A stretch of 64,000 bases of DNA, taken from contig JAKBAD010000007.1 of the NCBI GenBank assembly GCA_021809435.1, positions 62,001-126,000 of the forward strand, written 5' to 3'. The first letter of the stretch is position 1, and each line of letters begins with the position of its first letter. The position numbers were made by a program, and so were the translations under genes. The stretch is from Pseudomonadota bacterium. Lineage in GTDB: Bacteria > Pseudomonadota > Alphaproteobacteria > Acetobacterales > Acetobacteraceae. Of this stretch, positions 1 to 64,000 are shown one piece after another. Under the pieces are notes generated by a model. That model was not told the DNA's origin. It did no database searches and saw only the letters and a list, made by a program, of their open reading frames with translations.

Positions 1-2
1 AA

Positions 3-2363
3 TATAAAAAAGAACTCGCCGAGCTGCTGCGCAAGGGCTTCACCCGCGCGAAAATCGACGGCACGCTCTACGAGATCGACCAGGCGCCCAACCTCAACAA
101 AAAACTCAAGCACAATATCGAAGTGGTGATCGACCGCATCGTCGTGCGCCCTGGCCTCGAACAACGCCTCGCCGACTCCTTCGAAACCGCCTTGGGACTT
201 TCGGATGGCATCGTCTATACCGAAGATCATGACAGCACAGAGCGCACCGTTTTCTCGGCGCGCTTCGCCTGCCCGGTTTCAGGCTTCACCATCGAGGAAA
301 TCGAACCCCGGCTGTTTTCCTTCAACTCCCCCCACGGCGCCTGCCCGGTATGCGACGGGCTGGGTCACGAAATTTATTTCGAGGCCAATCTGGTCGTGCC
401 CGATGAGCAAAAAAGCCTCGAGCAAGGCGCCATCGCCCCCTGGACCGGCGTGCATTCCGCCTTCTACGACCAGACGCTGGCCAGCCTGGCCAAACATCTC
501 AACATCAAAATGACCACGCCATGGGAAAAACTGCCCGAGGAAGCCCGCGCGGCCATTTTGCACGGTACCCGCGACGAGGTGAAAATCACCTACCGCGATT
601 CCACCCGCAGCTTCACCACCAGCAAACCCTTTGAAGGCGTCATCCGCAATCTCGAGCGGCGATTGAAGGAAACCGACTCCGCCTGGGTGCGCGAGGAATT
701 GTCGCGCTACCATGCCGAGCGCCCGTGCGGCGCCTGCCACGGCGCGCGGCTCAAGCCCGAGGCGCTGGCGGTCAAGGTGGCGGCGCGCAATCTGGCCGAA
801 GTGGCCGAGCTGTCCATCCTCGACGCCAAATCGTGGTTCGATACGGTGGCCGATACGCTCACCCCCCAGCGCCTCGAAATCGCGCGCCGGATTTTGCGTG
901 AAATTCACGACCGGCTACAGTTTTTGCTCGATGTCGGGCTCGATTATCTCACCCTCGCCCGCTCCAGCGCCACGCTTTCGGGTGGCGAGAGCCAGCGCAT
1001 CCGTCTCGCCTCCCAAATCGGCTCAGGCCTGACCGGCGTGCTGTACGTGCTCGATGAACCCTCCATCGGCCTGCATCAGCGCGATAATGACCGGCTGCTC
1101 GGCACGCTCGCGCGGCTGAAATCTCTGGGCAATACCGTATTGGTGGTCGAGCATGACGAAGACGCCATCAGAGCCGCCGATCACCTCATCGATATGGGGC
1201 CGGGCGCTGGTGTAAATGGCGGCCATGTGGTGGCGCAAGGCACGCCTGATGAGGTAGCCGCCAATCCCGCCTCCCTCACCGGCGATTATCTCTCGGGCCG
1301 CCGCCGCATCGAAATTCCCCACCGCCGCCCCATCCAACCCAACCGCACCATCAAGCTCATCGGCGCGCGCGGCAATAATCTCAAGGATGTCACCGCCGAA
1401 TTCCCGCTCGGCCTGTTCACCTGCGTCACCGGCGTCTCAGGCGGCGGCAAATCCACCTTGGTGATCGACACGCTCTACAAAGCCATCTCGCGCCGGCTCA
1501 TGGGCTCGGGCGAGGTGCCGGCGGTGCATGAGCGCATCGAGGGGCTGGAGCAGCTCGACAAGATCATCGACATCGACCAATCCCCCATCGGCCGCACGCC
1601 GCGCTCCAACCCCGCCACCTACACCGATTTATTCGCCCCCATCCGCGACTGGTTCGCCGAACTCCCCGAGAGCCGCCAGCGCGGCTACAAGCCGGGGCGC
1701 TTTTCCTTCAACGTCAAAGGCGGCCGTTGCGAGGCCTGCCAGGGCGATGGGCTGCTGAAAATCGAGATGCATTTCCTGCCCGACGTGTTCGTCACCTGCG
1801 ACACCTGCAAAGGCAAGCGCTATAACCGCGAAACGCTGGAGGTGAAGTTCAAGGGCAAATCCATCGCCGATGTGCTGGATATGTCGGTTGACGAAGCCAT
1901 CCCCTTTTTCGCTGCCGTGCCCAAAATCCACGACCGGCTGAGCGTGCTGGCACGCGTGGGGCTTGGTTATATCAAGCTCGGTCAGCAGGCCACCACCCTT
2001 TCAGGCGGTGAGGCCCAGCGCATCAAGCTGGCCAAGGAATTATCGCGCCGCGCGACGGGGCGCACGCTCTATATCCTCGATGAGCCAACCACCGGTCTGC
2101 ATTTCGAAGATATCCGCAAATTGCTCGAAGTGCTGCACGCGCTGGTCGATGCCGGCAACACCATCATCGTCATCGAGCATAATCTCGAAGTCATCAAAAC
2201 CGCCGATCACGTCATCGATATCGGGCCCGAAGGCGGGGCAGGGGGCGGGCGCATCATCGCCACCGGCACGCCCGAGACCATCGCCGCCAGCCCGCTCTCC
2301 TACACGGGCAAATTCCTGGCCCCGCTGCTGGCGCCGGTCAAGGCGCGCAAAACCGGCACATGA
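3..2363 (+). CDS. uvrA: Excinuclease ABC subunit A (UvrA), 3' part
   Basis: UvrA is the ATP-dependent damage-recognition subunit of nucleotide excision repair and loads UvrB on lesions. The reading frame is already open at base 3, so the gene begins left of the window; 786 residues are present, and compared with about 950 for the family roughly 170 N-terminal residues, including the first Walker A, are missing. Visible are the ABC signature [12 protein letters not shown] (near 970-1010), a second Walker A (GVSGGGKST, near 1430), a CxxC..CxxC zinc module (CEAC...CDTC, 1730-1810), the second signature [12 protein letters not shown] (near 2000) and its Walker B ending in DEPTTGLH. The stop overlaps the start of the next gene by 4 bases. 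The truncation is only the window edge, not damage. Confidence 0.97.
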
Positions 2364-3076
2364 ACAGCGCCCGGCTGGCCCTCGGCGCGCTGATCGCCGA
2401 TTTCCTCACCCAACGCGTGCTGGCCGAACCGGCCCTGCCGCTCGATACCGCCGCGCTCGCCAGCCGCCTGCGCCCGGCCGATGTCATATTGGTCGAGGGT
2501 AATCTGCGCATTTCCTCGGTCATCAAATATCTCACCCAGTCCACCTGGTCGCACGCCGCGCTTTACGCGGGCGATGGCGAGTGCATCGAGGCCGATATCG
2601 TGGCCGGCGTGCGCAGCTTCCGGCTTGCCGAGCTGGCCCATTACCGCGTGCGCATCTGCCGCGCCATCAGCCTCACCCCCGAGGACGCCGCCCGCGTCAT
2701 CGCCCATGCCCGCGCACGGCTGGGCGCGCAATATGACCTCAAGCACGTGGCCGATCTGGCGCGCTACCTGCTGCCCCTGCCGCTGCCGCGCGCCTGGCGG
2801 CGCCGTGCCATCGCGCTAGGCTCTGGCGATCCCTCGCGCGCCATCTGCTCAACCCTGGTGGCCGAGAGCTTTCAGTCCGTTGGGTATCCCATTCTGCCCG
2901 AAATCACCCACCCGCACGACACCGAAGCCAAAGCCCGCAGCGCGCGCGAGATTTACCATATCCACCAAACCGGCTTGTTCGTGCCGCGTGACTTCGATCT
3001 CTCACCCTATTTCGGCATCATCAAGCCCGATATGCCCGAAACCTTCGACCATCACAGGCTGGTCTGGGCGCCCTGA
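2360..3076 (+). CDS. YiiX/YebB-like NlpC/P60-type cysteine hydrolase
   Basis: The 238-residue protein resembles the circularly permuted NlpC/P60 (LRAT/YiiX-like) thiol hydrolases, in which the catalytic His precedes the Cys. His65 lies in [11 protein letters not shown] and Cys163 in [10 protein letters not shown], the expected order. There is no convincing signal peptide, although the N-terminus has a short hydrophobic stretch. ATG overlaps the uvrA stop (ATGA), which suggests translational coupling to uvrA. Substrates of this class are amide or thioester bonds of peptides or lipids; the actual substrate cannot be read from the sequence. The 3' end overlaps the convergent COQ10-like gene by 25 bases. 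Confidence 0.8.
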
Positions 3077-3546
3077 GCCCCCGCCGCGCCACCGCGCGAG
3101 GGGCCGTAAATCACCGCGGCGCGCTTCAAAAATGCCCCCACCATCAAATGCACGGCCTCGGTGAAAACCGCGCCAATGGCCTTTTGCAGCACTTTCGAGC
3201 GGAACTCGAACTCGACAAAAAAATCCACCGCGCAGCCCTCGGGGTGGGGCGTAAACCCCCAGCGGTTGGTGAGAAACTTGAACGGCCCGTTCTCATAAGC
3301 CACCGTGATCGCGCACGGTCCCTCGGCCTCGTCAGGCGGCTGCAACCCCACCCGTGAGGTAAAACTCTCGCGGAACGGGCCGAACCCGATAATCAAATCG
3401 GCCACCATCTCCCGCCCATCATTGCGGCGCACCCGCGCGCCCACGCACCAGGGCAGAAATTTCGGGTAAGCCCCCACATCGGCGACCAGCGCATAAAGCT
3501 CGGCGGCCTTATAGGGCACCACGCGCTGTTCGGCGTGGCGTGTCAC
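3052..3546 (-). CDS. COQ10/RatA-family START-like protein (ubiquinone-binding)
   Basis: A 164-residue single-domain START/polyketide-cyclase-like protein. The N-terminal half ([25 protein letters not shown]) is typical of the COQ10/RatA family, whose mitochondrial members bind coenzyme Q and help its use in respiration. It starts with GTG that overlaps the lipA stop (GTGA), so it is the last gene of the pdh-lpd-lipA run. In Alphaproteobacteria this family commonly follows lipA. The RatA toxin annotation sometimes given to homologues is less likely here. Confidence is high for the family and moderate for the ubiquinone role. Confidence 0.88.
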
Positions 3547-4496
3547 GCCGCCGCCAATTTTTTCAGCCGCGCGGCCTTGAGTTCGGCGAAATCGGCATCG
3601 GCGTGATAAGAGGAGCGGGTGAGCGGCGTGGCCGACACCTGCAAAAACCCCTTGGCGCGGGCCATGGCGGCCAGCTCCTCGAATTCCTCGGGCGTCCAGA
3701 ACCGCTCCACCGCCGCATGTTTCACGGTCGGCTGCAAATACTGCCCGATGGTGATGAAATCGACATCGGCGATGCGCAGATCGTCCATCACCTGGCCAAT
3801 CTCGGCCTTGGTCTCGCCCAACCCCACCATCAGGCCCGATTTGGTAAAGCTCTCAGGCTCCACCTGCTTCACCCGGTCAAGCAGCCGGAGCGACTGGTAA
3901 TAGCGCGCGCCGGGGCGGATGGCGGGGTAGAGCCGGGGCACGGTCTCGAGATTATGGTTGAACACATCCGGCCGCGCCCGGGCCACGGTCTCGATGGCGC
4001 CGGGCTTGCGCAGAAAATCGGGGGTCAAAATCTCGATGGTAACATCGGGCGTCAGCCCGCGTATCGTCTCGATCACCGCGACAAAATGCCCGGCGCCGCC
4101 ATCGGCCAGATCATCGCGATCGACCGAGGTGATCACCACATGGCGCAGCTTGAGTTGCGCCACCGCCTCGGCCACGCGCCTGGGCTCATCGGCATCCAAC
4201 GCCGCGGGCATACCGGTCGAGACATTGCAAAACGAGCAGCCGCGCGTGCAGATCTCGCCCATGATCATCATGGTGGCGTGCCGGTGGGTCCAGCATTCAC
4301 CAATATTGGGGCAGGCGGCTTCCTCGCACACGGTGGTGAGCTTCTGCTCACGCATCAGCTCGCGCGTCTCGTTATAGGTGGCGCTGGTCGGGGCCTTCAC
4401 CCGTATCCAGGCGGGCTTGCGGCTGATCGGGTTATCCGGCCGCCCCTGCTTCTCGGGATGTCTCACCCGGTGGTCGATTTCGATGCGTGTCGCCAT
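3543..4496 (-). CDS. lipA: Lipoyl synthase (LipA)
   Basis: A radical-SAM enzyme that inserts two sulfur atoms into octanoyl groups on lipoyl domains. Both cluster-binding motifs are present: the auxiliary cluster cysteines in [12 protein letters not shown] and the radical-SAM CTRGCSFC. The conserved C-terminal motif with Arg-Ser-Ser-Tyr-His (LTRSSYHAD) is also present. I chose ATG at 4496 (317 residues) over an in-frame TTG two codons upstream. It lies directly downstream of lpdA (48-bp gap) and overlaps the COQ10-like gene. Its clients, the lipoyl domains of PdhB and PdhC, are encoded just upstream in the same direction, a logical maturation operon. Confidence 0.97.
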
Positions 4497-4544
4497 GGTC
4501 AAACTGCTCCGGTGGCGCCCCCGTCACCGGAGGCGCCGCTGGGT

Positions 4545-5939
4545 TCAGAAGTGGATGACCCGGCCATAAGCGTCAAGCACTGATTCGTGCATGGCTTCCG
4601 AGACGGTGGGGTGCGGGAACACGGTGTGCATCAGCTCGGCCTCGGTGGTCTCGAGCTGCCGGGCGATGGTATAGCCCTGGATCATCTCGGTCACCTCCGC
4701 GCCGATCATGTGCGCGCCGAGCAGGGCACCGGTCTTGGCGTCGAACACGGTCTTCACCAGCCCGTCCGGCTCGCCCAGCGCAATCGCCTTGCCATTGCCG
4801 ATGAGCGGGAATTTGCCAACCCGCACCTCATGGCCGGCTTCCCGGGCCTTGGCCTCGGTCAAGCCAACCGATGCCACCTGCGGGTGGGCATAGGTGCAGC
4901 CAGGGATATTCCAGGTCTCGAAGGCATGGGGCTTCAAGCCCGCAATCGCCTCCACGCACACAATCCCCTCATGCGAGGCCTTGTGCGCCAGCCAAGGCGG
5001 CCCGGCGACATCGCCAATGGCATAAACCCCCGGCTCATCGGTGCGGGCATAGCCATCCACCACAATATGCGTGCGCTCCACCTTCACCTTGGTCTTTTCA
5101 AGGCCGAGATTTTCCACATTGCCGACAATACCGACCGCCGAGATCACCTTCTCGACCTCGAACATCTGCACCGAACCGCCGGCCTCCACCGTCACCTTCA
5201 CGCTGTTGGCGCCCTTCTCGGCCGATTTCACGGTCGCCGAGGTGAGGATCTTGATCCCCTGCTTCTCGAACGCCTTGCGCGCCAGCGCCGAAATCTCGGC
5301 ATCCTCCACCGGCATGATACGGTCCATCATCTCCACCACCGTCACCTCCGATCCCATGGTGCGGTAGAAGCTGGCGAACTCGATGCCAATGGCGCCCGAG
5401 CCCATGACGAGCAGCGATTTGGGCAGGGTTTCGGGCACCATCGCCTCGAAATAGGAGATGATCTGCTTGCCATCCACCTCCAGCCCCGGAATCTGGCGCG
5501 GGCGCGCGCCGGTGGCCAGAATGATATGCGGGCTGGTCAGTTCGGCCAGTTTCTTGCCGTCCTTGGTCACCGAGAGCTTGCCGCCGCCTTCGAGCGTGCC
5601 ATAGCCATCATACACGGCAACCTTGTTCTTCTTGAGCAAATGCCCAATGCCGCCCGAGAGCTGCTTGGAAACGCCGCGCGAGCGGGCGACGATCTTGGGC
5701 AGGTCGATCTTCACATTCTCGGCGCTCACGCCAAACTCGGCGCCATGGTCAAACAGCCGCTTCACCTCCGCCGAGCGCAGCAGCGCCTTGGTCGGAATAC
5801 AGCCCCAATTGAGGCAGATGCCGCCCAGATGCTTGGCCTCGACGAGGGCGGTTTTCAGCTTCAACTGCGCCGCGCGGATGGCGGCGACATACCCGCCCGG
5901 CCCGCCGCCGACCACGATCACATCAAAATTATCAGCCAT
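4545..5939 (-). CDS. lpdA: Dihydrolipoyl dehydrogenase (E3)
   Basis: A 464-residue FAD flavoprotein that reoxidises dihydrolipoyl groups of the pyruvate dehydrogenase complex and passes electrons to NAD+. It has the N-terminal FAD motif VVGGGPGGYVAAIRAAQL, the redox-active disulfide in GGICLNWGCIPTKALL, a central NAD-binding GSGAIGIEFASF and a C-terminal HPTVSEAM active-site His-Glu segment. Its length is normal. It follows pdhC after a 153-bp gap that holds a palindromic repeat element and precedes lipA, so it probably belongs to the pdh transcription unit. Confidence 0.97.
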   Translation of the reverse strand: MADNFDVIVVGGGPGGYVAAIRAAQLKLKTALVEAKHLGGICLNWGCIPTKALLRSAEVKRLFDHGAEFGVSAENVKIDLPKIVARSRGVSKQLSGGIGHLLKKNKVAVYDGYGTLEGGGKLSVTKDGKKLAELTSPHIILATGARPRQIPGLEVDGKQIISYFEAMVPETLPKSLLVMGSGAIGIEFASFYRTMGSEVTVVEMMDRIMPVEDAEISALARKAFEKQGIKILTSATVKSAEKGANSVKVTVEAGGSVQMFEVEKVISAVGIVGNVENLGLEKTKVKVERTHIVVDGYARTDEPGVYAIGDVAGPPWLAHKASHEGIVCVEAIAGLKPHAFETWNIPGCTYAHPQVASVGLTEAKAREAGHEVRVGKFPLIGNGKAIALGEPDGLVKTVFDAKTGALLGAHMIGAEVTEMIQGYTIARQLETTEAELMHTVFPHPTVSEAMHESVLDAYGRVIHF

Positions 5940-5956
5940 GAGGTTGGTTCCTTATC

Positions 5957-6082
5957 GCCGCTTGTTTGTAAAAAAGCGGCACCAAAAAACTTCTGTTAGA
6001 TGGGGCCGGAGGCGCTGGCGGCATCACCGCCCCAGGCCTCCGGGAGCAAAAGTTTTTTGCTTCTTTTTTTCAAAAAAGAAGC
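5957..6082. repeat. Composite palindromic intergenic element (three hairpins)
   Basis: Between pdhC and lpdA lie three consecutive inverted repeats. 5957-5980 has arms GCCGCTT/AAGCGGC. 6006-6043 has arms CCGGAGGCGCTGG/CCAGGCCTCCGG around 13 bases. 6059-6082 is a near-perfect GCTTCTTTTTT/AAAAAAGAAGC hairpin with a 2-base loop. T-rich or A-rich stretches (CAAAAAACTT and AAAGTTTTTT) flank the middle hairpin symmetrically. The outer hairpin plus the AAAACTTT tail resembles the elements after dnaA and dnaN in this window. It could attenuate transcription between pdhC and lpdA. Confidence 0.75.
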
Positions 6083-6092
6083 GCTTTCCAGC

Positions 6093-7355
6093 TCAGAGCA
6101 GCAGGCTCAGCGGCTCCTCGATCAGCCCCTTCAGCGTCTGCAGGAATTGCGCGCCGAGCGCCCCGTCGATCACGCGGTGATCGACCGAGAGCGTGGCGCT
6201 CATCACGGTGGCGGGCACAATGGCGTCGCCCTTCACCACCGGGCGGCGCTCACCCGCGCCCACGGCCAAAATCGCCGCCTGGGGCGGGTTGATGATGGCC
6301 GAGAATTCCGAGATGCCGAACATGCCAAGGTTCGAAATCGAGAACCCGCCGCCCTGGAATTCCTCGGGCTTGAGCTTACCCGCCTTGGCGCGCCCGGCCA
6401 GGTCTTTCATGCTGTTCGAGATCGCGGCCAGACCCAGCCGGTCGGCGCCTTTCACAATCGGCGTGATCAGCCCATCGGGAATGGCGACCGCCACCGAGAC
6501 ATCCACCTCGTCATATTGCACGATGGCGTCATCGGTCCACGAGGCATTCACGCCCGGATGGCGCTTGAGCGCGATGGCGCAGGCCTTGATGATCAGGTCA
6601 TTGACCGAAAGCTTGAACGCGCCCGCGCCATCCTTGGGCGATTTCGCGTTCAGCTCGCCGCGCAGCTTCATGAGCGCATCGAGTTCGATGGTCACCGTCA
6701 GATAGAAATGCGGCACGCTCTGCTTTGATTCAGTGAGCCGCCGCGCGATCACCTTACGCATCGTGCTGTGCGGAATCTTGGTGTGAGGCGCGGTAATGGC
6801 GGGCGCGGGCGCGGGCTTGGGCGGCGCGGCCGGGGCGGCGGCGACCGGTGCCGCCACGGGGGCGGGCGCGGCCTGAGCTTTTTCCACATCGGCGCGCACA
6901 ATGCGCCCATTGGGGCCGGTGCCCTTAACCAGTTTCAGGTCAATGCCGTTTTGCCCGGCAATCCGCTTGGCCAGGGGCGAGGCGAAAATCCGCTCGCCCG
7001 TGCGCGCCACCGGCGCGGGTGGGGCGCTCGGCGCGGCCACGGGCGCGGCCATGGCGGGGGCGGCGGCCACGGGAGCCGCCGGCGCCGGCGCGGCGGCATC
7101 CACCGCCTCGCCCTTGGTGGCGGTGAGAATGGCGATCACGGCATTCACCGCCACGCCCTCGGTGCCATCCGCGACCAAAATCTTGGCGAGATAGCCCTCC
7201 TCCACCGCTTCCACTTCCATGGTCGCCTTGTCGGTTTCAATTTCGGCGAGCACATCGCCCGACTTCACCTCATCGCCCTCTTTCTTGAGCCATTTGGCGA
7301 GTTTGCCCTCGGTCATGGTCGGCGAGAGGGCGGGCATGAGAATATTAATGGCCAT
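6093..7355 (-). CDS. pdhC: Pyruvate dehydrogenase E2, dihydrolipoamide acetyltransferase
   Basis: A 420-residue E2 core subunit that transfers acetyl groups from lipoate to CoA. Domain order: one N-terminal lipoyl domain with the modified Lys in [11 protein letters not shown] (about residue 43), an Ala/Pro-rich linker, a peripheral-subunit-binding domain ([16 protein letters not shown]), a second Ala/Pro linker and the catalytic domain ending with the active-site His-Asp motif [14 protein letters not shown]. The acetyltransferase domain begins with the typical [18 protein letters not shown] segment. It sits 18 bp downstream of pdhB in one run with pdhA and pdhB. Confidence 0.96.
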
Positions 7356-7373
7356 GTCTATGTCCTCTGGCGC

Positions 7374-8720
7374 TCAAAAGAGTTTCGAGACCGCGTCCAC
7401 CACCCATTGCGGCTGGGGCAGCGCGAGCTTTTCGAGATTGGCGGCATAGGGCATCGGCACATCGATGCCGGCCACGCGCGCGGGGGGCGCGTCGAGCCAG
7501 TCAAACGCATGCTCAATGACCGTGGTGCACAGCTCCGAGCCAATGCCCGCGAACGGCCAGCCTTCTTCCACACTCACGAACCGGCTGGTCTTCTTCACGC
7601 TGTTCACCAGCGTTTCCACGTCCAGCGGGCGAACGGTGCGCAAATTGATGACCTCCGCCGAAATCCCCTTCTCGGCCAGCGCATCGGCGGCTTTCAGCGC
7701 CACATCGACCATGATCGAGAACGCCGCGATGGTCACATCCGTGCCCGCGCGCTCGATCTTGGCCTTGCCGATCGGCAGAATGAAATCCTCATCCACCGGC
7801 ACCTCGAAGGAGTGACCATAGAGAATCTCGTTCTCCAGCACGATCACCGGGTTGGGATCGCGGATGGCCGCGCGCATCAGCCCCAGCGCATCGGCGGCCG
7901 ACCACGGCGCCACCACCTTGAGCCCGGGGCAATGAGCATACCACGAGGCATAGCACTGCGAATGCTGCGCCCCCACGCGCGCCGCGGCGCCGTTGGGGCC
8001 ACGGAACACGATCGGCGACCCCATCTGCCCGCCCGACATATAAAGCGTCTTGGCGGCCGAGTTGATGATCTGGTCGATCGCCTGCATGGCGAAATTGAAG
8101 GTCATGAACTCGACAATGGGCTTCAGCCCGTTCATCGCCGCGCCCACCGCCATGCCGGTGAAGCCATGCTCGGTGATCGGCGTGTCGATCACACGCTTGG
8201 GCCCAAACTCATCGAGCATGCCTTGCGAGATTTTATAAGCGCCCTGATATTGCGCGACCTCCTCGCCCATCAGAAACACATCGGCGTCAGCGCGCATCTC
8301 GCGGCTCATGCCCTCGCGCAAAGCCTCGCGCACGGTCATGGTCCTGGTCACGCCCCAGTCTTTCTCCACCGCCGCGGGCGCATGGGTCATGGGCGCGGCG
8401 GGCAGCGGGGGCGGGGCAGGCGAAGCCGCCACCGGCGCGGGGGCCGGAGCTGCCACTGGCGCCGGCGCGGCCTGCATGGCCTCGCCGCCCATGCGCGCGA
8501 TCACGGTGTTCACCGGCACGCCCTCGGTGCCTTCGGCGACCAGAATTTCGCTGAGCGTACCTTCATCCACGGCTTCCACTTCCATGGTCGCCTTGTCGGT
8601 CTCGATCTCGGCGATGACATCGCCCGACTTGATCTCGTCCCCGGCTTTTTTCAGCCATTTGGCCAGCTTGCCCTCGGTCATGGTGGGCGAGAGGGCGGGC
8701 ATCAGAATATCGATCGGCAT
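7374..8720 (-). CDS. pdhB: Pyruvate dehydrogenase E1 beta with N-terminal lipoyl domain
   Basis: A 448-residue E1 beta subunit that forms the thiamine-diphosphate active site with PdhA. Residues 1 to about 80 form an extra lipoyl domain (modified Lys in [11 protein letters not shown]), nearly identical in its opening to that of PdhC, followed by an Ala/Pro linker. The transketolase-like domain then starts at about residue 125 ([14 protein letters not shown]). The extra lipoyl domain on E1 beta is known from alphaproteobacterial pyruvate dehydrogenases, so the fusion is expected. It is 4 bp downstream of pdhA. Confidence 0.96.
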
Positions 8721-8724
8721 GGTC

Positions 8725-9738
8725 TCAGCCCTCCACGAGCACGTCGGTGTAAAGTTCGGCGGCGTCCGGCTCGGGCGAAACTTGCGCGAAATCCGCCGCC
8801 TCCTGCACAGAGAGCTTCAAGCGGTCGTCGAGCGCCTTCAGCTCGGCCTCCGTCACGCCCAGTGTCATCAGCTTGGTCTTCGCCTGATCCAGGCAATCAT
8901 GCTCGGCGCGCATGCGCTGCACTTCCTCGCGCGTGCGGTATTTCGCCGGATCCGACATCGAATGCCCACGATAGCGGTAGGTCTTCATCTCCAGCAGAAA
9001 CGGTCCCTTGCCGGCGCGGCAATACGCCACCGCCTCGGCCCCCGCCTGTTTCACGGCCAGCACGTCCATGCCATCCACCGACAGGCTGGGCATGCCCCAG
9101 GGCACGGCGTTGAGCGAGAGATCGCGCGAGGCCGAGGCGCGCTCGACGCTGGTGCCCATCGCGTAGCGGTTATTCTCGATGATATAAACCACCGGCAGCT
9201 TCATCAGCGCCGCCAGGTTATAGCTCTCATAAACCTGCCCCTGGTTCGAGGCGCCCTCGCCAAAATAAGTCAGGCTGACGCGGTCATTGCCGCGATACCA
9301 GTTCGAGAAGCCAAGCCCCGTGCCCAGGCTCACTTGCGCGCCGACAATGCCATGGCCGCCAAAAAACCCCTTCTCTTTCGAGAACATGTGCATCGAGCCG
9401 CCCTTGCCCTTGGAATAGCCGCCAATGCGGCCCGTGAGCTCGGCCATCACGCCCTTGGGGTCCATGCCCGCGGCCAGCATGTGGCCGTGGTCGCGATAAG
9501 AGGTGATGATCTCATCCCCCTCGCCAATGCAATGCTGCATACCCACCACCACGGCCTCCTGGCCGATATAGAGATGGCAGAACCCCGCGATCAGCCCCAT
9601 GCCATAAAGCTGCCCGGCCTTCTCCTCGAAGCGGCGGATCAGCAGCATGGTTTCATAGGCTTTCAGCAGCTCGTCGCGGTCCATCGCGTCGGCGGGTTTA
9701 CGGGCGGATTTTCGGCTCTTGTCCGGCGATACGGCCAT
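8725..9738 (-). CDS. pdhA: Pyruvate dehydrogenase E1 alpha
   Basis: A 337-residue thiamine-diphosphate-dependent E1 alpha that decarboxylates pyruvate. It has the usual N-terminus ([18 protein letters not shown]), the [11 protein letters not shown] segment and the TPP motif running from [10 protein letters not shown] to [11 protein letters not shown]. The motif's usual GDG reads GEG here (codon GAG), a conservative change at a metal-binding position. The phosphorylation-loop region [14 protein letters not shown] is conserved. It is the first gene of the pdhABC run. A candidate promoter lies at 9857-9884, about 120 bp upstream. Confidence 0.96.
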
Positions 9739-9856
9739 GGTCGGAAGTTCCCTTTTCTCAAGGTTTTTACCTGCCCGCCTCTATGCCAGCGCCAACCTCT
9801 CATGCAAGAAAGTTTTTCAAAATCTCTCATGTTGCGCTGCGAAAAATTGAATTAAC

Positions 9857-9884
9857 CTATAAATGGTTAAGATGTTTGATTCAA
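9857..9884 (-). promoter_or_regulatory. Candidate sigma70 promoter of pdhA
   Basis: On the minus strand TTGAAT (9884-9879) and TTATAG (9862-9857) are separated by 16 bases, within an AT-rich island in otherwise GC-rich DNA upstream of pdhA. The match is moderate, and the call rests on position and composition only. Confidence 0.35.
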
Positions 9885-9899
9885 CGGGAGGTAGGCGGC

Positions 9900-9930
9900 G
9901 GGCCGCGCAATAATATGTCGCGCGCGGCCC
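9900..9930 (-). terminator. GC-rich hairpin between ftsB and pdhA
   Basis: A perfect 9-bp inverted repeat, GGGCCGCGC/GCGCGGCCC, with a 13-base loop lies 45 bp downstream of ftsB. No T-run follows on the minus strand, so it may be only a weak terminator or a processing site. Confidence 0.35.
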
Positions 9931-9974
9931 CGCATCCGCACGCATCCATCCCCGATGCCGGAAAAATAAACGGA

Positions 9975-10298
9975 TTATTGGGCCGGCTTGCCGGGCGGCA
10001 GATCGATGACCAAATCGTTAGGGTCGGCGAGGTTGAGCACCGCGCGCGCCTGTTCTTCGAGCATATCCCGCTGGATGGATTGCGCCGAGAGATCGCTGAT
10101 CTTGGTGGCCCATTGCTTGCGCAACTCATCGGTCGCGGCATATCGCGCCTGCGCCTGCGCCAGCTCATGGCGCTGGGTCGCCTGGGCTTCGAGCCCACTC
10201 TTGCCATGCACCGCGTTCCACCCAAAATAATAGGTGATCGCGAGAAAAATCGCCGGCGGCAGGCTCGAGCGGAGACGGGTCTTGAAACTGCGCAGCAC
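9975..10298 (-). CDS. ftsB: Septum formation initiator (FtsB/DivIC-like)
   Basis: A small bitopic division protein, 107 residues from the chosen GTG at 10298. It has a short cytoplasmic part, one membrane segment (PAIFLAITYYFGW) and a Gln/Glu/Arg-rich coiled coil (residues about 35-75). FtsB works with FtsL and FtsQ to activate septal FtsWI. The open frame extends upstream to 10427, but the family normally starts just before the LRSFKTRLR-type segment, so the GTG is preferred; the start is uncertain. Location just upstream of pdhA is typical of Alphaproteobacteria. Confidence 0.82.
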   Translation of the reverse strand: MLRSFKTRLRSSLPPAIFLAITYYFGWNAVHGKSGLEAQATQRHELAQAQARYAATDELRKQWATKISDLSAQSIQRDMLEEQARAVLNLADPNDLVIDLPPGKPAQ

Positions 10299-10504
10299 GG
10301 AAACAGCCTTGACGTTTTTGCGACGAATGAATGGGCCCCGACTGTTGCGCGGATTTGCCCTGTTTCGCAACAGATTTTTAAGGTATTCGCATGATTTTAA
10401 TGAATTTATCTCAAGTCCTCGTGCCATGATCCAGCCGTCTCGCGGGCGCGATTTCGCCGCCTTCCCGCGCGATCACCGCCGTGAGATCTGAAAGGAATGA
10501 CCAG

Positions 10505-11395
10505 ATGAGACCCCTCACACGCCTGAGCTCCCTCGCCCTGGTGGCCGGGCTCGCCTTGGCCGGTGCGCCGGCCCTGGCGCAAAACTGGCAAAATGGCGGC
10601 AATGATCACCCGTGGCAGACTCAGGGAGACGGCGATCACCATCAGCAGCAAGGCGGCCAGCCCCCGCAACGTCCGGGCGGCCCGGGCGGTGGCGACCATC
10701 CATGGCCCGGCCCTGGCGGCGGCCAGCCCCCGCAACGTCCGGGCGGTCCTGGCGGTGGCGACCATCCATGGCCCGGCCCCGGCGGCGGTCAGCCCCCGCA
10801 ACGTCCGGGCGGTCCGGGCGGTGGTGACCATCCATGGCCCGGCCCCGGCGGCGGCCAGCCCCCGCAATGGCAAGGCCGCCCGGGCGGCGGCGACCATCCG
10901 TGGCCCGGCCCAGGCGGCGGCCAGCGTATGCCGCCGCAATGGCAAGGCCGCCCGGGCGGCGGCGATCAGCCGTGGCCCGGCCCAGGCGGCGGCCAGCGTA
11001 TGCCGCCGCAATGGCAAGGATCCCCCGGCGGCGATCGCCATTGGCAAGGCGGCCCACCCGACTGGCGCGACCATCCGCACGGCGATTGGTATCGTGACCA
11101 TGGCGGCATGCTGCCCCCCATCGCGCCGCCGCGGCCCTGGGGCGGCGGCGAGCCTTATCATGACTGGCACCATCATGGCTGGTGGGACGCCTATCATCGC
11201 TGGCACTGGTTCTTCGGCTGGGGGCCGGGCTTTGGCTATTTCGGCCCGCCGCCCGTGTGGTACCCCGACGACGACGAGGATTATTACCCCGAGCCCCCCG
11301 GTTATTATTACGGCCAGCCCACCCCGCCGCCCGTGATGGTCATGCCCGTGCCCTCCATCATCATCACCCCAGGCGGCATCTCCGTCACGCCATAA
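10505..11395 (+). CDS. Secreted Gly/Pro/His/Trp-rich tandem-repeat protein
   Basis: A 296-residue protein with a clear signal peptide (MRPLTRLSSLALVAGLALAG, cleavage near ALA-QN). After it come six tandem copies of a 22-residue unit built on QPPQRPGGPGGGDHPWPGP, the last ones diverging to QWQGRPGG. A His/Trp/Tyr/Asp-rich part (HDWHHHGWWDAYHRWHW) and an acidic DDDEDYYPEPP stretch follow. No known domain is recognised. His and Asp density would allow metal binding, but that is inference. The start at 10505 is preferred over 10481 because it places the signal peptide at the N-terminus. It stands alone between ftsB and hemF. Confidence 0.75.
   Translation: MRPLTRLSSLALVAGLALAGAPALAQNWQNGGNDHPWQTQGDGDHHQQQGGQPPQRPGGPGGGDHPWPGPGGGQPPQRPGGPGGGDHPWPGPGGGQPPQRPGGPGGGDHPWPGPGGGQPPQWQGRPGGGDHPWPGPGGGQRMPPQWQGRPGGGDQPWPGPGGGQRMPPQWQGSPGGDRHWQGGPPDWRDHPHGDWYRDHGGMLPPIAPPRPWGGGEPYHDWHHHGWWDAYHRWHWFFGWGPGFGYFGPPPVWYPDDDEDYYPEPPGYYYGQPTPPPVMVMPVPSIIITPGGISVTP
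10658..11032 (+). repeat. In-frame 66-bp tandem repeats
   Basis: Copies begin at CAG codons at 10658, 10724, 10790, 10856, 10922 and 10994. The period is exactly 66 bp for the first steps and 72 bp for the last, where Arg-Met has been inserted. The first three copies are almost identical at the DNA level, which suggests recent duplication or active length variation. The repeats lie wholly inside the secreted-protein gene. Confidence 0.9.
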
Positions 11396-11422
11396 CCGCC
11401 GCCGCCAGGGCGCGGCGCGGCT

Positions 11423-12295
11423 TCAGGGCCATTTCACCTCCGGCGGCATCGACATCAAAATCGCGTCCGTATTGCCGCCGGTTTTCAGCCCAAACATCGT
11501 GCCCCGGTCATAAAGCAGGTTGAACTCCACATAGCGCCCGCGGCGGATGAGCTGGGCCTCGCGCTCTTCGGGCGTGTAGGCTTCCGCCCAGCGTCGCCGG
11601 GCGATGGGAAAATAGCCCTCCAGAAACGCCTCGCCGACATCGCGGGTAAACGCGAAATCCGCCGCCACATCACCGGAGTCGAGATAATCGTAAAAAATCC
11701 CGCCCGCCCCGCGCGGCTCATTGCGGTGGGGCAGAAAAAAATATTCGTCGCACCACGCCTTGAAGCGCGGATAATAGGCCAGATCATGCCTGTCGCAGGC
11801 GCGGCGATAAGCGGCATGAAAGCTGGCGCCGTCTTCCTGCGCCTCATCGGTGCCGGGCTGCAAGGGCGTCAGGTCGCCGCCGCCGCCAAACCAGCCTTTG
11901 CGCGTCACGATCATGCGCGTGTTCATGTGAACCGCCGGCAGCTTGGGCGAGCGCGGATGCGCCACCAGCGAAATTCCCGCCGCCCAGAAGCGCGGATCCT
12001 CGGCCGCGCCCGGAATTTTAGCGGCGAATTCGGCCGAGAAATTGCCCTCGACCACGGAGATATTCACCCCCGCCTTCTCAAACACCGCGCCGCGCAGCAC
12101 GCTCATCACGCCGCCCCCCCCGCCCGGCCGCTCCCAGCCTGTGCGCGCGAACACGGCATCGCCGCCCGCCTCGCGCTCCACTGCCTCGAATTCAGCGCAA
12201 ATACGGTCGCGCAAACTGGCGAACCAGGCGGCGGCCTGGGGTTTTAGGGTCTCGTGGGTCAGGGGGGCTTGGGCATGATCAGTCATGCGCGTCAT
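11423..12295 (-). CDS. hemF: Oxygen-dependent coproporphyrinogen III oxidase (HemF)
   Basis: HemF oxidatively decarboxylates coproporphyrinogen III to protoporphyrinogen IX in heme synthesis. The 290-residue protein has the family segments [20 protein letters not shown], the [18 protein letters not shown] active-site region, and the C-terminal [18 protein letters not shown]. Two in-frame ATGs (12295 and 12286) are possible starts. It is divergent from the bc1 operon with only 93 bp between the two starts, so a shared regulatory region is possible; heme supply next to a cytochrome operon makes sense. Confidence 0.95.
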
Positions 12296-12388
12296 TTAAC
12301 CGTTGCGCGAGCGCGCATCCACTCTTGAAATTTTCAGCCGATGCGGCTTTGCTGCATTCACGGGGGCTAACCCCTGGGGGAAACAAAA

Positions 12389-12937
12389 ATGGCTGAAACA
12401 GCGACCACCGCAGAGGGCGCCGTTGATCGGCGTGATTTCTTGACCATCCTGGCCGGCGCCGGCGGGTTGCTGGCGTCCGCCGCCATTGCCTGGCCGTTGA
12501 TCGACGCGCTCGCCCCCCATGGCGATGCCGCCGCCGGCGAGCGCATGATCGTCACCATCTCCGACATCGCCGAGAACAGCGCCATCACCGTGTACTGGGC
12601 CGGACTGCCCATCTATGTCCGCAAACTCACCGCCCAGCAGATCAGCGCCAACCAGAACACCGTCCCCTCGACCCTGCCAGATCCCGCCACCTACGCCGCG
12701 CGCGTACAGCCGGGCTATGAGAGCTTCGTGGTCGTGGTCGGGCTCAACACCGCCACGCCTTGCATGCTGGAAGGCAACGCCGCCACCGACCCGCGCGGCC
12801 CGTTCGATGGCTGGCTCAGCCCGTGCGATGGTTCAGCCTACGACCCGCTGGGCCGTGTGCGCGCGGGCCCCGCGCGCCGCAACCTCGCCATCCCGCCCTA
12901 TAAATTCCTCAACGCCAACCAAATCCAGCTTGGCTGA
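12389..12937 (+). CDS. petA: Degenerate Rieske subunit of a bc1-type complex, lacking all [2Fe-2S] ligands
   Basis: 182 residues with a twin-arginine signal anchor (RRDFLTILAG, residues 14-23), one membrane helix and a Rieske-like soluble domain. The usual box 1, CTHLGC, reads N120-T-A122-T-P-C125; box 2, CPCHGS, reads S144-P-C146-D147-G-S. All four cluster ligands (two Cys, two His) are therefore replaced, while the two non-ligand cysteines that form the stabilising disulfide (C125, C146) remain. The fold markers YDPLGRVRAGPARRNL are kept. The frame is fully open and petB follows 10 bp later with a GGAG ribosome site. By family knowledge it cannot hold a normal Rieske cluster. Function is unknown: a structural or redox-inactive subunit, or a gene in decay. 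Confidence 0.88.
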   Translation: MAETATTAEGAVDRRDFLTILAGAGGLLASAAIAWPLIDALAPHGDAAAGERMIVTISDIAENSAITVYWAGLPIYVRKLTAQQISANQNTVPSTLPDPATYAARVQPGYESFVVVVGLNTATPCMLEGNAATDPRGPFDGWLSPCDGSAYDPLGRVRAGPARRNLAIPPYKFLNANQIQLG

Positions 12938-12947
12938 CGGAGTCCCC

Positions 12948-14051
12948 ATGACCGATCATCCCGCCTCATCCTGGGCGCTCAGCCGCATTCCGGGTCTGGG
13001 CTGTGTCTGCCCCTGCCGGTCCACCCGTGCCAAGGGCGGGTCATATCTGGGCGCGGTGCCGTTCCTCATCGCCGTCACCGCGCTGCTGGTGCTGGCCTCG
13101 GGGGTGGTGCTGCTGGCCACCTACAATGCCCGCAGCCCGGTAGCCAGCCTGCAAATCCTCAGCCATGCCGTGCCCCAGGGCTGGCTGGTGCGAGCTTATC
13201 ACGCCAGTGGCACCACGCTCCTGGCGGGGCTGGTTTATCTCGGGCTGTTTCACGGGCTGCTCACCCGCGCCTACCGCGCGCCGGGCGAATATGCCTGGAT
13301 GCTGGGGGTAAAGCTGCTGGCCGTGCTGCTGGCGGCCTCGTGGTTTGGTTATGTGCTGTCCGGTGGGGCAGGGGGCTATTGGTCCTATCAGCGCGCCATG
13401 ATGGCCGCGCTGCAATTCCACGGCGCGGCGCGCGGGCTGGCCTTGTGGGTATTGAGCGGCGGGCTGCCCAAGCTGCTGGTGCTGCATCTGCTGCTCGCCC
13501 TCTCAGCCGGACTGGCGCTGTGGGCGTGGCTGGCGGCGCGCGCCAAGGTGCGCGCCACACCGCCTCCTGGCGAAGCCGTTCCGTTCTATCCCTATTATGC
13601 CGCGCAATATCTGGTGGCGCTGTGTGCGCTGGGCTTTGTGGGCGCGCTGCTCATCGGGTTCTTGCCGCATCTGGGTATGCCCGCGCTCAACGCCGTGCCG
13701 GGCAGCGGGCTGAGCTTCGCCGCCAACCCGGGTCTGCCCTGGTATCTCGCCCCCCTCGGCGCGGCGGCGGGCAGTTTTCATGGCGCCTGGGGCGGCATTG
13801 GCGCGGTCATCGCCCTGGCGGTCACGCTCTACGCCGTCCCCTGGCTCGACCTTGCCCCCCCCGAAGCCCCGCCCAGCCGGCTGCATCAGGCGCTCACCTG
13901 GCTGCTCGGCGCGGTGGTGGTGGCGCTGGGCGTCGATGGCACCATGCCCGGCTGCCCGCTGGCGCCAGTGCTCGACCCGCTGCTCACCCTCTATGTGTTC
14001 CTGCATTTCCTGGTGCTGTTGCCGCTCGTCACCTGGGGGAGGGCCAAATGA
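12948..14051 (+). CDS. petB: Degenerate cytochrome b of a bc1-type complex, lacking heme bH ligands
   Basis: 367 residues, hydrophobic, aligning over its length with cytochrome b. Helix B keeps His85 (YHASGTT), but the second ligand position, 14 residues on, is Gly99 (VYLGLFHGL against the usual VYIHIFRGL). Helix D keeps His180 (LVLHLLLA), but the position 14 residues on is Trp194. His85 and His180 match the heme bL ligands; both heme bH ligands are gone. The PEWY motif of the quinol-oxidation site reads LPWY (263-266), and GYVLPWGQ reads GYVLSGGA. The C-terminal PWLDLAPP segment is kept. The start is ATG 12948; the frame is open further upstream but overlaps petA. The stop overlaps petC. Confidence 0.87.
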   Translation: MTDHPASSWALSRIPGLGCVCPCRSTRAKGGSYLGAVPFLIAVTALLVLASGVVLLATYNARSPVASLQILSHAVPQGWLVRAYHASGTTLLAGLVYLGLFHGLLTRAYRAPGEYAWMLGVKLLAVLLAASWFGYVLSGGAGGYWSYQRAMMAALQFHGAARGLALWVLSGGLPKLLVLHLLLALSAGLALWAWLAARAKVRATPPPGEAVPFYPYYAAQYLVALCALGFVGALLIGFLPHLGMPALNAVPGSGLSFAANPGLPWYLAPLGAAAGSFHGAWGGIGAVIALAVTLYAVPWLDLAPPEAPPSRLHQALTWLLGAVVVALGVDGTMPGCPLAPVLDPLLTLYVFLHFLVLLPLVTWGRAK

Positions 14052-14749
14052 TGCGTCCGTTCATCCTGCCTCTGTTGGCCCTGCTTGCGGGCGCTGCCCC
14101 GGCGGCGGCGCAAACCGTTCCGTCTTTCGCCTCCAGCGGCCCACTCGGACATATAGACGCCGCCGCCGCCCAGCGCGGTTTCGCGGTCTATGAAGCCTCC
14201 TGCGCCGCCTGCCATTCGCTCAGCGCCCTGCATTACCGTGACCTCGAGGGGCTAGGGCTGACCTCCGCCCAGGTCGCGGGCATCGCGTCGGGCATCAAGC
14301 TGGCCGATGGCACCGCAGCCACGCCCGACAGCCCCTTCAAACCCGCCACCCTGCCCGCCAGCGCCTTCGGCGGCGCCCTCCCGCCCGATCTCTCCAGCAT
14401 TGCCGCCCAGCGGCCGGGCGGCGCGGCTTATATTTATGCCGTGCTCACCGGCTACACCCCGGCCCCCGCTGGCATAACCCTCATGCCCAGCCATTATTAC
14501 AACAGCGCCTATCCCGGCGGCCAAATCGCCATGCCCCCCCCCTTGCACGACGGCGCCGTAACCTACGCCGATGGCACGCCCTCCACCACCGCCCAGGAAG
14601 CCGCCGATGTGGCCGAATTCCTCACCTGGGCGTCCGACCCCACTCTCACCGCGCGCCACGAAATTGGCCTCCGGGCGCTGATTTTCTTTGGGTTCCTGTT
14701 CGTGCTGGCGCTGGTGCTCAAGCGCCAGGCCTGGAGCAACCAGAGCTGA
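14048..14749 (+). CDS. petC: Cytochrome c1 of the bc1-type complex
   Basis: 233 residues: a signal peptide ending near AAAQT, one c-type heme motif CAACH (residues 52-56, followed by S), the family segment FGGALPPDLS, an axial-ligand Met162 in GGQIAMPPPL, and a C-terminal membrane anchor (about 205-226). All heme-binding features look functional, in contrast to the two upstream subunits. ATG overlaps the petB stop (ATGATG junction), and a uracil-DNA glycosylase frame begins at its own stop. It would face the periplasm and pass electrons to a soluble or membrane cytochrome c. Confidence 0.92.
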   Translation: MMRPFILPLLALLAGAAPAAAQTVPSFASSGPLGHIDAAAAQRGFAVYEASCAACHSLSALHYRDLEGLGLTSAQVAGIASGIKLADGTAATPDSPFKPATLPASAFGGALPPDLSSIAAQRPGGAAYIYAVLTGYTPAPAGITLMPSHYYNSAYPGGQIAMPPPLHDGAVTYADGTPSTTAQEAADVAEFLTWASDPTLTARHEIGLRALIFFGFLFVLALVLKRQAWSNQS

Positions 14750-15315
14750 GCACGCTTGACGAGCTTGCCCGCGAGGCCCGCGCCTGCACCGCCTGCCCCG
14801 ACCTGCCGCTCGGCCCAGCGCCGGTCCTGCAAGTTTCGGCACAGGCGCGCGTACTGCTCATCGGCCAGGCGCCGGGCACCAAGGCCCATCTCTCCGGCCG
14901 CCCTTTCACCGACGCCTCGGGTGATCGCCTGCGCGCCTGGCTCGCCATCACCCCCGAGATATTTTACGACCCAACCAAGCTCTGCATCCTGCCCATGGGG
15001 CTATGCTATCCTGGCCGCCTGCCCAAAGGCGGAGATTGCCCGCCGCGCCCCCTCTGCGCGCCGCTCTGGCATTCGCGCTTCCTGGCCCTCATGCCCCGCA
15101 TCGAGCTGGTGCTGCTGGTCGGCTCCTACGCCATCAAACATTATCTCGGCCCGGGGCTGATGACCGATCATGTCAGGCGCGGGCGGGCGGGCAAATTCTG
15201 GCCGCTGCCCCACCCAAGCTGGCGCACCGGCCATTGGGAGCGCCAAAATCCCTGGTTCACCCACGCCACCCTGCCGGCCTTGCGCGCCGAATTATGCCGC
15301 CTCACCGCGCAGTGA
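14746..15315 (+). CDS. Uracil-DNA glycosylase superfamily protein
   Basis: About 189 residues. The conserved start of the family (LDELAREARACTACPDLPLG) lies immediately after petC, followed by the active-site loop LLIGQAPGTKAHLSGRPF, a central PMGLCYPGRLPKGGD and the C-terminal PLPHPSWR motif. No ATG, GTG or TTG precedes the conserved region in frame; the best start is CTG at 14746 overlapping the petC stop (CTGA), although a later start at 14995 would lose the catalytic loop. It would remove uracil or related damaged bases from DNA. Unlike family 4/5 enzymes it lacks an obvious four-Cys cluster set. Start confidence is low, family confidence high. Confidence 0.78.
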   Translation: MSTLDELAREARACTACPDLPLGPAPVLQVSAQARVLLIGQAPGTKAHLSGRPFTDASGDRLRAWLAITPEIFYDPTKLCILPMGLCYPGRLPKGGDCPPRPLCAPLWHSRFLALMPRIELVLLVGSYAIKHYLGPGLMTDHVRRGRAGKFWPLPHPSWRTGHWERQNPWFTHATLPALRAELCRLTAQ

Positions 15316-15978
15316 GGCCAGGCCGCGCAAGGCGTTGCCCTCCTCATCAAAATTCTCCGGGCTGAGCCAGGCAATCAGCGCATCGCGCCGCGCGGGCCAT
15401 TCCTGCGCGGTCATCGAGAACATCGCCGTGTCGCGCTCGCGCCCCTTCACCACCATATGGGCGCGCAGCGTGCCCTCATATATAAAGCCCAGCCGCAGCG
15501 CGGCGCGGCGCGAGGCGGCATTGCGCGCATCGCATTTCCACACCAGCCGGCGGTAGCCCAGCTCATCGGCGGCGTGGCGCAGCAGCAAGAACATCGCCTC
15601 GGTGGCCGCGCGCGTGCGCTGCAGCTCAGGCCCGAACCAGATGCTGCCCAGCTCAATGGCGGCATTTCCAGGCTCGATGTTCATCAGCGAGAGCCAGCCC
15701 GCCGCCCGTCCCGTTACCACCGGGCGCACCGCCCACATGGCCATGTCGGGGCGCGCCGTATGGGCGGCCACAAACGCCTCCACCCCCGCGCGGTCCTTGA
15801 ACGGGCCATAGCCCATATAGGTAAAGCTCTCTTCGGCGCCCTTGGCGGCCTCCCACAAATCCCCCACATGGCGCTTATTGATCGGCTCCAGCGTCATGCG
15901 CCCGCCTTTTATCCGCTCGCGCGAGGGCAGGGGGCGGGGCCAGCCATCCACTTCCGGGCCGATGGGCAGCGCGCTCAT
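15292..15978 (-). CDS. GNAT-family N-acetyltransferase
   Basis: 228 residues with an RimJ/RimL-type acetyltransferase domain: beta strands around WAVRPVVTGRAAGWLSLMNI, a conserved ELGSIWFGPELQRTRAATEA acetyl-CoA-binding region and the C-terminal RRLVWKCDARNAASRRAALR with LGFIYEGTLR. The latter pattern is typical of proteins that acetylate amino groups of proteins or small molecules. ATG at 15978 overlaps the hldE stop (ATGA), so the two are coupled. The 3' end overlaps the convergent glycosylase by 24 bases. The substrate is unknown. Confidence 0.85.
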   Translation of the reverse strand: MSALPIGPEVDGWPRPLPSRERIKGGRMTLEPINKRHVGDLWEAAKGAEESFTYMGYGPFKDRAGVEAFVAAHTARPDMAMWAVRPVVTGRAAGWLSLMNIEPGNAAIELGSIWFGPELQRTRAATEAMFLLLRHAADELGYRRLVWKCDARNAASRRAALRLGFIYEGTLRAHMVVKGRERDTAMFSMTAQEWPARRDALIAWLSPENFDEEGNALRGLASLRGEAA

Positions 15979-17459
15979 CCGCGTAGCCGCGCCAGGGTGG
16001 CGGTGGTCGAGTGGCCAGGCAGCAGCTCGGCCAGCGCCACGCTGCCGCCCCAGCTTTCCACCAAATCCGCCCCCACCACGGTGGCGCGGGTATAGTCGGC
16101 GCCCTTGATCAGCAAATCGGGCTTGATCTGCTTGATCAGCTCGATCGGCGTGTCCTCCTCGAACAAACACACCAAATCCACGCTCGCCAAAGAGGCCAGC
16201 ACGGCCGCGCGCGCGGCTTCGGTCTGGGCCGGGCGCGTCGGGCCTTTCAGGCGCTTCACCGAGGCATCGGAATTAATGCCCACAATCAGCCGGTCGCACA
16301 TGGCGCGGCATTGCTCGAGCAGATGCACATGGCCGGGATGGAGCAGATCGAAACAGCCATTGGTGAAGCCCACCTTATAGCCCCGCAACCGCCAGCGTTC
16401 GGCGGCCTCGGCGGCGGTGGCGGGTGTCACCACCTTGGCCAGCGTGCCGGTCACGGGTGATATGGCGGTCAGCAGGTCAGCGGGCCGGGCCACCGCCGTG
16501 CCCACCTTGCCCACCACAATGCCCCCGGCGATGTTGGCGAGCCGGGCGGCTTCGGGCAGCGGCACCTCCACCGCCAGCGCGGTCGCCAGCGTTGCCACCA
16601 CCGTGTCCCCCGCGCCTGAAACGTCATAAACCTCCTTCGCCTCGGCGGGAAAATGATACGCCTCGTCGCGGGTCACTAGGCTCATGCCGTCCTCGGCGCG
16701 GGTGGCCAGCACGGCACCAAACTCATGGCGCTCGATCAGCGCGTGGGCGGCGGCCACCACTTCCGCGTCGGTGCCGGTGGGCATCAAGGTGGCCTCCTGC
16801 AGCTCCTTGCGGTTAGGCGTGATCACATCAGCCCCCCGGTAGAGCGAATAATCCCGTCCCTTGGGATCGACGATAATCTTGCGCCCGAGCTTTTTGGCAT
16901 TGGCGATCAGCGCGCCCGCGACATCGGGGCTGAGCACGCCCTTGCGGTAATCCGAGAGCACGGTCACCGAGGTCGCGGCCATGGCATCGGTGGCGATACG
17001 GATCAGCCGCTCGGTCAGTTTCTCGGGCAGCAGCCGTGTCTCCTCGCGGTCGGCGCGCATCAAATGCTGGCCCTGGGCGATATAGCGGGTTTTCAGCGTG
17101 GTGGTGCGCCCGCCATGCACCAACAGCCAGGGCTCCACGCGCTCCTGCCCGCCCACCAGCCCGGTCAGCTCCGAGCCCGCCTGGTCATCCCCCACCACCG
17201 ACACAAATGCCGCCGCGCCATCGAGGGCGATCAGGTTGCGCACCACATTGCCCGCCCCGCCCGGCATGGCGATTTCGCGCGTGACGGTAAGAATGGGCAC
17301 CGGCGCCTCCGGGCTCACGCGGGTCACCTCGCCATATACGTAACGGTCGAGCATGGCATCGCCCACCACCAGCACGCTGGCACGGTTGAATTTGCGCACA
17401 TGCGCGCCGAGGTCGTGAGAGGTGGAAAGGGCGGAGCCGGGCAGTGCGTCGCTGGTCAT
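15975..17459 (-). CDS. hldE: Bifunctional heptose-7-phosphate kinase / heptose-1-phosphate adenylyltransferase (HldE)
   Basis: 494 residues with two domains. Residues 1 to about 330 are a ribokinase-like kinase (VVGDAMLDRYVYG near the N-terminus, DVSGAGDTVVATLA at the ATP/anion hole). Residues about 355-494 are a nucleotidyltransferase (GFTNGCFDLLHPGHVHLLEQ). Together they phosphorylate D-glycero-D-manno-heptose 7-phosphate and then adenylylate the 1-phosphate, giving the ADP-heptose precursor for lipopolysaccharide core. No other heptose or LPS genes are in the window. The length is normal. Confidence 0.95.
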   Translation of the reverse strand: MTSDALPGSALSTSHDLGAHVRKFNRASVLVVGDAMLDRYVYGEVTRVSPEAPVPILTVTREIAMPGGAGNVVRNLIALDGAAAFVSVVGDDQAGSELTGLVGGQERVEPWLLVHGGRTTTLKTRYIAQGQHLMRADREETRLLPEKLTERLIRIATDAMAATSVTVLSDYRKGVLSPDVAGALIANAKKLGRKIIVDPKGRDYSLYRGADVITPNRKELQEATLMPTGTDAEVVAAAHALIERHEFGAVLATRAEDGMSLVTRDEAYHFPAEAKEVYDVSGAGDTVVATLATALAVEVPLPEAARLANIAGGIVVGKVGTAVARPADLLTAISPVTGTLAKVVTPATAAEAAERWRLRGYKVGFTNGCFDLLHPGHVHLLEQCRAMCDRLIVGINSDASVKRLKGPTRPAQTEAARAAVLASLASVDLVCLFEEDTPIELIKQIKPDLLIKGADYTRATVVGADLVESWGGSVALAELLPGHSTTATLARLRG

Positions 17460-17563
17460 GACAAACCGCTAACCCTTCGCGCCGCTCATGGCAACGTCGT
17501 TCACGCCCCCGTCCGCGCGCGCCCGCTGGTAAGCGCGCCCAAAGCTGGCTAAATCTCTGTCCA

Positions 17564-18511
17564 ATGACTGACCTTCCCGCTTTTCTCGATACCTCCCGTC
17601 CCGATGTCCCCGATCTTTCGGTGCCGCGCGGCGTCCTGCCCTTTTATTTGCCCAACCGCCCCGTGCGCGGCCGGCTGGTGCGGCTGGGGCCATTGGCCGC
17701 CACGCTGCTCTCGCGCCACGAGCACGCGCCCCCCGTCAAGGTTCTGCTCGGCCAGGCGCTGGCGCTGGCCGCGGCGCTGGCCACGGCGCTCAAATTCACC
17801 GGCTCCTTCTCGGTGCAGGCGCGCGGCAAGGGGCTGGTGCCCATGCTGGTCACCGACTGCACCGAAACCGGCGCCCTGCGCGGCTATGTCCGCGTCACCG
17901 ACGATGCCGAAATCCCCGCTGCCGCCACCGCCCGCGACCTGCTGGGCGACGGCTATCTGGCCTTCACCGTCGATCAGGGGCTGAACAAGGAGCCCACCCA
18001 GGGCATCGTCTCCATCGAGGGCGAAAGCCTGGCCGACATGGCGGCGCATTATTTCTCCACCTCCGAGCAGCTGGGCGCCAAAATTTTCCTCGCCGCCGGC
18101 GACACTCCCCATGGCTGGCGCGCCTCGGCCTTGGTGCTCGAGCGCGTGGCCGGGGCAGGGGGCATCGACCCGGCGCTGAGTCAGGCCGAGCAGGATGATT
18201 CCTGGGCCACCGCCGCCATGCTGGCCGCCACCATCACCGAGGCCGAATTGCTCGATGACACGCTGACGCCCGAGCATCTGCTCTACCGCCTGTTCGGCGC
18301 CGAGGGTGTGGCAGCCGCCAAGCCCCGTCCGCTCTCGTTTGGCTGCCGCTGCTCGCGCCAGCGCCTGGGCGGCATCCTCGAAGGCTTCAGCACCGATGAT
18401 CTCGACCACATGGCCATCGAGGGCGAGATCAAGATGACCTGCGAATTCTGTAATTTCGCCTTTTGCTTCACCCGTTCCACCATCACCGGCCGCCCCGGAG
18501 ACCAAACATGA
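17564..18511 (+). CDS. hslO: Hsp33 redox-regulated chaperone
   Basis: 315-residue holdase chaperone activated by oxidation. The C-terminus carries the zinc/redox switch cysteines as CxC (GCRCSRQRL) and CxxC (TCEFCNFAF), all four present. The N-terminal domain has the conserved RGRLVRLGPL segment. ATG 17564 is 104 bp from the divergent hldE start. The stop overlaps the start of the downstream lipoprotein gene (ATGA). Confidence 0.94.
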   Translation: MTDLPAFLDTSRPDVPDLSVPRGVLPFYLPNRPVRGRLVRLGPLAATLLSRHEHAPPVKVLLGQALALAAALATALKFTGSFSVQARGKGLVPMLVTDCTETGALRGYVRVTDDAEIPAAATARDLLGDGYLAFTVDQGLNKEPTQGIVSIEGESLADMAAHYFSTSEQLGAKIFLAAGDTPHGWRASALVLERVAGAGGIDPALSQAEQDDSWATAAMLAATITEAELLDDTLTPEHLLYRLFGAEGVAAAKPRPLSFGCRCSRQRLGGILEGFSTDDLDHMAIEGEIKMTCEFCNFAFCFTRSTITGRPGDQT

Positions 18512-19212
18512 CCATTGCCCCCCGCCTTGCCGCCGCCGCCCTGCTCGTCACGCTCGCCGGCTGCTCCTCCAGCCCGCCGCCCAGCTTCGCGCCGCTCGAT
18601 TATTCCTATTTGCACCCCTATGTGCTCAAGGTCGCCACGCTGAACGTGGTCAATAACTACACCCCCGGCCCGGATGCCCAGCCGGTCCTGAACAACGACC
18701 CCGTCTCGCCCGCGGCCACGCTCCAGGCCATGCTTCAGCACCGTCTGGTCGCCTCGGGCGATCCGGGCACCGGCACCGTCACCGTGCAAAACGCCTCGAT
18801 CACCGAGACCAACGGCATGCTGAGCGGCACCATGACCGTCGATATCAACCTGCAAGGCCCGCGCGGCGCCACCGGCTTCGCCGAGGCCAGCGTCTCGGCC
18901 ACCGAGCAGGCGCCCGATGACCTGACCAGCGCCGACGGCCAGACCGCCCTCTACCATCTGACCAAACATCTGATGGACCTGATGAACGTCCAGCTACCCT
19001 ACCAGCTCCAGCACAGCCTGCGCGCCTGGATCTCCTGGACCAACCCGCAGGCCGGTGGCTTGGCCACGGGCGGCGCCATGGGGGGCGTCATTCAGGCCAC
19101 CCCGCTCACCACGCCCGCCGGCGATGCGACCACCCCCGCCGCCCCGGTCACTGGCGGCCAGCCGCCCGCGGGCGTGCTGGGCGTGCTGCCGGTCACGGGC
19201 AACGGCCAGTGA
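18508..19212 (+). CDS. Predicted lipoprotein of unknown function
   Basis: 234 residues. A lipoprotein signal peptide is evident: a short Arg-containing n-region, hydrophobic core and lipobox LAGC with Cys near residue 18. The mature part has a conserved-looking core rich in Val/Thr/Asn (VLKVATLNVVNNYTPGPD) and a C-terminal Gly/Pro/Thr-rich tail without predicted structure. No family is recognised with confidence. The start at 18508 was chosen because it gives the signal peptide and the ATGA overlap with hslO. The stop overlaps the next gene (GTGA). It is probably anchored in the outer membrane. Confidence 0.75.
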   Translation: MTIAPRLAAAALLVTLAGCSSSPPPSFAPLDYSYLHPYVLKVATLNVVNNYTPGPDAQPVLNNDPVSPAATLQAMLQHRLVASGDPGTGTVTVQNASITETNGMLSGTMTVDINLQGPRGATGFAEASVSATEQAPDDLTSADGQTALYHLTKHLMDLMNVQLPYQLQHSLRAWISWTNPQAGGLATGGAMGGVIQATPLTTPAGDATTPAAPVTGGQPPAGVLGVLPVTGNGQ

Positions 19213-19559
19213 GCCCGTCCCGCCTCATCCCCCTCACACCGGGCGAGGCGCCAGCCTGGGAGCCGGTGCCCGCCGCCAAGCTGGTCGCGGGCCAGCCCCA
19301 AACGCGCACCACCATGCTCTACGCCAACGAGGCCGAACGGCTTTACGTTGGCGAGTGGGAGGCCACGCCCGGCAAATGGCGGATCTCTTACACCGAGTGG
19401 GAATCCATGCAGATTCTGGAGGGCCGCTGCATCATCGAGGGGGATGACGGCGCGCGCCTCGAGGCTGGGCCGGGCGACCGATTCGTGATCGAGCCCGGCT
19501 TCACCGGCACCTGGGAAGTGGTGAGCCAGATGCGCAAATCCTGGGTGATCCGCGAATAG
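19209..19559 (+). CDS. Cupin-domain protein (cupin_3-like)
   Basis: 116 residues forming a small beta-barrel cupin of the (S)-ureidoglycine aminohydrolase-like/cupin_3 type. The core is YVGEWEATPGKWRISYTEWE, then ILEGRCIIEGDDG and a PGDRFVIEPGFTGTWEV second motif. Glu is present in both motifs, but the His residues of classical metal-binding cupins are largely absent, so metal binding is doubtful. It starts with GTG overlapping the lipoprotein stop. The substrate is unknown. Confidence 0.82.
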   Translation: MSPSRLIPLTPGEAPAWEPVPAAKLVAGQPQTRTTMLYANEAERLYVGEWEATPGKWRISYTEWESMQILEGRCIIEGDDGARLEAGPGDRFVIEPGFTGTWEVVSQMRKSWVIRE

Positions 19560-19637
19560 CGGGCATCAAACCCTTGACGACTCCCTCCCGCGCCGCTAGA
19601 GCGCACCCTTCAACGTACACATTTTGTTTCGGACACC

Positions 19638-19904
19638 ATGGCCAATATCGCATCCGCTGAGAAACGCATCCGTCAAACCGCCAAGCGCACCGCGCGCAAC
19701 AAGGCGCGCAAGTCGCGCGTCCACACCTTCGTCCGCAAGGTCGAGGAAGCGGTCGCTTCCGGCAAGAAGGAAGACGCCCAGACCGCGTTCCGCGCCGCTC
19801 AGGTTGAGCTGCAGCGCGCCGCCGGCAAGGGCGTGCTGAAGGCCAATGCCGTGTCGCGCAAGATCTCGCGCCTCTCGGCCGCCGTGAAGGCCGTCGCCGC
19901 CTAA
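19638..19904 (+). CDS. rpsT: 30S ribosomal protein S20
   Basis: 88 residues, basic and helical, with the family start [20 protein letters not shown]. It binds 16S rRNA during assembly of the small subunit. It has its own intrinsic terminator at 19959-19999, so it is probably monocistronic. Its location just upstream of dnaA is common in Alphaproteobacteria. Confidence 0.97.
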
Positions 19905-19958
19905 AAGGCGCATTGCCCGGAAGCTTTTCTCCGGTCGCAAAAATTAGACGATATCTCG

Positions 19959-19999
19959 CCGCCGTCACTCAACTGCAAATGCAGAGTGGCGGCGGTTTT
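19959..19999 (+). terminator. Intrinsic terminator of rpsT
   Basis: A 12-bp stem, CCGCCGTCACTC/GAGTGGCGGCGG with one G-U pair and a 13-base loop, is followed by TTTT. AGACGA/TCGTCT flanks extend the pairing outward. It lies 55 bp after the rpsT stop. Confidence 0.85.
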
Positions 20000-20056
20000 C
20001 GTCGTCTGGTGTTCATGAAGCCAGGTCAATAAACCCTAAACGCCCGATTCATAAAG

Positions 20057-20066
20057 TTGTGGATAA
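20057..20066 (-). promoter_or_regulatory. dnaA: DnaA box upstream of dnaA
   Basis: TTGTGGATAA is the exact complement of the consensus DnaA box TTATCCACA(A). It lies about 207 bp before the dnaA start in the AT-rich part of the 368-bp rpsT-dnaA gap. Only one perfect box is seen (a weak TGTGGAC follows near 20120), which suits autoregulation of dnaA better than an origin. The rest of the gap shows no other feature apart from the rpsT terminator. Confidence 0.65.
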
Positions 20067-20272
20067 TTTTAGCGTTGATTTTGCTGGATTATTCCCGTGA
20101 TTCAGAGGGTTGTCCGCCCCTGTGGACGAATCGGGCGCTTGCGCCTGGGGGGGATTTCGCCGTAACTTGTTCCCTCAACATGCACCGACCTTGTGTCTAA
20201 TAAATGAGAAGAACGAAGCCTTAACAGGGCTTTTTTCTTTGCGGGGTCGGTCGTGCCGCAGGGTGGGCTAAA

Positions 20273-21715
20273 ATGGGAAGTTGGGTCATGAGCCTGGAGA
20301 GGGCGTCTAAGCGCGAGAGCGAATTTGAGCCGATGGCGTCTCTGGGTGACAACCACCTGGCCGAGGCATGGGCGCGCGTGCGCGCCCGCCTGCTGGCCGA
20401 GGTGGGTGAGGTCGAGTACCGCACCTGGCTCAAGCAGGTCACGCTCTCGGGTCTGAACGGCGATGAGCTGGTGGTCACCCTGCCCACGCGCTTTCTGCGC
20501 GACTGGGTGAACAAGGAATATGGCGAGCTGATCACCGCCTTCTGGCAGGCCGAGAACGGCGCCGTGCGGCGGGTGGAGTTCCGCACCGCCCCCGCCGCGG
20601 CGCGCGGCAACGCGCCCAGCCTGGCCGAGCCCGCCGCCGCCCCGCTCACCGCCCCGCCGGCGGCGGCCAAGCCGGAAGGCTCGTCGGCCCCGCTCGACCC
20701 GCGCTTCACCTTTGAAACCTTCGTGGTCGGCAAACCCAACGAATTCGCCTATGCCTGCGCGCGCCGCGTGGCCGAAGCCCCGGCCTCGGCCGGCTTCAAC
20801 CCGCTATTTCTCTATGGCGGGGTAGGCTTGGGCAAAACCCACCTGATGCACGCCATCGCGTGGGAGCTGTCCACCAAACAGCCCGGCCGCGCGCCGGTTT
20901 CGGTCGCCTATATGTCGGCCGAGAAATTCATGTACCGCTTCATCAACGCGCTGCGCTCGCAATCCACGCTCGAATTCAAGAACGAGCTGCGCAGCGTCGA
21001 TGTGCTGATGATTGACGATCTCCAGTTTCTCATCGGCAAGGATAATACCCAGGAAGAATTCTTCCACACCTTCAACGCCCTGGTCGATGCCGGCAAGCAG
21101 ATCGTGGTCTCGGCCGACAAATCCCCCTCCGATCTCTCGGGGCTGGAAGACCGCCTGCGTACCCGGCTCGGCTGCGGCATGGTGGCCGATCTGCACGCCA
21201 CCACCTTCGAGCTGCGCTACTCCATCCTCGAAGCCAAGGCCCAGCGCGCCGGGGTGGATGTGGCGCCCAAGGTGCTCGAATTCCTGGCCCGCAAGATCAC
21301 CTCCAACAACCGCGAGCTTGAAGGCGCGCTCAACCGCCTGGTTGCCCACGCCAATCTGTTCAACCGCCCGCTCACCCTCGAAACCGCCCACGAAGTGCTG
21401 CACGACGTGCTCAAGGCCCATGACCGCAAGATCTCCATCCAGGAGATCCAGAAGCGCGTGTGCGAGCATTATAATATACGCATCGCCGAGATGTCCTCGG
21501 CCCGGCGCGCGCGCAACATCGCCCGCCCGCGCCAGGTGGCCATGTATCTGGCCAAGCAGCTCACCTCCAAGTCGCTCCCCGATATCGGCCGCCATTTTGG
21601 CGACCGCGACCACACCACCGTCATGCACGCGGTCAACCGCATCACCCAGCTCATCGCCGAGGATGCGGCCTTTGCCGAGGATGTCGAGCTGCTCAAGCGC
21701 ACGCTTGAAAACTAA
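20273..21715 (+). CDS. dnaA: Chromosomal replication initiator DnaA
   Basis: 480 residues. Domain I ([24 protein letters not shown]) is followed by an Ala/Pro linker, the AAA+ domain with Walker [14 protein letters not shown] and Walker B LMIDDLQF, and domain IV with the DNA-binding signature [14 protein letters not shown] near the C-terminus. It opens oriC and regulates transcription. An alternative start at the internal ATG (20288) would lose only five residues. dnaN and recF follow on the same strand, with a palindromic element in the dnaA-dnaN gap. Confidence 0.97.
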
Positions 21716-21777
21716 CTCATTAAAATTGTTGAAAAAATTTTTTGGCCGTCGCGTTTTTTGAAAAAGGGACGGAAATC

Positions 21778-21822
21778 GTGGGAGGCTTTTTGAAAAAAGC
21801 CCCCACACCCCCAAAAACTTTC
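21778..21822. repeat. Palindromic repeat after dnaA
   Basis: A hairpin, GTGGGAGGCTTTTT/AAAAAGCCCCCAC with one mismatch, is followed by ACCCCCAAAAACTTT. It matches the element after dnaN (23071-23118) almost base for base. It probably acts as a terminator or mRNA 3' stabiliser between dnaA and dnaN. Confidence 0.75.
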
Positions 21823-21938
21823 AATAGCTTATCGCGCCGGGCCGGTCTTTGCAGGCCCCCAAACCCTTGCTACGCTGGTGCACGAGTCGATGCCCGGGCA
21901 CGATTCGGTCTTTAAAAAAGAATCGGTTTGAGGGTAGC

Positions 21939-23063
21939 ATGAAATTCAAGGCCGATCGCGCCACGCTGATCAAGTCTCTGGCCCATGTGCAAAACGTGGT
22001 CGAGAAGCGCAACACCATTCCCATTCTCGCCAACGTGCTGCTCAAAGTGGCCGATGGTAAACTCACCATCGCCGCCACCGACCTCGAAATCTCGGTGGTC
22101 GAGGAAGTGGCCGCCGAAATTTCGCGTGAAGGCGCCATCACCGTCCCCGCCGCGACACTCTATGAAATCGTGCGCCGCCAGCCCGACAATGCCGTCATCG
22201 AGCTCGACCATCCGGGCGGCGACGCACCGCTCGCCCTGCGCGCCGGGCGCTACGCCACCAGCCTCGTCGCCCTTTCGGTCGATGAATTCCCCAAGCTCGA
22301 TGCCGGCAAGCTCTCGCATCATTTCGTGGTCTCCGCCGCCGAGCTGCGCGGCCTGATCGACCGCACGCGCTTCGCCATCTCGACCGAGGAAACACGCTAC
22401 TACCTCAACGGCATCTATCTTCACGCCATCGAGGGCGATGCCGGCCCGGTGCTGCGCGCGGTGGCGACCGATGGTCACCGCTTGGCGCGCGTGGAAGAGC
22501 CGCTGCCCGCCGGAGCCGCCGGCATGCCGGGCATCATCATCCCCCGCAAAACCGTCAATGAGCTGCGCAAACTGCTCGATGAAGCCTCGGGTGAAATCGA
22601 AATCGCCCTCTCCGAGACGCGCATCCAGTTCACCATCGGCGACCTCAAGCTCACCTCCAAACTCATCGACGGCACGTTCCCCGACTATGACCGCGTCATC
22701 CCCCGTGGGAACGACAAGATCCTGCGCGTCGATAAAAAAGATTTCAACGACGCGGTGGGCCGTGTGTCGGCGATTTCCGCCGAGAAACACCGCCCCGTGA
22801 AACTCTCGCTGGCGAAAGACCTGCTGGTCATTTCGGCAGCCTCCGCCGAGCAAGGCTCCGCCGCCGAGGAGCTGGGCGGCGATCTGGTCGATTACCAGTC
22901 CGGCCCGCTCGAAATCGGCTTCCAGGCGCGCTATTTGTCCGATGTCACCGACCAGATCAAAGGCAAGGTCGAATTCGTCTTCGCCGACGGCGCCGCCCCC
23001 ACCCTGGTCCGCGACCAAGACGACAATTCCGCCGTCTACGTGCTCATGCCCATGCGGGTTTAA
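21939..23063 (+). CDS. dnaN: DNA polymerase III beta sliding clamp
   Basis: 374 residues, beginning MKFKADRATLIKSLAHVQNV and ending VYVLMPMRV, both typical of the clamp. Three repeated clamp folds fill the length. It encircles DNA and tethers polymerases and other partners. The frame is open from 21849, but ATG 21939 gives the conserved N-terminus. It is flanked on both sides by copies of the palindromic element, which separates it from dnaA and recF. Confidence 0.97.
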   Translation: MKFKADRATLIKSLAHVQNVVEKRNTIPILANVLLKVADGKLTIAATDLEISVVEEVAAEISREGAITVPAATLYEIVRRQPDNAVIELDHPGGDAPLALRAGRYATSLVALSVDEFPKLDAGKLSHHFVVSAAELRGLIDRTRFAISTEETRYYLNGIYLHAIEGDAGPVLRAVATDGHRLARVEEPLPAGAAGMPGIIIPRKTVNELRKLLDEASGEIEIALSETRIQFTIGDLKLTSKLIDGTFPDYDRVIPRGNDKILRVDKKDFNDAVGRVSAISAEKHRPVKLSLAKDLLVISAASAEQGSAAEELGGDLVDYQSGPLEIGFQARYLSDVTDQIKGKVEFVFADGAAPTLVRDQDDNSAVYVLMPMRV

Positions 23064-23070
23064 GCAAGTA

Positions 23071-23118
23071 TGTGGGGGCTTTTTGAAAAAAGCCCCCACA
23101 CCCCGCAAAAACTTTTGC
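23071..23118. repeat. Palindromic repeat after dnaN
   Basis: A perfect 14-bp inverted repeat, TGTGGGGGCTTTTT/AAAAAGCCCCCACA with a 2-base loop, begins 7 bp after the dnaN stop and is followed by a small GCAAAA/TTTTGC hairpin (23105-23118). It is the best-preserved copy of the element also seen after dnaA and, in part, between pdhC and lpdA. Confidence 0.85.
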
Positions 23119-23155
23119 AAATTAGGGCGCGCCCCCCACTTGCCCAGGGGCAATC

Positions 23156-24253
23156 ATGCTCACCCGCCTCACCCTCACCGATTTCCGTTCCTATCCCGCG
23201 CTGCGCTTCGCGCCCGGCGCGCGCGTTAATCTGTTCACCGGCCCCAACGGCTCGGGCAAAACCAATTTGCTCGAGGCGCTCTCGCTGCTGGTGCCTGGCC
23301 GGGGCTTGCGGGGGGCGAAAGTCTCCGAGCTGGCCCGCCGCGGGGCCGATGCCAGCCATGGCTGGGCCGTCGCCGCGCGGTTCGATGATGGGCTGGAAAT
23401 CGGCACGGCCCAGGCCGAAAATGCCCCCGAGCGGCGTGAATTCCGCCTCAACGGCGTCAAGCCGCGCGCCCAGGCCGAGGTGGCCGAGCAGCTCGCCGCC
23501 GTCTGGCTCACCCCGCAAATGGACCGGCTGTTCACCGACCCGGCCTCCGCCCGCCGCAAATTCCTCGACCGTCTGGTGATCGCCCTCGAGCCCTCCCATG
23601 CCCGCGCGATCGCCGCGTTCGAGAGCGCCTCGGCCCAGCGCAACCGCCTGCTGGCCGAGCGCCCCGACCCCACCTGGCTGAACAGCCTTGAAGACACCAT
23701 GGCCCGCCACGCGGTGGCCGCCACGGCCGCGCGCCTCGCGCTCATCCGCCAGCTCAACACCGCCCTCGAAGGCGGCGCCGCCGACCCGTTCCCCCGCGTC
23801 ACGCTCGGTCTGGCGTGCGCCATCGCCGCCCGGCTCGAAACCCATCCCGCCATTGTGGTCGAAGATGGGCTGCGCGACGCACTCGCCCGTGCCCGCCCGC
23901 AAGATTGCGCCGCCCGCGCCGCCACGCTCGGCCCCCAGCGCGCCGATTTCCTGCTGACCGACAGCGCCTCCGGCCGCCCCGCCGCGCTTTCCTCCACGGG
24001 GCAGCAAAAATCCATGCTCATCGGCGTGGTGCTGGGCCATGCCACCCTGGTCGGTCGCCTGCGCGCCGCGCCGCCGCTGCTGTTGCTCGATGAGCCGCTG
24101 GTCCATCTCGACGAAGCCCGGCGCGCCGCCCTCATCGCCGCGCTCAACGCCTCGCCCGCCACCGCTTTCCTCACCGGCACCGATTCCCCGCCCTTCGCCG
24201 GCCTGGACGGCGCCTGTTACATCGTCGCCGAAAGCACTATACAGCCCGCATGA
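23156..24253 (+). CDS. recF: DNA replication/repair protein RecF
   Basis: 365-residue SMC-like ATPase that loads RecA at single-strand gaps. The Walker A GPNGSGKTN is near the N-terminus, the ABC signature reads LSSTGQQKSML and Walker B LLLLDEPLVHLDE. The N-terminus LTRLTLTDFRSYPALRF is the family's. It overlaps the following phosphoesterase gene by 4 bases (ATGA), so the two are cotranscribed. Confidence 0.96.
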   Translation: MLTRLTLTDFRSYPALRFAPGARVNLFTGPNGSGKTNLLEALSLLVPGRGLRGAKVSELARRGADASHGWAVAARFDDGLEIGTAQAENAPERREFRLNGVKPRAQAEVAEQLAAVWLTPQMDRLFTDPASARRKFLDRLVIALEPSHARAIAAFESASAQRNRLLAERPDPTWLNSLEDTMARHAVAATAARLALIRQLNTALEGGAADPFPRVTLGLACAIAARLETHPAIVVEDGLRDALARARPQDCAARAATLGPQRADFLLTDSASGRPAALSSTGQQKSMLIGVVLGHATLVGRLRAAPPLLLLDEPLVHLDEARRAALIAALNASPATAFLTGTDSPPFAGLDGACYIVAESTIQPA

Positions 24254-25065
24254 ACATTCTGCTCCTGGGCGATCTGCTCGGCCGCGTCGGCCGCGAGGCC
24301 GCGCTCAAACACATCCCCGAGCTGCGCGCCGCGCTCAAGCTCGATTTCGTGGCCGTCAACGCCGAGAACGCCTCCCACGGCTTCGGGCTTGGGCCCGACA
24401 TGGCCGATGCCCTGTTCAAGGCCGGGGCCGATGTCATCACGCTCGGCAACCATGCCTGGGACCGCAAGGAAATCATCCCCTACATCGCCAGCCAGCCCCG
24501 CCTGCTGCGCCCGCTCAATTTCCCGCCCGGCACGCCGGGGCAGGGGGCTTGCGTGGTGGCCCTCCCCGATGGCCGCAAGGTGCTGGTCGCCCAGGCCATG
24601 GGCCGGCTGTTCATGGACCCCCTGGACTGCCCCTTCCGCGGCACCGATGAGCTGCTGTCGCGCCACAAGCTCGGCGTCACCGTGCAGGCCATCCTCCTCG
24701 ACATCCACGCCGAAGCCAGCTCCGAGAAAATGGCCTACGCCCATGCCTTCGATGGCCGGGTAAGCAGCGTCACCGGCACCCACACCCACATCCCCACCGC
24801 CGACCACCAGGTGCTTCCCGGCGGCACCGCCTATGCCTCCGATCTCGGCATGTGCGGCGATTATGATTCGGTCATCGGCATGAACAAGGCGCCGGCCCTG
24901 GGCCGCTTCATCCGCAAGCTGCCGGGCGATAAATTAAGCCCCGCCGAAGGCCCCGCCACGCTGTGCGGCGCCTTCGTGCAAACCGACGACGCCACCGGCC
25001 TGGCCAAACGCATCGCGCCCGTGCGCCTTGGCGGCCGTCTGGCCCAGGCGATGCCGGCCCTGTAA
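24250..25065 (+). CDS. YmdB-family metallophosphoesterase
   Basis: 271 residues of the TIGR00282/YmdB family (2',3'-cAMP phosphodiesterase fold with two metals). Metal-binding motifs are clear: LLLGDLLGRVGREA, VAVNAENASHGFG, LGNHAWD and GTHTHIPTADHQVL with DLGMCGDYDSVIGM. In Bacillus the homologue controls biofilm and motility choices; its role here is unknown. It is translationally coupled to recF and lies just upstream of flbT (89-bp gap). Confidence 0.93.
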   Translation: MNILLLGDLLGRVGREAALKHIPELRAALKLDFVAVNAENASHGFGLGPDMADALFKAGADVITLGNHAWDRKEIIPYIASQPRLLRPLNFPPGTPGQGACVVALPDGRKVLVAQAMGRLFMDPLDCPFRGTDELLSRHKLGVTVQAILLDIHAEASSEKMAYAHAFDGRVSSVTGTHTHIPTADHQVLPGGTAYASDLGMCGDYDSVIGMNKAPALGRFIRKLPGDKLSPAEGPATLCGAFVQTDDATGLAKRIAPVRLGGRLAQAMPAL

Positions 25066-25154
25066 AATACAAAATCCCAAGCTTTTCACCCGGCGTTAAG
25101 CCGCCCATGGCAAGCTGCCTCTCCAAACGGCAGTTCGCTTGTCCCGGGGGTTTG

Positions 25155-25556
25155 ATGTCGGCGCTGATCTTGGAGCTTAAACAAGGCGAATCGATGATTT
25201 TGAACGGCGCGGTGATTCGCTTCAAAACCCGCACGCGGCTGGAGCTGAACACCCAGGCGCGGTTTCTGTTCGGCAAACAGATCATGCGTGAGGAAGACGC
25301 CGCCACCCCCGCCCGGCGGGCCTATTTCGCGCTTCAACAAGCCTATGTCGGCGCCGAGGATGAGCGCCCGGCGGCGCTCACCACCGCCCGCCAGCTCATC
25401 ACCAGCTTCCGCGACCACGCCCCGCCCGAGCACCACCCCGAATGGAACGCGCTGCTCAAAGCCTCGGAAACCGATGCCGGATTCGAAGCTCTCAAACTCG
25501 CCCGCCAGATGATCCGCGCCGAGGATTTCGCCACCAAGCCGCTCGACGCTCATTAA
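25155..25556 (+). CDS. flbT: Flagellar biosynthesis repressor FlbT
   Basis: 133 residues matching FlbT: LKQGESMILNGAVIRFKTR at the start and the conserved IMREEDAATPARRAYFALQQAYV in the middle. In Caulobacter FlbT binds the 5' leader of flagellin mRNA and blocks its translation until the hook is built. No flagellin, flaF or other flagellar gene is in this window, so this is an orphan copy behind recF. ATG 25155 was chosen to match the family length; the frame is open upstream to 24963. Confidence 0.85.
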   Translation: MSALILELKQGESMILNGAVIRFKTRTRLELNTQARFLFGKQIMREEDAATPARRAYFALQQAYVGAEDERPAALTTARQLITSFRDHAPPEHHPEWNALLKASETDAGFEALKLARQMIRAEDFATKPLDAH

Positions 25557-25599
25557 ACCCAGGTCGCCTCCCCCTGATCGACCCAGGCTGAACCATTCT

Positions 25600-26151
25600 C
25601 TACCCCCGGATTTCCTCCAGCCGGTCGAGCACGGCGGCCACGCTATCCACCACCTCAAACAGCCCGCGCACCTCGGGTCTGGCAAACCCGCGCGCGATCG
25701 TCTCTTCGATCATGCGCACAAAATTCTGCGCCCAGCCCAGCACATCCACCAAAATAATCGGCTTGGCGTGCTGGCCCAGCTGCTTCCAGGTCAGAATTTC
25801 GATGGTTTCATCAAAAGTTCCCAACCCGCCCGGCATCACCACAAACGCATCCCCGAGCGCGAACAGCCGGCGCTTGCGGGTGTGCATCGAGTCGGTGACG
25901 ATGAGCTCCGTCAGCCCATGATACTCCACCTCTTTCTGGCGCAGAAAATCAGGAATAATCCCCACCGCCTCGCCACCCGACTCAAGCACGGCGCCCGCCG
26001 TGGTGCCCATGAGCCCGACATTGCCGCCCCCAAACACCAGCCGCATGCCCCGGTCCGCCAGCCCCGCGCCCAGTGCCAGGGCGGCGTTTTTATAGGTTTC
26101 GTCCCCCCCAAATGATGCCCCACAAAACACGGTGACGGAAAAACGCCCCAT
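25600..26151 (-). CDS. LOG-family cytokinin riboside 5'-monophosphate phosphoribohydrolase
   Basis: 183 residues with the Rossmann-like LOG fold, long annotated as lysine decarboxylase. The signature motif is MPGGLGTFDETIEILTWKQLG, and the start VTVFCGASFGGDETY plus FGGGNVGLMG are typical. Family members hydrolyse nucleoside 5'-monophosphates to base and ribose 5-phosphate. The frame is open far upstream (to 26967), but ATG 26151 gives the family N-terminus and leaves 54 bp to the divergent LysM gene. Confidence 0.92.
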   Translation of the reverse strand: MGRFSVTVFCGASFGGDETYKNAALALGAGLADRGMRLVFGGGNVGLMGTTAGAVLESGGEAVGIIPDFLRQKEVEYHGLTELIVTDSMHTRKRRLFALGDAFVVMPGGLGTFDETIEILTWKQLGQHAKPIILVDVLGWAQNFVRMIEETIARGFARPEVRGLFEVVDSVAAVLDRLEEIRG

Positions 26152-26205
26152 AATGCCCTGCCTTCGCTTCCAGTTCGGCCCTGTTCGTGGCAGGCTAGGG
26201 GTGAG

Positions 26206-27261
26206 ATGGCAAGCGATCAACTTCCCCCCGACTATTCTTCCCCGGCCTCTTCCAGCCCGGCCGCGCCGGCTGGCGGGCCCGCTCACCAGGGCCAGGGTCA
26301 TCCCAGCCCCGCACAGCCCGCGCCCGCTCCCCGGCGGGGCGGTATCAATTTGCTGCGAATCGCGGCGGCCGTGCTCATCCTGCTGGGTCTCGTGGTGGTG
26401 GGCTGGCAGTTGCGCCGCCCACAAGCCCCGGCGCCCACGCCAACCACCGCCGCCGCCCCGGCGCCCGCCGCACCCACTGGCCCCGCCGCGCCCAGCTTCG
26501 ATGTCGTGCGTGTCGATCAGCAGGGCAACACCGTCATCGCCGGCCGCGCCGCGCCCGGCGCCGCCATCACCATCCTCGATAACGGTAAGCCACTCGGCAC
26601 CGTCACCGCCGATCATCAAGGCGCCTTCGTGTTCCTGCCCGCCAGCCCGCTGGCCGTAGGCTCGCACGACATCACCCTCTCCGCCGTGCTGCCTAATGGC
26701 CCAACCCTGACCAGCACCCAGAGCGCCGAGGTCAGCGTGCCGGCCAATGGCGGTCAGGTGCTCACCGTGCTGTCGGGGCCAAACGGCTCGCAGGTGCTCT
26801 CCGGCCAGGGCCCGGCGGCTGGCGCGCTCGCCCTCGGCGCGGTCGATTACGACACCAAGGGCCATGCCATTTTCGCCGGCACCGCCCCGGCGGGCGCCAC
26901 CGTCTCGCTGCATCTGGGCAATACGCTGCTCGGCACCGCCAAGGCCGATGAATCGGGCCATTGGCACATTGCCGCCCCCACGCCCGCCGCGCCCGGCATG
27001 CTCGTCGTCACGGGCGAAACGGCCTCAGGCAGCATCCTGCCGCCCGTCACCCAGCCCTTCGCCCCCGAGGCCCTGGCCCAAGCCTTCGCCAACGGTCAGG
27101 TGATCATCGTGCCCGGTGACAATCTGTGGCTGATCGCCCGCCATATTTATGGCAACGGCCTGATGTACACCCTCATCTACACGGCCAACTCGTCGCAGAT
27201 CCACGATCCCAATCTGATCTTCCCGGGCCAGACCTTCGTGCTGCCCAAACCAAAAGGCTGA
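26206..27261 (+). CDS. LysM-domain envelope protein with one membrane anchor
   Basis: 351 residues. A Pro/Ala/Ser-rich cytoplasmic stretch (1 to about 45) precedes a membrane helix (INLLRIAAAVLILLGLVVVG), then another Ala/Pro linker. Two Ig-like or bacterial carboxypeptidase-like repeats follow (VDQQGNTVIAGRAAPGAAIT and GAVDYDTKGHAIFAGTAPAG, each with a following GxPLGxxxAD pattern). A C-terminal LysM domain (about 300-348, VPGDNLWLIARHIYGNGLMY) would bind peptidoglycan. This architecture is common in Alphaproteobacteria; the exact role is unknown. psd starts 5 bp after its stop. Confidence 0.88.
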   Translation: MASDQLPPDYSSPASSSPAAPAGGPAHQGQGHPSPAQPAPAPRRGGINLLRIAAAVLILLGLVVVGWQLRRPQAPAPTPTTAAAPAPAAPTGPAAPSFDVVRVDQQGNTVIAGRAAPGAAITILDNGKPLGTVTADHQGAFVFLPASPLAVGSHDITLSAVLPNGPTLTSTQSAEVSVPANGGQVLTVLSGPNGSQVLSGQGPAAGALALGAVDYDTKGHAIFAGTAPAGATVSLHLGNTLLGTAKADESGHWHIAAPTPAAPGMLVVTGETASGSILPPVTQPFAPEALAQAFANGQVIIVPGDNLWLIARHIYGNGLMYTLIYTANSSQIHDPNLIFPGQTFVLPKPKG

Positions 27262-27266
27262 GTTCC

Positions 27267-28007
27267 ATGGACATTGTCGAGAGTATCAAATCGGTGCTGA
27301 GCCCGCCGCACCGCGCGGGCTATCCGTTCATTGGCGGCGGCATCGCGGTCGCCGTTCTGGGCCTGCTCATCTGGCATCCCCTGGCTTGGCTCGGCCTCGC
27401 CTTCGCGGTGTTCTGCCTGTATTTCTTCCGCGACCCCGACCGCATCCTGCCGCCCCGCGCCAACGTGTTCGTGGCCCCCGCCGATGGCTTGGTGGTCTCC
27501 ATCGAGCAAGCGGTGCCCCCGCCCGAGCTGGGCTTCGAGACCGCGCCGCTCACCCGCGTCGCCATTTTCCTCTCGGTGCTCGATGTGCACGTCAACCGCG
27601 CGCCGATCGCCGGCGTGGTCGAGAAAATCGCCTACCATCCGGGGCTGTTCCTCAACGCCGCCGAGGACAAGGCCTCCGATGACAATGAGCGCAATTCCCT
27701 GCTCATGCGCCTGGAAAACGGCGCGCGCATCGCGGTGGTGCAAATTGCCGGGCTGATCGCGCGGCGCATTTTGTGCGAGGTGCGCGAAGGCCAGACCCTG
27801 GCGGCCGGCGAGCGCTTTGGCATCATCCGCTTCGGCTCGCGCACCGATCTGTATCTCCCCCCCGGCGCCACGCCGCTGGTGGCGGTCGGCCAGCGGATGA
27901 TCGGCGGCGAGACGGTGATCGCCGAGCTGCCCGCCAGCACCGCCCCGGCCCCCGTTGAGCCGGACGAGGACGACACCCCCGTAGACCCGCCCTCTGACGC
28001 GCCATGA
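27267..28007 (+). CDS. psd: Phosphatidylserine decarboxylase (proenzyme)
   Basis: 246-residue membrane-associated enzyme of the short prokaryotic class that makes phosphatidylethanolamine. The self-cleavage site that creates the pyruvoyl group is in RFGSRTDLY (Gly-Ser). FLSVLDVHVNRAP and the FFRDPDR segment are characteristic. A membrane segment lies around residues 24-55. An acidic Asp/Glu/Pro tail ends the protein. It overlaps pssA by 4 bases (ATGA), giving an operon of consecutive pathway steps. Confidence 0.95.
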   Translation: MDIVESIKSVLSPPHRAGYPFIGGGIAVAVLGLLIWHPLAWLGLAFAVFCLYFFRDPDRILPPRANVFVAPADGLVVSIEQAVPPPELGFETAPLTRVAIFLSVLDVHVNRAPIAGVVEKIAYHPGLFLNAAEDKASDDNERNSLLMRLENGARIAVVQIAGLIARRILCEVREGQTLAAGERFGIIRFGSRTDLYLPPGATPLVAVGQRMIGGETVIAELPASTAPAPVEPDEDDTPVDPPSDAP

Positions 28008-28828
28008 CCGTTCGTCGCCTGCCGCGCCGGAACCGTTTCTCCGGCCAAAGCTTCAACCGCATGCTGCCCAACATGATGACCCTGCTGGGCCTGTGCATCG
28101 GGCTCTCGGCCATCCGCCTGGGGCTCAATGACAGGTTCGGCGCCGCCGTCATCGCGCTTGCCGTCTCCGCGGTCATCGATGGGCTGGATGGCCGCCTGGC
28201 CCGCCTGCTCAAAGCCACATCGCGCTTCGGCGCCGAGTTCGACAGCCTGGCCGATTTCCTCTGTTTTGGCGTCGCCCCCGCCTTGCTGCTCTATATGTGG
28301 TCGCTGCAAAGCTGGGGCGCGGTCGGGTTTTTGCCGCCGCTGATGTACGCCTCCTCCATGGCGCTGCGTCTGGCGCGGTTCAACGCCGCGCTCGATTCAG
28401 CCCCCAAGGCGGCCTTCGCCTATAATTTCTTCACCGGCGTGCCCGCGCCCGCCGGTGCCGGCCTGGCGCTGTTCCCGCTGTTCATTGGGCTTGAGGCCGA
28501 CCAGCTCCACCTCTCCTGGCTGCACAGCCTGGCGGCATTTCCGCTGTTCACCGGCGCGGTGCTGGTGGCGGTGGCGGGCTTGTGCGTGTCCACCTTGCCG
28601 GTGTGGAGCTTCAAGAACTTCAAGGTGCCGGCCAGCAGCGTGCTGCCGGTTCTGGTGGGCGTGGTGGTGCTGGCCGCGGCCATTTTCGCCGACCCGTTCG
28701 GCGCCGGCGTCCTGCTCGACATTGGCTATATCGCCATGCTGCCCTTCTCCCTGCAAAGCTATCGCAAGCTCGCGCGCGAGGCCGAACAGCGCCGCGCCGC
28801 TGCCGAACAAGCCGAACCCGCCACCTGA
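28004..28828 (+). CDS. pssA: CDP-diacylglycerol-serine O-phosphatidyltransferase
   Basis: 274-residue integral membrane CDP-alcohol phosphatidyltransferase that makes phosphatidylserine, the substrate of Psd. The catalytic signature DG..AR........G...D...D is visible as DGLDGRLARLLKATSRFGAE followed by FDSLAD. Several membrane segments follow. A long imperfect hairpin after its stop marks the end of the unit. Confidence 0.95.
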   Translation: MTVRRLPRRNRFSGQSFNRMLPNMMTLLGLCIGLSAIRLGLNDRFGAAVIALAVSAVIDGLDGRLARLLKATSRFGAEFDSLADFLCFGVAPALLLYMWSLQSWGAVGFLPPLMYASSMALRLARFNAALDSAPKAAFAYNFFTGVPAPAGAGLALFPLFIGLEADQLHLSWLHSLAAFPLFTGAVLVAVAGLCVSTLPVWSFKNFKVPASSVLPVLVGVVVLAAAIFADPFGAGVLLDIGYIAMLPFSLQSYRKLAREAEQRRAAAEQAEPAT

Positions 28829-28868
28829 GACCCCCGCCTTCAAGGGGCCAAAATCACGAGGCGCCGGT

Positions 28869-28929
28869 GCGGTGCGCGCTGCTGGACTGGTTTTTTTGAG
28901 ATGAAAAACAGCCCAGCACCGCGCACCGC
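28869..28929 (+). terminator. Long hairpin between convergent pssA and DUF2188 gene
   Basis: 21-base arms (28869-28889 and 28909-28929) pair at 19 positions around a loop holding a T7 and an A5 run. It lies between two convergent genes and could serve as a terminator in either direction. Confidence 0.7.
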
Positions 28930-28937
28930 CCGGCGGC

Positions 28938-29177
28938 CTACTCAATCACATCCGCCACAGGCCGGTCGCCGCCAGTCACCATCTCGGTGTGCCACCTGCC
29001 ATCCGCGCTCTGAAACTCGATGACCCGTCCCTCGCCTGGCACATTCTGTTCCCGCGCCACCCGCCGCGCCGCCTTCAGCGCCGCCTCGCGGGTCGGAAAA
29101 CTCTCTGAAAACACGCCATCGAACGTATAAGCCCAGCCGCCATCATGCGGCGTGACGCGATAATGAACGAGGCTCAT
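28938..29177 (-). CDS. DUF2188-like small protein
   Basis: 79 residues with the look of DUF2188 proteins: a short beta-rich start (VHYRVTPHDGGWAYTFDGVF), a helix with FPTREAALKAARRVAREQN, and a final strand IEFQSADGRWHTE. ATG 29177 is preferred because GAGGAG lies 7 bases upstream; an in-frame ATG at 29192 includes the ribosome site within the coding region. Function is unknown. Confidence 0.75.
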   Translation of the reverse strand: MSLVHYRVTPHDGGWAYTFDGVFSESFPTREAALKAARRVAREQNVPGEGRVIEFQSADGRWHTEMVTGGDRPVADVIE

Positions 29178-29268
29178 CTGCGCGCTCCTCATCAGGTGAT
29201 GGCCGTGCGGCCGGTCCCCACGGCAATGGGTAATATACCCCTCGCGCGCAGTGCGCGCCAGTCACATG

Positions 29269-31194
29269 TCACGTTCGCGCGGGCAACGCCCCGGCCTGTC
29301 CGGTAAAAGCGCGCTCGAACGCCGCCGCGCTCATCGGCCTGCCAAAATAAAATCCCTGCCCCTCGGCACAGCCCTTGGCGGCCAGCCGCCGCGCCTGGGT
29401 CTCGGTCTCAATCCCCTCGGCGGTCACCTCCAGCCCCAACTCGCCGGCAAGCCGGATCACGGCGCGCACAATCGCCGCCTCGGCGGCATTGTCACACATC
29501 AGCTGGGTAAAGCTGCGGTCGATCTTGAGCCGCGAAACCGGGTAGCGCGTCAGCATGGAGAGCGAGGCGAAGCCCGTGCCATAATCATCAAACGCCACGC
29601 CCACCCCGCGCGCGCGCAGCGCCTTCAGCGGCCCCGCCACGTCATCCTCATGGCGCAGTATAATCGTCTCGGTAATCTCAATTTCCAGCGCCGCCGGGGG
29701 CAGGGCGGTCTTGGCCAGCGCCGCTTCCACCCAGGCGGCGAGCGTACCGCTCCTGAACTGCGCGCCAAACAAATTCACCGCCATCCTGAAATCCGGGTTC
29801 AGTGTGGCGCGCCAGCGCACCGCCTGCGCGCAAGCGGCTTCAATCACCCACGCGCCCACGCGGGCGCCCAGCATGCCTTCTTCCAGCGCGTCCAGAAACT
29901 TGGCGGGCGTGAGCAGCCCGTGGCGTGGGTGGCGCCAGCGCAGCAACGCCTCCGCACCGGTCAGGGCGCCATCGGCCAGCCGCACCAGCGGTTGGTAAAA
30001 AATCTCGAATTCCCCCTCCTCCAGCGCCTGGCGCAGCTCTTCGTCGCGGCGCACCCGGCCTTGGGCCATGTCGCGCAGTTCGGTGCTGAACACCCGTGCG
30101 CAATGGCGCCCCTCGGCCTTGGCTTGGTAGAGTGCCAGATCGGCATGGGCATAAAGCTGCTCCGCCTCGCCGCCATGCAACGGGCCAAGGGCAATGCCAA
30201 TACTCGCCCCGGCATTCACCGTCTGGCCATCGATCAGCACGGGCTGTGAAAGCTCGTCAATCAGCCGTTCCGCCGCGCTCCTTGCTTGGGCAGCAGTGCT
30301 CACGCCCGCCAGCAGCAGCGCGAATTCATCGCCGCCCAGCCGCGCGGCATCGTCATGCTCGCGTGCCGAGGCGCGTATCCGCCCCGCCAGGGCGATCAGC
30401 ACCTCATCGCCCGCGCCATGGCCGAGCGTGTCGTTGATAAACTTGAACCCGTCGAGGTCGATCAGCAGCAGCGCCACCGGACGGTGGGCGCGCAGCGCCT
30501 CGGTCAGCCGCGCGCGCAGCGCGTCGCGGTTGAGCAGCTGGGTCAGCGTGTCCTGCTGGGTTAGCTGATAAAGCCGCGCCTCCTGCGCGTCGCGCTCGGC
30601 CATGTGCTGGCGCACGGCCGCCATCTCGGCCCGGCGCGCCCGGGTGCTGCCCAGCCAAAGCTGCGTGACATTGAACGTGAAATAAGCCCCGCCCAGCAGC
30701 AGGCTGGTGAACACCAGCATCGGCGGCGTCACGGCATCGCCGATGCTCATGAACGGCAGCGCGGTGGCATATAGCAGCGGCGGCAGCGAGAGCGCCACCG
30801 CTCCGGCCGGGCAGCCAATGGTCGAGAGCACGGCGTTCGAGGCCGTGGCGGTGATGAAATACACCGCCATCACCTGCCCCCACGGGCCGAATATATGCAC
30901 CAGCAGCGGCACGGGGGCGCAAAACACCAGCGAATTGGTAAACATCAGCGCCAATATCGCCCGGCGCGCGCGTGGTGCCTCGGCGCGCGCGGGCTGTTCG
31001 CCGAACCAGCGTGCCTCCATCAGCTGCAACGCGCCATAAAGCGCGCCGTAGCCAGCCATCAGCGCCCAGCCCAGCGCGGGGCCAAGGGTGAGCGTAATCA
31101 CCGTCACCGCCCCCAGCCGCACCATCAGCTGGCGGCGGCGCAGCCGTAGCATATCGGCCAGGCTTGCCTTGTCGCTGGTCAGCATCATGTGCAT
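29269..31194 (-). CDS. Membrane-bound GGDEF/EAL protein (c-di-GMP turnover)
   Basis: 641 residues. Residues about 25-190 hold several membrane helices forming an unknown sensor domain. A GGDEF domain follows with intact RLGGDEFALLL, then an EAL domain with GAEALLRWRHPRHG, MAVNLFG, EITETI, FDDYGTGFASL, KIDRSFT and EGIETE. By motif, both the cyclase and the phosphodiesterase sites look functional, so the net direction may depend on the signal. It stands alone, 357 bp from ispD. It could connect to motility or biofilm control, but no partner is nearby. Confidence 0.92.
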   Translation of the reverse strand: MHMMLTSDKASLADMLRLRRRQLMVRLGAVTVITLTLGPALGWALMAGYGALYGALQLMEARWFGEQPARAEAPRARRAILALMFTNSLVFCAPVPLLVHIFGPWGQVMAVYFITATASNAVLSTIGCPAGAVALSLPPLLYATALPFMSIGDAVTPPMLVFTSLLLGGAYFTFNVTQLWLGSTRARRAEMAAVRQHMAERDAQEARLYQLTQQDTLTQLLNRDALRARLTEALRAHRPVALLLIDLDGFKFINDTLGHGAGDEVLIALAGRIRASAREHDDAARLGGDEFALLLAGVSTAAQARSAAERLIDELSQPVLIDGQTVNAGASIGIALGPLHGGEAEQLYAHADLALYQAKAEGRHCARVFSTELRDMAQGRVRRDEELRQALEEGEFEIFYQPLVRLADGALTGAEALLRWRHPRHGLLTPAKFLDALEEGMLGARVGAWVIEAACAQAVRWRATLNPDFRMAVNLFGAQFRSGTLAAWVEAALAKTALPPAALEIEITETIILRHEDDVAGPLKALRARGVGVAFDDYGTGFASLSMLTRYPVSRLKIDRSFTQLMCDNAAEAAIVRAVIRLAGELGLEVTAEGIETETQARRLAAKGCAEGQGFYFGRPMSAAAFERAFTGQAGALPART

Positions 31195-31426
31195 TGTCGC
31201 GGCCGCGTCTCCGTGTCTCTGGTGGTCCGGCGCTCCCGCCTTTCACAACAACGCCAGCGTATCGGCGCCCCGGCCCGCTACCACGGGCATTTGCCAAATA
31301 CCCTGCCACGCGCGCCCCCTGGCCGCAAGTTTAATGGGAATTGTGTTAATATGAGATGATCGGAGGTTGATAACCACCCGCCCCCGCCGGGGGCTGCGCC
31401 AGGATCGATCTTGGGCTAGTATTCCG

Positions 31427-31453
31427 ATCCTGAAATCCATAGGATTTCAGGAT
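31427..31453. repeat. Perfect 12-bp inverted repeat upstream of ispD
   Basis: ATCCTGAAATCC and GGATTTCAGGAT are separated by 3 bases. It lies in the 357-bp gap between the GGDEF/EAL gene and ispD, an AT-richer stretch than the genes. Apart from the two hairpins the gap shows no gene. Confidence 0.8.
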
Positions 31454-31487
31454 AATGTTCTAACTCTTTGTTTAAGCGAGCAACTTT

Positions 31488-31517
31488 ATCCAATCAAATG
31501 ATTCCATTTGATTGGAT
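31488..31517. repeat. Perfect 13-bp inverted repeat upstream of ispD
   Basis: ATCCAATCAAATG and CATTTGATTGGAT are separated by 4 bases (ATTC), about 35 bp before the ispD start. AGCGA and TCGCT lie outside the arms, so the pairing may extend. It could be an operator, an mRNA leader hairpin or part of a dispersed palindromic repeat. Confidence 0.8.
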
Positions 31518-31551
31518 GTCGCTCTAGGGCCGTTGAATGCAGGAGGCGCGG

Positions 31552-32232
31552 ATGAATATCGGTCTGATCGTGGCGGCGGGGCGGGGATATCGCGTGGGCG
31601 GGCCGTTGCCCAAGCAATATCTGCCTTTGGCGGGCGAGCCCATCTTGCGCCACACCATTCGCGCGCTCACCCGCCATCCCGGCATCGATGCCGTGCAGGT
31701 CGTCATCCACCCCGACGACGTGCCCCTGTACGAAGACGCCACCAGCGCCCTCGAAAAACTCCGCCCCGTGCTGTTTGGCGGCGCCGAGCGGCAGGATTCC
31801 GTGCGTCTCGGGCTCGAGGGGCTGGCCGGTCTCAAGCCCCGCACCGTGCTCATTCACGATGCCGTGCGCCCCTTCGTCTCGGCCCCGGTCATCAGCGCCG
31901 TGCTCGAGGCACTCGGGCGCATTCCCGCCGCGCTGGTCGGCGTGCCGCTGGCCGATACGCTCAAACGTGTCGAGGAAGGGGTCGTCACCGCCACCGTGCC
32001 GCGCGCCGGGCTGTGGCGCGCCCAAACGCCCCAGGGCTTCCGCTACGCCGACATTCTGCGCGCCCACCGCCATGCCGTCCACAGCGCCCCGGGGGTCGAT
32101 TTCACCGACGACGCCATGATCGCCGAACATGCCGGTTTGCGCGTCGAAATGGTGCCGGGGTCGGAGGATAATTTCAAAATCACCACCGCCGCCGACCTCG
32201 CCCGCGCCGAAACCATGCTCCAATCCGCCTGA
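31552..32232 (+). CDS. ispD: 2-C-methyl-D-erythritol 4-phosphate cytidylyltransferase
   Basis: 226 residues. IspD makes CDP-methylerythritol in the non-mevalonate isoprenoid pathway. The nucleotide-binding start LIVAAGRGYRVGGPLPKQYL is clear, and IHDAVRPFV and TPQGFRY are the other family motifs. ATG 31552 is preceded by a strong AGGAGG at 31541-31546; an ATG at 31537 would put that site inside the gene. It is not fused to IspF, unlike in many Alphaproteobacteria. Confidence 0.95.
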   Translation: MNIGLIVAAGRGYRVGGPLPKQYLPLAGEPILRHTIRALTRHPGIDAVQVVIHPDDVPLYEDATSALEKLRPVLFGGAERQDSVRLGLEGLAGLKPRTVLIHDAVRPFVSAPVISAVLEALGRIPAALVGVPLADTLKRVEEGVVTATVPRAGLWRAQTPQGFRYADILRAHRHAVHSAPGVDFTDDAMIAEHAGLRVEMVPGSEDNFKITTAADLARAETMLQSA

Positions 32233-32280
32233 CCCCCGCTTGGCAGGCGCCGCGCCCGCCGCTATAGACAGGCACGGTTC

Positions 32281-32367
32281 GCGGGTGTGGTGGAACTGGT
32301 AGACGCGCCGGACTCAAAATCCGGTTCCAGTAATGGAGTGTCGGTTCGATTCCGACCACCCGCACCA
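32281..32367 (+). tRNA. tRNA-Leu (anticodon CAA)
   Basis: 87 nt with encoded CCA. Acceptor arms GCGGGTG/CACCCGC pair fully. The anticodon stem CCGGA/TCCGG holds loop CTCAAAA with anticodon CAA. A long variable arm (class II) is present, and the T arm GTCGG-TTCGATT-CCGAC is perfect. It reads UUG leucine codons, rare in this GC-rich genome. Confidence 0.97.
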
Positions 32368-32436
32368 TTTTCTAAGCCAAGCGCCTCACATATCGCCCGC
32401 CGCGGAGATAGAATTTTGGCCAAACCAGCAAGCATC

Positions 32437-33060
32437 ATGGGTCTTTCAACGGTCTGGCGTATGGCGGCGGCGATTTTTGGCCGCCGCGCCGGCACCGAAG
32501 AGCCGCCCCACGAGGTGCTGGCCCGCCAAAGCGGCATTGAAATCCGCCACTATCGCGCCCGCCTTGCCGCCGAAACCACGGTGCCCGGCACCGAGACCGA
32601 GGCGCGCTATGAAGGCTTCCGCCGTCTGGCCGGCTATATTTTCGGCGCCAATCAGGGCAACGCCACCATCGCCATGACCGCCCCCGTTGCCCAGAGCGCC
32701 GAGTCCATCGCCATGACCATGCCGGTCGCCCAAGCCCCCGCGCGGGATGGCGCCTGGGTCATCCGGTTTTTCATGCCCGCCAGCCACAATTTGGCATCCC
32801 TGCCGCGCCCCAACGACCCGCTGATCACCCTGGTCGAGGTGCCCCCCGAAACCTATGCGGTGCTGCGCTTCGCCGGGCGGCCAACCCCCGCGCGCCTCGC
32901 CCGCGCGGCGGCATCCCTGAGCGCGGCATTGCAGTCCGGCCCCTGGCGGGCGCAGGGCGTGCCAACCGCATGGTTCTACGACCCGCCCTGGACCCTCCCG
33001 CCCTTCCGGCGCAACGAGGTGGCCGTACCCGTGGCGCGCGCCACCGCTGCGGCGGGTTAG
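32437..33060 (+). CDS. SOUL-family heme-binding protein
   Basis: 207 residues. The SOUL/HBP domain begins HEVLARQSGIEIRHYRARLAAE and includes FRRLAGYIFGANQGNATIAM followed by the repeated IAMTxPVAQ motif typical of the family. The C-terminal WTLPPFRRNEV is also conserved. The N-terminus (MGLSTVWRMAAAIFG) is hydrophobic and may anchor or export the protein. Related proteins bind heme or tetrapyrroles. The start is the first ATG after the tRNA; the frame is open upstream through the tRNA. Confidence 0.88.
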   Translation: MGLSTVWRMAAAIFGRRAGTEEPPHEVLARQSGIEIRHYRARLAAETTVPGTETEARYEGFRRLAGYIFGANQGNATIAMTAPVAQSAESIAMTMPVAQAPARDGAWVIRFFMPASHNLASLPRPNDPLITLVEVPPETYAVLRFAGRPTPARLARAAASLSAALQSGPWRAQGVPTAWFYDPPWTLPPFRRNEVAVPVARATAAAG

Positions 33061-33070
33061 CGAAAAGAGG

Positions 33071-33562
33071 CTATTCCCCTACCACGTTAATGGCATCCAT
33101 GCCAGCCGCCAGCGCGGCCAGCGCGTCCTCGCGGCTCACCCCAATGCAGCCTTCGGTGGGCGTATAGCCGGGCGGCGCGACATGGAAAAAAATCGCCGAG
33201 CCGCGCCCGGGCGTAATGGGGCCGAGATTCCAGTCGAGCACCCCGATCAGGTCATAACGCTCGTCCTCGCGCCACAACAGCTCGTGGCTGGCGCCAAAAG
33301 GCAGCTTCACCAGCCGGTTATAGTCCGGGTTGGCGGGGTCGTCGCACCAGGCATCCTGGGTCGAGAGCGGCACCATCGGCACGCTGGCCTTTGGCCGGCC
33401 GGCAAAGCGGTCGGGGCGGTAGAACACCCGCACCAGCCGCATCAGCGCCTTGGGCGTGGCGCCGTCGCCCTCGCGTTTCAAATCCCCCGCGATCACGCCC
33501 CGGCGCCCGCAGCAGGCGCGCAGCACCAACCCCGCCCCCGCCAGCATGCCGCGATTATACAT
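33071..33562 (-). CDS. L,D-transpeptidase (YkuD domain)
   Basis: 163 residues. The family pattern KREGDGATP is near the N-terminus and the catalytic His/Cys region is FFHVAPPGYTPTEGCIGVS with the nucleophile in GCIG. Such enzymes form 3-3 peptidoglycan cross-links or attach proteins to peptidoglycan. No clear signal peptide is visible, as in the cytosol-like short members. ATG 33562 lies 4 bp downstream of the ribA stop; a TTG at 33586 overlapping ribA is possible. Confidence 0.85.
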   Translation of the reverse strand: MYNRGMLAGAGLVLRACCGRRGVIAGDLKREGDGATPKALMRLVRVFYRPDRFAGRPKASVPMVPLSTQDAWCDDPANPDYNRLVKLPFGASHELLWREDERYDLIGVLDWNLGPITPGRGSAIFFHVAPPGYTPTEGCIGVSREDALAALAAGMDAINVVGE

Positions 33563-33566
33563 GAAT

Positions 33567-34691
33567 TCAGCCAAGCCAATGCCCAAAGCGTTTCGCCTTG
33601 GTCTCCAAATATGAATCGTTCACCCCGTTGGGCGCGAATTCATGCGCCACACGCTCAACAATCTCGATACCACAGGCGGCAAGCGAGCTAAGCTTGGCCG
33701 GATTATTGGTCAGCAGCCGGATCCGCGCAATCCCAAGCCCGCGCAGCATCTGGGCGGCGATATGGAAATTGCGCTCATCGGCCTGCCAGCCGAGCGCCTT
33801 GTTGGCGTCGAGCGTATCGAGCCCGCGATCTTGCATCGTATAAGCGCGCAACTTGTTGATCAGCCCGATCCCGCGCCCTTCCTGGGCGAGATAGAGTACC
33901 ACCCCGGCGCCCTCGCGCCCCATGCGGGCAATGGCGCCCTGCAATTGCGGCCCGCAATCGCAGCGCAGGCTGCCCAGCAAATCGCCCGTGAAACATTCCG
34001 AGTGAATGCGCACCAGCGGCGCCTCCAGCCGCTCGGGCTCGCCCACCACAATCGCCATATGCTCAATGCCCTGATCGAGCGCGCGGAAGGCAACCAGCCT
34101 GGCATCGCGCGCGGCATCCAGCGGCACCGGCACCTCGGCCACGCGCGTGAGCGACGCGGCGAGGTTGAGCGGATAAGCCCCCAGATCATGCGCCGGCACG
34201 GTCAGCAGGTCGGCGCCCTCGCGCCGCTGCGCCCAGCCCGGCTTCACGCGCGCCACCACCATGGCGGGCAACAGCCTTGCCAGTTTAGCCAGGGTCAGCG
34301 CGGCCTCGGCCTCCTCGGGCGCGCTGCTCAGCTCGAATTCGGGCAAAATCTGCTCAAGCGTCGGGTCGGCGGCGCGTTTGAGCGTCTCGGCGTCAATCAG
34401 CGGCCGGGCCAGCTTCAGCGCCACCACCGCCGCGCTTTCGGGCGCCACACCCTGCGGCATCACCGCCTCGGCGCGCGAGCGGGCCAGCAGCAGCTTGGGC
34501 GTTCCCTCCGAGAGCAAATCAATCAGCCGCAACCCTTCCGCGCCCACCGTCTCGGCGGGGGCGATGATCAGCGGATGTTTGGCGGCCAGCACCACCGGCA
34601 CGCCGCGCCTGGCATCGGCCACCGCGCGGTGCACCGCGCGGGTGCGGGGTGTGCCCAGCGGGCTTGCCTGGGTTTGGATCGTCTCGATCAT
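33567..34691 (-). CDS. ribA: GTP cyclohydrolase II with N-terminal GTP_CH_N-like region
   Basis: 374 residues. The C-terminal half (about 190-374) is a normal GTP cyclohydrolase II, the first step of riboflavin synthesis, with zinc cysteines in ECFTGDLLGSLRCDCG and the motif LYLAQEGRGIGLINKLRAY. The N-terminal part (1 to about 180) resembles a degenerate RibB/GTP_CH_N domain and lacks the DDEDRENEGD-type motif of an active dihydroxybutanone-phosphate synthase. This layout is known in Alphaproteobacteria. No FMN riboswitch was seen in the 122-bp upstream gap. Confidence 0.93.
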   Translation of the reverse strand: MIETIQTQASPLGTPRTRAVHRAVADARRGVPVVLAAKHPLIIAPAETVGAEGLRLIDLLSEGTPKLLLARSRAEAVMPQGVAPESAAVVALKLARPLIDAETLKRAADPTLEQILPEFELSSAPEEAEAALTLAKLARLLPAMVVARVKPGWAQRREGADLLTVPAHDLGAYPLNLAASLTRVAEVPVPLDAARDARLVAFRALDQGIEHMAIVVGEPERLEAPLVRIHSECFTGDLLGSLRCDCGPQLQGAIARMGREGAGVVLYLAQEGRGIGLINKLRAYTMQDRGLDTLDANKALGWQADERNFHIAAQMLRGLGIARIRLLTNNPAKLSSLAACGIEIVERVAHEFAPNGVNDSYLETKAKRFGHWLG

Positions 34692-34813
34692 GGAGCCTCA
34701 CATAGGGCGCCCCGCCCGGCTTGGCCAGAGCGGAGAAGGACGCGGGGTGGCGCGGTACTGACAGAAGGGTAAAATACACGTATAGGTGAGCGAGGAGGCC
34801 GAAGGAGAAGCTT

Positions 34814-35503
34814 ATGTCTGGTCAACGTCCCTTGCTGGTGGTCGATGACGATGACGCCCTGCGCACGGCGCTCATCGAGCAGCTGGTGCTGGAGGGTGAA
34901 TTCGCCCCCGATGAAGCCAATTGCCTCGCCATGGCCGAGAAAAAACTCACCGCCGGCAAGAGCTACGACGCCGTGATCCTCGATGTCGGGCTGCCCGATG
35001 GCGATGGCCGCGAATTCTGTCGCAAGCTGCGCGACAAGGGCCTCAAAATGCCCATCATCATGCTCACCGGCGTCACCGAGGAGACCGACATCGTCCGCGG
35101 GCTCGATGCGGGGGCCAATGATTACGTGGCCAAACCCTTTCGCGTCAACGAGCTGTTCGCCCGCCTGCGCGCCCAGCTGCGCAGCTTCGAAACCTCCGAG
35201 GACGCCACCTTCAAAATCGGCCCCTACCAGTTCCGCCCCGCCCAGCGCCAGCTGCTCGATACCCAGGGCCGGCGCATCCGCCTGACCGACAAGGAAGCCG
35301 CGATCCTGAAATTCCTCTACCGCGCCGAGGGCAAATCCGTCAGCCGTCAGCAGCTTCTGGGCGAGGTCTGGGGCTATAATGCCGGGGTCACCACCCACAC
35401 GCTCGAAACCCACATCTATCGCCTGCGTCAAAAAATCGAGCCCGACCCGGCCACCGCCCGCCTGCTGGTGACCGATGGCGGCGGCTACCGCCTCTGCCCC
35501 TAA
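34814..35503 (+). CDS. OmpR-type response regulator
   Basis: 229 residues. The receiver domain has the acidic pocket (Asp11-Asp14), the phospho-acceptor Asp57 in VILDVGLPDGDG and Lys in YVAKPFRVNEL. A winged-helix DNA-binding domain follows (about 130-229) with VSRQQLLGEVWGYN and TLETHIYRLRQKIE. A good ribosome site (GAAGGAGAAG) precedes ATG 34814. No histidine kinase gene is adjacent, so it is an orphan regulator here. It is divergent from ribA. Confidence 0.95.
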   Translation: MSGQRPLLVVDDDDALRTALIEQLVLEGEFAPDEANCLAMAEKKLTAGKSYDAVILDVGLPDGDGREFCRKLRDKGLKMPIIMLTGVTEETDIVRGLDAGANDYVAKPFRVNELFARLRAQLRSFETSEDATFKIGPYQFRPAQRQLLDTQGRRIRLTDKEAAILKFLYRAEGKSVSRQQLLGEVWGYNAGVTTHTLETHIYRLRQKIEPDPATARLLVTDGGGYRLCP

Positions 35504-35511
35504 CGCGCCAC

Positions 35512-35958
35512 ATGACCGAACGCGCCGCCCGTCTGTTCATCGCCTTCGCCGCCGCCGCCCTGGCGCCCGGCTTGGCGGTCGGGGTGTTTCTCAGTCTGGT
35601 GCTGAACACCCTGTTCGGCGCCGCCTTCCGCACCCCCTTCGCCGCCACGCCTGAAGGCGGGCTGATGCTCGTCCTCGGCCCCTTCATGGGCATGCTCTAT
35701 GGCTGCCTCTATTCCGTGCCGCTGCTGCTTATCCTCGGCCTGCCCGCGCATCTGGCGCTCCGCCGGTTCCGTCTCGCCCATGGCTGGGCCTACACGCTGG
35801 CGGGCGCGGCCATCGCGCTGGTCGGCGCCATCATCGTGCCGGGATTTCTGGTGTTCGCCTCGCCGCTCGCCTCGCCCCATGGTCTGGTTTGTGCCTTGCC
35901 CGGCGCGCTCTCAGGGGCGCTGTTCTGGCTCATCGCCCGTCCCAACCGCTCCCCTTGA
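35512..35958 (+). CDS. Small four-helix membrane protein of unknown function
   Basis: 148 residues with about four hydrophobic segments (11-35, 46-75, 95-118, 122-145) and few charged residues between them. No family is recognised. It starts 8 bp after the response regulator stop and probably shares its transcript. The 3' end overlaps the convergent deoxyribosyltransferase gene by 48 bases. Confidence 0.65.
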   Translation: MTERAARLFIAFAAAALAPGLAVGVFLSLVLNTLFGAAFRTPFAATPEGGLMLVLGPFMGMLYGCLYSVPLLLILGLPAHLALRRFRLAHGWAYTLAGAAIALVGAIIVPGFLVFASPLASPHGLVCALPGALSGALFWLIARPNRSP

Positions 35959-36492
35959 GCGCGCCGCCACCCGCCTCACCAGCGCCTCGAACAGGTCCAA
36001 ATCATCCAGCGCCCGCGCGCGCCCGTCCTCGGGCGCGGCAAACAGCCCGCCGCTCCCCGCGATCGCGCCGGGAATCATCAAATTATCCGCCAGCCCAAAT
36101 TCCTCCACCGTCACGCCCGGCAGCTCATCGGGCCATACCGCGCCGAGCGCCCTGGTCCGCTGGGCAAAGGGCGCGGGGGCGTTCGAATAGCCAAATACCG
36201 TCTTTCCCGCGCCCCAGAACCAGCCAATCTCGACCAGCGTTCCCGCATCCGCCGAAGCCCCCCGAAACGGCGTCAAATTGGCGATCACCACATCCGCGCC
36301 CGCCATCAGCGCGGCATTATCGGCAAAAATCCGCCGCCACAGCAGGTCGGGCGCCAGACTCACATCCAATCCCGGATTGAACGGCGAGAGCCCCACAAGC
36401 CCGTTGGCCGCGCAAATCGCCTCTTTCGCCCGGGCCATCTCGTGGGCGTTGGGCAAAAACACATCGGGTCCGGCAAGATAAACGCGCAGCAT
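35911..36492 (-). CDS. Nucleoside 2-deoxyribosyltransferase family protein
   Basis: 193 residues. RVYLAGPDVFLPNA at the N-terminus and DAGTLVEIGWFWGAGKTVFG with the nucleophile Glu are the signature motifs. ADVVIANLTPFRGASAD is the middle motif. The enzyme moves deoxyribose between bases or hydrolyses nucleotides; DNPH1-like nucleotide hydrolase activity is an alternative. ATG 36492 gives the family start. Confidence 0.88.
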   Translation of the reverse strand: MLRVYLAGPDVFLPNAHEMARAKEAICAANGLVGLSPFNPGLDVSLAPDLLWRRIFADNAALMAGADVVIANLTPFRGASADAGTLVEIGWFWGAGKTVFGYSNAPAPFAQRTRALGAVWPDELPGVTVEEFGLADNLMIPGAIAGSGGLFAAPEDGRARALDDLDLFEALVRRVAARSRGAVGTGDEPEQRP

Positions 36493-36636
36493 CGCAGCCC
36501 CAAATAAGTCAATCAATCAAACGATGGGTGAGATGCCGGGCGCGCTCACACAATGCGCCAACCAGTCCATCAGCCCGGCCCAGCACCAGTGTCTCGCGCG
36601 GCGCGGCGCGGGTCAATCCGAGGTCTCAATCGCCCT

Positions 36637-37548
36637 CTAATTCATTGATATAGAGACGGGCAGACCCTTGCCGGGGGCGGGCAGGGGGGGCAGGTTCAGC
36701 GTCTCGCGCAGGGCTTCGGGCAGGCTGGCATAAAGCGCGCCCTCCCAGTCGGGCTCGAGAAAACAAGCTCCCTCCCAGCGCATCGGCACGCGCGAGAAGC
36801 TCTCTTTCAGCCCGTCATCGGCCAGTGAATGGCGATAGAAGTAAAACTGCCGCGCCAACCGGTTCACCTCCCGTATCAACGCCAGATTGGCCGCCATCCG
36901 GTGCTGGTCATTGGCAAACAGCCGCGCCGCGCCGGGGTGCAAGAACTCCAGCCCCTCGCGGGCCAGTTGGGTGGCGATGCGCACGAAAATCTCGTTCGAG
37001 AACGCCCCCAGCCTGGGCCAGCATTGGGTCAGGCAAAAATGATAATCGCCCCCCCATTCATCAAAACTGACCAGACAATCCACAATCTCGCGCCCCGCCC
37101 CAAAGCGCCGCCAGCTCGAAACCACCCGCGCCCCGTGAGAAAACGCCCCCAGCCCCGGCGGCTGGCGGGTCGGCAGCACGCTGTTTTCGGCCAGCACCCC
37201 AAGCTTGGCCTGGCGCCTGGCGCGCTCCACGGCCGCGTCCACCTCTTCAATGCTGGCAAACGCCTCAAAATCGGGCAACACCACAAATCCATCGGCCGTG
37301 CCCCCCACCGAGGCGAACGCCGCGCTTGCATAATCGGCAATGCTCTGGTGGCTGGCCCGCCGGGCGGCCCTCACCTCGGCCAGCGCCTCGGCATGGCGGT
37401 GCAGCGCCGCGCGGTGGGCAGCCGAGCCAAACCCCGTGCGCGCGATTTCACCCTCGGCCGCCACATCCATGCGCGCCAACCGGGCTTCGGCCCGCGCCAG
37501 CCGGGTTTCCCAGGCCGGATCGTAATAGGGGTTGTCACAAACCGCCAT
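36637..37548 (-). CDS. Hypothetical protein, no recognised family
   Basis: 303 residues and soluble. A helical, Ala/Arg/Glu-rich first third (about 15-75) looks coiled-coil-like. The centre has FVVLPDFEAFASIEEVDAAV and a Trp/Cys-bearing part (FDEWGGDYHFCLTQCWPRLG), and the last third contains RLFANDQHRMAANLALIREV and QFYFYRHSLADDG. No catalytic motif stands out. Codon use looks like that of its neighbours. It is separated by 120-145 bp from the gene in front and lies 74 bp after the start of the HTH/shikimate-kinase regulator region. Confidence 0.6.
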   Translation of the reverse strand: MAVCDNPYYDPAWETRLARAEARLARMDVAAEGEIARTGFGSAAHRAALHRHAEALAEVRAARRASHQSIADYASAAFASVGGTADGFVVLPDFEAFASIEEVDAAVERARRQAKLGVLAENSVLPTRQPPGLGAFSHGARVVSSWRRFGAGREIVDCLVSFDEWGGDYHFCLTQCWPRLGAFSNEIFVRIATQLAREGLEFLHPGAARLFANDQHRMAANLALIREVNRLARQFYFYRHSLADDGLKESFSRVPMRWEGACFLEPDWEGALYASLPEALRETLNLPPLPAPGKGLPVSISMN

Positions 37549-37622
37549 GGCGCATGTTGACCCGTCCCGGCCTGGACGCCAATCAAAATTTTGTGTGGCT
37601 TACGTCAATCCGCGCTCAGATT

Positions 37623-38516
37623 CTAGCGCCCAGCCTCGGCCAGAGCGGGGGGCAGCGCCGCCATCAGCCCCTCAAAGGCCTGCTCCAGCGTCTTGCCCGA
37701 GGTATCAAATGTCAGGTCCGCCTTGGCATAAAACCCGGCGCGGCTTTCCAAGGTCAGCTTGATATCCTCGACCCCATTGCGGTTGCCCGGCATCAGCCGC
37801 TGGTCGCCCTGGGCCAGCACGCGCGCGAAATGGTCCTCGGGCTCGGCCTGCAGCCACACCGTAAAACAGCTTTTGAGCAAAATATCGAAGGTCTTGGCAT
37901 CGGCCACCAGCCCGCCGGCGGTGGCGATCACACAGGCCGTATGGGTCTGCAGCGTCTCCTGCAGGGCCTCGCGCTCATAGCGGCTATAGGCCACCGAGCC
38001 GTAAAGCGCCTGAATTTCAGCCGGCGCGCAGCCGGCAATGCGGGTGATCTCCGAGCGCAGCTCGACAAAGGGCAGCCCCAGCGCCTCGGCGGTCATGCGC
38101 CCGAGCGTGCTCTTGCCCGCGCCGCGCAGCCCGATAAAGGCAATGCGCTGGGCGCGCTCGCGGGGGGTCGCCTCATCGCCAAACAAGGCCGAGAGCGTCT
38201 CCTGCGCCCGCGCCATTTCGGCTGGCGTGCGCCCATGCAGCAACCGGCGGATCATCAGCCATTCCGGCGTGGTGGTGGTCTCATCGCCCAGCAGTTCGGC
38301 CAGCGGGCAATCCAGCGCGCGGGCCACCTGCTCGAGCACCAGAATCGAGATATTCCCCGTCCCCGACTCCAAATTGGCCAGATGCCGCTCCGAAACATCC
38401 GCCTCCTCGGCCAGCACGCGCCGCGTCATGCCCCGGCGGGCACGCAGCAATTTCACACGCTGGCCAAGGCCAGAAAGCAGGTCGGAAGCTTGGGAGTTGC
38501 TCATATCTTCAGGCAT
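37623..38516 (-). CDS. HTH / shikimate-kinase-like regulator (BoxR/BzdR type)
   Basis: 297 residues. An N-terminal XRE helix-turn-helix (about 18-75, with MTRRVLAEEADVSERHLANL) is joined to a shikimate-kinase-like domain (from about 130) with an intact P-loop GLRGAGKST and FVELRSEITRIAG. This architecture is that of BzdR/BoxR, which sense benzoyl-CoA and control benzoate degradation genes. No box, bzd or aromatic-degradation gene is in the window, so the target is unknown. Alternative start at 38504. Confidence 0.88.
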   Translation of the reverse strand: MPEDMSNSQASDLLSGLGQRVKLLRARRGMTRRVLAEEADVSERHLANLESGTGNISILVLEQVARALDCPLAELLGDETTTTPEWLMIRRLLHGRTPAEMARAQETLSALFGDEATPRERAQRIAFIGLRGAGKSTLGRMTAEALGLPFVELRSEITRIAGCAPAEIQALYGSVAYSRYEREALQETLQTHTACVIATAGGLVADAKTFDILLKSCFTVWLQAEPEDHFARVLAQGDQRLMPGNRNGVEDIKLTLESRAGFYAKADLTFDTSGKTLEQAFEGLMAALPPALAEAGR

Positions 38517-38668
38517 TCAATTCGGAAGCGAGCGCGCTCATAGCAGTTTTTTTTCCGCCCTGAAAAGGGCGGGGGATAATTAAGTGAACTATATTTCATA
38601 ACCTAAAGGTAAAACCCGCCGCCCTGGCCGGGCTTGGCAAGCCCTGGGGCTGGTGCCATCTCTTGGCC

Positions 38669-39226
38669 ATGACAGAAAATTCTCACGATCCCATCGGCTG
38701 GCATGGCACCACCATTCTCTCGGTGCGCCGCGGTTCAGAGGTTGTGGTGGCGGGCGATGGCCAGGTCTCGCTCGGCAACACGGTGGTCAAGGGCAATGCC
38801 CGCAAGGTCCGGCGCATTGGCGGGGGCGGCGTCATCGCCGGTTTCGCGGGCGCCACGGCCGATGCCTTCACCCTCCTCGAGCGCCTCGAGGGCAAGCTCG
38901 AGCGCTTCCCCAACCAGCTTGAGCGCGCCTGCGTCGAACTCGCCAAGGATTGGCGCACCGACCGGTATCTGCGCCGCCTCGAAGCCATGCTGATCGTGGT
39001 CGATAAGGAGCGCGGCTTCACCCTCACCGGCAATGGCGACGTGCTCGAACCCTCAGATGGCATCATCGCCATCGGCTCGGGCGGCAATTACGCCCTCTCG
39101 GCGGCCCGCGCGCTCATCACCGTGCCCGATCTGGGGGCCGAGGAAATCGCCCGCCGGGCCATGAAAATCGCCGCCGACATCTGCATCTACACCAACGAAA
39201 ATCTCACGGTTGAGGTGATCAAGTGA
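38669..39226 (+). CDS. hslV: ATP-dependent protease subunit HslV (ClpQ)
   Basis: 185-residue N-terminal-nucleophile peptidase of the HslUV protease. The catalytic Thr lies in [12 protein letters not shown] after a short propeptide of about 15 residues, which is removed to expose it. [14 protein letters not shown] and [17 protein letters not shown] are conserved. ATG 38669 was chosen over TTG 38663. It overlaps hslU by 4 bases. Confidence 0.96.
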
Positions 39227-40542
39227 CCGAGGCCCCCGTCTATTCCCCGCGCGAGATCGTCTCCGAGCTCGACCGCTTCATCATCGGCCAGAACGACGCC
39301 AAGCGCGCCGTCGCCATTGCATTGCGCAACCGCTGGCGCCGCCTGCAACTGCCCGAGCCCCTGCGTGAAGAGGTGGTGCCCAAGAACATCCTCATGATCG
39401 GCCCCACGGGCTGCGGCAAAACCGAAATCGCCCGCCGCCTCGCCAAGCTCGCCCAGGCGCCGTTCCTCAAGGTCGAGGCCACCAAATTCACCGAGGTCGG
39501 CTATGTCGGGCGCGATGTCGAGAGCATCGTGCGCGACCTGATCGAGGCCAGCATCACCATGCTGCGCGAGGCCAACCGCAAGGGCGTCGAGGCCAAGGCC
39601 GAGCTGAACGCCGAGGAGCGCCTGATCACCGCCCTGGTGGGCGAGGGGGCATCCGCCGACACGCGGGTCAAATTCCGCCGCATGCTGCGCGCGGGCGAGC
39701 TGGAGGATAAAGAGATCGACATCGCGGTCTCCGAGGGCGGCGGCACGCCGATCGGCATGATCGACCTCTCGAATCCCCAACAGGGCGGCGCCATCAATAT
39801 CGGCGACATGATGAAAAACATGTTCGGCCGCGCGCCGCAAAAAAAGAAACTGCGCGTCGATGAGGCCCGCAAGGCGCTACAGCGCGAGGAGGCCGACAAG
39901 CTGCTCGACTCCGAAGCCCTGACCAAGGACGCGGTCAGGCACGCCGAGCAGAACGGCATCGTGTTCCTCGACGAGATCGACAAAATCTGTGCCCGCTCCG
40001 ATGCCGGCTTCAAAGGCGGCGATGTCTCGCGTGAAGGCGTGCAGCGCGACCTGCTGCCCCTGATCGAGGGCACCACCGTCTCCACCAAATACGGCCCCGT
40101 GAAAACAGATTACATCCTGTTCATCGCGTCAGGCGCCTTCCATGTCGCCAAACCGGCCGATCTGCTGCCCGAGCTGCAAGGCCGCCTGCCCATCCGCGTC
40201 GAGCTCAACTCCCTCACGCGCGAGGATTTCCGCCGCATCCTCACCGACACCGAGCACTCCCTGCTCAAGCAATATAGCGCCCTCATGGGCACCGAAAACG
40301 TCACCCTCACCTTCACCGACGACGCCATCGACGCCATCTCCACCCTGGCGTTCGACATCAACGACCGCGTCGAGAATATCGGCGCCCGGCGCCTGGCCAC
40401 GGTCATCGAGCGGCTGCTCGAGGAGATCAGCTTCACCGCTACCGATCGCGGCGGCGAGGCCATCACCATCACCGGCGCCTATGTGAATGAGCGCGTCGCC
40501 CCGCTGGCCGCTAAGGGCGATCTGTCGCGCTTTATTTTGTGA
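39223..40542 (+). CDS. hslU: ATP-dependent protease ATPase subunit HslU (ClpY)
   Basis: 439-residue AAA+ unfoldase that feeds substrates to HslV. It begins [20 protein letters not shown], has Walker [10 protein letters not shown] and Walker [10 protein letters not shown], and the C-terminal [12 protein letters not shown] that docks into HslV. The start is GTG overlapping the hslV stop (GTGA). No sigma32-type or CIRCE site was evident upstream of hslV. Confidence 0.97.
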
Positions 40543-40613
40543 TGGATATGCCAAAATTTGATACAGAAGGGGGTGCTTTGTGTTGTGCACAAAATGACGC
40601 TAAACCCTCTTTT

Positions 40614-41087
40614 ATGAATAATCGGTTAGCAGGGCTTCTGGCCGCGGCCGTCGCGCTCGCGGTGCTGGGCTTCGCCTATTACGTGCAATACGGGCTGCAC
40701 CGTCTGCCCTGCGAGCTGTGCCTGTGGGAGCGCTGGCCCTACCGGCTGGTTGCTGTTCTGGGCATTTTGGGCGCGCTTGGCCGTGGCCCCACCACCAAAT
40801 GGCTGCTGGCGCTCGCCGGGCTGGTGATGGTGGGCGACATGGGCATCGCCTTTTTGCATGTGGGGGTGGAGCAGGGCTGGTGGCCTTCGCCGCTGCCCGA
40901 ATGCAACGGCATCCTCACCCCCGGCGCGCCGCTGCCGCTCACCCCCGCCGTCCCCTGCGACCGTCCGGCCTATCTGGTCACCGGCCTGCCGGTATCCATG
41001 GCGATGATGGATCTGCTCTTCGCCACCCTGTTTGCCGCCACGCTTCTGGTCTATGGTCTGCGCCGCGAAAGGCGGTACTTCAGATGA
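40614..41087 (+). CDS. dsbB: Disulfide bond formation protein DsbB
   Basis: 157-residue, four-helix membrane protein that reoxidises DsbA and passes electrons to quinone. Both periplasmic cysteine pairs are present: CELC in PCELCLWERWPYR, and the second pair formed by the Cys of LPECNGI and of VPCDRPAY. ATG 40614 is the natural start; an in-frame start at 40539 would add a Cys-rich hydrophilic leader. It overlaps coq7 by 4 bases. Confidence 0.92.
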   Translation: MNNRLAGLLAAAVALAVLGFAYYVQYGLHRLPCELCLWERWPYRLVAVLGILGALGRGPTTKWLLALAGLVMVGDMGIAFLHVGVEQGWWPSPLPECNGILTPGAPLPLTPAVPCDRPAYLVTGLPVSMAMMDLLFATLFAATLLVYGLRRERRYFR

Positions 41088-41587
41088 GCATGAACAAATT
41101 CATCCGGGTCGATCATGCCGGCGAATATGGCGCGGTGCGCATCTATAGCGGCCAGCTGGCGGTTCTGGGGCGCGGCAAGCACGGCCCTCAGCTGCGCCAC
41201 ATGAAGGAACAGGAAGACCACCACCTCGAAACCTTCGCCAAGCTGATCGCCGAGCGCCGCGGCCGCCCCACGGCGCTGCTGCCGCTCTGGCATGTGGCGG
41301 GCTTCGCGCTCGGCGCGCTCACGGCGGCTCTGGGCCCCGAGGCCGCCATGGCCTGCACCGTCGCGGTCGAGGAAACCATCGACGCCCATTACGCCGCCCA
41401 GCGCGACGCCCTGGGCCCCGATGAAGCCCCCCTGCGCGAGACCATCGAGCAATTCCGCCTCGAAGAGGTCGAGCATCGCGACATCGGCTATGAAAACGGC
41501 GCCCGTCAGGCCCCCGCCTACCCGGTACTGCACAAGCTTATTTCACTGGGCTGCAAGGCCGCCATCGGACTGAGCGAGATCATCTGA
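41084..41587 (+). CDS. coq7: Demethoxyubiquinone hydroxylase (Coq7)
   Basis: 167-residue diiron carboxylate hydroxylase of late ubiquinone synthesis. The four Glu/His ligand motifs are visible: DHAGEYGAVRIY, MKEQEDHHLETF, AVEETIDAHY and LEEVEHRDIGYE. It starts with ATGA overlap on dsbB; both use or make quinone. Its 3' end overlaps the convergent serpin gene by 8 bases. Confidence 0.95.
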   Translation: MSMNKFIRVDHAGEYGAVRIYSGQLAVLGRGKHGPQLRHMKEQEDHHLETFAKLIAERRGRPTALLPLWHVAGFALGALTAALGPEAAMACTVAVEETIDAHYAAQRDALGPDEAPLRETIEQFRLEEVEHRDIGYENGARQAPAYPVLHKLISLGCKAAIGLSEII

Positions 41588-42743
41588 CCCCGCTCACCCG
41601 CTCCACCCGGCCAATGAACAAAATCTTCCCGCTTGGCCGGGCGCGGATGATGAACAAAAACGGATGATCGGCGACAAACGGCACCGGCGTCACCCCAGCG
41701 CCGGGGGGCGCGGCCATTGCCATCATCATCTGTACCGAGGTCGCGGCCGCCGCCTCCGTGCCGCGCTCATCCACCGCCACATAAGCCTGGTGCAGCACCG
41801 CTGAAATAAACAAACGCTGCCCCGGCGCCAGCGTGGCCATGGCGCCAAACTCGGCCCGCCCGGCATCAAAGGCCCGTCCCATGCCCAGCGCCGTCAAAGC
41901 GCCGTTCAGCTCAAACGCCCCGCTCACCGTAAAGCGCGGCAGGCTGACCGCCACCAGCCTGTCCCGCGCATCCGCCAGCCACCCCGCCAGCTCCCCGGCG
42001 CTCAACCCCGCCTCCAGCCTGGCCAACCCGCTTTCATCGTCGGGCAGAATAACATCCAGCTCCGCCCGCCCGCCATCATAGGGCAGCACCAGCAGCGCCG
42101 CGCCCTGGCCGTGGGCCAGCAAAAACTCTCCCGTGCCATGCATCATGGCCACGCTCTGCTCCTGCCCCGGCGCGGCATGAAAGGGCTGCTGGTCAGTATC
42201 GCCCTTGTCAAAATGCCGCCAGCTGCCCCTGAAATACACCGCATTGGTCAGCACCAGCCGGGTATCGGCGTTCAGTGCCTCCGCCGGCACCAAATCGGTG
42301 ATCTTACCGGCCGTCCTGGCCGCCACCCAGTCATTCATGGCGCGCGCCGCCGCCGCGCGCCGGGCAAAATCGAGCCGCGCGGCCTGGGCGTCAAAATCGC
42401 GCGCCGCCAACGTCTCGTAGCTGTGCCTGAGCCTGAAGCCCTGGGCCACCCACAACGCATTGGCGGCCTGCACGCCCCCGCCCGGCGCGGCGCCCAAGGC
42501 GGCGAGCCCGGCTGTGCCGCTCACCCCCAGCGCGGTCTCCATGCCGGCTTGCGTCGCCCCCTCGGCGCCCATGCCGGCCAGCGCCACCGCGGCCGCCACC
42601 GAAGCAGGGGCCAGCGCCATATTGTCCGTTCCGCTGTCCAACGCCCGGTAAAGCCCAATGGCGAAGCCAAAATTGGCGGGCAGGGGGCGCGCGGCGGCGG
42701 GCAGGGCCAGCCCCAGCGCCAACAAACAGGCAAGCCGGATCAT
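41580..42743 (-). CDS. Serpin (serine protease inhibitor) with signal peptide
   Basis: 387 residues. A signal peptide (MIRLACLLALGLALPAAARP) precedes a full serpin fold: NMALAPASVAAAVALAGMGA, LVLTNAVYFRGSWRHFD, LDVILPDD and C-terminal PFLFIIR with ILFIGRVERV. The reactive-loop hinge reads ERGTEAAAAT, the small-residue pattern required for inhibitory loop insertion, followed by SVQMMMAMAAPPG; P1 would be Ala or Met, which points to an elastase- or subtilisin-like target. ATG 42743 was chosen; a GTG lies three codons upstream. Serpins are uncommon in Proteobacteria. Confidence 0.9.
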   Translation of the reverse strand: MIRLACLLALGLALPAAARPLPANFGFAIGLYRALDSGTDNMALAPASVAAAVALAGMGAEGATQAGMETALGVSGTAGLAALGAAPGGGVQAANALWVAQGFRLRHSYETLAARDFDAQAARLDFARRAAAARAMNDWVAARTAGKITDLVPAEALNADTRLVLTNAVYFRGSWRHFDKGDTDQQPFHAAPGQEQSVAMMHGTGEFLLAHGQGAALLVLPYDGGRAELDVILPDDESGLARLEAGLSAGELAGWLADARDRLVAVSLPRFTVSGAFELNGALTALGMGRAFDAGRAEFGAMATLAPGQRLFISAVLHQAYVAVDERGTEAAAATSVQMMMAMAAPPGAGVTPVPFVADHPFLFIIRARPSGKILFIGRVERVSGVR

Positions 42744-42856
42744 CAACGGCACCTTTACGGCAAAAGAATCACATTCTCGTTACTCTACCACGGAGGGCGC
42801 CGCTCCCGCCAGCAAGAGAGTCGCGGCGGTCCCGGCAAAAGGTTAACATTCCTGTT

Positions 42857-44380
42857 ATGACGTCGCCCGAGCCACCGCCCTCGCCCTCATCCGCCGCCCC
42901 GTCCGCCGGGCAGCCCGCACCCGAGGTGCAACCCTGGGAGGATACCAGCTGGCCGCCGCGCAACAGCCCCGCCGGCCAACCCACCTCCTGGGAGCAGGCC
43001 TGGCTCACCGCCACCCCCGCGCCGCTGGCCCCCATGGCCCCCTGGGCGCGCACGCCCGCGCCCGACCCGTTCGAGGGCTATATCCCCGCCTCGTCGCCCA
43101 TCCAGCCCCCCGTCTCGTCTCCCGTCTCGCCGCCCACCCCGGCGCCCATGCCCGCGCCCATGCCCGCGCCTATGCCCGTGCAAGCCCCGCTACCAGCGCC
43201 ACGCCCAGCGCCCCAGCCCGCGCCTCCCAAGGCGCCCGAGCCAGCCGCCCAATCCCCGTCGCCGCGCCCCGCGCCGCGCTGGGAAGACCTGCCACCTCCC
43301 GCGCCCACGCCGCCCCCCACGCCCATGCACCGCCTGCGCGTCCCCCGGCAGCTCACCGCCAAACCCACCGGCGCCCGCGCCCTGCTGACCGACAGCTCAA
43401 CCCTTCTCCTGGCCGGGCTGCTTGCCTTGCTCACCGCCACATCTGGCGCCATGGCCCTGCTCAGCGCCCTGGTGGTGGTGGCCAGCGCCGCCCTCCTGCT
43501 GCTTTACGCCCGCGCCGTGCTGCTGGGCGCCGACCGTCTCACCCTCACGCCCCAGTTCCTGCTCTGGGAAGGCGCCTTCATCCCCACCCCCATGGCGTGG
43601 GAGCGCTTCACCCAGAAGTTCCGGGTGTGGCACACGCCATTTTTCTCGGCTGTGCTGTTCCGCGCGCCCGCGCCGCTCTCGCCCGGGCGCGCCTGGCTCG
43701 CCCGCCTCACCGGCCATTCGCACGTCTTGCTGGCCAATTACGGCCTCCCCGCCGAGGAGCTCGCCACCCTCCTCAACGACTATGCCGCCGGCGGCCCCCT
43801 GGTCCCGGTTGACGATGACCCGCCCCCCGTGCCCATCCGCCCCGCCTGGCTCGATGACCAATCCCCCCACACCGCCCTCGCCGCGTTGTTCGAGCAAGAC
43901 AAGCTCCTCAAACTCCTTAGCTGGGCGCTGCCCGGCATGGTGCTGCTCACCCTGCTGCTGGCGCTTTATTTCCTAAGCGGTCTCGCCCCCTTCAAGACCG
44001 CCCTGGCCTTGCGCCAAACAGTGGTGTCGGGACCGTTTCCGGCCGAGCGCGTCATGGTGCCGCTGGTGCCGTTTTTCCTGGTGCTGCTGCTGGGCTGGCT
44101 GTTTGCCTACCGCCTGGTGGCGGGGCGCCATGTCTTTCAGGCCATGGGCGCGGCGGTGGCGGGGCTGGCGGCGCTCTTCATGGCGGCGTCGCTGTGCGGG
44201 GGCATCACCGGCCGCGTGCATGCCTACCAAACCGGCCAGGCCGTGCAAAACCAATATGGCGTCTGCGCCGATCCGGGCCCGGCGCACGCCAACCCCACGC
44301 TGGTGCTGCGCAGCTTCGCCCAGCAAATCGGCTGCACCGGCGGTCAGGTCTTCACCCCCGACCCGTCAGTGCTGCCCTGA
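42857..44380 (+). CDS. Proline-rich membrane protein of unknown function
   Basis: 507 residues. The first 170 or so are a Pro/Ala-rich low-complexity cytoplasmic region with alternating PAPMPAPMP and PAPQPAPPK stretches. Two membrane segments follow (about 180-220), then a beta-rich PH-like stretch with ADRLTLTPQFLLWEGAFIPT and LLANYGLPAEELATLLNDYA, resembling bacterial PH/DUF domains that follow a membrane pair. Three further membrane segments end the protein (about 355-455). A C-terminal tail has two Cys. No known function. It is divergent from the serpin gene and ends 15 bp inside the convergent AsmA gene. Confidence 0.7.
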   Translation: MTSPEPPPSPSSAAPSAGQPAPEVQPWEDTSWPPRNSPAGQPTSWEQAWLTATPAPLAPMAPWARTPAPDPFEGYIPASSPIQPPVSSPVSPPTPAPMPAPMPAPMPVQAPLPAPRPAPQPAPPKAPEPAAQSPSPRPAPRWEDLPPPAPTPPPTPMHRLRVPRQLTAKPTGARALLTDSSTLLLAGLLALLTATSGAMALLSALVVVASAALLLLYARAVLLGADRLTLTPQFLLWEGAFIPTPMAWERFTQKFRVWHTPFFSAVLFRAPAPLSPGRAWLARLTGHSHVLLANYGLPAEELATLLNDYAAGGPLVPVDDDPPPVPIRPAWLDDQSPHTALAALFEQDKLLKLLSWALPGMVLLTLLLALYFLSGLAPFKTALALRQTVVSGPFPAERVMVPLVPFFLVLLLGWLFAYRLVAGRHVFQAMGAAVAGLAALFMAASLCGGITGRVHAYQTGQAVQNQYGVCADPGPAHANPTLVLRSFAQQIGCTGGQVFTPDPSVLP

Positions 44381-47164
44381 GCCTCCCGCCGCGCTGCTCC
44401 CCCCCGGCCATACCAGCGCATCGTGCATATGGCCGAGATGACGCGTCGCCCCCCACGGCCCAATGGCGCTGATCCCCACCGATACCGGTGGCTTCACCGC
44501 CGGGCTCAGGGTCAGCTTGAGCGCCACCGCCTGGTCGAACAAATCAACCGCCCCGCTGGCCGAGGCCGAGCCCTCAACCCCGCTCAGGCTGGCGCTGGTC
44601 AGGGTGGCGTTGCCTTGCTTGAGTGTGGCGGCAAGGCTCAGCTTGTCAAACCCCGTGCTGCCATGGGTGGCGGCGGCGTAAAACTTCATGGCGCTGGCGC
44701 CGCCGCCACGCAGCAGGCTGCTCAGCCCGCTCAGCGAGAACCCGCCCATCCGTCCGTTTTGCGCGGTCAGGCTGGCGGTGCCCGCCAGCGTCGCCAGCCA
44801 GCTCTTGGCGCCAAACCCATCGGCGGCGAGCTGGGCGCTGGCATCCAGCCGCCCTTGCGTGATCGGATAAGGAAAAGTCAGCCCGGGCGTCAGCGCCCCC
44901 GCATCCATGCCCTTGGCGGTCAGGGCGGCGGCGAAATGGGGCGGGGCGGCGGGGTTGAAGGTCACGCTGGCGGTGCCCGCCAGCGTACCGCCCGCATAGG
45001 CCAGCGGGTCGAGCGTGAAGCCAATCGCCTGCGAGGCGGTGAGCGTGACATGCCCCGAAACCGGCCCCGCCAGTTCCGAAAACCCATAAGCCACCCGGTT
45101 GGCGCGCAGCCCCACCGTGCCGCTCACATCGGCGGGCAGCGGCAGGCTGGCGGGCAGTTGCATGCCAGACGTCATCACCGGCAGCGCCAGCGTATCGGCG
45201 TCAACCTGCCCCGAGAGCCGCCCCTTGTTCACCATGATTTGCCCCGAGGCATTCAACTGCCCCAGCGCGAGCTGAAAATCATTCAGCCCGTACTCATCAT
45301 GCGCCAGCGTCACGCGCGCCCGCAAGCTCAGCGAGCCAGGGCCCGGAAACGCCACGCCCTCGCTCAGCCCAAACAGCCCCAGCGCGGCATCGGCGCTCGG
45401 GTTACGCACCGTCAGCGGGCCTTGCGCGCTCATCGCGCCCAAATCCAGCACCGGCGCGGCGGTGAGCGTAAAGGCGCCCAGCCGCGCCACCGCGCTGGTG
45501 GCCAGCGCGCTCGGCGGTCCGCCGGCGGCAAATAACAGGCTTAAGCGGCCTTTCAGCAGGGCGGGCGGCAGGGTTAGCCCAGCGGGCAGCAGGGCCGCGG
45601 CCAGGGGCTGGGCGTGGGGCAGCAGCACCATGCCGTGGGCGGCGGTCACAATGCCGCTCTCATCCAGGCTCAAACTGCCCGCCGCCATGCCGCCATACAG
45701 GCTGGCGCTGGCCTGGCGCACGGTCAGCGTGCCATCCACCGTGCCATCGAGCGCGAGGTTCGAGAGCTGCACCGGCCCGGCCTCGGCACTGGCCGCGCTC
45801 AGCTCGCCATCCAGCGCAAACCCGCCCGCCGGGCGCTTTTCCAGCCATGCCGCCAGCGGCAGCAGGGCCAAATGGTCAAACGCCAAACGCCCATGCGCTC
45901 CCGCGCCATCCAGCACTAGCGTGCCGCTCACATGGTCGGGCCCCAACGTGCCCGAAAGCGTGCTCAACATCGGCGCGCCCAGCGTGCCGCCCAGCGTTGC
46001 GCTCAGCTGCGCGTTCGGCCAGGCGCTTTCGGGCGCCAGCCCATAGGCGCCCAGCAGCGCGCCCAGCGCCGGGGCCTGCAAACTGAGCGCGCCGCTCAGC
46101 TGCCCGGCGGGCGTGGCGCTCACATGGCCGCCCAGGCTCGCCCCCCCGGCCAGCGTCACGGCCAGGCCAGAAACCGCCAGCCCGTCCGGCCCGGCCTTCA
46201 GGGTCAGGTTCATGGCGGGCAGTGTCTGGCCCAGGGCGCGCACAGAGCTCAGCGCCAGCGTCGCGGTCACTGGCAAGGGCGGCAAGGGCGGCATCTGGCC
46301 AAGCGCCACCCCCGAAAAATCAAAATTCTGCCCGCTCAGCGTGGCGGTGAGCGCGGGCGTATGAAACGCCAACCGCATCCGGCCGGCAAGCGCCGCGGCC
46401 CCCTGGCTCAGGCGCAGCGGATCAAGCGTCAGCCCCTGGCCATCGGCGCTCAGCGTGGCGGTGAGCGCGGCGTTTTGCGGCCCCGTGGCCTGCAGCTGGC
46501 CGCCCAGCGTGCCATCGCCGTTCAGCGTGCCGTTAAACCCGCCGCTGGCCATGGGCGCCGTCACGCTCACCGCCAGCGCCGCGCTGCCATCGAGCGTGGG
46601 CGCCCCCAGCGTCAGCCCCAGCGCCACCGGCACCGGCCCGGCCATGGCGGTGCCGGTCACGCTCACCCCGCCGCCTGGCACGGCGGTGACATCCGCCCCA
46701 AGCCCGGTGAGCACGGCGCCGCCCAGGTCCAGCGTGGCATCGGCCAGATGCGCCTTGAGCGTGGTGATGGGCGTGGCGGCCAGCAGTGCCTTCGGCCCGC
46801 CGGGCAGCGGCCAGGGCAGGGTAATCACCGGCCGCTCCAAATCCAGCCGGTCCGCCGCAATCCGCCCCTGCAGCAGCGCCGCCACCGAGAGGTCCATGGT
46901 CAGTGTCGCGGCGGTCACATCCTCGCCGCCCGCGCCGCTCAGCTCAATATCCGTGGCCGTGATCTCGGGCCGGGGCAGTAATTTAAGCGCCAGCGCGCCC
47001 TTTATGCTCACTTTGCCGCCGGTCAGCGAGCTGGCCACCCCCTCCACATAGGCGCGGTGGGCGCTCGAGCTCACAAAGCCCGGCAAGGCCAGCAGCAGCG
47101 CCAGCGCCAGCGCGCTCAGCGCCCCAAGCGCGCCGAGCAGCCCATAAATCCCGCGCCGGCTCAA
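44366..47164 (-). CDS. AsmA-family protein
   Basis: 932 residues. One N-terminal membrane segment (YGLLGALGALSALALALLLA) is followed by a large beta-rich periplasmic part with the AsmA opening GGKVSIKGALALKLLPRPEI and many repeating Gly/Ala/Leu/Thr strands. The C-terminal AsmA region has ALTPGLTFPYPITQGRLDAS and GMGGFSL-like strands. AsmA-like proteins are thought to move phospholipids across the periplasm or affect outer-membrane assembly. GTG/ATG start at 47164 overlaps the stop of the upstream hydantoinase gene, so they are translationally coupled. Confidence 0.87.
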   Translation of the reverse strand: MSRRGIYGLLGALGALSALALALLLALPGFVSSSAHRAYVEGVASSLTGGKVSIKGALALKLLPRPEITATDIELSGAGGEDVTAATLTMDLSVAALLQGRIAADRLDLERPVITLPWPLPGGPKALLAATPITTLKAHLADATLDLGGAVLTGLGADVTAVPGGGVSVTGTAMAGPVPVALGLTLGAPTLDGSAALAVSVTAPMASGGFNGTLNGDGTLGGQLQATGPQNAALTATLSADGQGLTLDPLRLSQGAAALAGRMRLAFHTPALTATLSGQNFDFSGVALGQMPPLPPLPVTATLALSSVRALGQTLPAMNLTLKAGPDGLAVSGLAVTLAGGASLGGHVSATPAGQLSGALSLQAPALGALLGAYGLAPESAWPNAQLSATLGGTLGAPMLSTLSGTLGPDHVSGTLVLDGAGAHGRLAFDHLALLPLAAWLEKRPAGGFALDGELSAASAEAGPVQLSNLALDGTVDGTLTVRQASASLYGGMAAGSLSLDESGIVTAAHGMVLLPHAQPLAAALLPAGLTLPPALLKGRLSLLFAAGGPPSALATSAVARLGAFTLTAAPVLDLGAMSAQGPLTVRNPSADAALGLFGLSEGVAFPGPGSLSLRARVTLAHDEYGLNDFQLALGQLNASGQIMVNKGRLSGQVDADTLALPVMTSGMQLPASLPLPADVSGTVGLRANRVAYGFSELAGPVSGHVTLTASQAIGFTLDPLAYAGGTLAGTASVTFNPAAPPHFAAALTAKGMDAGALTPGLTFPYPITQGRLDASAQLAADGFGAKSWLATLAGTASLTAQNGRMGGFSLSGLSSLLRGGGASAMKFYAAATHGSTGFDKLSLAATLKQGNATLTSASLSGVEGSASASGAVDLFDQAVALKLTLSPAVKPPVSVGISAIGPWGATRHLGHMHDALVWPGGSSAAGGSGQH

Positions 47165-50100
47165 GCGGCGCCGCCATAGCCGCCGCCGCCCGGCGTCTCG
47201 ATCGTCACGGCATCTCCCGCCGCCAGCTCGGCCTGCCCCACACCGGCCAGCGCCTCCACCCGCCCATCGGCGCGCTCGAGCCGCTGCGTGCCCACGGCGC
47301 CGGGCGCCCCGCCACTCAGCCCAAAGGGCGCCACATTGCGCGATGAAGCGGTGATGGTAACGGTCATAGGCTCTAAAAACCTGATTTTGCGGATTACGCC
47401 ATCCCCACCGTGAAAAATTCCCGCCCCGCCCGAGCCACGGCGGATGGAAAACGCCTCCACCCGCACGGGATAGCGCAATTCCAGCACCTCCGGATCGGTG
47501 ATGCGGGTGTTGGTCATGTGCGTCTGCACGGCGTCCGCGCCGTCAAACCCCGGCCCCGCGCCGGCACCGCCGCAAATCGTCTCGTAATATTGGTAGGTGG
47601 CATTGCCGAACAGAAAATTGTTCATGGTCGATTGCGAAGCCGCCGCCGCCCCCATGGCGCCCAGCAGCGCCGAGGTCACGGCCTGCGACACTTCGGTATT
47701 CCCCGCCACCACCGCCCGCCCGGGCGGCGGCGAGAGAAACGTGCCGTCGGGCACGATCATGGTCAGCGGCCGCAGGCAGCCTTCATTCAGCGGCAGCTCG
47801 GTGCCGGTGAGGCAGCGGAACGCATAGAGCACGGCGGCGGTGGTCACCGCCCGGGGGGCGTTGAAATTCCCGCCCGAGGCCCCGCTCGTGCCGGTAAAAT
47901 CAATCACCGCCTCGCCGCGCGCGGGGTCGATGCGCAGCGCCAGCCGCAGCACCGCGCCATCATCCAGCGGGTAGGTGAAGGCCGCGTCCTTGAGCCGCCT
48001 GATCGCCGCCCGCGTCGCCGCCTCGGCCTGGTCCATCACATGGCCCATATAGGCCCGCACGCTGGCCAGCCCGTGCTGCGCCACCATCGCGCCCAGCGCC
48101 TGGGCGGCGGCGTCATTGGCGGCAATCTGGGCCTTCATGTCGGCCACGTTCTGGTCGGGGTTGCGCGCCGGGTAGCGCGCGCCCGCCAGCACGGCGCGGA
48201 ATTCCGCCTCCAAAAACCGTCCGCCCGCGCGAATCAGCAGATCATCGATCACCACCCCCTCTTCCTCGAGCGTGGTCGAGAAAGGCGGCGTCGAGCCGGG
48301 GGTCAGCCCGCCAATATCGGCATGGTGCCCCCGGCAGGCCGTGAAAAACACCAGCGCGCCGTCCACGAACACCGGGGTGATGAGCGTGATGTCGGGCAAA
48401 TGCGTGCCGCCCGCATAAGGGTTGTTCAGCGCCACCGCGTCGCCGGGCTTGAGCGTGCCACCCCGCGTGGCGATCACATGCCGCACCGAGGCGCCCATCG
48501 CCCCCAGATGCACCGGCACATGCGGGGCATTGGCAATCAAATTCCCCGCCTCATCGAACAGCGCGCAGGAAAAATCCAGCCGCTCCTTAATGTTCACGCT
48601 GCGCGCCGTGTTGCGCAGCACTGCCCCCGCCTGCTCGGCCACGGCCATGAACATATTGGCAAACAGCTCCAGCCGCACCGGGTCGGCCTGTGTGCCCGGC
48701 ACCGCCCGCGCGGCCGCGCGCGGCGCCACGCGGCGCAGCAGGCAATGGTCGCGCGCGGTTATCTCGGCCTCCCAGCCAGGCTCCACCACGGTGGTGGCCA
48801 GCGCCTCTTTTAAAATCGCCGGCCCGGCAATGCGCGCCCCCGCGCCCAACGCCGCGCGCTCATATACCGGCGCGTCATGGTGCGCGCCCTCGGCAAACAG
48901 CGCCACCCGTCCCAGCGGCGCGGGCAGCGGCGCCGGGGCGAGGGCGGGTTCGGCCAGCGTCTCGCCGGCCGCCGCGCATTCGGCCAGCAGCGTATCGGCC
49001 ACCAGCCCGGCTTCGGGCGTCACAAACCCAAACAGCCGCCGGTGCGCGGCCTCGAATGCCGCCACCATCTCGGCCAGCTCGCCCAGCGCCACGGGCAAGG
49101 CGGTGTCGGTGCCCGCATAGCGCAGCAACAGGCTGAGCGTGGTGCGCGCCGCGCCATTGGGGGCCTGCGCGGCCACGGCGGCCTCGGCCTCCGCCGCCAG
49201 CGCCGCGGCGCGGGCCTTTAATTCGGGCAGGGTCTCGGGTGTCAGCGCCATCTCCACGGCCTGCTCGCGCAGCACCGAAACATCCGAAAGCCCAATGCCA
49301 AACGCCGAAAGCACGCCCGCGAACGGGTGAATGAACACCTGCTCAATGCCCAGCTCATCGGCCACGCGCAACGCATGCTGCCCGCCCGCGCCGCCAAAGC
49401 ACACCAGCGTGAAATCCGCCGGGTTCAGCCCCTTCTGCACCGAAATCTGGCGGATCGCCTGGGCCATATTGGCATTGGCGATGCGCACGAACCCCTCCGC
49501 CAGCGCATAAGGCGTCATGGGCTGGCCGGTGGCCTGGCTCACCTCGCGGGCCAGCGCCGCGAATTTCGCCGCCACCACCGCCTCATCCAGCCGCTCATCG
49601 CCATGGGGGCCAAAAATCGCCGGAAAATACTCGGGCCTGATCTTGCCCAGCAGCAAATTGGCATCCGTCACGGTCAGCGGCCCGCCCTTGCGGTAACAGG
49701 CCGGGCCGGGATTGGCCCCCGCGCTCTCGGGGCCCACCTTCAGCCGCCCGGCCTCAAAGCTCAAAATCGAGCCCCCGCCCGCCGCCACGGTGTTAATCGC
49801 CATCATCGGCGCGCGCAGCCGCACCCCGGCGATCTCGGTCTCGAACACCCGCGCATAGGCGCCATCATACAGCGAGACATCGGTGCTCGTGCCCCCCATG
49901 TCGAACCCGATCACGGCCTCGATCCCGGCCGCGCGCGCGGTCTTCACCGCCCCCACAATGCCCCCGGCGGGGCCCGAGAGAATCGCATCCTTGCCCGAAA
50001 CCGCCGCGGCCCTGGCCAGCCCGCCATGCGATTGCATGAAATAGAGCGCGGGCGCCTCGCCGCCCCCGGCGCTTAACCCGCCCGAAACCATGGCCAGATA

Positions 50101-50757
50101 GCGTGCCAGCACGGGCGAGAGATAGGCATCCGCCACCGTCGTATCCGCCCGCGGCCCCAGGCGCAGCAGCGGAGACGCCACATGCGAGAGAGACACTTGT
50201 TCAAACCCCACCCGCCGGGCCAGCTCCCCCAGCCTGATTTCCAGCATCGGGTGCGCCCAGGCATGAATGAGCGCGATGGCCACGGCCTCGTACCCGTCCT
50301 GCTTGGCGCGCGTCAGCAGCGCCAACGCCGCCGCCTCGTCCAATGGCTCGATCACCTGGCCGTCCACGGCGACCCGGGCGCCGATCTCGGCCACCCGCTC
50401 ATAAAGCAGCGCCGGACGCCTGATATTTAAATCAAACAGCCGTGGCCGCGCCTGGGTGCCAATGGCGCATAAATCGGCAAACCCCTCATTCACCACCAGC
50501 AGCGTCCTGGCGCCCTTGCGCTCCAGCAGCGCGTTGGTGGCCACGGTGGTGCCCATCTTCACCCGCGCCACCAGCCCGCCGGGCAGCGGCGCGTTGGGCG
50601 CCAGCCCCAGCACGCGCTTAATCCCCGCCACCGCCGCGTCGTCATAATGTTCCGGGTTTTCCGAGAGCAGTTTCAGTGTGCTAAGCCGGCCTTCAGGATT
50701 TTTCGCGACAATATCGGTGAATGTGCCGCCGCGATCCACCCAGAATTCCCAGCCCAT
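47161..50757 (-). CDS. Fused HyuA-HyuB hydantoinase / 5-oxoprolinase
   Basis: 1198 residues. The HyuA-like ATP-binding half (1 to about 680) begins WEFWVDRGGTFTDIVAK and has GFDMGGTSTDVSLYDG and NTVAAGGGSI. The HyuB-like half (about 690-1198) begins DPVRLELFANMFMAVAEQAG and contains NPYAGGTHLPDITLITPVF and GRGSGGAGIFHGGDG-like segments. The fused form is that of eukaryotic-type 5-oxoprolinase, which opens 5-oxoproline to glutamate with ATP, but hydantoin substrates cannot be excluded. Its stop overlaps the AsmA start by 4 bases. Confidence 0.93.
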   Translation of the reverse strand: MGWEFWVDRGGTFTDIVAKNPEGRLSTLKLLSENPEHYDDAAVAGIKRVLGLAPNAPLPGGLVARVKMGTTVATNALLERKGARTLLVVNEGFADLCAIGTQARPRLFDLNIRRPALLYERVAEIGARVAVDGQVIEPLDEAAALALLTRAKQDGYEAVAIALIHAWAHPMLEIRLGELARRVGFEQVSLSHVASPLLRLGPRADTTVADAYLSPVLARYLAMVSGGLSAGGGEAPALYFMQSHGGLARAAAVSGKDAILSGPAGGIVGAVKTARAAGIEAVIGFDMGGTSTDVSLYDGAYARVFETEIAGVRLRAPMMAINTVAAGGGSILSFEAGRLKVGPESAGANPGPACYRKGGPLTVTDANLLLGKIRPEYFPAIFGPHGDERLDEAVVAAKFAALAREVSQATGQPMTPYALAEGFVRIANANMAQAIRQISVQKGLNPADFTLVCFGGAGGQHALRVADELGIEQVFIHPFAGVLSAFGIGLSDVSVLREQAVEMALTPETLPELKARAAALAAEAEAAVAAQAPNGAARTTLSLLLRYAGTDTALPVALGELAEMVAAFEAAHRRLFGFVTPEAGLVADTLLAECAAAGETLAEPALAPAPLPAPLGRVALFAEGAHHDAPVYERAALGAGARIAGPAILKEALATTVVEPGWEAEITARDHCLLRRVAPRAAARAVPGTQADPVRLELFANMFMAVAEQAGAVLRNTARSVNIKERLDFSCALFDEAGNLIANAPHVPVHLGAMGASVRHVIATRGGTLKPGDAVALNNPYAGGTHLPDITLITPVFVDGALVFFTACRGHHADIGGLTPGSTPPFSTTLEEEGVVIDDLLIRAGGRFLEAEFRAVLAGARYPARNPDQNVADMKAQIAANDAAAQALGAMVAQHGLASVRAYMGHVMDQAEAATRAAIRRLKDAAFTYPLDDGAVLRLALRIDPARGEAVIDFTGTSGASGGNFNAPRAVTTAAVLYAFRCLTGTELPLNEGCLRPLTMIVPDGTFLSPPPGRAVVAGNTEVSQAVTSALLGAMGAAAASQSTMNNFLFGNATYQYYETICGGAGAGPGFDGADAVQTHMTNTRITDPEVLELRYPVRVEAFSIRRGSGGAGIFHGGDGVIRKIRFLEPMTVTITASSRNVAPFGLSGGAPGAVGTQRLERADGRVEALAGVGQAELAAGDAVTIETPGGGGYGGAA

Positions 50758-50873
50758 GATCTATTCTCCCGCACCGCGCGGCGCCGCGCTGTTTTTGGTC
50801 CGCGCCGCCCCGCGCTGTTTGTTGGCCTAATGTCTGGTTGGGTTCAAGCCCATACTCATGCTAGGCTGGCATC

Positions 50874-51686
50874 ATGAGTTACTGGGGTAAGTTTCTGGGC
50901 GGTGTCGCCGGGTTTGCCATGGGCGGCCCGGTGGGTGCGCTGTTTGGCATGGCGCTCGGCCACGCGGCCGATGAAGGCAAGTTCGGCGGCTTTGCCGGGG
51001 TCTCCGGCTTTCCCGGCATGGCGGGGTTCACGGCTGGTTACGGCGCGCCCAACCCGGCGGCCATGCTGGGGGGCAAGGCGCAGGTGTTCGCGGTCTCGGT
51101 CACCGTGCTGGGCGCCAAGCTCTGCAAATCGGATGGCCCCGTCTCGCGCACCGAAATCGAGGCTTTCAAGCGCGTATTCCTCATCCCCCCCCAATCCGCC
51201 GCCGAGGTCGCCCGCCTGTTCGACAGCGCCAAGGACTCCGCCACCGGCTTCGAGGCCTACGCCCTCCGCCTGGGCCAGGCCTTCGCCGATGATCCCGGCG
51301 CCCTCGAGCAGGTGCTGGCCAATCTCTACCACATCGCCCGCGCCGATGGCCCGGTGAACAACGCCGAACGCGCCTTCCTGACCGAGGTCGCGCAAGGCTT
51401 CGGCCTGTCCCCCGCCGCCCAGGCGCGCGCCAGCGGGGCCAGCGCCGGCGGGGCAGGGGGGCGCGCGGCCTCATCGGGGGGCGATGATCCTTATAAAATC
51501 CTGGGCGTCGTCCGCACCGCCAGCTACGAGGAGATCCGTATCCGCTGGAAACAGCTGGTGCGCGAACACCACCCCGATACCCTGACCGCCCAGGGCGCCT
51601 CGCCCGCGCGGGTGCGTCAGGCCTCCGAGAAGGTCGCCCGCATCAATGCCGCGCATGACAGCATCAAGCGCGAGCGCGGGCTGTAA
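50874..51686 (+). CDS. djlA: DjlA-type membrane-anchored J-domain protein
   Basis: 270 residues. An N-terminal Gly-rich membrane segment (FLGGVAGFAMGGPVGALFGM) precedes a TerB-like helical domain (about 65-180) and a C-terminal J domain (about 200-270) with an intact HPD in REHHPDTL and SYEEIRIRWKQLV. It recruits DnaK to the inner-membrane surface. A short glycine-rich linker joins the domains. The stop touches the start of the LysE gene (TAATG). Confidence 0.9.
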   Translation: MSYWGKFLGGVAGFAMGGPVGALFGMALGHAADEGKFGGFAGVSGFPGMAGFTAGYGAPNPAAMLGGKAQVFAVSVTVLGAKLCKSDGPVSRTEIEAFKRVFLIPPQSAAEVARLFDSAKDSATGFEAYALRLGQAFADDPGALEQVLANLYHIARADGPVNNAERAFLTEVAQGFGLSPAAQARASGASAGGAGGRAASSGGDDPYKILGVVRTASYEEIRIRWKQLVREHHPDTLTAQGASPARVRQASEKVARINAAHDSIKRERGL

Positions 51687-52309
51687 TGCCCGCGCATCTC
51701 GGGCTGTTCCTGGCCGCCAGCCTGGGGTTGGCGCTGTTTCCGGGGCCCAGCATCCTGTTCGTCTCCACCCGCGCCCTGGCGGCGGGCCGGGCCGAGGGCA
51801 CAGCCTCCTGCCTGGGCACGGGCCTGGGCGGCATGGCGCATGTGCTGGCCGCCACGCTCGGCCTCTCCGCGTTGTTGCTGGCCAGCAGCCATCTCTTCAC
51901 CCTGCTTAAATTCGCCGGCGCGCTCTATCTCGCGTGGCTCGGCCTCACCTCCCTGCGCGACGCCCCCGCGCCCCCGCCAAGCCCCGGCGCCATCTCTCCG
52001 CTCGGCCCCCGCGCGGCCTTCCGCCACGGCGTGCTGGTCGAGGCGCTCAACCCCAAAACCGCTTTGTTCTTCCTGGCGTTTCTACCCCAGTTCGTGGCGC
52101 CCCACGGCGCCATCGCCGGCCAGATCCTGGTGCTTGGCCTCATCTCCGTGGCGCTCAACACCGCCGCCGACTTGCTGGCCGCCACCCTGGCCGCGCGCTT
52201 TTGCCGCGCGCTCACGGGCGGGGGCAGGGGGCTCATCTGGGCCCGCCGTGGTCTGGGGGCCGTGCTGCTCGCCCTGGGCGCCGACCTCGTGCTCACCGCC
52301 ACCCCATGA
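51686..52309 (+). CDS. LysE/RhtB-family amino-acid exporter
   Basis: 207 residues with about six membrane segments. The family start GLFLAASLGLALFPGPSILF and the motif FRHGVLVEALNPKTALFFLA are clear. Family members export amino acids or homoserine lactones; the substrate here is unknown. It starts in a TAATG overlap with djlA and ends in an ATGA overlap with ampD, so all three are coupled. Confidence 0.9.
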   Translation: MPAHLGLFLAASLGLALFPGPSILFVSTRALAAGRAEGTASCLGTGLGGMAHVLAATLGLSALLLASSHLFTLLKFAGALYLAWLGLTSLRDAPAPPPSPGAISPLGPRAAFRHGVLVEALNPKTALFFLAFLPQFVAPHGAIAGQILVLGLISVALNTAADLLAATLAARFCRALTGGGRGLIWARRGLGAVLLALGADLVLTATP

Positions 52310-52980
52310 TCTTCATCCCCTCCCCAAATTTCGCCCCGCGCGAGAGCCCGGTCGAATTCCTGGTGCTCCATTACACCGGCATGAAAACCGCCCAGGCCGC
52401 CATCGACCTGCTCCGCGACCCCGCCGCCGAGGTCTCGGCCCATTATGTCGTCGATGAGGACGGCACCATCACCCAGCTGGTCGAGGAGCAAAACCGCGCC
52501 TGGCACGCCGGCCTCTCTTATTGGCGCGGCCGCGCCGCGCTCAACGACTCCTCCATCGGCATCGAAATCGTCAATCCCGGCCATGAGTGGGGCTACCGCG
52601 CCTTCCCCCCGGCCCAGATCGCCGCCGTCATCGCGCTCTGCCAGGCCATCCTCGCCCGCCACCCCATTCCCGCCCGCAACGTCGTCGCCCATTCCGACAT
52701 CGCCCCCACCCGCAAGCGCGACCCCGGCGAGCTGTTCCCCTGGCCCGCGCTGGCCCGCCACGGCGTCGGCCTCTGGACCGATGAGTTCACCCCCGGCGGC
52801 GAGCTGCTCCCCGATCTCGCGCGCCTGGGTTACGACATCACCCAGCCTGCCGCCGCCGTCATCACCGCCTTCCAGCGTCATTTCCTGCCCCACAACCTCT
52901 CGGGCCAAGCCGATGCCCCCACCACCGCCCGCGCCCGCGCGCTCCGCCAGCTGGTTGACCCCGCCGCCCGATCAGGCTAG
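52306..52980 (+). CDS. ampD: N-acetylmuramoyl-L-alanine amidase (AmpD type)
   Basis: 224 residues. A zinc amidase_2 domain with ligands in VEFLVLHYTGM, RAWHAGLSYW and VVAHSDIAPTRKRDPGELFP, and the conserved SAHYVVDEDGTITQLV. There is no signal peptide, so it is cytosolic and probably cleaves anhydro-muropeptides in peptidoglycan recycling. A C-terminal peptidoglycan-binding-like helical part (about 155-224) follows, with YDITQPAAAVITAFQRHF. rnpB begins 9 bp after its stop. Confidence 0.93.
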   Translation: MIFIPSPNFAPRESPVEFLVLHYTGMKTAQAAIDLLRDPAAEVSAHYVVDEDGTITQLVEEQNRAWHAGLSYWRGRAALNDSSIGIEIVNPGHEWGYRAFPPAQIAAVIALCQAILARHPIPARNVVAHSDIAPTRKRDPGELFPWPALARHGVGLWTDEFTPGGELLPDLARLGYDITQPAAAVITAFQRHFLPHNLSGQADAPTTARARALRQLVDPAARSG

Positions 52981-52989
52981 CCCCACGCC

Positions 52990-53380
<391 letters not shown>

Positions 53381-53557
53381 ATTTACCTTCAACAATCACC
53401 TCCAACTTGTTGGAAACGTTGCGGCACACGCGCCACCATGCCGCGCCGCACAAGCCGCAAAACCCCAGGAAATTCCTGATGTTTTTGGCCCCTTCCCGCG
53501 CTCTGCCCCGGCATTTTGCTTTGACGGGGGGAGGGGTGTGTGTTAGGGGTATAAAAA

Positions 53558-53592
53558 CCCATGTTTTCCCATAAAGTGGTAAAAGGACCCAC
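53558..53592 (+). promoter_or_regulatory. mraZ: Phased MraZ-binding repeats upstream of mraZ
   Basis: CCCAT at 53558 and 53568 and CCCAC at 53588 are spaced 10 and 20 bp apart, in phase on the DNA helix. Their complements read TGGG, the core that MraZ recognises as direct repeats at its own promoter. They lie 13-47 bp before the mraZ start. The 224-bp gap between rnpB and mraZ shows little else; a TTGACG at 53521 is too far from TATAAA (53550) for a normal promoter. Confidence 0.6.
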
Positions 53593-53604
53593 GAGCAAAC
53601 CGCG

Positions 53605-54051
53605 ATGAAAGACCTCTTCGGCACCCACGAGAATAAGCTGGACGCCAAGGGCCGGGTCTCCGTCCCGGCTTCGTTCCGCAATGCGTGGAAAGACGTGCCC
53701 GAGATGACCCTGATCATCCGCCCCAGCGCCGTGCCCGATTGCCTGGAAGTCTGGCCCGAGCCGACTTACGAGCAGTTCCGCGAGGAGGTCCGCGCCCTGC
53801 CCAAAAACACGCCCGAGCGCCTGGCGCAGGAGACCATCGTGTTCTCCCAGGCCGTCCCCGCCGAAATCGATCCCCAGGGCCGCATCTCCATCCCCGGCGA
53901 TCTGGCCGAGGAAATCGGCCTTGCCGCCAGCGTCTGCTTCGTCGGCCGCGGCGATTATTTCCAGATCTGGGACCCCGCCAAGGCCAAGGCCTTCCTCAAA
54001 GTCACCCGCGCCCAAATCCACAAGGTCGCCATCGAGGCGCCATCATCATGA
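53605..54051 (+). CDS. mraZ: Transcriptional regulator MraZ
   Basis: 148 residues with two AbrB-like MraZ repeats: residues 5-50 ([19 protein letters not shown]) and about 80-125 ([19 protein letters not shown]). It is the first gene of the dcw cluster and normally represses it. It overlaps rsmH by 4 bases (ATGA). Confidence 0.95.
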
Positions 54052-54986
54052 CCGGTTTCTCCCACATCCCCGTGCTGATGACCGAGGCGATCGACATGCT
54101 CAACGTGCGTGACGGCGGCGTCTATCTCGACGGCACGTTCGGCGGCGGCGGCTATGCCCGCGCCATCCTCGCGCGCGCCAATTGCAAGCTCCACGCCATC
54201 GACCGTGACGAGCAGGCCGTGCTGCGCGGCCGCGCGCTGGCCGCCGAATTTCCCGGCCGGTTCACAATCCTTCCAGGTCGCATCAGCGAGCTTCAAAATC
54301 TTCTGGCGGCCCACGGGGTGTCTCGCCTCGATGGCGCGGTGTTCGATCTCGGCGTCTCCTCCTACCAGATCGATGATCCCGCCCGCGGTTTTTCATTCCG
54401 CTTCGATGGCCCTCTCGATATGCGCATGGGCAATCAGGGACAAACCGCGGCGGATCTCGTCAATACGTTCCCCGAATCGGAACTTGCTGATATTTTCTTT
54501 AAATTCGGAGAAGAGAAGGCGTCGCGCAAAATCGCGCGGGCCATCGTCGAGCGCAGGGGGGTGGAAAAATTCGCCACCACCGCTGATCTCGCCAACGTTA
54601 TTCGGGGTGTTGTGAGACCGGACAAATCGGGCATCGACCCGGCGACCAGAAGCTTCCAGGCGCTGCGCATCGCGGTGAACGAGGAGCTGAGCGACATCGA
54701 CGCCGCGCTTACCCAGGCGGCTGGCCTGCTGGCGCCCGGCGGGCGGCTGGTGGTGGTGTCGTTCCACTCCCTCGAAGACCGCATCGTCAAGCAGTTCTGC
54801 GCCCAGGCCACGGGCCGCGCGGCCAGCGCCTCCCGCCACGACCCCGCCGCCCTGTTCGCCCGGGCCGAGGCCGCGCCGTTCCATCTTCTCACCCGCGCGC
54901 CGGTGGTGGCGTCGGATGCCGAAACCAAGGCCAACCCGCGCGCCCGCAGCGCCAAGCTGCGCGCCATCGAAAGGCTCGCCGCATGA
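54048..54986 (+). CDS. rsmH: 16S rRNA (cytosine1402-N4)-methyltransferase
   Basis: 312 residues. The SAM-binding start [20 protein letters not shown] and [11 protein letters not shown], and the motifs [19 protein letters not shown] and [16 protein letters not shown], are family signatures. It methylates C1402 in the ribosomal P site. It overlaps ftsL by 4 bases. Confidence 0.96.
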
Positions 54987-55759
54987 TTGTCCGGCCCTTC
55001 ACCCTCATTTCCGGCCTGATGTTCGCGGTTTCGGGGGCCTATCTGTTCGGGGTCAAGCACCAAAGCCAGATGCTCGATTCCCAGATCAGCGCGGTCAACG
55101 CCGCCACCCAGCAGGATGAGCAAAGCATCCGCGTGCTCCAGGCCCAATGGGCGCTGGAAGCCGATCCCTCGCGCCTGGCCGCGCTGGCGGCGCAATTCAC
55201 CGGGCTCCAGCCCATGAAGCCCTCGCAGCTCGTCACCCTGGCCGATCTCGGCCACGACCTGCCCCCGCCCGGCAGCCCCGTGCCCGGCGCCAACCCGGAT
55301 GATCCGGTGCCCGCCATGCCCCAGATCGCCGCCGCCACCCCAACGCCCGCCCAGCCCGTGCCCGCCCCGTCAGCGCCCGCTCAGTTCGCGTCCGCCAAGC
55401 CCGCGCCCGCCACCCCGGCCGCCGCCGCGCCAGTCCGGCTGGCCGCAGTCACGCCGCCGCCCGCCCGGCCCGCGCCCAAGCCCGCCGCCGCGCCGGTGGC
55501 CCCGGCCACCCGCGTCGCCGTCAACACAAACATCACCCGCCGCCCGGTCCATCCCCCGCGCCACGAGGCCGCCAGCGCCGTCTATATGGCCTCCGACGTC
55601 TACACCCCGCCTCATCGGCCAAGCCCCCACGCCGCGCCGCGCCCGCCGGTGGTGCATATCGCCGATATCGCCCCCCCCACGCCCCAGCCTCAGCCAGCGC
55701 CGCCCCCCGCCTATGATGGCGGCTCGCTGCTTGGCATGGCCAACGGGGGCGGTAATTGA
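54983..55759 (+). CDS. ftsL: FtsL-like division protein with long Pro/Ala tail
   Basis: 258 residues in the ftsL position. The first 90 residues fit FtsL: a membrane segment ([18 protein letters not shown]) and a short coiled coil ([20 protein letters not shown]). About 160 residues rich in Pro and Ala follow, ending in a [15 protein letters not shown] tail, unlike the usual short FtsL. The tail is probably disordered and periplasmic. It overlaps rsmH and ftsI by 4 bases each (TTGA at the 3' junction). Confidence 0.82.
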
Positions 55760-57768
55760 CACTCAATTTCAGGCCGGACGATCCCCCGCCTCCTGAGCGG
55801 CGCAAAGGGTCGCCCCACCGTGGTGGGGCGACCCTGCGCGTTGAGCGGGTGCGTGTCACCGGCGCCGATCTCGACCAGCGCGCCACGCTCAAAAAAGCCC
55901 GTGGGCGGCTGCTCATCACGGCCGCCGCCTTCGTGGCCATTTACGCGGTGCTCATCGGCCGGCTCACCTGGGCCACGGTCATCCACCCCATTTTGCCCTC
56001 CTCGGCGCAAATCGCGGCCATGCAGCCCCAGCTCACCGTGGCCCCGCCCACCGTTGGCCGCGCCGACATCACCGACCGCAACGGCACCATCCTGGCCGTC
56101 TCCCTGCCCGGCGCCGAGCTTTACGCCGACCCCCGCCAGGTGCCCGACCCCACCCAGGCCGCCACCTTGCTGGCCAATGCCCTGCCCGGCATCGATGCCA
56201 GCGAGGTGGCGCTCAGGCTGGGCGCCGGCATCCCCGCGCCCAAGCGCAAGGAGTTCGTCTATCTCGACCGCCGCCTCACCCCGGCCGAGGAGCTGGCGGT
56301 CAATTCACTGGGCATCCCCGGCGTTTATTTCGAGAAAAAAGAAGAGCGCCACTATCCCGATGGCAATCTGGCCGCGCACATATTGGGCGGCGTGCGCATC
56401 GACGGCACCGGCCTCGCCGGTGTCGAGCGCTATTTCAACCAGCGCCTCACCACCAGCCCGCAGCCTTTGGTACTCTCCATCGATGCCGGCATCGAGAGCA
56501 TCGTCCATGACGAGCTGCAATCCGCCGTCACCGAGTTCCAGTCCCCCGGCGCCTGCGCCATCGTCATGAACGCCCATACGGGCGAGGTGCTGGCCATGGT
56601 CAGCCTCCCCGATTACGACGTCAACGACTACGCCACCGCCGACCGCAACGCCCAGTTCAACCGCTGCGTCAACGGCGAATATGAGCCCGGCTCGGTGTTC
56701 AAGCTGCAAACCCTGTCCATGGCGCTCGATAGCGGCATGATCCATTACTGGGATTATTTCGACACCACCCACCCCCTGAAGGTCGGGCGCTTCTACATCA
56801 CCGATTTCGAGCCCGCCACCCAATGGATGGCCGTGCCCCAAATCCTCAACGTCTCCTCCAACATCGGCGCGTCCCGCATCGCCGCCATCATGGGCCCGCA
56901 GGCCGAGCAGGCCTGGTTCAAGAAGCAGGAATTCTTCGAGCCGCTGAAAATCCAGCTCCCCGGCCCGCCCCGGCCGCAATATCACCCGCTCAACCAATGG
57001 GGGCTTTCGGGCACGCTCACGGTGTCGTTTGGCGCGGGCATCGCCATCAGCCCGCTGGCGCTGGTCACCGGCGTGCTGCCCATCGTCAATGGCGGCATCC
57101 GCTACGAGCCGACGCTGCTGGCCGTCAACCCCAACGACCCGCCGCCCCAGGGCGTGCGCATCATGAAGCAGAGCACCTCCGACATCATGCGTAAAATGAT
57201 GACCGACGTGGTGCTCTTCGGCACCGGCAAAAACGCCGCCGTGCCGGGCTATGTGGTGGGCGGCAAAACCGGCACCGCCCAGGTGGTGGGGCCCAACGGC
57301 ACTTACCTCAAGCACACCAACAACGCCTCGTTCATGGCGGCCTTCCCCATGGATGACCCGCAATATGTCGTCTATGTGCTGGTGCTTCAGCCCAAGCCCG
57401 ACAAAACCACCTACGGCTTCACCACCGGCGGCTACATCGCCGCGCCCACGGTTGGGCGCATCATCGCGCGCATCGGCCCCATGCTCGGCATCATGCCCGC
57501 CTCTGGCGACCAGCTGGCAGCCCTCGATGCCCAGCTCACCGTGCCGCTCGACCCCACGCCCCCGCCCGGCCAGCGCGCGCTTGGCCCCGGAAATCCCTAC
57601 CCGCCCGGCGCCAACGATTACGCTTACGAGCTGAACGGCCAAACCCCGCCCGACGCGCCGCCGCCCAAAGCCCCTGGCGCCAAGCCGGCCAAAAAGCTCA
57701 ACCGCCAGGCCGAGGCCGCGCCAGGCGCGCACGTCACCGTCCGCAAGGTGTATCATGCAGCCGCCTGA
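55756..57768 (+). CDS. ftsI: Septal peptidoglycan transpeptidase FtsI (PBP3)
   Basis: 670 residues. A short cytoplasmic start and one membrane segment (LLITAAAFVAIYAVLIGRL) precede a PBP dimerisation domain and the transpeptidase domain with SxxK in EPGSVFKLQT, SxN in NVSSNIGA and KTG in VGGKTGTAQV. A Pro/Ala-rich tail of about 70 residues follows. The start is TTG overlapping the ftsL stop, and murE begins 14 bp inside its 3' end. Confidence 0.95.
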   Translation: MTLNFRPDDPPPPERRKGSPHRGGATLRVERVRVTGADLDQRATLKKARGRLLITAAAFVAIYAVLIGRLTWATVIHPILPSSAQIAAMQPQLTVAPPTVGRADITDRNGTILAVSLPGAELYADPRQVPDPTQAATLLANALPGIDASEVALRLGAGIPAPKRKEFVYLDRRLTPAEELAVNSLGIPGVYFEKKEERHYPDGNLAAHILGGVRIDGTGLAGVERYFNQRLTTSPQPLVLSIDAGIESIVHDELQSAVTEFQSPGACAIVMNAHTGEVLAMVSLPDYDVNDYATADRNAQFNRCVNGEYEPGSVFKLQTLSMALDSGMIHYWDYFDTTHPLKVGRFYITDFEPATQWMAVPQILNVSSNIGASRIAAIMGPQAEQAWFKKQEFFEPLKIQLPGPPRPQYHPLNQWGLSGTLTVSFGAGIAISPLALVTGVLPIVNGGIRYEPTLLAVNPNDPPPQGVRIMKQSTSDIMRKMMTDVVLFGTGKNAAVPGYVVGGKTGTAQVVGPNGTYLKHTNNASFMAAFPMDDPQYVVYVLVLQPKPDKTTYGFTTGGYIAAPTVGRIIARIGPMLGIMPASGDQLAALDAQLTVPLDPTPPPGQRALGPGNPYPPGANDYAYELNGQTPPDAPPPKAPGAKPAKKLNRQAEAAPGAHVTVRKVYHAAA

Positions 57769-59137
57769 CCTCTCCGCCATCACCTTCATCACCGCCGATT
57801 CCCGGCGGGTGAAACCGGGCTGCCTGTTCGCGGCCCTGCCCGGCACCAAGGCCGATGGCCGCGCCTTCATCGCCCAGGCCGTGGCCCAGGGCGCCGCCGC
57901 CGTGCTCGCCCCCACCGGCACGCCCTGGCCCGCCGGCACGCCCAGCGTGCCGCTCATTCTCTCCGATGACCCGCGCGCCGAGCTGGCCCGCCTGGCCGTG
58001 CGCCTGGCCGGCCCCATGCCCGCGCATCTGGCCGCCGTCACCGGCACCAACGGCAAAACCAGCACGGTCGATTTCCTGCGCCAGCTCTTCACGTTGAGCG
58101 GCCATCAGGCCGCCTCGCTCGGCACGCTGGGCATCATCGCCCCCCACCGCCCGGTGAGCGAGAGCCTGACCACCCCCGACCCCGTGACCCTCGCCAACAC
58201 CCTGGCCGAGCTGGCGCGCTCTGGCGTCACCCACGCCGCGCTCGAGGCGTCCAGCCATGGGCTGGTGCAAAAACGGCTCGATGGCCTGCGCTTCCAGGCC
58301 GCCGGCTTCACCAACCTCACCCGCGACCATCTTGATTATCACCACACCATGGCGGCCTACGCCGAGGCCAAGCTCGGCCTGTTCACCCGCCTCATGGCCC
58401 CCCACGGCGCGGTGCGCGTAATGGCCGGGCTCGATGCCGCCTTGCGCGCCCGCTTGGCCGGGCTGGCGGCGGGGCAGGGGCTCGATTACGCCGAAATCGA
58501 AATCGCCAACCTCACCCCGCGCCCCGATGGTCAATCCTTCACCATCAACGGCATAGAGGCTGAACTTCACCTCCCCGGCCGCTTTCAGGCCGAAAACGCC
58601 GCCCTCGCCGCCGCCCTCGCCCAGGCCATGGGGGTCAGCAACGCCATCGCCCTGCTGCCCCGCCTTGCCGGCGTGCGCGGCCGGCTGGAGCGCGCGCTGG
58701 TGCTGCCCAACGGCGCCACTGTTTACGTCGATTACGCCCACACGCCCGACGCCATCGCGCGCGTGCTGCAAGCGCTCCGCCCCCATGCGCTGGGCCGCCT
58801 GCACATCCTCCTCGGCGCCGGCGGCGACCGCGACCCCGGCAAGCGTCCGCTCATGGGCGAAGCCGCCGTGCAGGGCGCCGATCACGTCATCGTCACCGAC
58901 GACAATCCCCGCTCCGAAGACCCCGCCCTGATCCGCGCCGCCATCATGGCCGCCGCCCCCGGGGCGCGTGAAATCCCCGGCCGCCGCGAGGCCATCGCCG
59001 CCGCCCTGGCGGGGCTGGCGGCGGGCGATGTGCTGGTGGTCGCCGGCAAAGGCCACGAGCAGGGCCAGATCATCAAGGGCGAAATCATCCCCTTCGACGA
59101 CGCCGCCGTCATCCGCGAACTCGGGGGGCAGCCATGA
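57755..59137 (+). CDS. murE: UDP-MurNAc-tripeptide synthetase (MurE)
   Basis: 460 residues. ATP-binding VTGTNGKTSTVDFL, substrate carbamate-Lys region and the DNPR motif (VTDDNPRSEDPALI) that selects meso-diaminopimelate. It adds the third residue of the stem peptide. ATG 57755 lies inside the ftsI 3' end; the stop overlaps murF by 4 bases. Confidence 0.96.
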   Translation: MQPPDLSAITFITADSRRVKPGCLFAALPGTKADGRAFIAQAVAQGAAAVLAPTGTPWPAGTPSVPLILSDDPRAELARLAVRLAGPMPAHLAAVTGTNGKTSTVDFLRQLFTLSGHQAASLGTLGIIAPHRPVSESLTTPDPVTLANTLAELARSGVTHAALEASSHGLVQKRLDGLRFQAAGFTNLTRDHLDYHHTMAAYAEAKLGLFTRLMAPHGAVRVMAGLDAALRARLAGLAAGQGLDYAEIEIANLTPRPDGQSFTINGIEAELHLPGRFQAENAALAAALAQAMGVSNAIALLPRLAGVRGRLERALVLPNGATVYVDYAHTPDAIARVLQALRPHALGRLHILLGAGGDRDPGKRPLMGEAAVQGADHVIVTDDNPRSEDPALIRAAIMAAAPGAREIPGRREAIAAALAGLAAGDVLVVAGKGHEQGQIIKGEIIPFDDAAVIRELGGQP

Positions 59138-60462
59138 CCATCCTGTGGCGCGAAGCCGAACTCGCCGCCCTGTTCGGCACGGGCGCCGACATCACCGGCA
59201 TCAGCATCGATTCGCGCACCCTCCAGCCCGGCGAGCTGTTCATCGCCCTGCAAGACACGCGCGACGGCCATGATTTCGTCGCCGCCGCCTTCGCCAGGGG
59301 CGCCGCCGCCGCGCTGGTCTCCAAACCCTGCCCGGGCCACGTCATCCAAGTCCCCGACACGCTCAAAGCCCTCGAAACCCTGGGCGCCGCCGCCGTCCAA
59401 CGCGCGGCGGCCAAACGCATCGCCATCACCGGCTCGGTCGGCAAAACCACCACCAAGGAGATGCTGCGCCGCGCGCTCGGCGCGTTTGGCCGTGTCCACG
59501 CCGCCGAGGCCAGCTTCAACAACCATATCGGCGTGCCGCTCACCCTGGCCCGCATGCCGCGCGACACTGATTTCGCCATCTTCGAAATCGGCATGAACCA
59601 TCCGGGCGAAATCGCCCCCCTGGCCGCGCTGGTGGCGCCCGACATCGCCATCATCACCTGCATCGACCGCGCCCATCTCGGCCTCATGGGCTCCGAGGAG
59701 GCCATCGCGCGCGAAAAAGCCTCGCTCTATGCCAGCCTGCGCGCCGGCGGCACGGCGGTGGTGCCGGGCGATTCGGGCTTCCAACCCCTGCTGCGCGCCG
59801 CTATCCCGCCCGGCGCCCACGCGCTCGTCACCGGCGAGGATGCCAAGCTCCTCGAATATGAGCCCAGCCCCATCGGCTCCGAGAGCCTGATCGGCCTGGC
59901 CAGCGGTCCCGTCCGCCTCAAGCTCGACGCGCCGGGCGCCCACATGGTCCGCAACGCCATGGCCGTGCTCCTCGCCGCCCAGGCGCTGGGGCTCGACCCC
60001 GCCCTCACCGCCGCCGCGCTCGATGGTTTCGCGCCCTATAAGGGCCGTGGCGCCCGCCACACGCTCACCTTGCCCCAGGGCCAGGTGCTGCTGTTCGATG
60101 AAAGCTACAACGCCTCGCGCGCCTCGCTGCGTGCCGCGCTCGCCGTGCTCCGCCTCCAGCCCGGCCGCCACCTCGCCGCCCTGGGCGACATGTTGGAGCT
60201 CGGCGCCTTCGCCGATGCCGAGCATCTGGCGCTCCGCGACGATGTCATCGCCGCATGTGACATGGTTTTCACCTCCGGCCCCCATATGGGGCTCTTGTTC
60301 GACTCGCTCCCAGCCGCCAAGCAGGGCGCGCATGCCCCCGACGCCGCCAGCCTCGCCCCGCTCGTCAAAGCCGCCCTCCGCGACGGTGACTGCCTGCTGG
60401 TCAAAGGCAGCTTCGGTTCACGCATGCGCGACGTGATCCAAGCCCTCGAAAGCCCCGGCTGA
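59134..60462 (+). CDS. murF: UDP-MurNAc-tripeptide-D-Ala-D-Ala ligase (MurF)
   Basis: 442 residues. P-loop [28 protein letters not shown] and [16 protein letters not shown] are the family motifs. It adds D-Ala-D-Ala. It overlaps murE by 4 bases and mraY by 1 base. Confidence 0.96.
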
Positions 60463-61550
60463 TGCTCTATCTCCTGCTCCTGCCGCTGAGCCCTTATGTC
60501 CACGGGTTCAACCTGTTCCGCTACATCACCTTCCGCGCCGGCGGGGCGTGCCTCACGGCGCTCATCATCAGCTTCTGGGTGGGGCCCAAGCTCATCCGGC
60601 TGCTCAAATCCATGCAGCGCCACGGTCAGCCCATCCGCACCGATGGCCCCGAGCGCCATCTGATCGAGAAAAAAGGCACGCCCACCATGGGCGGCACGCT
60701 CATTTTGCTGGCGCTCGCCTTCGCCACCCTGCTCTGGGCCGATCTCAGCAACCAATATGTCTGGGCGACCATCATGGTCACCTTCGGCTATGGCGCCATC
60801 GGCTTCGCCGATGATTTCCTCAAGCTCACCCGCCGCAACACCAAGGGCGTGTCGGGCCGCGTGCGCCTGCTGGGCGAGGGCGCCATCGGCCTCGCCGCCG
60901 CGGTGTGGATGGTCCATCTCATGCCCCCCGACATCGCCACCGGCCTTGCCGTGCCGCTGTTCAAAAACCTGCTCATCCCGTTCGGGTTTTTGTTCCCCCT
61001 GGTCGGGCTGTTCGTGATGATGGGCTCCGCCAACGCCGTCAATTTCACCGATGGGCTGGACGGCCTGGCCACCGTCCCCACCATGATCGCGGCGGCCGTG
61101 TTCGCGCTCATCGCCTATCTGGTCGGCAATAAAATCTTCGCGGGCTATCTTGAGCTCAATTACGTGCCGGGCGTTGGCGAACTGACCGTTTTCCTGGCCG
61201 GCCTCATCGGCGCCGGCATGGGGTTCTTGTGGTTCAACGCCCCGCCCGCCGCCGTGTTCATGGGCGATACCGGCTCCCTCTCGCTGGGCGGCGCGCTGGG
61301 CGCCGTGGCGGTCGCCACCAAAAACGAGATCGTGCTGGCCATCGTCGGCGGGCTGTTCGTGGTCGAGACCATCTCGGTCATCGTGCAGGTGTTCTGGTTC
61401 AAGCGCACCGGGCGGCGGGTGTTCCTCATGGCGCCGCTGCACCATCATTTCGAGAAAAAAGGCTGGGCCGAGCCCACCATCGTCATTCGTTTCTGGATCA
61501 TCTCGATGATCCTCGGGCTGGTGGGCCTCGCCACCCTGAAAATCCGATGA
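60462..61550 (+). CDS. mraY: Phospho-MurNAc-pentapeptide transferase (MraY)
   Basis: 362-residue, ten-helix membrane enzyme that makes lipid I. Catalytic and substrate motifs are [22 protein letters not shown] and the C-terminal [15 protein letters not shown]. The family length is kept. ATG overlaps the murF stop by one base, and its own stop overlaps murD. Confidence 0.97.
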
Positions 61551-62848
61551 CCGCGCCATCCCTTCCTTTCCAGGGTGAGCATTACGCCCTGGTCGGGCTG
61601 GGCCGGGCCGGCATGCCCGCCGCCCGCCGCCTGCGCGCGCTGGGCGCCAGCCTGCTGCTGTGGGATGACTCCGAACCCGCCCGCGAAGCCGCCGGCGCCG
61701 AGGGCTTCTCCATCGGCCGTCCGTCCGAATCGGGTCAGCCCTTCACCGCGCTCATCCTCTCGCCCGGCATCCCCCACAAGCTGCCCAAACCCAACCCCGA
61801 GGCCGCCTGGGCGCTCGCCCATAACCTGCCCATCTGGTGCGATGCCGAGCTGCTCTACCAGGCCGTGCGCCGCTCAGGCTCCAAGGCGCGTTTCGTGGGC
61901 ATCACCGGTACCAACGGCAAATCCACCACCACCGCGCTGCTCGCCCATATCCTGGCCGTGGCGGGCGTGCCGCACGCGGCGGGCGCCAATCTCGGCCCGG
62001 CGGCCATGAGCCTGCCCCAGCTCCCCGACAACGGCGTCTATAGCCTCGAAATGTCGAGCTATATGTTGGAGAGACTCGAAACATTGCGCTTCGATGCGGC
62101 GGTTATGCTCAACCTGACCCCGGATCATTTCGAGCGCCACGGCGACATGGCCGGCTACGCCGCCGCCAAACGCCACGTGTTCGACCGGCAAGATGAGCAT
62201 TGCACCGCCATCATCTTCACCGATGATGCGCCCAGCGCCGCCATGGCCGAGAGCCTGGCGGGCACCAAGGCCCGGCTCATCCGCCTCTCGGCCAAGGGCC
62301 AGTCCACCGGCGCGCCCGCGCTGCCCGGCGAGCATAACGCCCAAAACGCCCTGGCCGCCGCCGCGCTCGCCCGCGCGCTCGGTGTGCCCGAGGCCGCGAT
62401 CGCCCAGGCCATCCAAAGCTTCCCCGGCCTCGCCCACCGCGCCCAGCTCATCGCCACCGTGAACGGCGTGCGCTTCATCAACGATTCCAAAGCCACCAAC
62501 GCCGACGCCGCGGCCAAGGCCATGGGCGTTTACGATCATTTCGTCTGGATCGCGGGCGGCACCGCCAAAATCGGCGGCATCGACGATCTCGCCCCCTATT
62601 TCCCGCGCATCGAACAAGCCTTCCTCATCGGTCAGGATGGCGAGGCCTTCCGCGCCCAGCTCCAGGCCGCCGGGGTCAAGGCCCAGTTCGTCGCCACGCT
62701 CGAAGCCGCCGTGCCCGCCGCCTACCGCGCTGCCCAGGGCGGCAGCCATGTGGTGCTGTTCTCCCCGGCCGCGGCCAGCTTCGATCAGTTCCCCAATTTC
62801 GAGGCGCGCGGCGATCATTTCGTCAAATTGGTGGGGGAGCTGGCCTGA
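61547..62848 (+). CDS. murD: UDP-MurNAc-L-alanine:D-glutamate ligase (MurD)
   Basis: 433 residues. ATP-binding [16 protein letters not shown] and the substrate motifs [36 protein letters not shown] are present. It adds D-Glu to UDP-MurNAc-L-Ala. ATG 61547 overlaps the mraY stop (ATGA); the frame is open far upstream but that part lies within mraY. It overlaps ftsW by one base. Confidence 0.96.
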
Positions 62849-63963
62849 TGCGCAGCTTCTCCCGCGCCGATACCTCAACCCTTGGCCGCTGGTGGTGGAG
62901 CGTCGATCGCCCGACCCTCGTCGGCCTCGCCATTTTGCTGGGCATTGGCTATGTGCTGGCGCTGGCGGCCATGCCCTCGGTCACGCTCCATTTCTCCGAC
63001 CCGCATCTGCGCGACATGCTCAAGCAGATCAGCTTTCTGGTGCTGGGCGGCGGCACCATGCTCACAATGTCCATGCTCAGCCTGCGCCAGGTCAAGCTCA
63101 CCGCCTTTGGCTTGGGCATATTGTTCTTCCTGCTCACCGGCTTCACCCTCCTGCATGGCATCGAGGTCGATGGCGCCCATCGCTGGATCTCCCTGCCCGG
63201 CATCACCCTGCAACCCTCCGAATTCCTGCGCCCGGGCTTCATCATCATCACCGGCTGGCTCATCGCCGAGGCCCGCCGCACGCCCGGCTTTCCCGGCAAG
63301 CGCGCGGCGCTCGCGGTTTATCTGGTGGTCGCCCTCTTGCTCAAAATGCAGCCCGATATCGGCATGACCTTCCTTTTCACCATGGTCGTGTTCACCCAGT
63401 TCTATCTCGATGGGCTGGATGTGAAATGGGTCGGCGTGGCGCTCATCGTGCTGGTGCTGGCCGGGGTTTATGCGTTCTTGTTCATCACCCACGTGCACAC
63501 GCGCGTGATGATGTTCATCGATCCGCCGCCCGGCAGCCAGGCGCAAACCGCGCTCATGGCCTTTGGCAATGGCGGCGCCTTCGGGCTTGGCCCGGGCGAG
63601 GGCCAGGTCAAGCACTTCCTCCCCGATGCCCGCGCCGATTTCGTGTTCGCCGTCGCGGGCGAGGAGTTCGGCCTGTTCTTCTGCGCCTTCATCATCCTCA
63701 TTTTCGCGGCCCTGGTGCTGCGCGCGCTGTTGCGCCTGCTGCCCGAGCCCAATTTGTTCGTGGTGCTCGCGGGCGGCGGTCTCATCTCGGCATTTGGCCT
63801 GCAAGCCTTCGTCAACATGGCCTCCTCGCTTTCACTCATCCCCACCAAGGGCATGACCCTGCCGTTCATCTCCTATGGCGGCTCCTCGGCGCTGGCGGTG
63901 TCCATCCAAATGGGCTTTCTCCTTGCCCTCACCCGCAAACGCCACGCGGGAGACGCATCATGA
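62848..63963 (+). CDS. ftsW: Septal peptidoglycan glycosyltransferase FtsW
   Basis: 371 residues of the SEDS family with about ten membrane segments. Motifs: HRWISLPGITLQPSEFLRPG with the conserved Glu/Asp loop region, FGLGPGEGQVKHFLPDARAD and GMTLPFISYGGSSALAVS. It polymerises glycan strands at the septum together with FtsI. It overlaps murD by one base and murG by 4 bases. Confidence 0.96.
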   Translation: MRSFSRADTSTLGRWWWSVDRPTLVGLAILLGIGYVLALAAMPSVTLHFSDPHLRDMLKQISFLVLGGGTMLTMSMLSLRQVKLTAFGLGILFFLLTGFTLLHGIEVDGAHRWISLPGITLQPSEFLRPGFIIITGWLIAEARRTPGFPGKRAALAVYLVVALLLKMQPDIGMTFLFTMVVFTQFYLDGLDVKWVGVALIVLVLAGVYAFLFITHVHTRVMMFIDPPPGSQAQTALMAFGNGGAFGLGPGEGQVKHFLPDARADFVFAVAGEEFGLFFCAFIILIFAALVLRALLRLLPEPNLFVVLAGGGLISAFGLQAFVNMASSLSLIPTKGMTLPFISYGGSSALAVSIQMGFLLALTRKRHAGDAS

Positions 63964-64000
63964 AAGCCAACGCCAGCAAACCGATCATCATCGCGGCGGG
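63960..64000 (+). CDS. murG: MurG glycosyltransferase, 5' end only
   Basis: Only the first 13 codons are in the window. ATG overlaps the ftsW stop (ATGA), and the start MKANASKPIIIAAG has the beginning of the Gly-rich GT-B segment of MurG. The assignment rests mainly on its place after ftsW in the dcw cluster. Confidence 0.75.
   Translation, partial: MKANASKPIIIAA

Follow-up and report, generated by a model that had tools for sequence, protein, structure and literature searches.

The petABC operon of the window

The window, by which we mean the whole 64,000-nucleotide stretch of DNA analysed here, carries a tight operon in which petA, an open frame encoding a 182-aa bc1-type Rieske subunit (ISP), comes first and is followed by the genes for cytochrome b and then cytochrome c1, the last two overlapping by four bases. 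The operon and the motifs of its first gene are laid out as follows:

12389..12937, + strand: petA, Rieske subunit (ISP) lacking all four [2Fe-2S] ligands (translation, alignment, TIGR01416)
12428..12442, + strand: twin-arginine motif R14-R-D-F-L (R14-R15) of the ISP (translation; PF10399 TAT-signal match)
12746..12763, + strand: box 1, N120-T-A122-T-P-C125, with the Cys and His ligands replaced and the disulfide Cys kept
12818..12835, + strand: box 2, S144-P-C146-D147-G-S, with the Cys and His ligands replaced and the disulfide Cys kept
12948..14051, + strand: petB, degenerate cytochrome b with H85 and H180 kept, G99 and W194 for the bH pair and LPWY for PEWY
14048..14749, + strand: petC, cytochrome c1 that retains CAACH and the axial-Met motif PGGQIAMP (PF02167, 207 bits; translation)

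Residue-by-residue alignment with the Paracoccus subunit 2yiu_C places N120 at the box-1 Cys position, A122 at the box-1 His, S144 at the box-2 Cys and D147 at the box-2 His, with C125 and C146 opposite the two disulfide cysteines, both of which are kept. Translation and alignment thus bear out what a sequence-only reading of this DNA had claimed, namely that the boxes N-T-A-T-P-C and S-P-C-D-G-S have lost all four ligands and that the disulfide cysteines, the twin-arginine signal, the motifs after box 2 (YDPLGRVRAGP) and the open frame are intact. The NCBIfam model TIGR01416 (Rieske_proteo) matched residues 13–182 at 118 bits against a cut-off of 97.4, and a Pfam profile search gave no match to the Rieske domain PF00355. 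Homology and disulfide cysteines are those of the TIGR01416 family; the Cys2/His2 ligand set is absent. Compared by phmmer with canonical alphaproteobacterial Rieske proteins from Paracoccus (2yiu_C, E = 7e-26) and Rhodobacter (6nin_C, E = 7e-24), the window ISP shares the N-terminal TAT/TM segment, the head, the disulfide cysteines and the GS.YD..GR.R.GP stretch but, unlike both, has no cluster ligand at all. Sequencing error and a recent outlier are ruled out, because the same four ligands are gone in a relative at 85% identity (locus L004) and at least three are gone in all 35 distinct sequences of the genus.

By the usual assignment of histidines to hemes, the accompanying cytochrome b retains the heme bL pair, H85/H180, and has G99 and W194 in place of the heme bH pair; PEWY has become LPWY, with loss of its Glu. 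The cytochrome b of a functional bc1 complex has four His for two b hemes and the Glu of PEWY, a set that is incomplete here. The heme c1 ligands of such a complex are present in the window (CAACH and PGGQIAMP). An AlphaFold model of cytochrome b reached a mean pLDDT of 54 and was left out of the analysis.

Cluster ligands across Acidocella and its relatives

To judge by sequence, the window's genus is Acidocella. Two motifs drawn from the genus alignment, which were built on the cluster-free variant and say nothing about other ISP forms, hit 34 loci in the GTDB species genomes, 16 of them under Acidocella names and 18 from MAGs, with A. aquatica, A. aromatica, A. aminolytica and A. facilis represented; the genus is named on the strength of the aligned ISP, which at all 34 loci is identical to that of a locus from the window's genus.

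Across 69 Acidocella loci, which reduce to 35 distinct ISP sequences, position 120 is N, position 122 is G or A and position 147 is D without exception, and both disulfide cysteines (C125/C146) are always present. Position 144 is Ser in 12 of the 35, the window included, and Cys in 23. The alignment of 34 of these sequences gives N120 and D147 as invariant, with only G/A at 122 and only C/S at 144, and the thirty-fifth (L116) agrees. Outside the genus we examined 49 ISP loci, a chosen subset of the matches with 41 from the window's family and 8 drawn from elsewhere in the class, and all 49 keep the C, H, C, H ligands. Surveyed through Acetobacteraceae as the sequence-only reading had proposed, the substitutions are genus-wide in Acidocella and were not seen among the 49 chosen loci beyond it. 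The search for the gene itself covered 37 genomes of the genus, the window's own among them, and found it in 34, including every one of the 23 that are at least 90% complete; the genomes without it (G005, G029 and G030) have a completeness of 77–85%, and a further genome of the genus, G199, also carries it.

On a tree of the three subunits (ISP, cytochrome b and c1), built after masking of the ligand columns, Ser at position 144 needs six changes, five of which are forced by well-supported branches, giving at least five changes in the box-2 Cys/Ser state; outgroups have Cys at this position, and reversals are possible. The genus-wide N, G/A and D, set beside the scattered Ser at 144, indicate that three ligands were lost before the genus radiated and that the fourth changed several times later, once on the branch to the window and L004. 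The window lineage lies on a long branch (0.61).

Cytochrome b has changed throughout the genus as well. Whereas the bL pair is present in 34 of 35 Acidocella species, none has the full bH pair: 9 keep only the first His, 10 only the second and 16 neither, the last group counting L019, which has a gap at the bH site and looks frameshifted. PEWY is replaced by PPWY, YPWY, LPWY, VPWY or WPWY in all 35. The quinol-site stretch PWG is also substituted in those Acidocella sequences of the cytochrome b alignment that were examined. Outside Acidocella, cytochrome b was read at 45 loci in 43 genomes, and 44 of these loci have four histidines and PEWY; cytochrome b was not found in the fetched stretch around seven other non-Acidocella ISP loci (L107–L112 and L118). 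A search of 31 genomes of the genus found a single cytochrome b match in each of 29; G029 and G030 had none. One sequence, L022, is alone among the 35 in also lacking the second bL His. The cytochrome b sequences of L019 and L058 do not line up with those of relatives in the N-terminal part and in a stretch past the second His region, probably because of frameshifts, either in the gene itself or in its assembly.

In c1, CxxCH and the axial-Met motif are readable in 38 of 39 Acidocella loci examined (five with a misplaced first pattern match were checked by eye); no c1 was found at the remaining locus, L040, which is on a short contig. By genome, c1 was matched in 27 of 28 members of the genus and not in G023; in G015 a further, partial c1 sits on a different contig. 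A single c1 gene is reported in two pieces in G012, G014, G018 and G021. The c1 proteins of these four (L017, L021, L016 and L020) are missing the KLADG-like stretch that follows the heme motif, and their Pfam match falls into two parts.

The one non-Acidocella exception for cytochrome b is L073 (G254:C73:8457-12500; genome G254, genus code g120), from the same family. Its petABC encodes a cytochrome b with H-E-H-G and PPWY, like Acidocella, but, unlike Acidocella, an ISP with all four ligands (C-P-H-R-G-C / C-P-C-H-G-A); two genomes with the same genus code, G155 and G212, gave no ISP match. Judged from its motifs, L073 looks like an earlier stage or apparent intermediate. Because its cluster ligands are intact and its cytochrome b is broken, it suggests an order of loss in which the bH and quinol sites would have gone first and the cluster later.

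A cluster-free ISP in Acidocella is already known and has been in print since 2023, so the earlier suggestion of a previously undescribed subunit falls away. In that paper, Degli Esposti et al. (PMC10715153) describe a 'deranged' bc1 complex in Acidocella and Acidiphilium, with bH ligands lost, c1 intact and an apparently functional oxidase; the Acidocella ISP has lost three or four ligands with the disulfide kept, Acidiphilium is given as having no ISP, and one Acidisoma has intermediate features. The window agrees with that description in every point compared: genus, gene, ligand loss with a retained disulfide, loss of bH histidines and intact c1. We infer that G254 is possibly the Acidisoma taxon concerned. 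Added here are the genus-wide residue counts (35 species), the counted PEWY replacement, the repeated change at the fourth ligand, the conservation comparison and L073, although part of this may be in the alignment of Fig. S8 of the same paper. Among the open-licence PMC papers covered, no experiment on the Acidocella complex was found.

Respiratory context, conservation and predicted fold

The source genome (2.65 Mb, 12 contigs, rated 100% complete) encodes one cytochrome b and one c1. The search for a canonical petABC elsewhere in the genome, which the sequence-only reading had named as a check, found no second bc1 subunit set. Nor was a canonical ISP found: PF00355 gives two matches, in frames of 457 and 368 aa, and both were assigned by eye to oxygenase components on the strength of their C-x-H and C-x2-H motifs and reductase-like neighbours. 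An aa3-type oxidase operon has a readable CuA motif (CNQICGLGHDAM) and the COX1 histidine motifs, and the genome also encodes a second, bo3-like COX1 and two bd oxidase genes. NuoD is represented by one strong match and a weaker second, and cytochrome c (PF00034) by eight matches. HiPIP was rejected as an alternative electron donor, since none is encoded in this genome.

We compared mean pairwise amino acid identity in 34 Acidocella loci (one genus) with that in 33 canonical Acetobacteraceae loci of 28 genus codes. The values were 0.62 versus 0.69 for the ISP, 0.63 versus 0.60 for c1 and 0.51 versus 0.79 for cytochrome b; with no outside clock, the time depth of the two sets differs, and only the within-operon ranking is therefore used. 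By that ranking, cytochrome b goes from the most conserved subunit in canonical relatives to the least conserved in Acidocella; the ISP and c1 means stay close to their canonical values. ISP frames remain open at pairwise identities down to 0.48.

The dN/dS comparison proposed in the sequence-only reading speaks partly for constraint: NG86 omega of the ISP is 0.06–0.36 in the 22 closest pairs, but the highest of these values, 0.356, belongs to the window and L004. Together with the long branch, this could mean relaxation in the window's lineage. Medians for Acidocella and canonical loci at dS <1.2 were 0.32 and 0.31 for the ISP, 0.28 and 0.42 for c1, and 0.46 and 0.23 for cytochrome b; at dS <0.7 they were 0.23 and 0.37, 0.17 and 0.51, and 0.25 and 0.27, all of these being coarse NG86 estimates and the c1 rates coming from partial c1 where a locus ended inside the gene. 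The cytochrome b contrast, present at dS <1.2, vanishes at dS <0.7 and is therefore not relied on.

In canonical bc1 complexes, the Rieske box loops form the docking face. Of eight ISP stretches compared in Acidocella, these two loops vary least (mean entropy 0.56 and 0.49 bits, against 1.08 for the head base), and no His occurs among the columns that are invariant in an alignment of 16 sequences. The predicted ISP head superimposes on bovine Rieske 1rie with a TM-score of 0.92 by target length and 1.8 Å, a Rieske head fold in a model whose mean pLDDT is 75 and whose residues 1–50 are mostly below 50. Conservation and predicted fold are compatible with a protein retained for its shape and for docking, and not for redox work.

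A probable structural role and its alternatives

The best explanation, and in our judgement a probable one, is that the redox-dead Rieske head is kept as a structural or docking subunit of a c1-bearing scaffold. As part of this reading, the petABC complex of this Acidocella species would be unable to run the normal quinol-to-cytochrome c reaction: it has no cluster ligands, no bH pair and no PEWY Glu, though c1 keeps its heme ligands, and no second subunit set was found. The ISP would be exported by TAT and, held by its disulfide, would take up the Rieske head fold with no cluster in it; this head would then dock on cytochrome b/c1 and act only as a structural subunit. The b–c1 scaffold may be retained for assembling or stabilising partners, namely Complex I and/or the aa3 oxidase, and could offer the oxidase a point of electron entry through heme c1; the oxidation of quinol would fall to the bo3 and bd oxidases.

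We count in favour of a structural role the genus-wide ligand pattern, the presence of the gene in all near-complete genomes, the identity contrast, the ISP omega, the low box-loop entropy and the 1rie-like head. The absence of a second bc1 set and the presence of aa3, bo3 and bd oxidases with NuoD are counted likewise, as is assembly in yeast, where, going by the title of a 1991 study by Graham and Trumpower that PMC3119413 cites, an ISP without its cluster reportedly assembles into bc1. Against it stand the window's long branch and top ISP omega, as signs of possible relaxation, and the reported lack of an ISP in Acidiphilium (PMC10715153), by which the head would be dispensable in a relative. 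The Complex I part of the structural reading is the proposal of that paper, which treats the complex as possibly structural and cites Stroh et al. 2004 on Paracoccus; the c1 entry point is added here. Of the sequence-only reading, which held that selection had kept the fold but not the cluster for a new or structural role, the lost ligands, the kept disulfide and fold motifs, the conservation and the placement in Acetobacteraceae stand, and the novelty does not; the degenerate state of the next gene, cytochrome b, had escaped it. A whole genus retains a central respiratory complex despite the loss of its iron–sulfur ligands and some heme ligands and, if the complex is still made, Acidocella would be a natural test of the structural role of complex III apart from electron transfer.

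The head may instead have been neofunctionalised, although we consider this unlikely: N120, D147 and the rewritten quinol face of cytochrome b would form a new permanent docking interface that locks the head in place, and bc1 would have become a scaffold dedicated to presenting c1 within an oxidase supercomplex.

Slow decay, with the operon a relic headed for loss that persists by chance or because c1 alone is under weak selection, is likewise doubtful. Cytochrome b as the least conserved subunit, the lineage-dependent bH histidines, the recurrent Cys/Ser changes in box 2, the top ISP omega of the window's own pair and the reportedly ISP-free Acidiphilium (PMC10715153) would all suit a relic. 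However, an ISP gene in every near-complete genome of the genus, frames still open between highly diverged sequences and the invariance of N120 and D147 argue otherwise, and the 'early stage of decay' raised in the sequence-only reading fits poorly with that presence and invariance.

Rewired electron transfer, in which bL and c1 would still carry electrons and another donor or mediator would replace the Rieske cluster, seems to us quite improbable. The nearly universal bL pair, the c1 heme motifs intact where examined and an aa3 oxidase that persists with readable CuA and heme motifs agree with it, but no cluster is left between the quinol site and c1, the quinol site has itself lost PEWY throughout and PWG in the rows examined, and L022 has no second bL His. 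That the four substituted residues make up a site for some other metal or cofactor, leaving the head a metalloprotein, we find very hard to credit: the restricted residues at all four positions could suit such a site, but the box-2 Cys/Ser state shifts repeatedly, Gly/Ala at 122 has no side-chain donor, no invariant column holds a His, and docking by the box loops explains their conservation without a metal.

Elsewhere in the window, a proline/glycine-rich frame lies at 10481–11395, with about five tandem 66-base repeats at 10652–11033.
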